From: Sanghuangporus weigelae
Lineage: Eukaryota; Basidiomycota; Agaricomycetes; Hymenochaetales; Hymenochaetaceae
DNA: 64,000 nt
Reading direction: 5' to 3'
Assembly (NCBI GenBank): GCA_033182465.1
Contig: CP137324.1
Coordinates: 1,612,001-1,676,000, forward strand
Below, one piece after another: positions 1 through 64,000 of the stretch (position 1 is its first letter; each line of letters starts with the position of its first letter). The notes beneath the pieces were generated by a model. The model worked only from the letters and a program-made list of their open reading frames with translations. It did not search any database and had not been told where the DNA came from. The translations under genes were made by a program, and so were the position numbers.

Positions 1-204
1 TAACTCAAACTTTCCATTCTGAAAGGTTCGGTGATTCAGATGTTTCAGTGAAGCTGGGTTAAGACCCGCAAGATCTATTACAGATAAAATACAACCAACA
101 GAGTGCTGTACCATCGCACCCGTTGTTACAAGAACGCAAGTCCAAAGGCACGAGACCCTAGATATCAATGCTATATTTTCTGTGCGGGCAGACAATAGTC
201 GATT

Positions 205-1854
<1,650 letters not shown>

Positions 1855-2139
1855 TTTTTGAGGGGAAGGAAAGGGGATGAGGAGGCGGACTGGGTGGAGG
1901 GCTCTAAGAGAGGATGGTCGAGTCAACAAGTCAGGGTAAATGCATCCTATGTCATTCGCTGTAATTTATGAAAAAAACTGTTCCCATTGCACACGTGACC
2001 CAATCTGGTATTATATCGTCGTCATCGGCCGAACCCGTTCTTTTGAAACTCGTCCGTTACCGTGCTGAGTGCATAGTATGTATTTGTTCGATTCAATAAT
2101 ATAACTGAAACTTCGAATTTATTTGTCTATCAGAGAGAC

Positions 2140-3053
<914 letters not shown>

Positions 3054-3302
3054 ATTTCTGTAAAACAATGTAACTTTTCATATTGACTATCGGAATCGGA
3101 TTGTTGTCCTGTCTAAGACGCGAATCGAAGACAGTATCGCTTACATAACCATTAGATTAGAGCAGTTCACGGGGCACGTGAAGTTGAACCGCGTTTTTAC
3201 AAGCGCGACTCCCGCTCCCGACACACACTCTTGGTTGGATCACTGGCAGCGCACGGACAAGTAAAGTCCAGAATAGCTTCGGATTTGGCCTACAACGAAG
3301 TA

Positions 3303-5588
3303 ATGGATATATTCCTTCGTGACGAAATGTCCCAAACATCTGAGACTCCTGCCCGGTTTACTGCTACTCGTATTATTCGAGCAAAATCATCGCCTACGAC
3401 ACAAGTCACGACCATCGAACCGGATTGGGATCTGGTATTTCGAGAGACTACGTTCCGCGACAGCAAATCAACTAGCGACGACTTTAAGTCGAAGACGGGC
3501 CCCAGCGACTCTGGTTCTACGTTACATAGCAGTGTTGCAACAGTCTCGCATGGCTTACTCACTCCTCACGGGAGCATTAGTGAGACCCTCATAGAACAAG
3601 ACTACCATAGCACGCAAAGCTCCTTCCCCTCTACGGACTCTGCTAGAGATGTCAGCGACATCTCAGAGATTAGATTTGCTAGCCGCGAAGAATCAGTCCT
3701 ATGTAACGACGAACCGACCTTATACCGTTTTTCACGATCGCGAGCGTCGGAACCTTCTTCAAGTGCTCGCGTATCTTACGTATCCGTTGGAGTGCAAACG
3801 TCTTTGCCCTATACATCGCCGTCGTATGTGTCAACAAGACCACCTTCTCCTATCTCGCCTACTACAACACCAACTACTTCACCGAAGCGCAAACGAAAGG
3901 GAACTCCTGAGTATATTCGCCAGGGAGCCAAACTTGCTCAGGAACTTGCGGAAGACTTAGTGTATGTATCAAATTCGAGCATCTTCCACTCGTTTTCTGA
4001 TTGTGATGCTCATGTTTCTAGTTTCCTTGCTCAAGAAAAGCGACGCCTTAGACGAAGTCTTGCTCGTATCGTACGCAAAGAACGGGACTGTAGGAGCTTT
4101 CTTGTCCCGTTTACTAACGATCCTGAAGAGAAGGATACTGACGACAGTATTTCGGATGAAGATTCTGATTTTGACCGGCTTACACTCTTCCCTCGACACG
4201 GGCCTTTGACTCCTGTCAGCTCTGATCACGAGAACGGCACAAGACCCCAAGCAAAATCTTCGAAACCTCCTAATCATGCTTCATCAACATTACTCGCGCC
4301 AATCAAATATCCATCTACTTCAGATTCTAGATATTTGAGGGCAAATATTGCTCCACAAGACGAGTCCTCTACTCGCGAAAACAACACCGAATCAGCAAGC
4401 ACGGATGGCATGTTGCATATTCCGAATTATACGTATGCAGAGGGCACTGTGACACCAAGCAGTATGACTTCAAGCGAGGAGCGAGCGCAGAGATCCTGTA
4501 ACGACGGCCTTGCTCCAAACCCTGTCCGAGATCCATCAACCTATCTCGTTTGGTTCGACTTAGAGGTGCGGCTGTTCATTTATGCTATGCATGTTGAGTC
4601 TCATTAGCGTCTGGATCCCGGTCCGTCCGACCATCAAGACTACGGATGCCGTTCGTCCTGCTGCTAATATACGCATTCTCGAGATTGCCGTGTTTATCTC
4701 GGATAAGAACTACCAACCACTTGATCGCGGCAAATCGTTCATCGTACATTGGCCTCTTTCTGCTGAGGAGATCGCTCTCGAGATGTCAGAAAGGTAAGAT
4801 CTTAATAGTTCGTGTCTTCGCTACTGACTTCTAGCATCAGAGTACGCGAAATGCATAGAAAGGTCGGAAATATGTTTGCGTTGACTAATATCGTTTTAAT
4901 TCTAATTTGTCATACCATAGTCCGGCCTGCTCGATGCTTATGCAAATACCCCTGCAAAGGATCGCCTAACTCTTCCACAAGTTGAGCGACGCATATGCAG
5001 GTATCTTGAACGACATGATATAGGAACGGATGGACGCGCCATAATGGCAGGTGCTGGTGTCGCCTTCGACCGAGGCATGGTCGTCAGTCATATCTCTCTT
5101 CCCTTCAGTGAATCAATTTACTGACTATATTTATATATATTATTGTCCCGACATCACCTCAGAGACAGCACATGGAAAAGCTCAATGCATATTTTAGTCA
5201 CCAAATTTTCGATACCACGACGCTTTGGGTGAGTATTCGGCTGTGTCGATCGCGCTGATAATCCTCGGACCACGCGCTTACCTGTGATGATCTAAACTTA
5301 GCACGCCATTCGACGCAAGTACAGTCGAACGAAACGCTTCTCCGATTCGTGCGTACACAGGTGCGTGCGATATCAATGAGTTTTTGCGATAACCATCTTA
5401 CATAACCTCTATACAGAGCTATGGACGATATTGTAGAATCTTGCAGAGGTATGCAGCTCTTTGAAATGCTTCATTTGGATCCGCGTGATCCTCAATTATT
5501 ATACACAGAGGCAAAACTTTACTCGGAGCTTGTCTTAAAGCCTACGGGAGAGGTCCAATGGCCAACCCAGTCATCACAAGGAATCTAG
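3303..5588 (+). CDS. disordered N-terminus fused to oligoribonuclease-like DEDDh exonuclease
   Basis: Seven exons (3303-4565, 4639-4793, 4835-4862, 4921-5082, 5163-5228, 5302-5360, 5417-5588) give 634 residues. Residues 1 to about 415 are Ser/Thr-rich and look disordered, with a basic cluster PKRKRKGTPEYIRQGAK near residue 200 and an acidic stretch after it. The C-terminal about 220 residues match the Orn/REX2 family: LVWFDLETT (first D and E of DEDD), RILEIAVFISDKN, MHRKSGLLDAY, GAGVAFDRGMV (third acidic residue) and HRAMDDIVES (His and last Asp). All five catalytic positions appear kept, so the domain may still trim very short RNAs. The usual NS before the third Asp is changed (MAGAG). The longer open frame starts at a TTG (3231), so I take the first ATG at 3303. 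The first intron (4566-4638) is the least certain junction; an earlier acceptor at 4607 breaks the frame. A plain Orn elsewhere in the genome is likely. Confidence 0.75.
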
Positions 5589-6297
5589 TATAATTTGGCT
5601 GCGGATATCAATTCATATCATTCCTATTTTTATATTTTCCTTATGCAGCGAGTCTGACTCGCTTGAGCGCCGCACAGCTTTTCGGGATCTTTCTTTTCGC
5701 ACAGGATGCATACGTACCATTTATTTTTACGACCACGCTTGTGTCTATAACTCCAAAGCTAGTATGAATTCTATCTTGGCGCATGAGGCAGCACGATATC
5801 ACGAAGATGAAAACAATTATGAAGGTTAGCTATACACCCGTTCAATCGCACGTACTTTTTCCTTCTTTCTTTGAAGGTAACACACCGGGCAAAAACTCAT
5901 TTTCGAACCGTGAAAATGTTACCCAGAATGGAAAAAGAGCCAATCGGATGAGAGCTCACCCGTTCCGATCAAAATTTCTAAGGGCGCGGAATGAGTTTTT
6001 GCCCGGTGTGTAAGAATTTATGCATGTGAACAAGAGATGATATGCTACCTTCAAGCTATAATGATGTAATTTCAATAAAGAAAGGTTACACATTGCTTGA
6101 GAAAGACTTGCATAGGTTCTCTCTGTGTGTGAACCATCCATTCCTCTAAATACAGCAAAGTGTTGCAATATGTATCATAGCCTTCCAGTTAAAGGGCAAA
6201 AATTGGAGGATAATCGGCAGAATCCATAATATATTAATGTATTTGGCAAAATTCCCTTTAACGACAAGGAAAGACTGTTGAGATGACGTTGGGAGGA
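5589..6297. other. intergenic, no gene seen outside the 130-bp element
   Basis: Apart from the miniature element at 5881-6010 I see no supported gene here. Short open frames lack motifs, splice logic or plausible starts. The stretch is AT-rich and runs into the long inverted repeat at 6298. Confidence 0.6.
5881..6010. mobile_element. 130-bp foldback miniature element, copy 1 (CACTA-like ends)
   Basis: A 130-bp element with terminal inverted repeats CACACCGGGCAAAAACTCAT and its complement at the other end, flanked by a 3-bp direct duplication TAA (5878-5880 and 6011-6013). It has no coding capacity. A second copy lies in opposite orientation at 15298-15427 and differs at only about 2 of 130 positions. 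CAC-starting ends with 3-bp target duplications fit the CMC (CACTA/Plavaka-like) group; the superfamily is inferred from ends only. Confidence 0.9.
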
Positions 6298-6696
6298 CAC
6301 TGGAGACAAGAGGGACCGAGCCAGGAGACTTTAAGGCCTTTGGACATGATGATGATTTGTCCATTGCAAGAGCAACTGCTAGTATCTTATGATGTAGGGC
6401 ACGTTTTTGCATGGCTGTAGGCTATGCGAAGTCTTCTCTTCTATTCTCACGGTTTGGTGAAGTGAAAAAAGCAATGATTCAATAGTCGGAGATGATTCAT
6501 TCAATAGTCGGAGTCCGACGGTGATCGTTGCTTCATTTTTTCACTTCAAGAGATCGTGAGAATAAGTCAACAGCCATGCAAGAACGTGCCATGCATCATA
6601 AGATACTGGCAGTTGCTCTTGCAATATTAATGGACAAATCATCATCATGTCCAAAGGCCTTAAAGTCTCCTGGCTTGGTCCCTCTTGTCTCCAGTG
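6298..6696. repeat. 400-bp inverted repeat (foldback)
   Basis: Left arm about 6298-6480 and right arm about 6522-6696 are near-perfect inverted copies, meeting at a short centre that holds two direct copies of ATTCAATAGTCGGAG. The outer ends read CACTGGAGACAAGAGGGACC on the left and its complement on the right. A 6-bp in-frame insertion and a few point differences separate the arms. Each arm can encode an outward-facing short peptide with the same core (HHKILAVALA, then MDKSSSCPKALKSPG), which may be chance. I find no clear target-site duplication, so it may be a foldback element or an inverted duplication of local DNA. Confidence 0.85.
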
Positions 6697-6984
6697 CCCT
6701 ACAATTTTTTAAGCGACCGTATAGCTTGTCCTGCATCTTTTCTTTGTCAATACGCCTGGTTGCTTGGATTCGAACGCGGTACGTCCTTTCCTTGTTCTCG
6801 AATCTGCCCTCGTTCCATGCTGACAGTACCTGCTAGGATGCTCAAGTACCAAACATGCTTGAGAAATAAGAGCAGACACAGGCACCAGGTGGAAGCAATG
6901 GATCCCGTCACGAAATGCTGGTCATCGCAAGTGTCATTCATGTATTGCAGCATATAGTCCCTGACAATCACCTGCCAGGCCTGG

Positions 6985-7691
6985 TTGGTTGCCCTCTTCG
7001 TGTCGAACATCACTGGTAGCACATCTTCCCTCGCGATGAATTTCATCGTTTCTGGCTCTTGCCTTCACTTCCTCGCCGAGGCTCTTGGAGAAGAACGCAT
7101 CACTCTCGCCTCCATCGCCCTCGCCATTATTGTATCTTCTTATAAGACTTACCTCGGAGGACATGTAGTCATATTCTTTCTCTATGTATCGATTGTTTCA
7201 ATTGGCGGTGGCATGTTCTTGTTGATTGCTTTGCGTAGACTTCGGTCCGCGGGGCGGAATAACATTTGTACAAGGGCATTTACCATGGTGAGTTTCGTCT
7301 ACATTCTTCGTCGACATTCTCTGTGTGACATGTCTCTCTGGCAGGCAACTCTGATCTTGAGACAATTGCTTGACAATGGTATAATCCCGATAGAAACTAA
7401 TTCCTTTCCGAGCACCTTGCATGATCTTGGTTCTTTTCGTGGCATCATTCATCATGTCTCTTTGGCTACAGTCAACCGGGATTCGGACTCCTGAACCCAA
7501 TGAATTATGCTTCAAATGATCGCTGCGATGGAGCTTCCTTTGTCGCATTCGTTCTGTACTGGGGCGGCGCAGTGTTTCTCGTCGCATATGTAGTCGTCAC
7601 TATGATGATCTCTTCTTCTGAAACACCCATCTTCGCAAAACTTGCTGGTGTGGTATATGGCGCACGTATAGTGGTAGCTCTCTTTGGATAG
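6985..7691 (+). pseudogene. remnant of a seven-helix (DUF6533-like) membrane protein gene
   Basis: Several hydrophobic segments lie on the plus strand: RITLASIALAIIVSSYKTY, then a segment ending in IALRRLRSAGRNN, an intron with clean GT..AG ends (about 7288-7344), then ATLILRQLLDNG, and after a further gap FVLYWGGAVFLVAYVVVTMM and IFAKLAGVVYGARIVV ending at a stop at 7691. The order (helix, basic loop, LxxLLxxG helix, last two helices) resembles the C-terminal half of the mushroom DUF6533-type seven-helix proteins, of which a fuller example lies at 27079-28943. No convincing start codon or N-terminal helices were found upstream, where the inverted repeat sits. The open frame at 6985 begins with GTG or TTG rather than ATG. 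It could also be a diverged intact gene with unusual splicing. Confidence 0.3.
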
Positions 7692-8939
7692 TAAGACAAG
7701 GTCTTTTATTCCGCGTACCTGCTGGTAAGCAATCATCAATATTTTTCGAAAGTTAGTCCTGATGTTCGGTCTTTTCCTCGTAGACATTTGAGCGACCATT
7801 CGAATTCCCACTGCTTTCGTATTGCTTTCGTTGGTTTTTGAATTAATATACTTGATTGGATCGGATTCGGAAACATAAGAATTTTTTGGCCAAGTCAATT
7901 TAGTGTACGAGATTATTCTGGTCTTAATCCACGGAGTCTATCCTTATGAATTATTGGGTGATACTTCATGAAGCATCACGAAGCTTTGACTTGCGATTAT
8001 CATTCTGAAGCCGAGACTCGTTGTCTTCCTCGGAACATTGCCTGCACAGCCTATTCCATGCTTTAATAAGAATATAGGATTAGGACCTGATTTGGAAGTA
8101 GAAAATGCAACACATCCGACTTTACGAACTTCACTTTGCAACACAGAGAAAAGCCGCCGGGAGGATATGTTGAATTTGATGTGAAACGAGGGGCTTGCAC
8201 GTAACGAATGTAATCCTTTGGGCGGACAACCCATGATGTTTAACTAGGACACGAGCATGCATTAGGACTCCGGAGAAAGGGTATGGTCATCACGGAGCAC
8301 ATACCGATGCAATAAATGATCCCAAGCTTTTGGTTATTCACCCGGCCTACTGTTGAGTTTCAATATGCTATTTTCGCTCCGGAGAATCGACAGGTGGCAT
8401 ATGGCTCGAGTTCATCATTAATCAAATCATTGATCACTTCGTTATCATATTCTGAGCTGGTCAAGCTCTCTGTGAGTACTTGTCGACAAGATATCGACTT
8501 CTTGAGCTGTTACTGAGGGCACTTCATGGCATGATCTTCACATGCAAACGTATGAATGTTCAGCCAGACAGTCTCGTAAATACTTACAATCCGGTGTAGT
8601 GTACTCAGTTGCGGTGGTGGCGTTGCAACAACTCTGAATGTCGCGAGATTGACGAAAACTCTTCCGGCATTAACAATCACAATCACAAATTATGAGCGCG
8701 CTAGACACACCTTACTCATCTAATCCATCATGCAAGCAAATTTTCCACGCATACCTTATAGAAAATGTGATTCAAACCACTATGCATACAGGGAAAGTCG
8801 TTTGCACATCCTTCCGAGGCAAAATAAATCCATCTGTGTCCTTCATCAGTGCCAGGGACAAGCCCACCTTTATCGCAGCAGTTCGAAAGCATCCCAGAGA
8901 GCAATCCGACCATTCATCCGGAAAACTAATAACATATGA
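7692..8939. other. intergenic, no gene seen
   Basis: About 1.25 kb between the decayed membrane-protein stretch and the hAT-like element. Open frames are short, overlap on both strands and show no family motif or splice pattern I trust. Confidence 0.5.
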
Positions 8940-8947
8940 GGTGTTGT

Positions 8948-9551
8948 TAGTGTTCCGACCGTATGCGTATAATGCGTATACGGCCGTATCGTATCGTATA
9001 AGAGAAAAATAAGAAAATATACGGCCCGTATATATACGTCCGTATCCCATATAGAGTTGGGAAAGAAATGCCGTATACGGAACTCCACCTCGCACGCTCT
9101 TTGGAAGGGTATTTGTCCCTGCCTTCCATGCGGGGAGCAGATTTTTTTCTTTGGAAATCATAATTTGAGTGTTACCAAGCACGGCAGGACTGGTGTCAGC
9201 GAAAATTTTGGCAATATGCAACCAGGTAAGCGATTATTCGCACACATCCGGTGATCACATATACGCTGATCTGCTCGGACAGCTATGAAAATCATCCCTA
9301 AGCACCATTATCAGTGAACAGAACCTTCATTGCATCGAGATAGACTTTGAACACTTTGAAAAAATATTTGTTAGTATGTCCTGATGTGGTAGAGTTACGG
9401 AACCTCCGTATACGCCGTATTCCCGTATACGGGTGTTCCGTATCCGTATGAGACCTTGACCACCAAATATACGGCCGTATTTCATACGGTCGTATCCGTA
9501 TAAGACTCGAGTTATACGGCCGTATCCGTATACGATACGGTCGGAACCCTA
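8948..9551. mobile_element. hAT-like miniature element, copy A (intact, not interrupted)
   Basis: A 604-bp element bounded by TAGTGTTCCGACCGTAT on the left and the complement of TAGGGTTCCGACCGTAT on the right, flanked by a perfect 8-bp direct repeat GGTGTTGT (8940-8947 and 9552-9559). The subterminal parts are packed with CGTATACGG / CCGTATA units in both orientations, as expected for hAT subterminal transposase-binding repeats. No transposase frame is present, so it is non-autonomous. The 8-bp duplication and the TAGGG-type ends support hAT. It carries the undisturbed sequence at the point where copy B was later entered by another element. Confidence 0.9.
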
Positions 9552-9559
9552 GGTGTTGT

Positions 9560-11894
9560 CTTCGACCTCTTTCTATATATCATTTTCGTGAACTGCAGAA
9601 ATGTATCTTCGCGTCTCCTTCACGAGATAGTGCAAGTAATCGCTCATATCCTCTTCAGCGGACTTTCCAGAAGGGAGATTACTGAAACTGATGCTCGCTA
9701 TCTCCTGAGCAGGAGACATCTCGAGACAGATTTTTTGTTGTTCAACGTTACCCGATAGAACTGAAGACAAGGGCATACTGCTCAGCCTTGAACCTATCTT
9801 TTTCAATGGCGTCATATATGATGCAGTGATGCATCATAGGAGCACCGTTGGCTCTCAGAACAATGACTGGGATTCCAATCAAATCATAATATATCACCGA
9901 CGGGATGCGGCTGTTCCTAAAGAATTGCCGTGAGGATCTACAGATGTTTTAAACGAAACTGCTTATCATCACGCTCAAGACGTGCTATAGTAAAATCCCA
10001 CTCACCTACTTACATTGTCACATAACGTACCTCACCCGAACGAATAATTGAATAAGAGTCCGCGCTGTGTTCAATCCTACGTTGATACATATAACAAGAG
10101 TGACTTTGGTCCCAAGGTAACGCTCCACTCCGAGAATGGGCGTATTGATGTTGCATGAAGGCATCGTTGAAAGACGAGGAATTATGTGGGTACAGGATGG
10201 GCTCCTTGAGGTTCCGGCCATCATAATCAAATTGGCGCATAAAAAGCGAGACCATAGATTATTTGTACTACACACACGAGCGTGCGTTCCTCATATCAGG
10301 ATGGACTCACCTAAATATATAATAATGCACAAGTGAGTGATTTGCCGATATAAGATGACGATAGACATCTCTTTGCAAGATTTCTGATTGTCAGATCTGC
10401 AGGAAGCTTGAATGGCCATCAAGCATACGGCCGTATTGTGTCATGTTCAATGAAACATAGGCTTTCCAGACTTGCGAGACGATTGTGATACCTTTTTGCG
10501 CAGCAAATAACGTGTACTTGAGTCTGGGAAAGGCACGAACATACCCGGACAGGATTTGTTGACGACAAACGAGACACGCGTGACGACCTCAAGCGAACAA
10601 AGACCACCCGTTTCTGTCATACCAGAATTCATTTGTCGGAGAAGTTCTCTGCGCGCGAATTTGAAAGAAGAACGACGGGAACACCGGCTCTGACCTCGGT
10701 TGTGTTCAGTATCGCGCATCGCACTATGATCAAATGAAGGTATTGGGATACCACACGGGTTTAAAATTATAATATGTTTTAGCGCCTTGGGGAAGATATC
10801 TGCGTCATTCGCGATGGTGGCGAACTAGAGATGATGGGTGCTCAGCCTGAGGGTCTACGGTGCAACGGCGCGTAATTGTACGAAATTAGATGAATTGCTG
10901 CAGGCGTCATCTACGGCGGACCGTTTCTAACGTACCTTGTGATCCAAAGACGGAAGGAAGCGCCATAGACTCCGACGCTACTTACCATTACCTACCTCTC
11001 TTCGTCAAGTCAAGTGAGCTGGAATGTGCATCTTATTAGGTCCCATGCCGTACCCAGGACACGATTCGTTAAAAATGCACAACAAAAAAGAACAAAGAAG
11101 CACTTTCTGGATCAGCTCCGAAGAGATGCACATGATCTCGAGCTATCATTTTCTGATTATGGTTGCACCGCCCTTTGAAGAATAGTCAAGTCAAGCAGTA
11201 GTCAAGCATTTATTGGACTGATTCCGAGTCCGAAGATGAGCCACGTTGAGGTGGCACGGCCGCCGTTGCGGACTACGGAGTGTTGCAGATCAGATATAGA
11301 GAAACCATGGCGTATTAATGTGTGCTGGTAGCGTATACACGAAAACCGACGCTCTGAATGAGGATAAGTATGTCGAGACGTTGGTCAATGGTAAAAAATG
11401 AAGCGAGTCGAAATGCCAGGAAGGACGCTCCCGGGAGCACGTGCTTATGTTTTTCGGAGAGCACAGACGACGCCTCCGTTGCACGGCTCGGATGGTTGCT
11501 CCTGACGGCGACCGGTTATGCTTTGATGGCAACAAAAAAACCAACAAAAATGAAATGCATCAAATCGGAATCAGGCAGGTTACTGGCTACCTTCCAAGAA
11601 CACACAGATGGAATTGTGGATTGGCTCGGCAACATGATGCTGTAACAATCGGCCACGGGGACAGGTCCAGGACTGACTACAAATAAGCGCAGCACTCGGA
11701 TGCCTTGTCTTCATTCATTTCCCCCTCTTTACTTACACATTCTTCTCCTTCCCTCTCTTCACTTTCTTTCTTGTTCTTTCCTTAGGCCGGGTGCCGCTCT
11801 CGTTCAGTTTCCCTCAGGTCTCGCCAGCAAGAACTGCGCTCTCGGATTGCATTCATTTTTTGGTGTTAAATAAAGAAGAAAAATCTCAGTCACA
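9560..11894. other. intergenic, no gene supported
   Basis: About 2.3 kb. Minus-strand open frames around 9573-9815 and 10010-10720 have some hydrophobic and Ser-rich parts and could be relics of another membrane-protein gene, but no motif or coherent exon chain is visible. A stray CATACGGCCGTATTG at about 10423 resembles the hAT-like subterminal repeat. The last 200 bp before 11895 are pyrimidine-rich (11700-11790), as often seen just upstream of fungal start codons, and probably are the promoter and leader of the protease gene. Confidence 0.5.
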
Positions 11895-13864
11895 ATGCAA
11901 CTCATCGTGTCTTTTTCCACACTTCTGGCAGGCTTACTTCTCGCCATATCCCTTGCAAACGATGTCCAAGCTCGTCCGTACAGGCGCAATGCGGGAATGG
12001 TCAACCTTCCTCTCAAGCGCATCGAACAAGCTAGGAGTGATGTGCATCCGCAAGTGGTGAGTTTGCACGTTGTTGAAGCCACGTATTGGCCCGGTTTAAT
12101 TTCATTGTTCTCGTTGGCTTGGCACTTCGAATTTTACGAAACAATAGCTCCTCCAACAACACATGAATCGTGGTGTCAAGCGCTTCGCACGCATGACGGG
12201 CCGAGCTGCGCCGTCCGACTTGGAATTGCGCGAGAATCTCCATAAGCGTATGTATATTCCTGCAGGTGGACGCAAGCCGCTAGGTGGCAAGCGAGAGGGA
12301 TTTGAAAGGCGTTTCAATCGTGAGGGCACGAAGCCTTTATCCAACGCAGCCAACCAGGCTAAATCACTTTCCACTTCCTCCACAACGGACTCCTCGCAAT
12401 CGGATGATGCGACTCTTACTCTCGGTCAGATCATCGATGCTCTTACCGAGCTTGCAAACAGCGGGAATGATTTACATCGCAACAACCATAACAAGAGTGA
12501 GTCGGAGATCATTATTGTATCATTAATAGCTCTGAACAATGTGGTGTCGGAATAGATCACGGAAATAGCAATAACGGAGGCACCAATAATGGCGATGCGA
12601 CGGCGTCCGCTGCGAGCAACGCTACCGCGACGGCTACTGATGCTACGTCAACTGCATCTAGCAGTACTAGGTACATCTTTGCCTGTTCATTAAAAATTAA
12701 CGTCTAACACCCTTTCACAGCGAAGGGATTCCTCAGGCCGATATTGACGCCGCGTTAGATGGCGGCCTGACTGCGGCAGAAGATCCCTCCGCGGATAACT
12801 CCCTTGGCCTTGATATCGAGTAAGTACCGCTGTTCCATTGAATTGATTGGAGCATGTGCTCAAGGTTTCTTGTGCGCAGAGCCAATGATGTCGGATATAT
12901 CGCTACCGTTCAGATCGGCACTCCGGGAGCGGACTTCAAGATCCTCATGGATTCAGGTTCTGCTGATTTCTGGGTAGGCTCGGAGAATTGCCAGTCCGAA
13001 GATGGTGGAGACTGTGGCAATCATCAGTTCCTCGGCTCCGACTCGTCTTCATCCTTCGTCGACACAGGCGAGCAATTCCAGGTCACGTATGGCTCCGGTG
13101 CGGTTGCCGGCAACATCATTACAGACGATGTGAACTTTGCTGGTCTCAGCCTCCCTGCGCACACTTTCGGTGTGGCTACGGCGGAGAGTGTGCAGTTCTC
13201 GAGCGACACAACGTCCTTCGATGGTCTTATGGGTCTCGCGCAATCGACACTTTCTAATCAGGGTGTCCTTACACCCGTTGAGTCTCTTGCCCAGAGCGGC
13301 ACCATTTCCGCAGCGATCACTTCGTTCAAGCTCGGGCGCATTGCAGATGGGACTAATGATGGTCAGGTCACCTTTGGAGGACTTGACACAAGCAAGTTCG
13401 ATCAGGCAACATTAACTACGATCGATAACGTGAGCCAACAGGGCTTCTGGGAGGGCGACATGGATTCTATCACCGTCGATGGCCAGGATCTTGGTCTCAA
13501 TGGTCGATCTGCCATCCTTGACACCGGCACAACGCTCATCATCGCCCCGCCCGACGATGCCACTGCGGTCCACGCCGCTATCCCGGGCGCGCAATCGGAT
13601 GGCCAAGGTGGATTCACGATTCCGTGCACTACTTCGTCTCAAATTGCTCTTAGTTTTGGTGGTCGCAGCTTCGCGATCGACCCGCGTGACATGCTCTTCC
13701 TCCCCGTGGACCAGAACGATCCTACTGGCGACTGCGTCTCGGGTATCTCCGCTGGCCAAATTGGGGGTGCCACTGAATGGCTTGTCGGCGACGTCTTCCT
13801 CAAGAACGTCTACTTCTCCACCGATGTCGATAATAACTCCATCCAGCTTGCTAACCTTGTTTAG
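11895..13864 (+). CDS. secreted pepsin-like aspartic protease (family A1)
   Basis: Acid endopeptidase, expected to be secreted as a zymogen. Exons 11895-12056, 12148-12496, 12556-12670, 12721-12819 and 12880-13864 give 569 residues. The start has a signal peptide (hydrophobic core STLLAGLLLAISLA ending near VQARP). A long propeptide of about 230 residues follows, including a low-complexity Asn/Gly and Ala/Thr/Ser stretch. The mature domain begins near NDVGYIATVQIGTPG. The first catalytic motif is ILMDSGSADFWVG (DSG instead of DTG, common in basidiomycete polyporopepsins) and the second is AILDTGTTLIIAP. The flap Tyr lies in QVTYGSGAVAG. A late Cys pair (IPCTTS, GDCVSG) can form the usual disulphide. 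The end VGDVFLKNVYFSTD is typical. It stands alone between repeat-rich stretches. Confidence 0.93.
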
Positions 13865-14537
13865 ATAGATGTACGGGCTCTTGGCTTCTTGTTTCTGTCG
13901 TTTTACCTGAGTCATGCGTGTTTTCGATGAGTTTGCATTTGCATTGCTCCCCGCCTCATTACGTGGTCTTTGCTGTGCCAGTTTGGTGTAGATCGCCTGC
14001 TGACGCACGGTCCCTCACTATAGTGCTGATGCATTCATTCCTTTATTTACTACATAATGCGATCCGGTCGTTCCATTTGCTGTGTATTGGTTCTTGCTTA
14101 CTACTATTCGGTCACTTCTTGATGAATAAAGGGGATTGATGAGATAATTGGTAACCGATTGTTGTTCCGAGCTCGTCGAACGACCTAGGAATTAGGCTGC
14201 AGAGACGAGACGCCCAATCCGATGTTACTGTTGTAAAGTTCCTAGATACTTAGAACGGAATTACTGAGCTTGTTATTTTTATTGGTCCTCTCCGAGCGGA
14301 CCGACTCAATTCAGTTGTTCTCATTCCTCTCTAAGTCCCTCTCAACACAATAGCTTCCATCTCGCTCCATCTCTTCGCGAGCCTTACACACTTCGGACCG
14401 ATTCTTTTCTCATGGACACGTCACAGACCATCTCGGCTCTACTTTCTCCGCCCCAACCAAGGAAACGAGCGCGATTTGTACCCCTTTGAGGGATACATAA
14501 TAATTATAAATTTTTGTCTGGTTTTGTTCGCCATTCA
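13865..14537. other. 3' region of the protease gene and intergenic DNA
   Basis: About 670 bp with the protease 3' untranslated region and no supported gene. It ends at the target-site duplication of the hAT-like element at 14546. Confidence 0.5.
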
Positions 14538-15084
14538 TGTGAGATTAGGGTTTCGACCGTATCGTATACGGATACGGCCGTATACTTTAGACTCTATACG
14601 GATACGGCCGTATAGATACGACCGTATATTTGAGTGCTCAGACCTTTATACGCATACGGGAGGCCCGTATACGGCTTATATGGCGCATACGGCAGCATAC
14701 TATTTTAGAAAAAATAATTAAAATAATTACACGGTCGCTCTAAGTGTTTAAGTATCATAAGGTCCCTAATTGTTCCTGCCTTCAATCTAGCACGTCGGAG
14801 AGCAATTGTGTCGCGTCCGCTTGAGAAAATACGCTCAACAGCAACGAGCCTGAACAATCTTAGTAAGCAATTAGTATAGCACGAAGGACAAAGCTTACCA
14901 GGAATACAATGAATGTCTCTGGCAAGACGAGATAAAATGGGAAATCGAGCACGGTCGCACGGAACTTGTCAATGTGTGTGACACGAAGAAAAAAAACTCA
15001 CCGGAACTCCTCTACTCAGTGCCGACTAGTACTGTGCCGTATATGGCGCATATGCCGTATACGGCATTTCTTTCCCAACTCTAT

Positions 15085-15611
15085 CACAGCGGGCAAACAG
15101 TTATTTAGACACGGACTAAATCCATAACTAGATGACAAATGAAATTTGAAATTTGATAATGCATTTGGGTGCATAATATATTTGATGTCTTTTCCTTAGC
15201 TAAATGCTAAACTATATTTGAAATAACAAAAGGGATTTAGATTCGGATTTAGTACACAAAGAAATAACTATAATTACTAAAACTAGAAAGTATAGTTCAC
15301 ACCGGGCAAAAACTCATTCCGCGCCCTTAGAAATTTCGATCGGAACGGGTGAGCTCTCATCCGATTGGCTCTTTTTCCATTCTGGGTAACATTTTCACGG
15401 TTCGGAAATGAGTTTTTGCCCGGTGTGGTTATTTCTTTGTTTACCAAATTCGAATCTAAATCCCTTTTGTTATTTCAAATATAGTTTAGCATTTAGCTAA
15501 GGAAAAGACATCAAATATATTATGTGACTAAATGCATTATTATATTTCAAATTTCATTTGTCATCTAGTTATGGATTTAGTCCGTGTCTAAATAACTGTT
15601 TGCCCGCTGTG
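15085..15611. mobile_element. long-inverted-repeat miniature element inside copy B
   Basis: A 527-bp element with ends CACAGCGGGCAAACAGTTAT and its complement, flanked by a 3-bp direct duplication TAT (15082-15084 and 15612-15614). Its arms are long inverted repeats of about 180 bp with few differences, so before the inner insertion it was almost a perfect palindrome. The ends share the CAC..CGGGCAAA pattern and the 3-bp duplication with the 130-bp family, suggesting mobilisation by related CACTA-like transposases. It carries the 130-bp element in its centre. Confidence 0.9.
15298..15427. mobile_element. 130-bp foldback miniature element, copy 2 (innermost layer)
   Basis: Reverse-oriented copy of the element at 5881-6010, flanked by a 3-bp duplication GTT (15295-15297 and 15428-15430). 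It sits in the centre of the 527-bp long-inverted-repeat element. By eye only two bases differ between the two 130-bp copies. Confidence 0.92.
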
Positions 15612-15726
15612 TATACGGGAATCGGCCGTATATTTTCTTCTTTTTCTCTTATACGATACGGCCGTATTGCGTATACGGAAAGCCGTATACGCATTATACG
15701 CATACGGTCGGAACACTATGTGAGAT

Positions 15727-18126
15727 TGATATTGCCTGGAATGTACAAACAATAACTCTGTCGTATTTTGATAGGCGATTGAGTTGAGGAGATCGCGATG
15801 GTGCGAGCTCACTTGGTCCTTGATCTACGCAGCCAGGTATTTGAATCGGACGGACTCTAAAGATGCGTTGTGATTCTAGCAAGGTACAGGGCTGTTCCAT
15901 GTTCGGGCTTTGAGGCCAGCGCTGACAAAGAAGAGGATTATATTTAGAATCGGCGAGGACAAGGCAGATGGTACTTAGCGGTCAGCAAAGTAGCCTCATC
16001 TGTCCTGCTGAGTGTGACGACGTAGAATCCCCGATATCCACGGCCCCGGGGCGTACTTCTAGGATCATGATATCCATAAAGGTGATGTCGATGATAGAAC
16101 AGGCAGAGCAATTCAATGTAAGGGCAAATGACCTCCGTCTCTGGGTCGCACATACAGCATGATCGGCCGACTACCCATTGCTTTCAGCCACGCTGGGAGT
16201 TGGTATGGATTTTCTGAATAAATATATGAGTATGACTGGACCACTCTTTTGAACTCCGTCTCAAGGCAGAGTCTTGGCTGCAACATGTTCCGCGGCGGTA
16301 CGAGACTAGGCCGAGACGGCGCCGGCTTTACGTATCTATTCCCCTTCTTTGAATAACGCTTCGGAAACACTCATTCTAATCTGGAAAGAGCATCTCGAAA
16401 GCAGCAACTTTTCATGAGATGAAGAAATTTACCTTGAATTATAGAGACGAAATCTTCTTCGTCAAGGTCTCGATGGATAATTGACGAATTGGGTGGAATC
16501 TATCCGTCTAGTCTTTAGATGATGGATTATATATGCACTTTTGACAGTTAAAGTTCCAATAAAATAGCTATCGGCACGATTTGGAAGGTCGAACGATGCC
16601 CAATGACGGACAGGGCAGTCTGATTGATACTGCAAAAGTCCGCTGATAAATATTCTAAAAATAATCACTTCAATACACCGAAACCACTCACCAGAACCAA
16701 CTCCGCTCGAAATTCAACTGAGCCGGCGAATAACAGATCGCAAACATGGTCCTTGCTTGCTGAGACGATACATAAATTTTCTGACTAATGTTACGGATGC
16801 ATCGCTCTAAGCCCTGCGGTGCGTAATTCGAATTTGAGATTACTTTTGATTTTTAAATATCGATATCTCAGCCATAGTATGAAATAAATAAGTCTGATTT
16901 ATGCATTGTCCTACGTGGAGATTTCTACGAGATGCAGTAAGCGCATACACAGAGGTGAAGTGGGGCTCACCGGGATGAATTTCACGCCAGAAACCGTGGC
17001 GATTGCACAGTCGACTTCTGCATCCGGAGGGGTTTATCAAGCCGACATCAGCGAAACTAAACAGTCAGCAATCCGTACCGGTGAAACGAAACGAGTCGCG
17101 TAATAGACGCATATAAATAAATATATGTACGTGTGTATCATGCGCCGTGCTCTTATATATCTTTTACTTACCGTATTATGGCACCGCCCTTCCAATGCTG
17201 CCCTGGCGAACAGCTCGGCCAAGGTCGAATAGGATAATCTATCAGGTACGTCAGGAGCCACGACTAAGTCACGGTGAGCAAGGAGTTGGCGACAGAGAGA
17301 CGCATCAGAGTCTTCGGCGCAACAGTAATAATTTGGTTGAATTACGGCCTTGAGGAAGGTTGTAATGGAATCTGCCCTCAAATTTGAATAGCACATCTGA
17401 TATTCTTGGCCTCGGCCGTCGGTCCTAGAGCCTCACATCTTCCCACGTATTGAACCTCGTCGCACACCTTCGAAAGAAACCGCCCCAGTCTCGCAACACT
17501 CTTGCTGGACGAAACAGTCTCGGCACTGAAGCCTCCTGAGCGCACAGTAGTTAGATCCATAGAAAACCATACGAAGCCTATTGATAACAAATAAGAAATG
17601 AACAGTAAAAAATACGGATACTGTTACACATGATGTTGAGTAAACACAAGGGAAAAGTGTATTTGATTTGGATTGATAGAGGTAAAGAAAGCGGCAGGCG
17701 ATACTGTCCGCCTCCTTACGCGCAATAAACACAAAGATGCCTCCGAGTCTAGTCTTGTTCGATGACGTGTGGTGATTATACCAACGGGGTTGCGCAATGC
17801 GAGAGAGGATGGTGGCAGTGATGAGAAGTTGAATAAGCATAGCGGTAATGCAAGCGTTGTGTGTGGGGTTGTGGCTGATGCACAAAATGCTGCGAATAAT
17901 GTATGTTGAAAGGGTGGCGGGTGATTGACTTGGTACAGAATGCTGTATAACCGTTGTCCGTCGAGCAGGGAGTTTGGTATGCATCATGCTTTGCGTATTT
18001 GGGAGTGTGAGCCAAGAATTAGTCGTTGGGCTGGGATGATGGTGACACGAACGAACGGCGATCGACAAGCGAGGAAAGCAGAGAAGTAGATGACAGCGAA
18101 GACCAATAATAACACCGAGCAGTCTA
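15727..18126. other. 2.4-kb stretch without a supported gene
   Basis: On the minus strand between about 17560 and 16100 there are several open pieces with plausible splice ends, for example one with DASLCRQLLAHRDLVVAPDV and one with NRHGFWREIHPGEPHF. I do not recognise a family and could not build one continuous frame through them, so a decayed or unusual multi-exon gene is possible. The long open minus frame at 17433-18068 is Cys/His/Ile-rich without any motif and is probably non-coding DNA just 3' of the kinase gene. Confidence 0.4.
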
Positions 18127-20208
18127 TTAATATTCTTCCATCGGTATATGAAGGGTGAAATAGGGATGTTGCAACGCGTCTCGAACAGTTATACGTTCCG
18201 CGGGATCGAATGCTAATAGTCGCGATACGAGATCACAGAATTGCTGGTTGATATAATCCACGGGCGGAATGATCTCCTGCGCGCAGCATTAATAGATGGT
18301 TCGGTGGATTTATCTACATATACTCACCTGCAAGCTTCGAGTTGCACGCACATCCTTCCGGCTTTGGCGTGAAGCCTTCTTTGGAGGCCAGTTGAGTTTA
18401 TTGGTTCCTTCCTTGAAGAACTCTGGCTTGTTCCGAGCCCCCGCTCTTGCAAACCGCTCGGGTATAGGGCCTATGACCGCTTGCATCGTAGCCAGATGTT
18501 CAAGGTTATCGTGACTCCCGAAGGTTGCTACGCCAGTATAGAATTCGACGAGGATGCAGCCTAATGAGAATGCATCGCACGGGTACGACCAGCCCAGTCC
18601 TAATCCGATAATGCTCTTGAGCAACATCTCATCATGTGAAGAGCAGGAAGAACAACTAACCGAGTATGATTTCAGGCGCGCGATAGTGTCGAGTAGAAAC
18701 AACTGATGAATGGTATTCCTCCTCGAAGGTGGCGCTTCCGAAGTCTATGAGACGGATGTCGGTGTTGTTGAGTATCCGCTTCACTCGAGGAGGTTGGCCA
18801 CGCTGAACATTCACCACATCGGATTGTGAATACGAAAATAATTCATCATATCGTTGTACGAATCTACCGACCTTCGTACTCGGATACGTTATAGTTTGGT
18901 ATGAGTTCTCAGCCAGGAGGATGTTTTCCGGCTTCAGATCCGTATGTACGAGACGAAGATCATGCAAGACTAATGGACAATTATTATAAGCGAGGAGAGC
19001 TGATGGAAGCATAGACTTACAGGCCACGCTTCCCAGCAGCTGTCGGGAGAAGTCCTGGATGTGTCGCCGCGGAAACGGCTGGAATTTGTTTGCCTTGAGA
19101 AAGTCGTATATACACATGCCAAGCAGCTCGGAGACGAGGCAGATATGATTTCGATGGTCAAACCAATGCAAGAGGTGTATGCATTTGCTGGAAGTTGTTG
19201 AGTGAGAAGTTGTGGATTGGACGCGGAACACTGGCGACAACCTACTTCTTGTTCAATGGATCCCGCTCCTTTAGTCTCTGTAGTACGCGGACTTCAATTT
19301 TACTTGCGTCGCGATACTTGGGAATGGCACGAATAATCTTGATGGCAACTCTCTTCTGGTTTGTGGTGTCAATTGCCTCGACAACTTTGCCGAATGTTCC
19401 TTGTCCCAGTAGTCGAACTATCCGGTCTGGAAGGGTCCGTCAGACAATAGCATCGAAAACCAGCGACAGACAGGAACTTACATCTTCTGAAAATCATATC
19501 ATCGGGAACCACGATATAGTAGCCCTCCTTATCATCGTATGAAGGCGGTGCCCTGGCTACCTGCGTCTGAGGGGTGGTAAGAGAGCAGTCAGCGACACCT
19601 TATCGGGCATGGATCAGAAGAAAACCACATACATTGTCGACGGCATTGCCATTCGCCCAAGCTCGTCCGTTAGCTACGGCATTCTGGGCATACTTTGCAT
19701 TGGAAAGAGCCTTTTTGGCCTGGATAACCTTGCTGAGCTCGGGTTCTCGTCTCCGCTTCTTGAGGGCTGGCGCAGCGACACCGGTGCCCGAGGAAGCATT
19801 GAAGCTGAGAGTCTGCGCCTCCTCGGCAGCCCGAGCGCGAGTACGAACGGGGACGCCATACTGAGGGGGCTGTATCGACACGGAGTTCCCACCCACGCTC
19901 CTGGAGGCACTGGGTGGGTCTGAAATTGGGGTCTGAGGCGGCGGAGTGTCCTCGATGACGATGACTTCGCGGAGTCTGCCCTCGTCATCGATCTCCTGGA
20001 CTTCGCTGTAGGAGACGGAGTAGTGAGTGGGACGCTTTCGCTTCCTTGGGATGGGCTGAGAGGGCATAGGGAGCGGAACGGCGTTGTTGATCGCCGTCCG
20101 CGTCACCAGACTTGTGATGGGAGGTCTTGGATGGAGATAATGGGGTCTGTGGTTGAGCTGGGGCGCATAAGGCGACGGCAGCAGCTGGTGGATGGCCGTC
20201 TGCATCAT
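18127..20208 (-). CDS. LAMMER/CLK-type dual-specificity protein kinase
   Basis: CMGC-group kinase of the CLK/Kns1/Lkh1 family, known to phosphorylate SR-type splicing factors and to act in growth control. The start is the first of two Met codons at 20208. The N-terminal about 200 residues are basic and disordered (IPRKRKRPTHYSVSYSEVQE). The kinase domain follows, with HLLHWFDHRNHICLVSELLG, the catalytic loop LVHTDLKPENILL, IRLIDFGSATFEEEYHSSVV, STRHYRAPEIILG and YPCDAFSLGCILVEFYTG. The family-defining EHLAMMERIIGP is changed here to EHLATMQAVIGPIP. The last exon ends RLLAFDPAERITVRDALQHPYF and stop at 18127. At least five introns are visible. The changed LAMMER motif is the oddity; family membership is still clear from EHLA..IGPIP and the TFEEEYHSSVVSTRHYR block. 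Confidence 0.9.
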
Positions 20209-21741
20209 TGTGAGGAGCAGAGAGGGAGATGGTGGGCAGAGGAAGAGGTAGGGTGAGTCTGAGTGAAAGAGGCTAAGAGGGGTCCCCACGATCCACGATG
20301 ATTTCAGCAACAACACTTGTATTTCTCTCTCGGCTACATATTACTTGCATATATCCGATTCAAATATTCACAAAATTACCAAAATATTCTCCTCATACTT
20401 GTAATATACCGTCTCTTGCTCTCTCTCCTGCTCTCCTGCACGGGCAACGGGAACTTCACAAAGTGGCACGTGCGAGACTGATCACAAGCCACCATTTTAT
20501 TCCCTTTTATGGTACCGGAAGTAAACCCAATCTATTATTTTTTTTTAATTTCGTCTCACACTTATATTATTCACTACCGGCTTGCCGTCGCCAGTCGGCT
20601 TCCTGTTCCTCTCACGTCCAACGTCCAATTCCAAGTAACCACCCTGCTTCGCCACACGAAGCTACATAGTTCTTCCTTCAGTTGGCTTAGGACTGACACC
20701 CGGCTTCCCCATCTATAGCAGTTCCTCATGCATTTTTGGTTATGAAGCTACAAGCCACGATCAAGGAGCTCGGCCGGTTCTTGCATGCACGGAAAAAACC
20801 GCCTTTCTCGGAAATCTGCGGTGACTTGTGCCAGCAGGCCTATGGAATGCGTCAGCGAATTCGCGGCACGACGAGCACCCCAATTAAGAGACACGGCGGA
20901 AGATTCAGAATCGAATCAACTCGTTTCGACTCAGGTGATGGGAGGCAGACACTTTCGCACCTATTATTGCCCCGGCCCCATCGGCAGTAGCTCGGCACGT
21001 CCATCGAATGGAATGGTGTTGCTGTACAGTAAGTCCAGCAATATGCATCGGAGGACGCAAAATGCGTAGTGCCGCGCACTGGGTAAAGCAGACGTGGCGC
21101 CGTTTGCCTTCGATTGCCTGGGCAGTATATTCCTGGCGAAGAGATAGAGGGTTGTGGTGCTTCTTAATCATTACAACGATCTTCTACCTGATGAGACTGA
21201 ATTGGGAGCATATCGGAAATCCAGAATTGGACTGAATGGGAGACCACTCCATAAGGATCAAAGCCGTGCATTGCGCAATAATATGGATTTTGAAGCACAA
21301 GTGCCATCGATATGCAAAACGGTTGCAATGAGAACGGCCACAATTTTCAAGCACAGGGAGTTCATTTTAGTCATAGTGAACGGTTGTATCCAGCAGGAAG
21401 TGAAGATCACCCATGAGCGGGGCTAGACCATAACGGTGACTTTGACGAGGAAAGAAGGGCGTCCTCGTTGAGTCTGAGTTCACAAGAGACCATTGGACGG
21501 ATTGGGAGCCCAGTGGATACTCACAGGCCAGTAGGAAATGGAGGAGCTAGAAAAAGGGATGATAAATACAGGAAATAGAGTTCATCAAAGTATCGCCAAA
21601 TGAGGTCACGCGCTCACACGATGGCCGGTCCTCCATTGGACTCTGGCGTCCTCAACGCTTGAGTTCCTCATTTCCCAACATTATACAAGACTTTCTGCAC
21701 GACGACGACGAGCAACACCAGTCTGCACGGCCTGCTGCACC
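20209..21741. other. 1.5-kb divergent intergenic region
   Basis: Lies between the start of the kinase (minus) and of the acetyltransferase (plus). Short open frames (for example 20736-20990 and 21154-21426) show no motif. It probably holds two promoters. An ATG at 21621 opens only 13 codons and could be an upstream frame of the acetyltransferase transcript. Confidence 0.5.
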
Positions 21742-26682
<4,941 letters not shown>

Positions 26683-27078
26683 AACCTTACATTCTTCATT
26701 TTCATTTCATCTCACTCTTGTTTTTTTCTTTTCTGCTATCCCATTATTCCGCTAACGAACGCAGTCCAGTACACTCCTTTAGTAGTAAACTCATGGGCTT
26801 TGTTGTGCATATGTTTTGGTTACATTATGTGTCGCATTATCTTTTCGGTTGTTCTTCCATCGGGGTGTTTATAGAAGTTTTATATGTATTCATAGCAGTA
26901 ACGACTATTGTAATGAACCAAATACGAATCGATTGGTGTTTTGGGAGGAAACAGAATAGCATGCCATCCCAAGAAACGGAAAGAGAGAGCGTCGAAGATT
27001 CAAGGAAAACAGTACTAGATGGTATCAGCATTGTTAAATAGCAAATACATATGGCATTCGATCAACGAGTATACGTTA
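26683..27078. other. convergent 3' intergenic region
   Basis: Short gap between the 3' ends of the acetyltransferase (plus) and the membrane protein (minus). It starts T-rich. No gene is seen. Confidence 0.6.
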
Positions 27079-28943
27079 CTACGTCGACGACTTCAGGCTT
27101 CGCAGCACCTCAAGTTCATATCCGGATAATTCCTGCCCTCGCTCGGCTTCTATGGTCGTACCTAACCCAATGATGTTCGACGTATGCACAACATCGACAC
27201 CTTGCGAATGCGACATGTTCTGGTTACGAGCGTCAGCTGACGATGCGTTCTTTGCGGAACCGCGAAGGTTGAGTAACAGACGATTGCCGATCACGCTGGA
27301 GAAGGCTACGGTGAAGCCGATGGGGATTTCAAGCACGGTGATCTGTGGAGGATAAAATCGTTTAGCACTCTCTAGTCTATGGGAATGATAAAAGAACGAA
27401 CGGGTCCGATAATCCACATCAGTGTTGTCGTAAGATATGTTGCGAAGGCACTGGAGGGATTGCATTGAAATTAATCGCATCACATCATTCCGATCATCAA
27501 ATTTTGAAGAAGGCGTACATTATAAAATATCCGACACTATCCCGCAGCAAAATCTCGAGGATATTAAGATGCCTCTCGGGTTGATGGGATTGCCGCGCTC
27601 GACGCCGTAGGTCGCTCAGTCTCCGAATTTCCCTATCTCGATACGATCTGTACCCTCGAATACAAGCGAGGGCACATAGCAGCGCTTCGAAGCAGAGGAT
27701 CGGTATCCAGAAAGCATAAAAGTGTGATGATACGTTTACTGGGATACAAAAATCGGTTCCCGGAATTAAATGTGCTCGAGCTATCAGAAAGAGATCCATC
27801 AGAATCATTAATACTTTCAACGGGAAGAAATGTTCCGTTGTGCACGGTACCTTCGACTCCCCGAAGCGTGGTCCCCATAATTACTGCGGAAGTGGCCATT
27901 GCGGAGATGAAGAAACTGACCATTAGGGCTAGTACTTTCTTGTTGCCATAATAAAGCGCGTAAAGACGCAATTGGAGAATCGCTATGCGTCACATAACAT
28001 TGGTCAGACAGAGAAGGGGTGGAAAAGAAACCTCTTAACGCACTTTCCGCCAAGGCAGCAGCAACGAGTCCAGTCCACCCTTGCCACTGGAACCAATGTA
28101 AACCTTTACCAACGTCTCCATCAGACAAAGAGCATAACAAGACAATGACTTTGAACTCACAACTAACGAAATGTTAGAGTTGACCATGTGAGCATTTTCT
28201 GCTAACGCACAACTGAAAGTTCAAACTTAGAGACCCCTAAGGAACATCAAGGGAAGAAGATAGCACGCACGTCGTCTGATAGCTTAGGCGAGAAAAGGGC
28301 TGAAACGAGGCATATGGGTAGATTCATTTAGCATGTCAAGGCCAAGAACGTTCTCCGCGCGACGAACCATACTTATTGAATCTGGATTGGGTTTATGGCG
28401 ACAGCAGAATCAGACTGGTTCATTGACCGAGATATAGGTAACTGACCCGACGACGAAAAGCGTGTAATATCTATTCTGTTGAGTAGGCAACAGTCGTGAG
28501 CTATATGTAATGGATGAGAACTTTATGATTGGCATAACGTACCAGAAAAAAGAGCACCTTGCCGATGCTCCATCTGGCTTTCTGTGCATCGTTCAAAAAC
28601 AACGTTAGTCACGACGCCTTCAAGGGTGGACGACAGGACTTGCGCACCCATATAAACTGGATCTAGACAGAAGTTAGCCTCCTATGAGCAGCTACCTTAT
28701 CGTACCTACCTCTTGGTCCAATGTCAACACTGGACAAATGAAAGTAACATAAGTCACGGAAAAGGATGTTTTGAAACATGAATTCTGACAATAGTCAAAA
28801 ATAATTATCGTGCTCGATGCCACTGTCGAGACGAGTCAGATAATACCACACGAGTTATAGAATGCTGGCTTACACTCCGAGTACCGAGTGTTGATGATGT
28901 CCTTCAGAACTGAAGCGGCCTGATCCCAGAGCTCATCGGCCAT
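27079..28943 (-). CDS. seven-helix membrane protein, DUF6533-like
   Basis: A family expanded in mushrooms, of unknown function; members have an N-terminal DUF6533 helix pair and about seven helices. The start at 28943 reads MADELWDQAASVLKDIINTR followed by an intron. Later exons include a piece ending LTLDQE, then ARWSIGKVLFFL, RLYALYYGNKKVLALMVSFF, a lumenal loop ending in FCIPVNVSSHFYAFW with a helix (IPILCFEALLCALACI), a basic loop HLNILEILLRDSVGYFIMY and the last helix ITVLEIPIGFTVAFSSVIGNRLLLNLRG (shown in parts, 27280-27350). The tail is polar and ends at 27079. Many short introns interrupt it and I did not resolve all of them, so the exact protein is uncertain. The helix order and the GNRLLLNLR end fit the family well. 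Confidence 0.75.
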
Positions 28944-30636
28944 GGCAAGGAGAGGAGGGGGAAAGAAAGCCCGGGTAAACAGGCGAAATACTAGGCCATT
29001 TGAATATAAAAGCCACCGTTGGGTGAGATCTGATACAGGATCCGAAGAAGAATGGGAGCGTGTTTGTTCAGTTCATGATATCGCCGATCAACGCTTCAGG
29101 TGATTCACGGTGCAGGAAGAAGGTTTTTTATGCCCTCTAACCCAACTTGGTCATGATCAGACGTCCTGACAACACCCTCGGAAATACACTTTCGAACCAG
29201 GGCACATGATACAATTCATGATCGGCCACAGAAAGACAGACTTTAGGCCCGTAACAGCTTCATTTCGTCCATTTTGTCATCCTGGGACGCCTGCTGTACG
29301 TGAGAGATTTTGGAGGCTTTCGCCCAGGTCGGTGAGACTTTGTATCTCACAATGGCCTGAAAGTTTTCAAGAAGTCGATGAAGTAGCTGTTTATGGTAGG
29401 TGAGTATGCCATCTCAACGACAACATTACTTGTTAGAACGGAACAGATAACTGACCAATGCCAAGATGCGCTGGCCTGTCCGAGCACCGGGAGAAAGTCT
29501 TCATTTTCCATCCGGCCGCATGGTCAGTGGCGGTGTGTAGCAGCTGAGATCGACGACCACGAAGTTCAAGTTGTCTGGGCGTTGATTGGCAAGAGACAAT
29601 CAAGCACTTTGAGCTAAAGTCCGAGCAGCAAAATTGGATTAGGAGTCCAAGAAGATGGCCAATGTCTATCACCGCTCATTGTTGTAAACGTAACTTGTAA
29701 GGTACGGCGCCGTGGTAGGTACGACGCCTCGGAGTCAAATCGATGAATTTCGATGCGAGCACGTGATGTTCCCAATCAGTAATTCTTCTATTCGAAGCGA
29801 GATTCTGACTCCCATTCCATCATCAAGAGTTATTGCTATTTTTTAGCTTCGAGCTATTCGCCCCCACCGCGGCAGGTGAGAAAGCAATACTACGGACCTC
29901 TGCACATGTAGCAAGTAACTACGGTATATTATACTAAAAAAGCTCAAATTAATGAGAAAACATTCTGAATTCAGTGGGCTAGGACTTCAAAATTGACTTC
30001 AAAAGTCACTATGAAGACACTCGCAAACGCTGTGCTTCTTGTAATCCTCACCCTCTATGCTCTCTTTCTGGAGTTTTTACGGACATATAATCTCGCGCAA
30101 AAAGTCAGAATATCTGGTCCACATTGTCTTAGCCTTGCACCAACAATCTGCTTCATTCAAAAGAGCAACCACCATGGGTTCTAATAAATGCGTACCTCTA
30201 CGGAGTCCGGTTTGCCTGGACCTTGGAGAGTATCCTTTATGGCTGCATGGTCTGATCCTTTCTGGCGCCAAGGGTTTCCCTCCGAGTCAATCGTTTTATA
30301 TTGTACATGCGCATCCAAAAATACATTCCACCCTCGAAACTGTGTTTATTGTTTCCTTCGTTACGTCGCCATTTCCGATTCCATTCCATCCATTATGTGC
30401 TAGTTATGTGGCTGCACGAGATCCGGCTCATCACTGGATTGGCGGTCGAAGTTACATCCACATCGAGATGATCAGAGCAAGTACGCGAAATCGCAAAAAA
30501 AAAACCGTCCACCTTCTGGCTTTTCGAAGCACTGCGGTTTCTACTGCCTGCAGAACTGCTCTTTCTTTTCTCCTCTCTCCGTTCAGCCTTCTCTGTGATA
30601 CGGAAAGTCAGAAACGCGCAACTCCTCAGCAACTCG
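28944..30636. other. 1.7-kb stretch without a supported gene
   Basis: Contains the promoter side of the membrane protein gene and then open frames without motifs on both strands (for example 29206-29403 and 30057-30746). The plus frame at 30057-30746 overlaps the tail of the Cys-rich gene on the other strand and has low-quality composition, so I treat it as chance. Confidence 0.45.
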
Positions 30637-30889
30637 CTAAAGATCTTCTAGCGCAGGACAAGGCTGCACAGTATCCTTTCGGCAGGACAAGAAACGAGAA
30701 CCGCTTACCTTTGGCACTACAGGCAGGACATATACCTGAGCGCTGAACTTGATTCGTGCATCCATATTTGGATTCGCAGGGGACGTAGCCGTCGCAGCCC
30801 TTGCTACATCCGCCTCCCGGCGTGAGAATGTGGCCCTTACAAGCCTTTATACCACAGTGGTGATTATAATTCGCGTTGTTGCGTGTCAT
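30637..30889 (-). CDS. tiny Cys-rich protein of 63 residues
   Basis: Two exons: 30709-30889 (181 nt) and a last exon of only 11 nt (30637-30647), joined by a 61-bp GT..AG intron, give exactly 63 residues plus stop. The product starts MTRNNANYNHHCGIKACKG, continues HILTPGGGCSKGCDGYVPC, ESKYGCTNQVQRSGICPAC and ends SAKEDL. It has eight Cys and no signal peptide, so it is probably intracellular; the spacing (CxxxxC, CxxxC, CxxC) could bind zinc. I do not recognise the family. The ATG at 30889 is the first in frame. The short last exon was chosen because the splice consensus is good and gives an immediate stop; reading through the intron gives an 87-residue form instead. Confidence 0.6.
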
Positions 30890-32090
30890 GCCAGACAGAA
30901 ATATTGATGTATATGCTTTTCTTTAGGTTTTCGGCGAACGCGTGATGACAAGCAAGCAAGAAAAGAATTGGACGGCAATTAGCTTTCGAAGATTTGTTAC
31001 AGGCTAGTTGACGGATCGCAGACCCACCTTTATATCTGCTATCGTACACGTGTTCCTCTGTGCAGGTACTTCGACCTCAATTAAATATTCCTGGGGCTGT
31101 ACATTGACCTGAAGTTATCAGGGCCTCGCTGCAGTCATGCTTTACTAGGGTAGGGTCCAGCATCATAGAACTTGATGGAAGAGCTGCGTAACTCTAGGTT
31201 AAGACAGCACCATTTTCAGTAGAACCCAAATCGAGGTATTCTCAGAGCATCTAGGACTCATTTGATCTCTACCTTTTTATTCTCATAACCCGTTCATCTG
31301 TGACTAGTCAAGTGAATCTGGAGAATGAGGCTGTCCACCTTGTGCGTTTTGGGAAGACTGAACATGTCACCTTCTCATCTCGTGAGGATGCTCTAATCCA
31401 GTGCTTAACTTCGAACAATACGGCAGATCGGCAATGCTCCCTTCAAGCCAACAAACTATAAGCCCTAGGACTCTAGAAGAGCCCAAGGCTGTTCTCATAT
31501 CCACGAGATCACACAGCATCTGCGGACCACGGAGCACTTCCCGAAACCTAGGTGGACAATTAATTAAACCATGCCGCTCTATAGCTCAGTGTAACTTTCT
31601 CCACGCTATGGTCCCGGGAAGAATGTCCCAAGGAGTATATCCGGCAAAGTCATCCGTCTCGGATAGCACAATGATCACATTAACGCAGACAGGACGGGCA
31701 TGCTGCAGAGATTTTTTGGTTCCCGAGAGCTCTGAACTTTGCTGACCACCAAAAGTTCATGCCACAATGCCGCGGTCGACAGCAAGTCCCATCAAAACCC
31801 CCTCTCAGGACATCGTTGTACTAGGGAATGGAAGACACAATCAAAACAGCAGCTTCGGAGGCACGCAGGCGTGCAAGACGTGCGGGGGCATGCACAGGTT
31901 TTGATTCATTTGAAGCGGAGTTGAATTCGATTCTTGTACAGATAATGTTGTAGAGTGCACGTATAGAATTACAAAGCGACCAAGATTGATTATCATCCTA
32001 GGTGAGTATCAGTCCTCCTTCTCTCTCTCTTGTTCCTCCACCCCATCAGCACGACGCTTAACTCCTTCCTCTATAGCAATCCCCTTGACA
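30890..32090. other. 1.2-kb stretch without a supported gene
   Basis: No supported coding frame. Contains the upstream region of the Cys-rich gene and the 3' side of the makorin-type gene. A pyrimidine-rich stretch lies at about 32005-32050. Confidence 0.5.
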
Positions 32091-34257
32091 TCAGTCAAGA
32101 TCATCAAGGGGACCGGGCCCTACTGACGCTTGCTCATTCGTCTCATTTGCCGAATCTAATTGCGGTGCTATGTCCGGCGTGCTCCAGAATGCCAATGAAG
32201 CGCTGTCAGTGTGCGCCGAGTCGTCCGTCGCAACAACACGACCCCGTCCATCTGTTACAAAGCTCTGTCCACCGTTCCTCCGCCCATTACACGACGTGAT
32301 GTTGTTACTTGATTTCGCGCGTCGTGCGGTGAGATCGCTGCGCGTCTCTGGTTTGCGTCTTGTCTCGCAGCCTGGGGCGCGGCTGTCATCGTCAGAAGGT
32401 GAGGTATCTGCGGGCAACGAGGGTCGTTCGTCATTCAGATTAGCTTCCTGATTGATCACGGACTCGTTTGAGATTAAATGCTGCGCAGAGAATGCACTAG
32501 AAAGGTACGCCTCGGGCACCGCCGTATCATCGCTGAGCGCTGAACCAGAAGATACGATACTCCTATGCCTTTCGTCGATGTTTAAATGCCCTGACTCGCC
32601 GAGCGCTTCTTGCTCAGAGTCGGCAAACCTCATTACTTCAGAGTCCCGTACCATCTGCACCGAGGCATCTGACTCGCCAGTCCAGTTCAATAAATTGGCA
32701 AGGTCCGGTAGACTGTGCCGACGGGACTGAGCCGAAAGAAAACCTATTGATGTTCCATGAGAATCATATTCCCCATTCTCTGACTCCGCAACGTCCGTCA
32801 AAGAATCGACATATTCCGAAGGTATATTCCTGTCCATAAATGCACGAGTGAGAGGAAGAGCAGAAGTGGGAGCACTGTCTTCCGGTGTGGCCAAGATCGA
32901 CGGCCTGGATGAGGGCACTTGCGCTTCCTCGACATGATCATCTTCAGATGACATTGTGAGAGCATCAAAAGATTCAAGATGCTCTATAATGTCGGATCGC
33001 TGGAAACCATATACAATGCGTCATAGTACACTTAGAACAAAGACCAGGATTATTATAATGACAAGCAGCTCACGTACAAGAGTATCAGATAAATTCTGGC
33101 CAATATTTCGCAGGTTTCTGCGGATGCGAGAAAACACTGATTCAATATGAGCCCGCAAGTCGGGCCGCAGCGCAGTCGCTGCCTGAAGTAAGTCCAAATC
33201 CATTCTACGTCGTTGAAGAGAGGCCAGCAAATCCACAAACGTCGCATCCGCTCTTCGATCGCGAAGTCGGCCACGTTTCTGGACGTTTGTCAGCAGAGAA
33301 GTCTCTCAACGGAAAAGAGCAGCAGTCTTACCGACATATAATAGTCCGCACCGCGCTCGAATACAAAATCCGTGCCGTCTAGCTCTTTGTGCTGATAAAA
33401 GCAATCTTTTCCAAATGGACAAAATCTAGAGCCAGGGACAGACCGCTCGAAATATCTTCGGGATGAAAAAAGTAAGGACTATAAGAGGTGTGCTCAAGAG
33501 TTACGCACTTGCATGGTATCCGACTCATGCTAGCCTTGTAATTCGCAATTGTCGTTGACTTCAAAGGATCACCGTCGGGATAAAACACACTACTGGGCGT
33601 CACGAACTTTGATGACTTCCGGCAGTATGGACAACGCTTAGTGTTCCCCGATATTACGATATCTTGCGTTTTACCCGATGGGTCTCGCCAGCCACGTATG
33701 CACTACAGAACAAAGCTTAAGCAAAACATGGTATTCAGGTAGTTATGAGTCACACCTCCAGACAGAAGACATGGCTGCAGTCCTCTGTTCCGGACGAGAA
33801 GGAGCGTCTGCATTAGTTAGAACGAAGATGTGCTGATAGGAACGTACACACCAAGCAGACCATAAGTCACGGGCTTTTCCTGACAGATGGAGCAAATGGC
33901 CGGTTCATCCTCATTGTCAAGTTCCGTGCTGGTCCCGGTGTTGGTAGATGATACCAGTTCTATACTAGACTCTCCATTTGTAGAATTGACGTGTCTAAAC
34001 CAGCATTTGTCGCCGCGTTTACAGAAACCTAATCGAGATGAACGAAATTCAGAACGAATACCACTCCAGCATGAGAAACACGATGTACCTGCCGCGTAAA
34101 ATTTGCACGTTTTGCTCTTGTCGTATGGTGAAAGCGTTTCGTTGTCACCATGAAGGAACTTGCACGCGTCCCCGTTACGACATCCTCTGCTTGACCGGAA
34201 GTAGTGGCATGTTCCTCGTGGTTTAGATGTAGTGGGTCGTTCGCTCATACTGGTCAT
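32091..34257 (-). CDS. makorin-type RING and CCCH zinc-finger E3 ubiquitin ligase with long acidic tail
   Basis: Starts MTSMSERPTTSKPRGTCHYF at 34257. In order: a CCCH finger (CHYFRSSRGCRNGDACKFLH), a second across an intron (CKFYAAG|FCKRGDKCWFRH), then a RING finger assembled over three exons (AICSICQEKPVTYGLLGV, CSHVFCLE|CIRGWRD, KRCPYCRKSS), then a further CCCH finger (CKYFERSV..RFCPFGKDCFYQH) and FERGADYYM. This order is that of makorins, RNA-binding ubiquitin ligases. A helical segment follows (DLLASLQRRRMDLDLLQA) and then about 300 Ser/Asp/Glu-rich residues from about 33000 to the stop at 32091, which animal makorins lack. At least six introns are seen. It is divergent from DPH4 with only about 160 bp between starts. 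Confidence 0.88.
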
Positions 34258-34416
34258 ACAATTTGGTCGTAGACACCGCTCGAGGTATAATCGTCGCGGT
34301 CGAAGAGTGGCACTTCAATAAATAAGAGAGCCCGTCCATAAACAGACAAACAGACGCAAATCGCTTATGTAAGCGTAAGTGAACACTCAGAAAATACTGC
34401 AGTTGTTGAACTCACC
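34258..34416. promoter_or_regulatory. 159-bp bidirectional promoter region
   Basis: Separates the start codons of the makorin-type gene (minus) and DPH4 (plus). Such a short gap must hold both core promoters, so coordinated expression is plausible. No clear TATA box was recognised. Confidence 0.5.
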
Positions 34417-34908
34417 ATGACCCGAGAACACACCCACTATCAAGTACTCGGTGTATCCCCAACTGCGAGCCATGCAGATATAAAAGCCGCTTATCGTCAT
34501 GCTTTGCTATCCTCACATCCGGATAAGAAGACATCGTTTTTCACGCATTCCGAACACTCGGGAAATTTCGATGTTGCTCGCATCCAGGATGCATATCGTG
34601 TCCTATCTGACGACACTGCACGAATTGCATATGATGCCTCTATTTCTCAGGCTGGTTTAATATCTGATGGCCATGCAAAAGCCGGCCCTAGACCCGCTCA
34701 AGTCATTTCATTAGAGGAATTCTCTTCAGTGGAGTCCGATGATGCAGGAATTGTAAAATGGACCTACACTTGCCGTTGCGGAGGGATGTACTCAATTACC
34801 GAAAAGGACATGCTGGATGACCGGCATCTAGCCGCTTGCGATCAGTGCTCAGAAGTCGTCTATATCGGTTTTGAGGTTTTGGAGGAAGGTGAGGGCGACG
34901 CCGAGTGA
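34417..34908 (+). CDS. DPH4: diphthamide biosynthesis J-protein with CSL zinc finger
   Basis: Intronless, 163 residues. The N-terminal J domain (MTREHTHYQVLGVSPTAS..) carries the HPD motif in LLSSHPDKKT and ends with RIQDAYRVLSDDTARIAYD. The C-terminal CSL zinc ribbon has TYTCRCGGMYSITEKDM and ACDQCSEVVYIGFEVLEE, the four Cys needed for Zn or Fe binding. Dph4 (human DNAJC24) helps the first step of diphthamide formation on elongation factor 2, together with Dph1-Dph2 and Dph3. Length and order match the family. It is head to head with the makorin-type gene. Confidence 0.93.
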   Translation: MTREHTHYQVLGVSPTASHADIKAAYRHALLSSHPDKKTSFFTHSEHSGNFDVARIQDAYRVLSDDTARIAYDASISQAGLISDGHAKAGPRPAQVISLEEFSSVESDDAGIVKWTYTCRCGGMYSITEKDMLDDRHLAACDQCSEVVYIGFEVLEEGEGDAE

Positions 34909-35419
34909 CAATCAACGAAAGCATCCAGGATTATTTTCAAGGATTTCGAAGGTACGGCCAGTACTATTGGTTGATTGCCATCTTTCAGGAGAGGACATGC
35001 TGAACTTTACAAGTGATTAAAGGATTTCACGTTTGACGCTCATATCGAAATCGGCACGGCTTCTGCTCTCCTCATTCACGCGCTGAACATGCAATGATGC
35101 ATCGCTCACTGAAACAGGGAGGCCGGACGGTCAGGTGAATTCATTTCATCGAGACTCATAGAATTAGCTGTCCGTGCCGTGTTCATGGTCTGCCGTGCAC
35201 TTTCCGTCATGGTTTTGCTCATGAGGCCGAAGTTATTTGTATTTCCAGCCTGGGACCTAGTGCCCATAAAGTTGAGACAGTTCGATTCAAAAACCCACTG
35301 TCAAGGATTCTGTTATTGTCCTCACCAAGCAGCGAAATGGCTTCATGCAACTTGTGAGCTCATGTCAGCGTGAAACTGGACGTTGCTGACAAACATTTTT
35401 CAGGGTAACTGGAGTTGTA
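34909..35419. other. intergenic, no gene seen
   Basis: About 510 bp between DPH4 and the polytopic membrane protein. No supported frame; probably the 3' end of DPH4 and the promoter of the next gene. Confidence 0.6.
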
Positions 35420-37087
35420 ATGACGGACCCAAAAGAACGATATGAGGAAACAGTTTGCGTCACTTCACAATCAGTCTCTTATTCTCCCGAACCTTTACCG
35501 GTTGATGAGAGTTTCGGAAATGGTCCTCACGGGGAGGCACAAATAGACATAATCGAACAGGACCTTCGTACTCAGAGGCAAATACAGACTTGTCTCCTTA
35601 TGAGCACGCTCTTCGGAGCGACTTGTATTCTCGTCGCAGTGCTCATGCAAACCCACGCACTACCAGTGGACCCAAGCCACTACAGTGGTGGGAACCTCCG
35701 CCTCACAATAGATCCTCCACAAATCCGAGAGCTTTTGCTCCTGTGCTTGAACCTTACGTTTGTCAAATTATCCGTTTGGGCATGCGGCCGGGCTCACGAA
35801 ATGGCACTCAAATGGACCCTTGTGTCTGAGAGAGACAAACGTTCGGGAAAAATGCGCCTCGAGTTCAACTCAAGCCTGCGCTTTCTGCAGTCGTCTTATG
35901 ATTGGCTCTCGGCTTGTGGATTACCGGCGAACGTCGTGATGGCCGTGTGCCTTACGGTTACTTATGCCGCAAGCTCGATGGTGCTCCTCGGTATGGAAAA
36001 GGAGAACGGAGCGTACAACGTCATTCTGTCGTTCGTCGCGCTGTACGTCCTTGGTTTCGCGATTCTCATCCAGTGTACAATTGCTTTGTATGCGATCTGC
36101 ACGACCGACATACTGTCTTGGAGCCAGTCGCCGTTTATCATCGCCCACATACTAGTCAAAGAAGGAAAGTTGACGAGGCGCCCCGGTCGATGCATGCACG
36201 CATTATTCGATCTGCACACCGATGGACCCATGGTACCCCGAGAATATCAGAAGACCATTTGGGATTCTCTCCCTCACTTCCATCGATTTGTTTTGTTCAT
36301 TTGGGTTATCGTGGCAGTGAACTATTATTGGGCATTTGTCATGTGGGGTATGATGGCCTCCGGCACCCAGGGCTCACAACCAGGCGATGACTGGAGTTTG
36401 CTCCCGTCCTCACCTTCGAGCGCGTCTAATCCGTTACCAAAGAGCAAAGTCACGGCACTAATGAATTTTGGCTGGGAGGGGGAAGCACCAACGATAGGTA
36501 TGCTGTGGAGTCTGGGAGTACTCGCGGGATGCCAGGGTGTCTTGCTTACGACCATATTGACTTGCTCTGAAGCGACCGCCCAGGTCGTGAGTGAAGAACG
36601 ATTGTGGCGCGATGCCGGTACGGAACAGGGTACAGATCCATCCCCATCGTTATTGAAACAGATGTGCATGTCCTGGCATACGATATTCACTCACCTTTCC
36701 GACCCGGTTCTTCACTGGCTTTTCGGCCTTGCGGTCGGTGTGAACGCAGACGCCGGGTTCCAGATTCGTCCTGTCCAGGTTTGTCATAGAAGTATCCTCG
36801 TTTCTGTATTGCCCCTTATTTCCTTTCGTCTCTAGATGCTCTACGTGTCGCTGGCAGAAACAGCGTGTGCTTCACACCTTACCCTTGGTGGGAAATTTAA
36901 TCAGCCGCATACCAGTCAGCCATCAACTTATGGCCATTTGCAAACATTGGTTGATCTAATTGATGAATGGCATGAGAAGATGTATTGGGGCCACAAGGGC
37001 TCTGGACATGCCGGGACCAGTAGAATGTCCATGCCAAAGGTAAATTTGAAGGAAGAATATGGTCATAAAGATAGAAGAGGCTGTTGA
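35420..37087 (+). CDS. polytopic membrane protein, Agaricomycete family of unknown function
   Basis: Two exons (35420-36778 and 36836-37087) give 536 residues. A polar N-terminus of about 55 residues leads to about seven hydrophobic segments, including CLLMSTLFGATCILVAVLM, LLLLCLNLTFVKLSVWACG, NVVMAVCLTVTYAASSMVLL, VILSFVALYVLGFAILIQC, FVLFIWVIVAVNYYWAFVMW and IGMLWSLGVLAGCQGVLLTT. The C-terminal cytosolic tail carries STYGHLQTLVDLIDEWHEKM, then YWGHKG and GHAGTS, a tail signature I recall from a widespread uncharacterised mushroom family. The intron (GTTTGT..TCTAG) keeps frame. The function is unknown; transport or signalling are guesses only. Confidence 0.85.
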
Positions 37088-38293
37088 TATTTTCCGTATC
37101 CTTTCCCATGTATTTTACAGCAGAACCTGTACCGGTGATTAGGAGTAACCTGAGGCTAAGAACAGATTTTCAAGACAACAGGGTAGGCAGGTGATTCAAG
37201 GTCATAAGAATACTTTTAAGTCCGCAGTTGAAATGCAACTTTTCCAACATCCATCCACACATAAGCTCTTTTCATCAAACATCTTCTGTCACTTCAAAAT
37301 GCTCGTTCCCTCGGTGTCCTCCTTCTGTCAAATTAGTTCCGGCGCTTCCTTTTCTTATGGTCCTGCACCAGAACATAAGAAGAGGAGTAACGACCTCGAA
37401 ATGCAATGTTTTCCGCAACTATCTGCGTTCGATAGCTAACTTGGACCCAAGTTTAGGTACCAATTATGATCTCCTGGAAAATAGTTGGTGGCATCTGGAC
37501 CTGGAGCTTTGTTAGGACCGGACACGCAAGCGTCTACAATATATGGTCCCTTTCGATTCCAATGACTTTGATTCTATGCTCTTTGTCCTTTGTGCTGCGC
37601 AAGAACAGTTGCTATATCACTCGGCGGAATGATCATCAATATTATCTTCTACTCTCGACGCACGACCCACAGTTTCATCCATCTTTGTTGATTGACGCCT
37701 GGAAAGGAGCGTGAAAATTCGATGAACATTGAGATGTCTCAACCCTGCGTATATGATGGTATTGGTATTCTGGCATGCACATTTTCCCGTTTCGATTAGA
37801 ATTTACCTTGTCCTTTTCATCGTAGGCTAGACTGTGAAAATGAGTATCATACTATGTACATACCGACTTGAACAGGCTTTATCTAATTGCATAACGTGTG
37901 ATGTTCTTCGGATGGCGACCAATGTGATCTCGATGGCATACATTCAATGCAAAGTGGGCTATAAAGCAATTTATATGACCTGACTTATGAATGAGCTTAC
38001 AGCCAAATTATTCGGGCAATTAATCCGTCATTGACAACGGAACCAGATGCACCATCCGATTGAATTGCTTAGAACATTGCCCCCTGATTATGAAGACCAC
38101 AGCAAGGCCGATCGCTTCCGTATGAAGTACAGGGCACCAGACTCGGGAATAATCCTGTGATATAAGGAGTCAAGGTCTGCGGAACAGTACAAATGCTCGA
38201 TAGAGTCATGCAAGATGGAGTTCAAAACATAGACATTGTATTAAAACACCGCGTCATAAAGAAAGCAAGTCAACAACCCCAACGCATCGAATG
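37088..38293. other. 1.2-kb stretch downstream of the NLR-like gene
   Basis: No supported gene. It contains a repeat unit at about 37520-37860 that is related to one at 45275-45640 on the other side of the NLR-like gene. Confidence 0.5.
37520..37860 (+). repeat. diverged direct repeat, left unit
   Basis: Matches 45275-45640 in the same orientation at roughly two thirds identity by eye, with small gaps. Shared blocks include the stretch with TTTGTGCT..AAGAA..GTTGCTA and, further right, TTTACC.TGTCCT. Part of both units reads similarly in one frame (FVLRKNSCY here, FVLYKNGCY there), so this may be a decayed gene piece. Confidence 0.55.
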
Positions 38294-41200
38294 TCAGCTG
38301 CGAGGATAATTATTCGACCAGTCCTCGCCCACAGAAGAATTTAGCAGATCCAGTTTCATCGTAAACGGACAGCTGAGGATGGCAATAGTTCGATGTGTCC
38401 ACAGGCTCGCGCGCATATCCTCAGGTATCCAGATCAGCAATTCGCCCTCTTCACCCTTAACCCATCCGTCATCGCATAATGTCCATTTCGACATTTTGCG
38501 ATCCGCGGACGCCATCCTGGTAGAGTTACGGCTGTAAAGGGCTATACCCTCGTCGGCGTCGTAGGACATGGGCGAACACGACCTAATGCCCGTTGCTCGC
38601 TTTCCAACATCTCCTGCAATGACTCCGTCCCTGCTCACGTCCCACAAGCGTATAGTCTTGTCATAAGATCCCGATATGACGCGATTCCCGTCGACTGGAG
38701 AGAACATCACTGATGCGACACCGCCTTTGTGTCCCCTGAGCGGTCCCAGGACAAGCCCGCCACTATCGACATCCCAAACGCATATCGTCTTATCCCAAGA
38801 ACCAGAGACGAGCAGCTTGCTATTCGGAGAAAACGCGACTGAAAAGACGGTTGAGATGCGTGCTTTGAATGGACCCGAAATGAGTTCACCGCTATCGGCA
38901 TCCCAGATACGGATCGTTTCATCAGCAGAAGCAGAACCCGATGCGATGCGCTTCCCGTCTGGAGAGAACACCAGTGAGAGGATGCCGCATCTGTGTCCCT
39001 CGAGCGGGCCCAAGAGGAGCTCGCCGCTATCGGTATCCCAGATGCTTATCGTGTCATATTCGGAAGCAGATACGATGCGCCTGCCATCTGGAGATAATGC
39101 CACTGAAATTACATTTTCGATGCGCGGGCCCGAGACACGTTCACCCGTCTCGGCATCCCAGATACAAATGGAGTCAGTACCGGAGATGATGCGTTTCCCA
39201 TCTGTACAGACTGGTAAAAAAATCCCAGACGATGACCGTATTTGCGGCAGTTCCAAGACGAGTTTGCCGTTGTTGGCATCCCAAATGCGAATAGTACCAT
39301 CCCCAGAAGCTGAGACGATGCGTTTGCCGTCTGGGAAGAATGCCACCGAATGGACACGGTCTGTGTGCCCCTCGAACGGGCCTGAGAGATGCTTGCCAGC
39401 GTCGACATCCCAGACTCGAATAGTGTTATCCTCGGAGCCTGAGACGAAGCGTTTTCCGTCAGCAGAGAATGCAATTGAGATTACCGATCCCGCGTGTGCC
39501 TCGAGTGAACCTAAAACAGCGTCGGTGCTGCCTACATCCCAAATGCGTATAGTGTCATCGTGTGAACCTGAGATGACCCGTTTACCGTCTGGAGTGAAAA
39601 TAACTGACATGATAGATAACGTGTGTTCATTGAATGGTCCCCAGATGATTCGTCCATTGTCGGCATCCCAGACGGCGATCGATCCATCCCAGTCACCCGA
39701 GACGACGCGTTTCACATCCTGAGAGAACGCGACTGAGAATACATCTGATGAATGTGCTTTGAACGGCCCCGTGACGAGCTCGCCTCTGTCATTCCAAACG
39801 ACGACGATCCCATTATACGAGCCTGTCACGACACGCTTCCCATCTGGCGAGACAGCATACGCCAACGCGTCGTCTACATCGAACTCCGAGACTCGCTTCC
39901 CGGCGCCGGCATTCCAAATGCCTTTAGAGCCTAACACGAACTTCCCGTCCGACGACACTGCGAGGTAGCGAATATCGTCCTCAACCAGAACAGAGACCAG
40001 CTCGCCGTTCTCAAAATACAAAATGTAATCCTGAACCAAGATGACACGGTTACCATCTGCATAAGACGCTGTCTTTAATTCGTCCACCTTAAATGGGCCA
40101 GAAACGAGTTCGCCAGCGTTAACATTCACAACCCGGATCGTCTCGTCAACAGCACTGGACACAATTTGCTTGCTGTCCAGCGAGAACGCGACAAATTTGA
40201 CTCTCGAGCCTACATCAAAACTCCATATGGACCTGCCGCTATCGGTATCCCAGACACGAATGGTTTGATCATCAGAGCCAGATGCGATAAACCTTCCATC
40301 GGGGGAGATCGAAACCGATTTGACTGGTCCTGTGTGCTCCCTCAAGATTTTAATGCACTGCGTTGGGCGCCTCTTCCCCAATCGGTGTATTTTGACAACA
40401 GGATGCGTTTCTGAATACAGGTCCGCAACAGGCGATTCGCCCTTCCAGAGGGATATGGAAGATAGATAGATATGAGGAGCGCTCTGCGAGATCGGGTATG
40501 CAAACACGCTGGCTAGCCTATATGCTTCCCAAAGGAGGGTATTGAGCTCTTTATCAATTGACTGAAACAAGATCAGAAGAATATCAAATGCGTGGACAGA
40601 ATTACTAACCGTAGCCCACTGACTCGCATCAAGCAATGTTCGGATGGCAACGCGATCGTATTGTTCCGTCAGACTGAGGACTTCAAACCAATACAGCAGA
40701 TGTCTTTCCATGAATTCCTTTAGCTTGCTCAGTACTGTGGTCGGTTTGTCCTCCAACGGCAGTTCGCACACATGCGCCGCCCAGAATCGACATGCATAAT
40801 CCAGATGGGGCCGTATCGCGTCTTCGATGCGCTGTTTAAGTCCTGAGTCCTCCTTGTTGCAGCTGTTGCAAAGGAACGACGTCTCAATTCTACAGATGTT
40901 GAATTGCAAGTTCTCTGCCATGACGCCAAAACATCGCTCGGTCACAGCTTGCTTCTGGTCAATCTCGTTGATATGCCAAGGCTTATCACCAGACCTCTTT
41001 GATGATGATAGATAGTCGGCGAAGGACGCGTGGTGCAGATGAACTGGCTTCCCGGGCTCGTACGATACTACAGATTGAAGTCGCCTCAGTATAGGATCCG
41101 CCTCATCCTTTTTGAGTCCAAGGAAGCCTTCGATACCGGCACTCGTCATAGCTTCCTTTGCTACCAAGATAAGCCCTAGAATGGCAGTGCCGTCATCTTT

Positions 41201-43443
41201 TGTGTCCAAATCCTGCCATACTCCCGATTCTTCGAACGCAGTTGCATAAAGCCTGTTAAGGTCATATCCGGCAACTGATCGAATATCCTTTGCAAGCCTT
41301 TCTAGGGTCTGTTGTGGGCGAATGGCTCCTTGCACCATCTTAACAGCAGTAGATGCCCAGACGAACAATCCATCTGCAGCCTTGCAGAGCACTTGAACTT
41401 CGTCGTCATAGCCCTTGACCCGGTCCTTCACCCCATACGTGATATAACGATCAACGTCGTGTCTGCTGTCGTCAGTGCCGTGAGTGAGCTCGATGCGAGA
41501 AATATGACTTCGGGACGACAGGTATGCCTTGATATCTTCCTCGGGACGACTCGTAACCAAAATGCGAACTTTTGCCGGAAGCTGTGCAAAATCGGTTTCC
41601 AGCAGGCGCAGAAAGTTCTGCCGTTCAGCAAGGCTGCCACTCTCGTCGAGAGAATCGAGAATAATGACAACGGGGCCAGTAATAGCATTAGGGATGGCGA
41701 ATACATTTTGTAGCGGATCCACGAGTAGTTCCTTGAACTGAACTTCCAGTTTGCTATCTTTGATGTTATTGTTTCGCTTGATAGCCTCGATGACTTCCCG
41801 AGCGACAGGCGGGTAACGACTCGCAAGCTCGTAGGCAATGGTTCGCACGATAGAACTAAGTTTGCCCTTTCCCCGTTCGTCCCGCCTGAAGAACAGATGA
41901 ACAGGTTGATAGCCTTTTTCCGTACATCTGTCAGAAGCAGTGACAGCGACTGTACTCTTCCCACATCCTGCTACTCCAGACAGCCAGAAAACATTTGGAG
42001 GTGGAGTCGTCCTCAACGATACGAAATCCATGATCCGTGTCAAGTATTCCTTGCGAGTATCTTCAAAGCATCGGGGGCTATCTGAGATAACGGATGTGGA
42101 CTTGAACGGATCGAGTGTCTCCCTCCCTGATCTTGTCGAGCTGTTCCCGCAGTTCTGGAGGGCAGTTCAACTCTCAGCAAGTGCTTCAAATGAAGATCGT
42201 GTAATGAAACCTACGATTTGCATAAGCCGTGTGCAAACCAATAATTGAGTCCAGCTCTTTCCTGAGCTCGTCCAACCGTTCTGAGCGTTCCTCTACTTCT
42301 TTTGGGGCAGTCACTTGAATTGTCCGAACTTGGCAGAAATTTAGTCCCTGTAAAATGTAACGGAAATACATGCATACAGAAGAGGTTGCGCCCTGAATAT
42401 TTCTGTACAAAGCGAGAGCACTGGATTATTTCCTCAAGCAGAGACTTAATTATGGGCTTCAGCAGTTCGGTTCTGTCTTCCAAATTCTCTGCCTTGGTGC
42501 AGAACTCGCATGTCTTCTGGTTTTTGTCGACAAGATCAACCAGGTCGAATTCCGTTTTCAACTGGTGGGACACGACCTGCATAAAATGGTCAATCGTTGG
42601 ATAGATATGACAGCATTGACAGGCACACACTCTGTACAAAGCCGTCGCAGCTTGCCACGAGGCGTTGGCGACAGGATGGATCTTAGAGAATAAACATCAA
42701 TAAACATCATCGGAGATTCCACTCCAGTGTCAGAGGACTTACTTGCACGACATTGTCGACTATCCCAATTACGGCATCCACTACATCAATGACAGTTTTG
42801 GCCACTTCCGCCGCATTATCGGTTCTTTTCAGTAGAGCATTGATTTGTTTGGCACTCTCTTCGGCTGCATTGGCCTCTATTTGTGCTCGAGTTTGCGCAT
42901 CTACTATCTCAAGGTGAAGAAGAATACTACCAGCATCCTCGGAGCGTACTCTTCTGGGCCACAGGAGTTTTTCTGAATTGACAAGATTTCGTGGGACTAA
43001 ATGACGGTTGAGTCTGAGTGTAAGTTAAAAGATGGATCACTGCTCACCAGCAGTTCCAACGGATTCTTGCAATAGCTCTGCAGCGTTGATATTGACATGA
43101 CCAATGCATTTCGCTGACTTCTTCAAATAAACGTCGAAAGTCTCGTCACCATTGTCAGAGCGGGAACTATTATAAAGTCAGAACCTGCAAATTGAAGATA
43201 CGCAATGTGCTCACAACGTCAATTTGTCCTTCCGAGTTGGTTTTCCTTCGCTGTTGAGGGTACCTGTCTTTTGAGTGGTATCCTTAAGCTTGACCTCCAC
43301 GTAAAGCGCGGCATCCTTCGCATCATTCGGGTTTCTCTCAACACAGATGACTAGAAGGACGTCTATCAGAGGGGACGAGGCTCAACTGGTGAGAGCGAAA
43401 CACGAGGCTGACCTTGTAGAACATAATATCTCTCGTCCGACAT
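38294..43443 (-). CDS. NLR-like protein: C2-like N-terminus, NACHT NTPase, about 14 WD40 repeats
   Basis: A STAND-class protein of the kind used by fungi for non-self recognition and cell-death control. The start at 43443 reads MSDERYYVLQ, then after an intron a C2-like domain (DVLLVICVERNPND.., YVEVKLKDTTQKTG, ETFDVYLKKSAK, LLLHLEI-like strand). A helical linker follows over several exons. The NACHT domain has its P-loop GVAGCGKST at about 41951-41977, a Walker B strand VVIILDSLDES and the sensor-like KVRILVTSRPEEDI. A helical middle is followed by about 13-14 WD40 repeats (about 40350-38600), mostly of the form VxSVxFSPDGKRIVSGSxDxTIRIWD. The end GWVKGEEGELLIWIPEDMR is usual for this fungal class. 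The last exon alone is about 3.8 kb; at least six introns lie near the 5' end. Repeats are moderately diverged from one another, not near-identical. Confidence 0.9.
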
Positions 43444-45893
43444 CGTGGAGCAGGGTTGAGCTGACGTCCGAAGGGTTGGGATACCCTCGTCTTATATAGA
43501 CTGTGTTGATGCAGGCGTTCTCCGCGTGTTCAGTCGTATTCTTAGATCTCTCATGTGAGCAGACGAGGACTGTCGGTCCTTCCGCTCCACCGTACTTCTG
43601 ATTTGATATATGACATGAAGACTCGGGCGTCTAGATAGGCCGCGATACAAACAGCCAATTTCCATCCTGCAAGTTCAGTTTGAGGCCCTCAAAGGATGTC
43701 AATGGTCAGGCGCAAGTCACAAGGTGGTGAGCTTACAGGCATAAAAAAGCAAAATAGGAAATGGTGCGTAAGTTCACCAAGGAAAAGCGGCGAGAGAGAC
43801 TCTTGCCTGCTTCCTCGCTATCCTCCAATCATGTATACGCACACGATAACTCGAGCTTCCCGGTCAATCACAGCGCCCATTTCCTCTCTGTACGTAGCTT
43901 GTTTCACTGTTCCTGGTCTTGCCCCCCTATCTGCATGCCTCGAAAGAACTCCTTTTCTCTAATGGAAGTGAACGGAAGACTCGGGTCAACACGAGGAATC
44001 AGTACGGCATTCAGAATGAGCCCAGATGCAGCCTCGAGTAATCAAAATAGAATACCACTGTTGTTTTGCTCTCTCCGGATGGATGGAGACTCGCGGTCTT
44101 GGCTGATCTTTGTACAGAAGCAATCCTTCGTATAAAGGGGTTTCGGGAAATGGTATTACAATAGACAGCTAGGAAGAGCTAATTTGAAAAGTTCAACAAG
44201 GCACGTACCAGTCAAACATTTAGATTCAGGGTGCGTTCAGCATGAAAAATCAAATTGCAAAGATTTAGCCGAAACCAAGCATCACGTCATTCACGAGTGG
44301 CAGGAAGAGTGATTGTCAGTGATGAGAAAAGCGTGTGCATGTGCAGATGAAGCCGAATAATATGTAGAAAAAATCGGAGCGGGCTCCTCAGGTTCTCCTT
44401 GCTCTGAAGAAGTCTTTTCTGAAGCCGAAAGCTGTACTCCTTGTAGAGGAGTGCTTGCAGATCTAGGATGCAGAGGGTCGTGCTCAAACGAAGCTGCGCT
44501 GGCACTCTTGGGCTGAATGTACTAGGTAGGCTATCGGAGGATATTAAGGCTCGAGAATCCCTGCTTGGATATCCTCCCACTTTTTGCTGTGTTTGAGCGT
44601 CGCCATCACTGGAGGAGACCTCAGTAACAGTGGCTGCATCGTGAATCTATTCAGTGGCATGTCTAGATCTCTCTTTTCTCTCTTTACCTAGCAAATTTTC
44701 CTTCCCACAACCATTCAAGAGCAAGTCGTACCTCCTCGCATCGTGCAGGCACAAGCTTAAGGATGAGACTAATCTGAATCTTCTGAGCAAGATCCAAGTC
44801 GCGTCGAGTGAACGCAAGAAACAGGTGTTGCCGTACATATAATCCAATTTGAAAGCATATGTAGATTAGATTTGTCACTGTGGGAACCGGATAGCTCCGC
44901 AATTATCGATTTGATAGCTTCGGCTTGACGCTGACCACACACTCTGAGGCTGAGGCAAGTAAGTAAGCATGATATTAATACTTGAATATTCTAAGGATAC
45001 AGAATAGCGCCCTACTTAGTTCTTCGGTGGTGATAAGGCTGGTAGATGGAACACTGACGGGTCAGTGCATCTTTTTTGTGGTCTTTTGCCCACTCTCTAT
45101 TCACGCATCAGTTTCAAGGGAAGGAGGTCCAAATGAATACAACACATCCTCGCGGACGTCCTCCTTCACTAGATCACTCATATTTATTTCAGCATCGTAG
45201 TTTTCTTTTTTACCGCAAGGCAGGTAATTCTTTAAAAATTGGCCAGTGACATCTGCATTTGAAACTTGCTTCCGGCACTGGCACACGCAAGCTTCAAGAT
45301 ATATAGCTACCTTCAATTCCAGTGTCGAGCATATGCTTCTTTCTCTGTTCTTTGTGCTATACAAGAATGGTTGCTACGGTTGCTATAGCTGGAGACAAGG
45401 AAATCACCAATTCCATCTTCCGAGTCCAGAACTTGATTCACCGTTTGATCCCATCTACGTGTTGACGACCACCTTAAAAGGAGCATGGAATCTGGACGAT
45501 CTTCAACATACCTGTCCCGTGTTTCGACGAGTCTAGTGTTCTCCATCATACGCATCATTCTGCTTCGTTCTTACTTTACCTCGTCCTCTGTATCGCGGAC
45601 CGGCTGTGAAATGAGGTGCATGCCAACTCGAATGTATGACATAAAAATAATTCATTGCACAATATTACATTATGAGGGCTGGAGACGTGAAGTGCAGCTG
45701 AGAGTAAGAAAGAAAACACAAGCCTTGAACAAGAGGCAGAAGAATACACCGACAAAGCCTGATAGACAAGCATCAAGTCGGGGAACCAATGAGAATGCGA
45801 AAGCATCTAAAGCACTGCTAAAATATCAGACTCCACTCGAAACTAGAACAGCAGATAGACTGGTACGAACCATAGCCAATAATTCATGGCGAA
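43444..45893. other. 2.4-kb stretch upstream of the NLR-like gene
   Basis: Holds the NLR promoter and then short frames on both strands. Minus frames at 44287-44580 (with YSFRLQKRLLQSKENLRS) and 44684-44902 look protein-like but match no family I know and are not linked by convincing splice sites. A repeat unit lies at 45275-45640. Confidence 0.45.
45275..45640 (+). repeat. diverged direct repeat, right unit
   Basis: Partner of the unit at 37520-37860 in the same orientation; together they bracket the NLR-like gene at a spacing of about 7.75 kb. See the left unit for shared blocks. Confidence 0.55.
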
Positions 45894-47800
45894 CTAAACG
45901 TACATTGCGATTGCTCCCTGCTGCTCGTCCATACGCCAAACGCCTGCAATACGCACACTCTTGTGCTTATGACCACAGGATGGAACGGGGCATGACCATT
46001 CGTATTCAGCTTCGATCACAAGGGCAGGAGCCTTCCCCTTGCCCTTTCTTCGCGCTCTTCCCTTTGCAACGCGGCCACCTGGACGACCAGGGCGACGCCG
46101 TGCGGCGGGTTGAACTGCATAATCTACCGAGCGCACAGATGGTATCGCATGGAGAACAGGGTCATGATCTGGTATAGATCTGTTCCCGTGTCGCGTTGAA
46201 CGTCTACTGGGGATTGACGAGTCAAGAGCCGGCGCAGTACCGTTCTCGAATTGCCCTGCGGGACTAACAGGGACTGGTTCGATAGAGGTAGTGGCGATCG
46301 CGGATGATCGACCGCTCTCTTTAAGGCGAGGTCGTAGTCGCGACCGAATGTAACATTCCGGTGTGAAAGAATCCTCAGGCTTCCGCTTGGAGGGGATACT
46401 CGGCGCAGAAGCATCGTCGTCTTCGGGTTCAATAGCCCTTCGCTTGCCTTTACTCCTTGCTGCAAAACCGGATTCGCTACTGGCCTGTTGTAATGGCTCG
46501 GTGCCCTCTGCCTTGGCTTTACTCTTCCCCTTGAATGACAGTGTTTCGTCATCTCTATCATTCTTCTCGCTATCCTCTTGATCAGGTATTGGGGGCGGCT
46601 TCATGATAGCATCGATACATTTCCCGTCTAAAATATGACCGCATCGCAAAGCAAAAAGCTTGAACTTGCGAATCTCTTCTTCAGGGCCGACGACATTCAT
46701 GACAAGATGATCGAGGCACATGGCACATACCAGGGCTGTGCCCGTCTCGTGTGCCGAACTTGGCCCCGGGCCATCAGAGATCGTGATGACTTCCTGTGAA
46801 ACGAAGTCGTTTGAAAAACCAGGTTCTGGTTTTGTGGGATGAGTAAACGTGGGCTTATAGCTGGATTCCTCCTGGCGAGGCTGTTGATGCCTATGTCGGC
46901 GACCGAATGGGTTATGTATCAATCGGAATTGAAGGTCCGGCTGGCGCTCTTCGGCATCCAGCACAAGCGCCTCTAACAGATCACGATCCTCATCCACGTC
47001 ACGCCTTTCGGGACCTGGGCTGCCATCAGGTGCCTGGAAGAACATACGATAGGCCGCCAGGCCGAAACCACCAAAAAAACCTCGCCAACCGCTATTATTT
47101 TCCACTCGAGGAGGAGCGGGATGTGCCGGTTCGAACTGATTTCGGCGATTTAAAGCAAGCATACCACCCCCGAGGGCAATATTTGGACGGTGCGCCGCAT
47201 CATGCCCATCATGCCTGATCCCAAACCGCTCCTGCTCATGATTATGATGAGCGTCTTGTACAGGAGGAAGCCGAGGCTGAGCCGGTAAACCCTGCTCAAA
47301 TCTAAACGGTTGCTCCATGGGACGGACTACGCCTCTAAGGTCTATGTCAGGAGGAGGGCGGTAACGAAGAGGTGGCGTATCACGTGCAAACCCGAAACGA
47401 GGAGGTAGAGGGGGGACTGGGGGAACATAATTATCCTGCGGTGGCGGAGAGGGTGAAAACAGCACTCGGCGATTTGGCCGGCGAATTTCTAATTCAGTAA
47501 ATCAGCACCAACGAGCCAAAATGCAAAAGAATAAAGAGACATACGTTGATTTCGTTGAGCTCGCGCATTAGGTGCCGGTGCTGGGCGAGAAGGACCCGCA
47601 ACAATCTCTACATCGTCGTCACTGTCTCCGATTACAATGGGCTCATGCGTAAGACGACCTGGACGATGTGCTATGAATTGAATGTCATCATCGTCCGCAT
47701 AGTTGTGCACGCTACTCGGGACAAGATCGTCCACATCAATAACCTCCCTGGACGAGAAATCGTGGACGGGAGTTGGTCGCTGGACGAGCGTCTGGGACAT
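45894..47800 (-). CDS. RING-like zinc-finger protein with SUMO-interaction-like motifs
   Basis: Two exons, starting MSQTLVQRPTPVHDFSSREV at 47800, about 620 residues. The N-terminal 90 residues hold hydrophobic-acidic motifs of SUMO-interacting type (EVIDVDDLV, PIVIGDSDDDVEIV), with another (EVITISDGPG) before the finger. The middle is Pro/Arg-rich (NYVPPVPPLPPRFGFARDTP). The RING-like part is split: CAMCLDHL..FALRCGHILDGKCI, then about 190 disordered residues, then EWSCPVPSCGHKHKSVRIAG near the C-terminus. Within CGHILDGKC the usual HxxC spacing is missing, so one zinc ligand is lost or replaced by Asp. By analogy with SUMO-targeted ubiquitin ligases it may act on SUMO-modified nuclear proteins; this is inference. 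The stop is at 45894. Confidence 0.7.
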
Positions 47801-48285
47801 CGTGGTGGGGTTTGCAATACAACTTACAAGAGTACTCCCACATAATTACTGTTACTGGAAATTAGTCATACTCCTCCCACGCATCACGTGCTGCTCGGAA
47901 AAAAGACCATAAAATAAAATTTCGTCCGTTTTCTGGTCTCCTCGTTCTCTTCTTGCGCTCGTCGAGCATGTAGCAATAAATACGTGAGTGACTTTTCCTT
48001 TTCTTTTCTTCGTGATGACTTTATTCTCTTCCCCGTCCTACACGACCATGCCGAGGAATAGAGTATGTTCGTTCGCAACGAACTCGCGTCCTACGGGGCG
48101 CACAGTGCACTTGCCAGTGCCATTTTGTCTGATCCGATTCTTACTTGGCTTCGCTATTTCAACGGAAACTGACTTTTGCCCTTAGATACTTCTATCATCT
48201 GTTCTCCAGTACTGGAATCGGTCTAATCTGAAACTGTGGGTAACCATTTTCCGTCTTTTTTCGTGCGCCGTCGAGGCGTTCCTGC
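47801..48285. other. intergenic, no gene seen
   Basis: Upstream region of the RING-like gene. No supported frame. The run between about 47930 and 48030 is pyrimidine-rich. Confidence 0.5.
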
Positions 48286-48627
48286 ATGATGAGAAAGATT
48301 CCGTTAATTCGCAGTTTCCACTCTAGCGCCCTCTTCAGGAGTACTCCGCCCAGACCGTACATCAATTTCCCCCTCGTCGCCGCAGTGAACCCAAAAAACT
48401 GTTGGCTGAGGTGGGCCACCGTTGTGTGCGTTGGCGTGCGGTGGGTGGTCGGCGCGATGAGGGCTACCAAGCACTTCCTTGGATGTCTGATCCTTCTCAA
48501 CGTTAACATTTTTGTCGTCCTTGAATGCAAACTGATTATTGTATCCCTTTTGCCAGGTTTATTCGATAATTTGATACCAAATTTGTCTGTATTATTAGAA
48601 AGCCCAATGATGAACCCGAGTTTCTGA
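48286..48627 (+). CDS. possible small mitochondrial protein
   Basis: The frame opens with two ATGs at 48286 and a leader rich in Arg, Ser and hydrophobics without acids (MMRKIPLIRSFHSSALFRS), which looks like a mitochondrial targeting sequence. A positively charged hydrophobic segment follows (NCWLRWATVVCVGVRWVVGA, then MRATKHFLG), which could be one membrane helix. The remaining 45 residues look like translated non-coding DNA, so a splice or an earlier stop is likely. I do not recognise the family; a small inner-membrane subunit is one possibility. It could also be a chance frame in the 5' region of the next gene. Confidence 0.35.
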   Translation: MMRKIPLIRSFHSSALFRSTPPRPYINFPLVAAVNPKNCWLRWATVVCVGVRWVVGAMRATKHFLGCLILLNVNIFVVLECKLIIVSLLPGLFDNLIPNLSVLLESPMMNPSF

Positions 48628-48768
48628 TCTGATATTTACAAGCGTATTTCTCATCAAATGAAGTGTGAATACTTGAGAGCTTAGACTATACGTATGCGTG
48701 GGATGACTGACGATGAGTTTGTTGAATGGATATACAGTATTCACTCTGTTAACTTGCTTCCAACGTTC

Positions 48769-49486
48769 ATGATGGCCCCGAAAGAGCCCACCCGCCACCA
48801 ACTCTCCTCGCGTTTAGCTTATCAGCAACATACACCAGCGTTTCTACTCCGCCTGCAAAGCAAAGTCACAGGCGATGCTGACGATGAAGAAGACGACGAC
48901 TTCTATGAATGGCAAGATAAATCGGGTCGACCTCCCATCCCTCGAAGACCGACGCCTCCAGAGCGTCCTGCAGATGATCCTGGCAGTGCGGACGAAGATG
49001 ATCTCGATGAGAAACCTCAAGTCGTCGTTTTACGGAAAGGCAAACATTTAACCGCGGAAGAAGCGGAAAGATATGCAGAGAACGAGAGAAGGAAAGGTGT
49101 GTTGTTTTTTCTGGTACAAATTCGAGGATAATTCGCGGTGTTCTTATTTCAAACCTCTGACGGTCTTTATAGAGCAAGGGCTTCCTCCGCTTTCAGCTAC
49201 TTTAAAAGCCGAAAAGAGCGCCGAGAAGAACGACTCAAGCACGAGCAAAGAAAAGTCAGATGAGAGAGAAACCAAGTCCAAATCATCGTCTTTGTCGTTC
49301 TCATCATCTGGGGCGACTTCCACCACGAGAGGGTCTACAAAGAAGCGCAAAGCCGTTGGAGACGGCCTTGATGATTTACTGTCCAAGGAGGCGAAGGCAA
49401 AAGTGAAGAAGAAGGGAAAGCAATCTTCTAAGGCGAAGAAGGCAAAGACGGGTACCCTGTTGTCGTTTGGAGAAGATGATACTTGA
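48769..49486 (+). CDS. DUF4604 (KIAA1143-like) protein
   Basis: Two exons (48769 to about 49096, then about 49173-49486). The start is MMAPKEPTRHQLSSRLAYQQ followed by HTPAFLLRLQSKV, then an acidic stretch with DDFYEWQD, RPPIPRRPTPPERPADDPGS and the conserved core EKPQVVVLRKGKHLTAEEAE. The second exon is Lys/Ser-rich and basic, ending TGTLLSFGEDDT. The QVVVLKxGxLTxEE core and the TPAFL start are the signature of the DUF4604/KIAA1143 family, a small, mostly disordered, probably nuclear protein without known function. The in-frame ATG at 48694 would add 25 residues without family support, so one of the two adjacent ATGs at 48769 and 48772 is preferred. Confidence 0.82.
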
Positions 49487-50940
49487 CCTGCTGAGCACGG
49501 TGTTCATCTCCGTCTCAAGAAACTGTTGGCTCTGTTAATATAAAGCTGATTATTTTACGTGCGTGCCCTATTTTTATTTCTTTTACTAATAGTGGTCAAG
49601 TGCCACTGATTCACTCATTTTAGATGAGGTAGACCCTGCAGGTGCTGTGATATTTGTATCATTGGCGGGCTTTTGAAGGTCCCGGTAGTCATATCCGCCA
49701 ACAACGCGCCACGATACGGTTCCGCTATACTCCTTTCGTCGTCTCCACCATCACGGCCAGATTCCACGTGCATCCATTTCATCGCTTCTAGTTCATTGTG
49801 CTTTGTTGATTCATCGAGATATGTCATTTCGCAAATGTATTTGTGAACTTCGACTCATTTCCTGGAGCGCCGAGGAGAGTCAACTATCATCGTTTACTTC
49901 GTCCCGGTGGCACACGATACCACGTTTACGACTGCAAATCGTACGTAGAACTCTCGCGTCCGTCTTTGTCGGCATCGTAAATATGTTCAGTGAGGACCGC
50001 GTAGACGTTGCCATAATTCGACTTCTGGATCCGAAACAACCTGCCCAACCAATAGCAAGCACTGTATTGCCAAGAAATCGCGCTCTGCTTAAAGATACCG
50101 CGAGTTATGTTCCGCCGTTCGCAGCTTGTGGGGACGACGCGGAGCTTGGCTCGTTCGGAACCTATGCGCGAATGCCCGGCCACATCGGCGCACATGTTGG
50201 TCGGCGCTCTCACACAGGCTTCGGTCATCAAAATGATTACCTGATATTCTGACCACTCGGACTATGGATTTGGCAGAGGCAGAATAATGTACTGCATCTC
50301 GATATGGCATCTGACCTTGTTTTGGAATGGCGAGCTGCGACTACAGAGTGGGCGGGAACCGTGTGCCTATGTACTCGAGAGGGAATCTCATCTGAATCTA
50401 TCTCGTTCAAGGAACGGACTTTACAGAAGGAGGTTCATCATCTGTCAACGCGCCCATTTGCTACTTTACGTCCAAAATGCACCAGTTCTCTTGGCCTTCT
50501 AGCCTTGAGAATTCAAACGCGGAAACAAAAGGCCAGTCGGTCATTATTCAAAATGCAGTAAAAGCCAATGCAAAATGCGTGGAATTTGACTGGCTGGCCC
50601 TAAGCGAAGCGACATTGCTGTGCCCACCGCTGATGCTGGATCGCCGACCATCGAAAAGGACCATTCAGGACAATGGAGATCAACACGGATCTCTTTGTCA
50701 GTCGGGAAGTTATAGCACATAGCTAATTGCGAAGCTATGCGCTGCAGGGACCTTACGCATCTTTACGCGATGTCACGTTCGAGTGGTGCATCCTCGGAGC
50801 GAGAGACCGCCCGTATACTATGGAGTCACAAAGGCACCTGAAAGGAAGAGTGTTTCACCTCAGTTTCGACCTGATGGATTTGATGGACAAGGATCTATGC
50901 GGACCGTAGTCACCTGGGCTATGCGATGCGGGGCTCTTGT
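49487..50940. other. 1.5-kb stretch without a supported gene
   Basis: Overlapping short frames on both strands (the longest at 49803-50252 starts with TTG) show no motif. It probably contains decayed DNA plus the promoter of the DyP gene. Confidence 0.5.
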
Positions 50941-50948
50941 CTTCAGAC

Positions 50949-50954
50949 TATAAA
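50949..50954 (+). promoter_or_regulatory. TATA box of the DyP peroxidase gene
   Basis: TATAAA lies 94 bp before the start codon at 51048, a normal position for a fungal core promoter with a short leader. It is the clearest TATA box I see in the window. Confidence 0.55.
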
Positions 50955-51047
50955 GGAGGGACCAGGACTGAAGACGGGATTACTACGGACACTCCCCTCA
51001 ATCTTGATACTTCGCTTTAACCAATACGTAAACGTCGATTGAACATC

Positions 51048-52947
51048 ATGACTACTCCCGCGTGGCCGACTCCGCAAGACCTTCAGGACGTTCAGGGTGA
51101 GTGCAATGTAAGTTTACACATCTTGTCCTCTCTAACATTGTCTTTTATCCAGGTGACATTATGTGCGTACCTCGCCCAACAACATCAATAGTTCGGACTA
51201 CTTATCGACATTGTATATAGTCTCGGTTTCCCCAAGCGCACAGAAGACTTCATCTTCTTCAACATCCAGAATGCCGCTGCCTTCAAGCGCGACCTCAAAC
51301 AACTGATCCCGGCGATTACTTCGACTGCCGACATCCAGAAGCTCCGCAAGGACATTAATGACCACAAAAAGAGCGGCAAACATGGCTTGCTCAAGGCTGT
51401 TGGGATCAACATCGCGTTCTCTCGGAAAGGATTGGAGAAGGTATGGGTTTTCATTTAGTCTTGACGATTGGTTTCTGACGGGTGTTCAATCTTACAGTTG
51501 GGTATCACTGATGACCTTGGTGACGCGTCGTTCAAGAAGGGCCAGTTGGGCAACGCATCCGCACTAGGCGACACTGGCAAGACGGACTCCTCTGGCAACT
51601 TCGTTCCTGACTGGCTTGAGCCTTTCAAGAACGAGATCGATGGTGTCATCTTGGTACGTTCTCATCTCACTAGATTATCTGGGATCTCAGCTCATTACAA
51701 AATACTAGGTCGCTGGGGATTCGAGAGAATCTGTTCAAGAGGGTGACAACAAAGTCGAGCATGTCCTTTGCAACTCCATCAAGGAAGTGTTCAAAGTGAA
51801 GGGCCAAACTCGTCCGGGCAAGGAGAAGGGCCACGAGCACTTTGTGCGTATGATCCCTTCTGACGTTTACTCCATCGTCAATGCTGATTGCGCTTTGATA
51901 TCCAGGGCTTCCTTGACGGCATCTCTTCACCGGCAATCGACGCGGTGACCGGACACCTTCCCGGTCAGATCGTTGTCCCACCTGGTGTCATCATCACTGG
52001 TGTGACCGATGGCGACTCCGTCACTCGTCCAGCCTGGGCGAAGAACGGATCTTTCCTTGTGTACGTCTGCCTTTCTTATTTATTCTTTGGTTGTACTCAC
52101 AAAATCATCATATCGCGGTAGATATCGTCAACTCCAACAACTCGTCCCCGAATTCAACAAGTTCCTGCATGACAACCCCGTCGTGGTCGATGGTCTACCG
52201 CGGGATCAAGGTAGCGAGCTCCTCGGTGCGCGGTTCTTTGGGCGCTGGAAGAGTGGTGCGCCCATCGAGCTGTCGCCTCTCAAGGACGACCCGGAGCTCG
52301 CGAAGGACAAGCAGAGGAACAATAACTTTGACTTTAGCGGGGAGAGCTTCAACGATCAAACAAAGTGCCCGTTCGCTGCGCATATTAGGAAGACGAACCC
52401 GAGGGCGGACTTGCTTCAGTGAGCTCATTCAATCTCTCTTTGCCTTTTCGAACATAATTGTTGACCCGATGTAAACAAGGCCGTTCGGACCCAATGCCCT
52501 ATTGCCACACATGATCATGCGCAAGAGTATCACCTACGGACCCGAGGTGACGCCCGAAGAGGCGAAGGAGAACAAGACGAAAGTCGACCGTGGGCTCGCG
52601 TTCGTGTGCTACCAGAGCAACGTCGTGCAGGGCTTCGAGTTCGTCCAGGAGTCGTGGTCGAACAACACTGGGTTCCCGCCGCAGAAGAATGTCGCGCAGC
52701 CTGGGTTCGACCCTATCAGTACGTGCATCTTCTCCTTCCTTTGCGGTATGCGCCAAACTCAGCCTTGTCTCTTCTCTTACCGTGTACAGTCGGTCAGAAC
52801 AATGGGCAGGCGCGCAACGTTGCTGGCTTGCAGATCAACAACCAAGCGGGAAACACGACACTCCCGATCGAGTTCGTCGTGTCGAAGGGTGGCGAGTACT
52901 TCTTCACGCCGTCCATCTCTGCACTTAAGACGAAGCTTACTGCTTAA
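51048..52947 (+). CDS. DyP-type (dye-decolorizing) haem peroxidase
   Basis: Nine exons (51048-51096, 51153-51162, 51221-51440, 51498-51653, 51709-51843, 51906-52060, 52122-52418, 52480-52718, 52790-52947) give 472 residues. Exon 2 is only 10 nt; with it the conserved start of the domain reads DLQDVQGDIILGFPKRTEDF. Further family marks: GFLDGISSPAIDAVTG with the distal catalytic Asp, the proximal haem His in KCPFAAHIRKTNPR, and GGEYFFTPSIS near the end. These enzymes use hydrogen peroxide to oxidise dyes, phenols and lignin-like compounds. Unlike many secreted fungal DyPs, the model starts directly with MTTPAWPTPQDLQD and has no visible signal peptide, so it may be intracellular, or an upstream exon was missed. 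A TATA box lies at 50949. It is convergent with the next gene. Confidence 0.95.
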
Positions 52948-53140
52948 GTGCAGTTGATCTTCAGAATTAATTTCTTTGGACAATCTATCCGTGTAAGCTG
53001 GGAGGTCGTTTTCGAAAGGAGTTGACATGTACATATTTTGTAACTTTACGCTTTTCATGCTATGCAATGTATTCTGTTGTGTATGTACTCACAAAGAAAT
53101 ATATACTCAAACGTATCAATGTACCTGGATGAAAATAAAG

Positions 53141-53979
53141 TTATCGCTCATCCAGCCATCTTTGAACGACATTGAGCATCTCCTCTGCAGTGTTTCGATT
53201 CTGGGCCCAAAAATGAGAACCACCCTCGATACAAGAGACACTAACTCTCCCAGCGCTCGCGTTCCTATCTGAATTAACATTCAGGTTCTGCTTTCCAAGC
53301 ACTTCCAACTTGTCACTCCACTCTCGATAACTCTCAACACCAGTGAACTCATCTCGGTCACCGTAAATGATGAGTACGCGCGCTTTGGGGTCGCGTGCGA
53401 GTGTATTTAGAGCTTCGTCGTAGGACTTGGAGCGGAAGAGTGTGAGCCAGGCGCGTGGGCCGAGTGGGTATGAGAGGAGGACGTGTGATGTTTCGATTTC
53501 TGAAGGGGTAGAGAGAGGTGGGTGTTGGGATGTTATTAGACTTCCGTGCGAGTAGCCCTTTAGCAAGTTTTGTAAATACAGTAAGAATATTAGAGGATGA
53601 GGGACGTACGATGAGGAGTACATGCTGGACATTAGGTACTTGTTCGAGTGCCCATTGAACAATTTCGCGTAAGTCTTGAGCTTCTTGTGAGCCAGTCAAT
53701 GACGGCCAGCCTTTGGAAAGACCGACTCCTCGACTGTTATATTTCAGGACATGATACCTTCGTTCGAACAGACATTCTTCAAGTAAATGCAGTACACTCC
53801 AGAAAGTATGAGCAAAATTTATTTTATTTTGAGGAGACGACGCACGGGTCGTTCATGTTCCCACCGAGCCATGACCAAGGGTGCAGTAATATTGCCAGCT
53901 GAGATGAGGCTGAGGCTGGCTGGGAACGAAGGACGAGTTCTACTATGCGACCAGACGGTAATTGAACAAGGTCGGACAT
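53141..53979 (-). CDS. alpha/beta hydrolase
   Basis: Exons 53846-53979, 53610-53796 and 53141-53557 give 245 residues. The start is MSDLVQLPSGRIVELVLRSQ, then a first core strand with LAILLHPWSWLGGNMNDP (oxyanion region), YNSRGVGLSKG, the nucleophile elbow GYSHGS formed exactly at an intron border, the acid in VLIIYGDRDEFTG and the His in IEGGSHFWAQN. The triad is therefore complete. The length is that of small single-domain serine hydrolases related to dienelactone-hydrolase or peptidase-like folds; the substrate cannot be told. There is no signal peptide, so it is probably cytosolic. Its start lies only 99 bp from that of the divergent gene at 54079. Confidence 0.87.
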
Positions 53980-54078
53980 GACGGGATAAGCCGAGTCGCG
54001 TTGGCGTCGCGCAATCTCAAAAATAAATAAATTCAGCTCAGCACTTCACTACCGACAACAACCTAACTGCCGACAACG
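53980..54078. promoter_or_regulatory. 99-bp bidirectional promoter region
   Basis: Only 99 bp separate the start codons of the hydrolase (minus) and the disordered protein (plus), the tightest divergent pair in the window. Both transcripts must start within this stretch or within the neighbouring coding sequence. Confidence 0.5.
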
Positions 54079-56163
54079 ATGTCGATACGAGGTCTGCCCG
54101 ACGAGCGTCCGCGACCGAGCGTTGCGAACCTCATTGGGCGATTCGAGCAGCGGGCGAGTAAACGTCAGTCATCCGTCGGGCCTGGCGGGTCTGGTGCCAG
54201 TGCATCCCCGACTGCCTCGCCCTCCCAGTCTCGCTCGACAAGCGTGGTCAGCCATACTACGGGCGACTCGGCGGTTATAGAAGCTAAGGAGCGTAGAGAA
54301 TGGCCCCCGCAGCAGTTCAAGAATATTAATAATAATAGCTTTGGGAATATCACGAATGGGAATGGGAGTGGGAACGATGGCCTGCCGATGAATGCACCGA
54401 GCACGGCGTTCAGGACTGCTGATTTACGTGGATCGTTGGAGAAAACCTCGGTGGACAACTCGATGCGCGGTGTCGTCAAGTCTCCACCGTTGAATTCGTC
54501 CGGCGATGTACAGGCTTCTGTGGAAAGTGAAGAAAAGCAGGATGCGTCTGCGCCGCCTCCGCCTTCTGCAAACTCGGAACCATCACTAGTAGTCGAAGAA
54601 GTGAAACCTAGTACAGAGAAGAAGGAGGATGTTCAACCAACTACGCCGATGCGAGCGGCAGGGAAGATTACAGCGAGCAAGAGTAGTATTCCTTCGTCAA
54701 CACACTCTGGAACGCGTGCTAGGGCTACTGGCAAGACAGCGACTACACCACGACCTTCGACAATCGCACAATCCAAATCAACCTCATCAAAGACTTCGAC
54801 TTCCACGCCGCCCGCAGCGAGGCCGCTTACAGCTCAGCGGACCGGCAACTCTGCTGCGGGTGCTGCCGCCCGAGCCGGAGCAAAGAGCCCGCCTGTGTCG
54901 ACGCCCTCGCGCGCAAAGACACCAACTGCGCGCGGGTTACGCGCCTCAACATCTGGTCCGCTTCTCAAGACCGCTTCCAGCGTTATGGCAGATCGCGCAA
55001 AGACGCCAACAGCCTCGCCCGCGCGGGCTAAGACACCTACTGCCTCTGCTTCGCTATCCGCAGTTAAACATACCCCATCCTCCGGACTGTACGCGCCGAC
55101 GAAAGCTTCTCTGGCGCGAGCGAGAAACGCGGAGGCTCCGCCCCCGCCCGTGCCGAAACCTGCTGTGAGCGTGAGCTCGTTGGAGAGGCTTATGAAGCCT
55201 ACTGCGGCGAGTGCGTCGAAGGTGCGTGGACCTGCGCCTGTGCCGACGAGTCCGCCGCGTGCACCGCCGGCGGGTAGGAATGCGAAGATGACACCGACTT
55301 CCCCGCCGGCTAAGGGGAAGACGCTGAAGCTCCGCGTGGGACTTGCACCTGCGAGGATGAAGGAGGAGAGGGAGAGAAAGGAGAAGATTGCTGCTGCTAC
55401 TGCGGCAGGTGCGAGTGCTGCCGTTGTTTACGCCACCGGTACTGCTACGATTGTTCAACCTATGTCGGAAGACGAGCATGAATATGAACAGGAGCAGGAA
55501 CAACCTTCCTTCATCTCTACGACGGGCATATCCGATGCATCTCTCACTCACAAGAAGGAGCACGAAGAAGAAGAGTCAGACCATGCAGGCCCACCGTCCG
55601 ACATCGAGAGCTACGACGATGCTTTCGCGTCGGACGATGAACGCGCCTTGGAGCTGGATCGAGCGCATTTGGTGTCTGCGCGTCCCTCCGCTGAAGGGGA
55701 TAAGGAGCCATTCGCTGGGACGCTTGAGGTTCCTGAAGTGCTCCCAGTGGAGGAAGTGTCTGAGGCGAAGGTCGCGGTCGAGGAGCGCGAAAGTGAGACT
55801 GTTCCCGCTCCGGCGTCGGCTGAAGAGGAGGAGGAGGTCGTGCAAGTCGTTCCCCATTCGGAACCCGAGTCCGAGCTTGTAGATGAGGAGCTCGCTGCAT
55901 CTGGACCCGCTGAATCAGAACTCGAGCCGGCGTTGGAAGCAAAACACTTAGCTCAGACTGAGGATTCCCCCATCGGACGCGAGTTAGAGCCCAAGGTCGA
56001 GGCGGAAGCAAAAGGTCCTGCTACGCCTACCTCACCCACGTCAAAGCAGAATGGGCTCTCGGTCATTTCTGAGCCAGAGACAACGGAATTTGATAGTGTA
56101 TTGAACATGCTCGCTGTCAAACCTCCCGCCTCGCCTGTGAGTATCCCTGACGAGGAACTTTGA
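54079..56163 (+). CDS. large disordered Ser/Thr/Ala/Pro-rich protein
   Basis: Intronless, 694 residues. The N-terminus MSIRGLPDERPRPSVANLIG RFEQRASKRQ (two parts) is the most ordered-looking section. The middle is basic and low-complexity, with repeated AKTPTA units (RAKTPTARGL, RAKTPTASPARAKTPTASAS) and SGLYAPTKASLARARNAEAP, which I recall as a motif recurring in mushroom proteins. Short basic helix-like parts follow (APARMKEERERKEKIAAA). The last 200 residues are strongly acidic, with long Glu runs, and end FDSVLNMLAVKPPASPVSIP. The basic middle with TP sites could bind microtubules or nucleic acid, but no known domain is visible. It is clearly coding because one frame stays open for 2 kb from a good ATG. 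Confidence 0.8.
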   Translation: MSIRGLPDERPRPSVANLIGRFEQRASKRQSSVGPGGSGASASPTASPSQSRSTSVVSHTTGDSAVIEAKERREWPPQQFKNINNNSFGNITNGNGSGNDGLPMNAPSTAFRTADLRGSLEKTSVDNSMRGVVKSPPLNSSGDVQASVESEEKQDASAPPPPSANSEPSLVVEEVKPSTEKKEDVQPTTPMRAAGKITASKSSIPSSTHSGTRARATGKTATTPRPSTIAQSKSTSSKTSTSTPPAARPLTAQRTGNSAAGAAARAGAKSPPVSTPSRAKTPTARGLRASTSGPLLKTASSVMADRAKTPTASPARAKTPTASASLSAVKHTPSSGLYAPTKASLARARNAEAPPPPVPKPAVSVSSLERLMKPTAASASKVRGPAPVPTSPPRAPPAGRNAKMTPTSPPAKGKTLKLRVGLAPARMKEERERKEKIAAATAAGASAAVVYATGTATIVQPMSEDEHEYEQEQEQPSFISTTGISDASLTHKKEHEEEESDHAGPPSDIESYDDAFASDDERALELDRAHLVSARPSAEGDKEPFAGTLEVPEVLPVEEVSEAKVAVEERESETVPAPASAEEEEEVVQVVPHSEPESELVDEELAASGPAESELEPALEAKHLAQTEDSPIGRELEPKVEAEAKGPATPTSPTSKQNGLSVISEPETTEFDSVLNMLAVKPPASPVSIPDEEL

Positions 56164-57227
56164 ATCGCCTAAGATGAGGTGGGGAGATATTTTGAGTGGT
56201 AGAGAAGTTACATTTCTTGACGATGGCTTCGGTTGTATTTTACTTTTTTTTTCTCATATTTCTTTCATACTTTCTAACGTGTTCCATTGGCTTCATGAAT
56301 GCAATGATTCCCCCCCTTTCCCTTTCTCTTTTTACGCGTCTCTTCTCTTTTCTGCTCTTGTAAGCCTGATTCTTGGTTGGAAGTTTCATAATCACCGTTT
56401 TAATAAACTTCTTTCTTTCAATCAACTTGTTCAATCTACTTTGTTACACCATTTCGCCTTCTTTTTCTCTTTGCTTTTAAAGTGAACTTGGAGTGGCCCA
56501 GCATTCTTCAAGTGAGATATACCCTCAACCTTCATCACGATCTCTCGCACACTTCCAGTGCATTTTATCAATACCGTAAGCTCAGTGGTAACTCCGACCC
56601 CTTTTTTCTTCCTTTCAACGTAACATACTTCCCGTCCCCCTTCAACCGGCTCTTCAGTCCTTCTGTCTTGTATACCCTGCAGAGTCAATCGATACACTTA
56701 AGTAAAATGCGTTGCTTTCTCTTTTTGCTCTCTTTGTTTCTTTTCTCCTTTTTGTTTCGCTTGATAGTTCAGAAAGTCAAATAAACCAATTGTTGAACAT
56801 ACATACGTACATGAGCGTTCGCTTCCCCCCCCACCGAAAATGACAATGATTTGAAGACAATATGACTGACATCGGAGGTGTCGTCCTTATTGAATGTCAG
56901 AGCGGTTGACCTGGATATGCATAAACAGTTGGATGGGAGGCAATGCTGATGTTCATTGTCCTCTGAGTAGTGAAGGTAGATGTATGTAGATAGAAGACAA
57001 TGAAGGAACATGCGGAGAAAGGGATAAATGAGATGAAATACAGCAATGCATTGTTGAAAGAGATATACGAAATCAATGGAAGGGAAGGTATAAGTGAGAG
57101 CGTGCCTTGAGTTGATCGTGTGGCTTTGATCAGTTTCGAGGTGCGGGTATGACTCCACGGCGTCTACGTTTGTTAAAAAAAAGAAAAGACATAAGGAGAC
57201 GTCGGGAAAGTCATGAATACAAGTTAC
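56164..57227. other. convergent 3' region, T- and pyrimidine-rich
   Basis: About 1.06 kb between two converging genes. The plus strand is strongly pyrimidine-rich in several stretches (56230-56470, 56590-56760). No supported gene; small frames are translated low-complexity DNA. Confidence 0.6.
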
Positions 57228-58207
57228 TCACATCTCTCGAACTGGAGAATTGAAAGCAAGCAAGATCGGAATTAAATCGTGATGGGTAAGATAAACACGA
57301 GATTTGTGGGTAAAGGGGAGTGAAGCTTGTTGCTTACCTCGGAGGATGAAGTTTGCTAGGACGGCGAAGAAGAGGAGCGCTGAGATGATCACCGGACCGA
57401 TGATTTGGTCTGTATGATTGTTCAGAGTCGGGCAATAATGAGGTAATATTGAAAGGAAGGGCGGAGGGAAAAGGATAAAAATGTGGATGGTGACGTACCA
57501 AAATGCCCTGGATCGCGTTTCCGGATCATCGTGATGCGTTTCTGGTAGATTGACCATCCATATACCTATCCCATTTAAAATAGATTCAGCTCATGCTAAG
57601 AGCAGGAGAGGAAGATGGAACGCACGACGACGCAGATGCTGATACCCGCATAAATGTATGCAAAGTCACGCGCGATGGCATCTTCTGAGGCGTTGAAGAG
57701 TGCTAGCGCGAGTGTGCCGAGGAGTACACCGATGTTGAGGTAGGCTATCCATGCTGCAAGAGTTAGAGAATTCAGGCACAGTTCGGTTATTCTTTCTTTG
57801 AAATTTGTTGGTGAAGACAAGTACGCACTGCGCTCGTTGGCGAACCAGACTTTACCTTCCACCCTTATGGGCGTTGGGATCTTCTTCGGGATGCGGACAG
57901 TGACTGGCACACCGCCGCCTCCACCTCCGCCTCCGGCATCTGTACCATCTTCGTTCACGGTCTCTTCATCCGGAGGAGCACCAGCGTTGTTACCACTAGA
58001 GATCGCCTGATATTCATGAACGAATACATCCCCCTCTCCTTCTGGGATCCTATCTGCGCGAGTCTCGCGATCGCGATTCCGTCGGGATGTGTCCGGGAGG
58101 GACTGGAGAGCTGTGGATGAGAAGGGTTGGAGGACGGCGTGCCAGGAGCGTTTGAGCAGGCCTTCGTGTTTGGTTTCGGCGTGAGGGTGAGACGAGGAGG
58201 AGGCCAT
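57228..58207 (-). CDS. Vtc1-like DUF202 membrane protein
   Basis: Exons 57829-58207, 57626-57753, 57499-57565, 57338-57409 and 57228-57241 give 219 residues. After a polar N-terminus of about 115 residues with a run of nine Gly comes KVWFANERTWIAYLNIGVLL, the DUF202/VTC signature, then the rest of the first helix (LGTLALALFNASED), the second (YIYAGISICVVVYGWSIYQK), a basic loop RITMIRKRDPGHFDQ, and the third helix (IISALLFFAVLANFILR). In yeast the Vtc1 protein of this fold is the membrane subunit of the vacuolar polyphosphate polymerase. The N-terminal extension and Gly run are longer than in Vtc1 itself, and no SPX domain is present. The last exon is only 14 nt. It is divergent from the HAD hydrolase with 232 bp between starts. 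Confidence 0.88.
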
Positions 58208-58439
58208 GTTTTCGAATTTATTCCGATTTGTTTTGAGGATGTGATGACAGTTCCAAAGCAAAGAAGGAAACCTTGGCTCAGTCGCCCAGTCCGCGGTCAC
58301 GGGTTCCGAGGAAAGATAAGATTAGATAGCATCAATTTGAACTGAACAAATAAATGACGCGTTGCGATCGTTATTTTTATGCCACCATCTCTCTGACTCA
58401 ATCAAGACCTCACAGGACCTTACCCGCAGAGAACTCGGC

Positions 58440-59206
58440 ATGAAAACGAAAACTCTAGATCAATTTGATGCTCTCATCTTTGATGTGTATGGTACTCTAA
58501 TCGTACGTGCAAAGTATTGGTTAGGCTCATCGTCTCATATCCGATACTTCAGGACTGGGAAACAGGCATATACACAGCTCTGAAGCCCGTGCTCGACCGT
58601 GTCAGTTCATCCTTCTCTAGAAAGGATGCACTTCTCGCCTTCTTTTCAGTGGAAAAGGACGTGCAAGTCCAACATCCAACCATGCCATATAACAAGCTCC
58701 TTGCAGTCGTCCATTCCACCTTTGCTACACGTATCGGCACAGCGTCCACTCCAGAGGAAGATGACGCGTTTGGAAGCTCCATATCGAAATGGCCTGCATT
58801 CCCTGATACGGCGGAGGCACTTGCGTCACTCAAGAGGCACTACAAGCTGATCGTCCTCTCCAACGTCGATAATCATTCCTTCAACACATTCTCGCGGCCG
58901 ATCCTGGAAAGTAAAGGCGGGACATTCGATATCGTGCTGACTGCGCAAGACTTGGGGGTATACAAGCCCGATCCAGCGAATTTTAAAGCTGCGCTGCAAG
59001 CTATTGAAGATGGATTTGGAATCGGGAAGGAGAAGGTACTTGTTACGGCGAACAGCCTATTCCACGACCACGAACCTGCGAATGCACTGGGTATATGCAG
59101 CGCCTGGATCGAGCGAGAAGGGGCGACGATCGGCGTTGATTCTGGCAGTTCAGCGACGTACGACTTCCGATTCAAGACGTTGGGCGAGATGGCCGAGGCG
59201 AGTTGA
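58440..59206 (+). CDS. HAD-superfamily hydrolase, haloacid dehalogenase-like
   Basis: Exons 58440-58502 and 58553-59206 give 238 residues. HAD motif I is FDALIFDVYGTLIDWETG (nucleophile Asp), split by the intron just after TLI; motif II is LIVLSNVDNHSF; motif III is the Lys in LGVYKPDPANF; motif IV is in NSLFHDHEPANALG. This set matches the type-II (S)-2-haloacid dehalogenase subgroup, common in fungi. Whether it cleaves haloacids or acts as a phosphatase cannot be told. The length is normal and no targeting signal is seen. Confidence 0.9.
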
Positions 59207-59442
59207 CTACATGACATGATATGATGTAACTGGTGATGGCATATCCCGATAAAGTAAAATGGACCATCAAACTGCCATACAAAGGAATAAATGCACACGT
59301 GATATTACATCTGGGATCTTCTCGATCGTTCCTCCCGTTTCGGTGTATTTCCTGTTCTCTTATATACCACCTTCTCAATCTTCAACTTCGCGAGATTACA
59401 TTCTACCATCCATCCTCATAGCATAGACTCACACACCCAATC

Positions 59443-60754
59443 ATGGGCAAAGACTACTACAAGATTCTTGAGGTCCCTCGCGATGCTTCCGACAACGACA
59501 TCAAGAAGGCATATCGCAAGGCAGCCCTCAAGTACCATCCAGACCGTAACGCGGGCTCAGAGGAATCCTCTCAGAAATTCAAAGAAGTAAGCATACATGT
59601 TCGTTGTGTTTGTTCTTCGTTACTGACTCTTGTGTTCTGATAGATCTCTGAAGCATTCGAGGTCCTCAGCGATAAAGACAAAAAAGCCGTCTATGACCAA
59701 TTCGGTGAGGAGGGCCTCAAGGGCACTGGACCTGCCCCAGGAGGAGGCGCAGGTGGCCCATTCGGTGCCGGTGCAGGTGGGTTCCCTGGTGGAGGCACTT
59801 CGTTTGGCGGCTTCCCAGGTGGAACGACATTCACGTTCACCTCTGGCGGACCGGGTGGAGGTGCCCGTTCTACACGCTTCTCTCCCTCAGATCCGAATCG
59901 TATATTCGAGTGAGTATCTAATTTATGCGTGATTACTTTTTTGGTTGAGAGTACTGACATTATATTTGTGTAGGCAATTCTTCAAAGGTATGGGTGGCGG
60001 AGGCTTAGGAAGTATGTTCGGCGGAATGGACGAGGACGAGGACGATGGACATACGTTCTTCATGAGCAATGGCATGCCAGGTGGAATGCCTGGCATGAAT
60101 GGCATGAGCGGAATGGGAGGAATGGGAGGAATGGGCGGAATGGGTGGCATGCCTCGCAGACCCCAAGCTCAACAACGCTCTCAAACCCGACCGAGCACAC
60201 CTGCAGAGCTCTCCGAAATAACACGTCCTCTCAGAGTCTCGTTAGAAGACCTCTATACGGGCGCGACGAAGCACCTCAAAGTCGGGAGGAAGCTATTCAA
60301 CGGGCAGACGGAGGAGAAGGTGCTCGAGATCGCTGTCTTACCTGGGTGGAAGAGTGGGACGAAGATCCGCTTCCCGCGTGCGGGGAACGAGGTCAGTCCA
60401 ACTGGAGACGCGCAGGACTTGGTGTTTGTTGTCGAGGAGAAGCCGCATCCGCGGTTCGAGCGAGACGGGAGCGAGCTCATCGTCAAGGAGAAGATCCCGC
60501 TTGTTGATGCGTTGACGAATATCGGCGGTGGAGTACGACATATCGAGCACCTCGATGGAAGGAAGGTGCCTGTTCCACTCCCGCTGGGTGTGATTAAGCC
60601 GGGCACGGAGAGCCGTGTACCTGGTGAGGGGATGCCGATTAGGAAGGAAGGGAGCGTGAGGAGGAAGGGCGACTTGATTGTGCGGTGGGAGGTTCAGTTC
60701 CCTGATCGGTTGACCCCTTCGCAGAGGGAGGGTGTGAGGAAGGTGCTTGGTTGA
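59443..60754 (+). CDS. SIS1: class II J-domain chaperone of Sis1/Psi1 type
   Basis: Exons 59443-59586, 59644-59909 and 59974-60754 give 396 residues. The J domain ([20 protein letters not shown]..) has HPD in [10 protein letters not shown] and ends [12 protein letters not shown] Gly/Phe-rich stretch follows ([20 protein letters not shown]), then a Gly/Met-rich stretch with tandem [11 protein letters not shown] coded by short DNA repeats (about 60085-60150). Two C-terminal substrate-binding domains ([39 protein letters not shown]) and a dimerisation end ([16 protein letters not shown]) complete it. No zinc finger is present, which makes it class II. Such proteins deliver substrates to Hsp70 in the cytosol and nucleus. 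The symbol is given by architecture, not by proven orthology. Confidence 0.92.
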
Positions 60755-60783
60755 ACGTATTGGTTTTCGCTTTCTGACGGACC

Positions 60784-61860
60784 ATGAGCACGACAAAAAA
60801 ATCATCACGTTTCTTGATCTGTAATTCTTCCCTTCCCTCCCTTCCCAACCTTTTCTCGTTTGTTTCACTCCGTTGTTGTAACTTCAAGTCATCACACCAT
60901 GATATTTCCTTTTGTAATTTGTTTTCTCATATCTTAGTCTTAAAAACGCAAGTGTACGATAGATACCCTTACAATGAGCATCCGGCTTTGAATAGGACGA
61001 AATGCCTGTTAGTGGGAGAAGAGCAGCACGTATGATTCATCTATGTGATTCTAGTATCATATTGATTGTGAGAAATACGTGGGATGAAACCAAAATCTCG
61101 TATCACACGAGTAAATCGTCCAGATATCAAATACTGCTCCGTTTCAACAAACAGCCTGTGTATATAACTACTACAAAAGATATCCGTACGTACGAAAGGA
61201 ATGTATGACAGACGAGATCAATATGTAGATAATCCCAATAGCCTTGTGTGAGCCTCCCGCGTAGTGTTCGAATCCCTTGCACCTTATAGAGGTAGGACTA
61301 GTCCTGGGGGCACGGGATCGTTGATTCATCTGCCGTTCCCTTCGAATCGCATATGTCTGGGAATCTTTGAGGTCCTCCCGCGAGAAACTTTCCACACCGA
61401 GCGATCGAGGAGCGTACATGTAGAAATGCGTGACAATTTAAATACAAGTCAGTCGAATATTTGCAAGTTGCGTTATCCTGATCCGAGTATGTGTGTATAA
61501 TACGTACTCGTCTGAAGGCCCGAGGGACTGGCCGGGCATTCACTTGCATCATCGCACCAGGCATGAGACACAGAAGGAATGCGAGGAAAAGGACTTGGAG
61601 CATGGTGAAAGCAGCAGCGGTCTGTCGGTGCGGCATGATTGTTGTCGACAAACTGGGTTGAACTGGATGGTGCAGGCGAGTCGAACCAGTGAAGGGAAAA
61701 GTGTACGAAGGACGAAGACTGAGGGTAGGAGATGGACAGGGATTTATTATAAGAGTGTGGTTCCCTATCTCAACTCCGGTCACAGGTCTAGGTCCATCGA
61801 ATATATCAATTCTGAGGCGTACCACATTCCGACCGTCTTGTTAGTCGTTATTGCAAAGCG
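60784..61860. repeat. segmental tandem duplication, left copy
   Basis: This unit recurs at about 62386-63900 in the same orientation. Shared landmarks in order: ATCTGTAATT, CTTTTCTC, TTTTCTCATATCTTAGTCTT, GATAGATACCC, and then the minus-strand small secreted protein gene. The left copy has no insert at GATAGATACCC (60957-60967), which shows the state before the hAT-like element entered the right copy. Confidence 0.8.
61298..61636 (-). CDS. small secreted protein, copy 1 (72 residues)
   Basis: Exons 61508-61636 and 61298-61387. Exon 1 encodes MPHRQTAAAFTMLQVLFLAF, LLCLMPGAMMQVNARPVPRA and FRR, an N-terminal signal peptide or anchor with likely cleavage near VNA|RPVP. The second exon encodes FLAGGPQRFPDICDSKGTAD and ESTIPCPQD. 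The phase-0 intron starts GTACGTA, as in the paralogue at 63521-63853. The reading was chosen because both paralogues then agree (AGGPxRxPxICxSKxTAxES) and end at nearby stops. The mature part is about 40 residues with two Cys. I know no family; size, signal and duplication suggest an effector-like or signalling secreted peptide. An ATG further in (MLQVL..) would still give a signal peptide. Confidence 0.7.
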   Translation of the reverse strand: MPHRQTAAAFTMLQVLFLAFLLCLMPGAMMQVNARPVPRAFRRVRIIHTYSDQDNATCKYSTDLYLNCHAFLHVRSSIARCGKFLAGGPQRFPDICDSKGTADESTIPCPQD

Positions 61861-62570
61861 CGTTTCAGAGATGGGCGACGCAACGAAAGCAGATTCTGTT
61901 GAAGGATCCGTGACTTGGTGATCGTTGGATCATTGGATGCGGGAGCTGTTAGATCAACGATCGAAGAAATGAGCTGGTTACTTACCTGATGATCTATGAT
62001 CATAACTGAAGTACTGATGTGTCGTAGATGCAGAGACATCTCGTTGCTGCCGGATCAACTGAGCATCAAGTTCTGACTAGACGGGAACCATCTTTCTCCC
62101 ATTGAAGACGACCGATGAAGGCATTAAAGAGATGAACAGAACCAGAGGAAGAGGGTGAAGCGGATTTTCTTTACAGGATACATCATAGATGCCCTCACAA
62201 ACAGCATAGAGCTCTGATACAAAAGACATGCTGCTGAGGTGGCCGCGTAGTTGTATTCTCCTCTTCCATCCTTTGAAGGACCTATAGAGGTTTTCGAGTA
62301 GACGTTTGTTGGTTGCAAGTAATAACTTCTAGATCTCGCCGCTGAAGCACAGCGTGTTGAATGTAATGGATGACACATGCTCATGACTCATGACCGAAAA
62401 ATATTCTATTATAGTTTTTTTTTATCTGTAATTATTCTCAGTGCCCCTTTCCCCTACCTTTTCTCATTTCACTTCATTGTCGTAGTCCCGAAGTGCGATA
62501 TTCCACTACGCTATTTTTCCTTTTGTGATTTGTTTTCTCATATCTTAGTCTTTGAAAGTGCAACTGTGCG
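61861..62570. other. spacer between the duplicated units
   Basis: Contains the promoter side of secreted-protein copy 1 and the start of the right duplicated unit (from about 62386). No further gene is supported. Confidence 0.5.
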
Positions 62571-62578
62571 ATAGATAC

Positions 62579-63224
62579 TAGGGCTCCGCAGCGTATCGTA
62601 TATAGCGTATACGATACGGCGTATACGCTATACGTGCGTATGCGTATCAGCTCAAGCAACTGGATTATACGCCCGTATGCGTATGATATTTTGGAAATTT
62701 TGGCGTATATGGCGTATACGTGCGTATATTTTGGGGCCTGAAAACAGTAAGAAATCTCGCACTCGAATGAGAAATCAAATCTGCCTCTTTGCTTCGAAAT
62801 TAGACATAACTCACCGAAATCTTACTGTTGGGTGTGTGGCCACTGTCTCTAGTACACGTCCAGCATAATATTTAGAGTTGTCTCGCTTATAATGCAAAAA
62901 TTACGTAATTTCATACTATCTGACAGAATTCTGGCAGAACCTCGTCATTTGTGCACAAAAATTAGTATTTGTATTAGGTGTCTCACCTTAAGGAACGCAA
63001 CCTTAAGGAACGCAACGAAAGTATTTCTAATGCACAAACATGATGTGCAATGGTCAGAATGTTGTGCTGTTGGTGTGGACCCGTATATGCCGTATACGCC
63101 GTATATATACGCGCGTATCCGTATCTCAGTTCAAAATCAAATATACGCTCGTATTTTATACGAGCGTATGCGTATATGCCTAAAATTATACGCGCGTATC
63201 GTATACGATACGCGCGGAGCCCTA
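62579..63224. mobile_element. hAT-like miniature element, copy C (variant subfamily)
   Basis: A 646-bp element with ends TAGGGCTCCGC and its complement, flanked by a perfect 8-bp duplication ATAGATAC (62571-62578 and 63225-63232). The subterminal regions consist of CGTATA / GCGTATACG units like those of copies A and B, but the end reads GGGCTCCGCGCGTATC instead of GGGTTCCGACCGTATC, so it is a sister subfamily. No transposase is present. Confidence 0.9.
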
Positions 63225-63520
63225 ATAGATACCCATGGACATCGAGCTTTGAATATGACGAAACACTATTCTGAGAGAACAAAGGTGAGTGTGTCGTGAT
63301 CACTCCAGGCAATCGTCGTAGTATTATTCATATATCGAGCGCTACTTAGTGAGGGAGATTACATCCGTTTCAACCAGCGCCTCCATAGAACGAGTCAAAT
63401 ATGAAGCATTCGTACAATATATATATGCGACACGTTAGTAAACATGTAACCCCAAATCCCAATAACCGAGATGGATCCTCTACCGTGGTATTCTGATCCC
63501 CTGCAACTTCAGTGGTAACT

Positions 63521-63853
63521 CTAGCACGAGACCTTTGACTCGTTTGCCGTTTCCTTCGAATTGCATATGCTCGGGTTTCTCGAGGGTCCTCCTGCGAATT
63601 GCTTCTCGTGTCAAAGGGTCAAAGAAGAGCATACACAGAGAAACGTATGAAAATTTAGGTATAAGTCATTTGAAAAAGTTGCAACGCGAAGCAAGTTCAA
63701 GCATGTGCGTATTGTACGTACTATTGAATCGAGAAGAGGTTGGGGGACGGGTAGGGCATTCACTTGCATCATCGCACCGGGCTTGAGCGCCAGAAGGAAT
63801 GTAAAGAAAAGGACTTGAAGCATGGTGAAAATGATGTTCAGTTGGCGCGACAT
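63521..63853 (-). CDS. small secreted protein, copy 2 (71 residues)
   Basis: Exons 63722-63853 and 63521-63604. Exon 1 encodes MSRQLNIIFTMLQVLFFTFL, LALKPGAMMQVNALPVPQPL and LDSI; exon 2 encodes KQFAGGPSRNPSICNSKETA and NESKVSC. Same intron place and phase, same signal-peptide core (TMLQVLF, PGAMMQVNA) and same two Cys of the mature part as copy 1. The mature part is more diverged than the signal peptide (for example PRAFRR against PQPLLDSI). The gene's 3' flank took the hAT-like element at 62579-63224, about 300 bp after the stop. Confidence 0.7.
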
Positions 63854-64000
63854 TGTTGTCTTCACGTTGCGTGCAGGATCTGACTAGATGGTGAATACGA
63901 ATTAGTATATAAAAAACGGACGTTGTGAGAGCAGAGGATGGAAGAGCATTGCCTACAGGGGTATGGCGGTAGTAGATTATTGGCTAGAACTGAGCGTAGG
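63854..64000. other. right edge of the window
   Basis: Upstream region of secreted-protein copy 2. No gene seen; the window ends before any further landmark. Confidence 0.5.

What the first reader, a model, noticed from the sequence alone, without database searches (positions are those of the whole stretch)
14546..15718. Three-layer nest of miniature DNA transposons with every target duplication intact
A hAT-like element (8-bp duplication TGTGAGAT) contains a 527-bp long-inverted-repeat element (3-bp TAT), which itself contains a 130-bp foldback element (3-bp GTT). All ends and duplications are readable, so the order of arrival is fixed: hAT-like first, 527-bp second, 130-bp last. Seen directly; superfamily names are inferred from end motifs and duplication sizes.
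Basis: partly seen in the sequence, partly recalled or inferred. Interest (0 to 1): 0.75.

Follow-up and report, generated by a model that had tools for sequence, protein, structure and literature searches.

The report
Three nested mobile elements in a mushroom
One small jumping-DNA element landed inside a second, which had already landed inside a third, and other copies of each element in the same mushroom genome confirm the borders and the order; this is an ordinary kind of event, but it leads to a transposon system that also carries pieces of two essential host genes.

Summary
The nest is real and its borders hold. Outer element 14546-15718 (8-bp duplication TGTGAGAT): of 16 other copies examined none has the insert, and 12 have their own exact 8-bp duplication. 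Middle element 15085-15611 (TAT) is 394 bp without its guest; 18 of 22 family members with both ends readable have an exact 3-bp duplication. Inner element 15298-15427 (GTT): all 58 copies examined are 130 bp, 52 with an exact 3-bp duplication. The order outer, middle, inner follows from the nesting and from empty sites.

Middle and inner look like one EnSpm/CACTA-like system. They share the tip CACA[G/C]CGGGCAAA with two 19-20 kb tip pairs that enclose two of the genome's three Transposase_21 matches. Such ends also enclose fragments of TPR/MLP1 and of Pol II subunit RPB1, a Pack-CACTA-like habit that I did not find described for fungi in four searches of one library. The outer element is hAT-like by duplication length and ends only; no partner was found. 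The middle element lies inside outer-type elements at 4 of 31 places, more than uniform insertion gives.

The nest is a new example of a known kind. The genome is most likely Sanghuangporus weigelae.

The parts
14538..14545 (.). outer target duplication, left copy TGTGAGAT
14546..15084 (+). outer hAT-like element, left part (TAGGGTTTCGACCG...)
   Evidence: 16 other copies examined, 12 with exact 8-bp duplications
15615..15718 (+). outer hAT-like element, right part (...CGGTCGGAACACTA)
15719..15726 (.). outer target duplication, right copy TGTGAGAT
15082..15084 (.). middle target duplication, left copy TAT
   Evidence: one copy in outer elements without the insert
15085..15611 (+). middle EnSpm/CACTA-like MITE, 527 bp including the guest, 394 bp without it; tip CACAGCGGGCAAA
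15085..15268 (+). middle element, left arm of 184-bp inverted repeat
   Evidence: 175 of 184 paired
15428..15611 (-). middle element, right arm of 184-bp inverted repeat
15612..15614 (.). middle target duplication, right copy TAT
15295..15297 (.). inner target duplication, left copy GTT
15298..15427 (+). inner 130-bp EnSpm/CACTA-like MITE; tip CACACCGGGCAAA, 21-bp terminal inverted repeats
   Evidence: 58 copies examined, 52 with exact 3-bp duplication
15428..15430 (.). inner target duplication, right copy GTT
   Evidence: one copy in 9 of 9 aligned middle elements without the guest
5881..6010 (-). second copy of the inner 130-bp element in the window, duplication TTA (TAA on + strand)
8948..9551 (-). 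second outer-family element in the window, 604 bp, duplication ACAACACC on both sides
62579..63224 (-). diverged outer-family relative, 646 bp, duplication GTATCTAT on both sides

Best explanation
Three separate insertions. First, a non-autonomous hAT-like element of about 640 bp landed at TGTGAGAT, a cut-and-paste event with 8-bp staggered cuts. Second, a 394-bp near-palindromic non-autonomous element landed in it at TAT. Third, a 130-bp element landed in the middle one at GTT. Middle and inner are non-autonomous members of one EnSpm/CACTA-like system. A Transposase_21 enzyme made by larger elements elsewhere recognises the tip CACA[G/C]CGGGCAAA and cuts targets with 3-bp stagger. Shown: borders, duplications, independent copies, empty sites, order, shared tips, and transposase matches inside two tip pairs with matching flanks. 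Inferred: that this transposase moved the small elements, and that the outer one was moved by a hAT transposase.
For: Independent copies with their own duplications for all three layers. Empty sites for the middle unit in 16 of 16 outer copies and for the inner unit in 9 of 9 aligned middle copies. An independent middle+inner nest with the inner unit at another position (L115, C12:514713-515238, duplications AAA and TTA). An inner copy inside an RPB1-carrying element at C2:928693 with its empty site in L127. Of the three Transposase_21 matches of the genome, two lie inside the tip pairs C1:195805-215722 and C6:2027145-2045731, which bear CACAGCGGGCAAA tips and matching flanks TTT (in a run of T, so weak) and ATT. 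The 13-bp tip is the same in these, in the middle unit and in one of two TPR-carrying elements, and differs by one base in the inner unit, in the RPB1-carrying one read and in the other TPR-carrying one.
Against: Between the transposase-bearing elements and the small ones only the 13-bp tip is clearly shared; the rest of the first 45 bp is near chance. The canonical CACTA pentamer is absent (CACAG/CACAC). Of 22 middle-family members, 2 have 4-bp duplications and 2 none; 6 of 58 inner copies lack an exact duplication. No hAT transposase with the outer ends was seen: one PF05699 match, no such tips within about 1.5 kb.
Confidence: 0.9

Rival explanations
1. The nest is one composite element that moves as a unit, and the inner parts belong to it.
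For: All three layers are intact and their ends are still readable.
Against: 16 of 16 other outer copies lack the middle unit at this site; middle and inner units occur alone with their own duplications. One search listed only the window as a full-length match (40 of 239 candidates scored).
Confidence: 0.02
2. Middle and inner units are PIF/Harbinger (Tourist-like) MITEs.
For: 3-bp duplications; among the 52 exact inner ones the commonest are TAA (9) and TTA (7), both of the TWA type.
Against: 36 of 52 inner duplications are not TWA. Ends are CACA...TGTG, and the same tips enclose Transposase_21 in two of its three genome matches. A Harbinger transposase family (PF13359) was not searched.
Confidence: 0.06
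3. The outer unit belongs to another superfamily with 8-bp duplications (KDZ/Zisupton, P or Novosib) and not to hAT.
For: KDZ transposases are present (3 matches at two places). No hAT transposase is tied to these ends. The 16 exact duplications do not show the recalled hAT pattern nTnnnnAn clearly: T at position 2 in 4 of 16, A at position 7 in 8 of 16 (list). The one paper found for the terminal consensus YARNG, which TAGGG and TAGTG fit, gives it for the P superfamily (PMC2820524, one passage).
Against: A dense subterminal motif (22 ATACGG/CCGTAT in 643 bp against 20 in 60,723 bp of the window outside outer-family elements) and TAGGG-type ends resemble Ac/Ds-type hAT elements (recalled). 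P transposases were not searched.
Confidence: 0.25

Closest known systems
EnSpm/CACTA (CMCT) transposons of fungi, as in PMC12730594 (passages seen)
   Same: Termini CAC...GTG and 3-bp duplications, which that paper states as consistent with EnSpm; Transposase_21 inside the tip pairs here. Fungal proteins with Transposase_21 are also in PMC1636069 (passages)
   Different: The pentamer is CACAG or CACAC and not CACTA; the elements in the window are 130 and 394 bp and have no transposase gene
Pack-CACTA / Pack-TYPE elements of plants (PMC8903248, start of abstract and passages seen)
   Same: Non-autonomous ends enclosing pieces of ordinary host genes, moved as a unit (TPR/MLP1 and RPB1 carriers here)
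   Different: Host is a basidiomycete; duplication 3 bp (that paper gives 5 nt for CACTA elements in rice and maize). The window's own elements carry no gene piece that I saw
hAT element that captured histone H3 in Pseudocercospora fijiensis (PMC6710886, abstract read)
   Same: A fungal DNA transposon that multiplied a housekeeping-gene piece
   Different: Different superfamily and gene; ascomycete
Ac/Ds-type hAT elements (recalled)
   Same: 8-bp duplications, TAGGG-type ends, dense short subterminal motif
   Different: No transposase tied to these ends here

Membership tests
EnSpm/CACTA (middle and inner) | 3-bp target duplication | tested here: met
   18 of 22 middle-family members and 52 of 58 inner copies
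EnSpm/CACTA (middle and inner) | termini 5'-CAC...GTG-3' | tested here: met
   CACA[GC]CGGGCAAA...TGTG; criterion from passages of PMC12730594
EnSpm/CACTA (middle and inner) | canonical pentamer CACTA | tested here: not met
   CACAG or CACAC; PMC12730594 accepts CAC..GTG for fungal EnSpm, so I call it EnSpm/CACTA-like
EnSpm/CACTA (middle and inner) | autonomous partner with Transposase_21 and the same tips | tested here: met
   2 of 3 PF02992 matches lie inside two CACAGCGGGCAAAT tip pairs with matching flanks; likeness to the small elements is limited to about 13 bp
EnSpm/CACTA (middle and inner) | mobilised by that transposase | not testable with these tools
   needs an excision or transposition assay
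hAT (outer) | 8-bp target duplication | tested here: met
   window plus 12 of 16 other copies, and 2 further relatives in the window
hAT (outer) | hAT transposase in an element with the same ends | tested here: inconclusive
   one PF05699 match, no such tips within about 1.5 kb; flanks further out could not be fetched
hAT (outer) | target consensus nTnnnnAn (recalled) | tested here: inconclusive
   T at position 2 in 4 of 16, A at position 7 in 8 of 16
PIF/Harbinger (considered for middle and inner) | duplication TWA | tested here: not met
   16 of 52 exact inner duplications are TAA or TTA
Pack-TYPE (large relatives only) | host-gene fragment between the transposon's inverted repeats | tested here: met
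   TPR/MLP1 fragment in L034 and L035; RPB1-matching DNA inside 7 of 7 CACACCGGGCAAAG tip pairs of 2.5-3.3 kb, read as protein in one of them

The most novel reading that the evidence does not exclude
One EnSpm/CACTA-like system in this mushroom moves tiny MITEs as well as Pack-type carriers of RPB1 and TPR/MLP1 fragments, and its members preferentially land in other MITEs (middle in outer at 4 of 31 places; inner in middle at 2 places). Older elements with AT/CG palindrome arrays would then serve as landing pads, so that nests form by targeting and not by accident.
Probability: 0.3. Interest if true: 0.55.

Novelty: new member of a known kind. Interest (0 to 1): 0.4.

Why it matters
The nest gives a clean relative clock for three transposon families, and its tips point to a likely autonomous partner, so cross-mobilisation becomes directly testable. 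The same system carries pieces of RPB1 and TPR/MLP1. That extends Pack-CACTA-like gene capture, described for plants in the papers I saw, to a basidiomycete. The repeated landing of the middle element in outer elements gives a testable case of insertion preference for older transposons.

Tried and rejected
Composite-unit reading: rejected (0 of 16 outer copies carry the insert).

Unpaired inner tips as a sign of autonomous inner elements: rejected. The 16 loci fetched for this reason all hold ordinary 130-bp copies whose other end has more mismatches.

The 12.7-kb tip pair at C8:1516172-1528859 as an autonomous element: rejected. It looks like a middle element split by a Ty3/gypsy-like retrotransposon (my reading of the frames, no library search), and its flanks do not match.

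Plavaka and KDZ transposases as partners: matches exist (8 and 3), but none lies in a tip pair that I listed, and no such tips were seen within about 1.5 kb of the 9 that came with loci. Their wider flanks could not be fetched.

Academ (3-4 bp duplications, recalled) was considered because of occasional 4-bp duplications. The DOI that I recalled for its paper is not held; the Transposase_21 result made it less likely but does not test it.

A first Pfam scan of L034/L035 frames gave nothing; PF07926 searched on the genome then matched there (over the family's cut-off in L035, below it in L034).

Dropped rows: 9 of the 31 middle-family places were left out of the duplication tally because only one tip was readable or, for C8, the ends lie 12.7 kb apart and do not match. 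The place count of 31 is my merging of the 64 rows (40 of 73 candidates scored). In the inner tally, matches under 116 bp were skipped and L079 was dropped because its 40-base flanks equal those of L080. One tip pair of the list, C12:226604-226731, is 128 bp long and was not fetched. L032 and L033 were counted as middle-in-outer on sequence likeness with one outer end found; only the window and L031 have both 8-bp copies.

Full report
OBSERVATION. The three layers are in the sequence exactly as described: outer 14546-15718 between TGTGAGAT copies, middle 15085-15611 between TAT copies, inner 15298-15427 between GTT copies.

GENOME. The window is C7:1612001-1676000 of a 33.87-Mb genome in 13 contigs. 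The protein read from one window frame is 91% identical to part of a Sanghuangporus vaninii protein. The S. weigelae paper (PMC10803629; start of abstract and passages seen) gives 13 contigs, longest 4.49 Mb, N50 2.77 Mb; here C1 has 4,491,666 and C5 2,774,212 bases. I infer S. weigelae. The paper's total is 33.96 Mb, slightly larger.

OUTER LAYER. 16 other copies were fetched with flanks; 12 have exact 8-bp duplications, all different. Of the other four, one has an altered right end, one has a disturbed flank, and two seem to have exchanged flanks (see Noticed in passing). Fourteen of the 16, those without other large insertions, were aligned and are 93.8-98.7% identical to the window's outer unit. 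None of the 16 has the middle unit at this site. Two of them carry other inserts, a 1084-bp palindromic element in each. Further fragments and diverged relatives exist. No autonomous partner was found.

MIDDLE LAYER. One search, with the left arm and spacer as query, matched 31 places (64 rows; 40 of 73 candidates scored). Without its guest the window's unit is 394 bp, two 184-bp arms around a 26-bp centre; 175 of 184 arm positions pair. Of 22 members with both tips readable, 386 to 4864 bp long, 18 have an exact 3-bp duplication, 2 a 4-bp one and 2 none. Nine copies of 393-394 bp are 88-94% identical to the window's in one or other orientation, and all nine show the empty site of the inner unit.

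INNER LAYER. The 21-base tip pattern, with up to 2 mismatches, occurs 66 and 67 times on the two strands against 0 for the reversed control, so there are roughly 66 copies or more. I examined 58: all 130 bp, 94.6-100% identical to the window's copy, 52 with an exact 3-bp duplication and none with a 4-bp one. The window copy differs from the majority sequence at 1 of 130 positions. The base counts around the 52 exact sites lean to a symmetric target, TnnC TnA GnnA. By sequence this family looks the youngest of the three, in line with the nesting order.

SUPERFAMILY OF MIDDLE AND INNER. Pattern CACASCGGGCAAAK occurs 31 times in the genome, its reversed control 0 times. Among the hits are two pairs 18.6 and 19.9 kb long in the right orientation, with matching flanks ATT (C6) and TTT (C1, in a run of T and so weak). 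A search of the whole genome for Transposase_21 gave three matches; two lie inside exactly these two pairs, in frames of 575 and 443 aa without stops. By my rough estimate the chance of this is a few in a million. The 13-bp tip is identical in these, in the middle unit and in one of the two TPR-carrying elements (the other differs at one base), and differs at one base in the inner unit. PMC12730594 (passages) calls CAC..GTG termini with 3-bp duplications consistent with EnSpm. Against: no CACTA pentamer, and beyond the tip little is shared.

GENE-CARRYING RELATIVES. Two large elements share about 181 bp of the middle unit's arm: L034 1141-5476 (duplication AAT) and L035 1475-6338 (TTC). Each encloses DNA like the TPR/MLP1 nucleoporin gene: PF07926 matches fall in both, in L034 below the family's cut-off, and the likely parent gene at C9 (L126) is about 81-91% identical along several blocks that run across apparent introns. 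L034 also holds a 1.54-kb repeat with 40 other near-full rows, some about 10.66 kb apart, so probably a solo LTR. Seven CACACCGGGCAAAG tip pairs 2.5-3.3 kb long all contain matches to one RPB1-like stretch. That stretch was read in one of them (L127); its frames match RNA_pol_Rpb1 domains 2 to 5, and one frame matches Pol II RPB1 chains best. Five of the seven have an exact 3-bp duplication, one a 4-bp one, one none. RPB1-like pieces (78%) also lie inside both transposase-bearing pairs. The parent RPB1 gene was not identified; C7:1781248 (85%) and C9:1721101 (79%) are candidates. Pack-CACTA elements are described from plants (PMC8903248, passages). In fungi a hAT element captured histone H3 (PMC6710886, abstract). 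Searches of one library showed me no Pack-CACTA described in a fungus; of the two papers holding 'Pack-CACTA' with 'fungal', passages of both were read and each only cites the Arabidopsis work. This is a limited search.

REPEATED NESTING. At 4 of 31 middle-family places the element lies inside an outer-type element: the window, L031 (diverged outer, 8-bp duplication CCTGTCTA on both sides), L032 and L033. If outer-type DNA made up as much as the whole 1.16% that PMC10803629 reports for MITEs, P would be 0.0004; at 5.7% of the genome it would be 0.1. Inner in middle: the window and L115, P about 0.0003 under uniform insertion. Uniform insertion is a weak null, since transposons cluster in tolerant regions, so targeting is not shown.

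VERDICT. The finding is right. As a nest it is a new example of a well-known kind. Its value lies in the intact clock and in the gene-carrying EnSpm-like system behind two of its layers.

Noticed in passing
L017 and L024 (C1:4370073-4370744 and C1:4432254-4432911): Two outer copies in opposite orientation seem to have exchanged flanks: AGCATCAT lies left of one and right of the other, and ACTGAAC lies at the two remaining sides (on one of them three bases away from the element). This suggests an inversion of about 62 kb by recombination between them.
   Followed up: partly
window 8948-9551 and 62579-63224: Two more outer-family elements in the window, each with an exact 8-bp duplication (ACAACACC, GTATCTAT). 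The second has a different core motif (CGCGCGTAT in place of CGGCCGTAT).
   Followed up: partly
L028 518-1601; similar DNA in L029, L034, L051, L073: A 1084-bp element that is a palindrome over its whole length (93% self-complementary), inserted in two outer copies.
   Followed up: no
L118 (C11:1403200-1403900): A middle-type element of 402 bp with fully paired arms whose flanks are themselves an inverted repeat (79% paired over 147 bp) and which has no 3-bp duplication; it may be the centre of a larger palindrome.
   Followed up: partly
outer copies, chiefly L024-L027: Substitutions in outer copies lean to C>T/G>A at CpG: 72 changes at 106 CpG positions against 41 at 183 other C or G positions, compatible with methylation decay.
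   Followed up: partly
C6:21177-24403: An RPB1-like and a TPR/MLP1-like match lie about 2.6 kb apart; possibly one element carries both.
   Followed up: no
L079 and L080 (C6:1242115 and C6:1238512): Two inner copies 3.6 kb apart have identical 40-base flanks, so the stretch around them was duplicated after insertion.
   Followed up: no
C5:367674-368084: Third Transposase_21 match of the genome (484-aa open frame), not tied to any tip pair that I listed.
   Followed up: no
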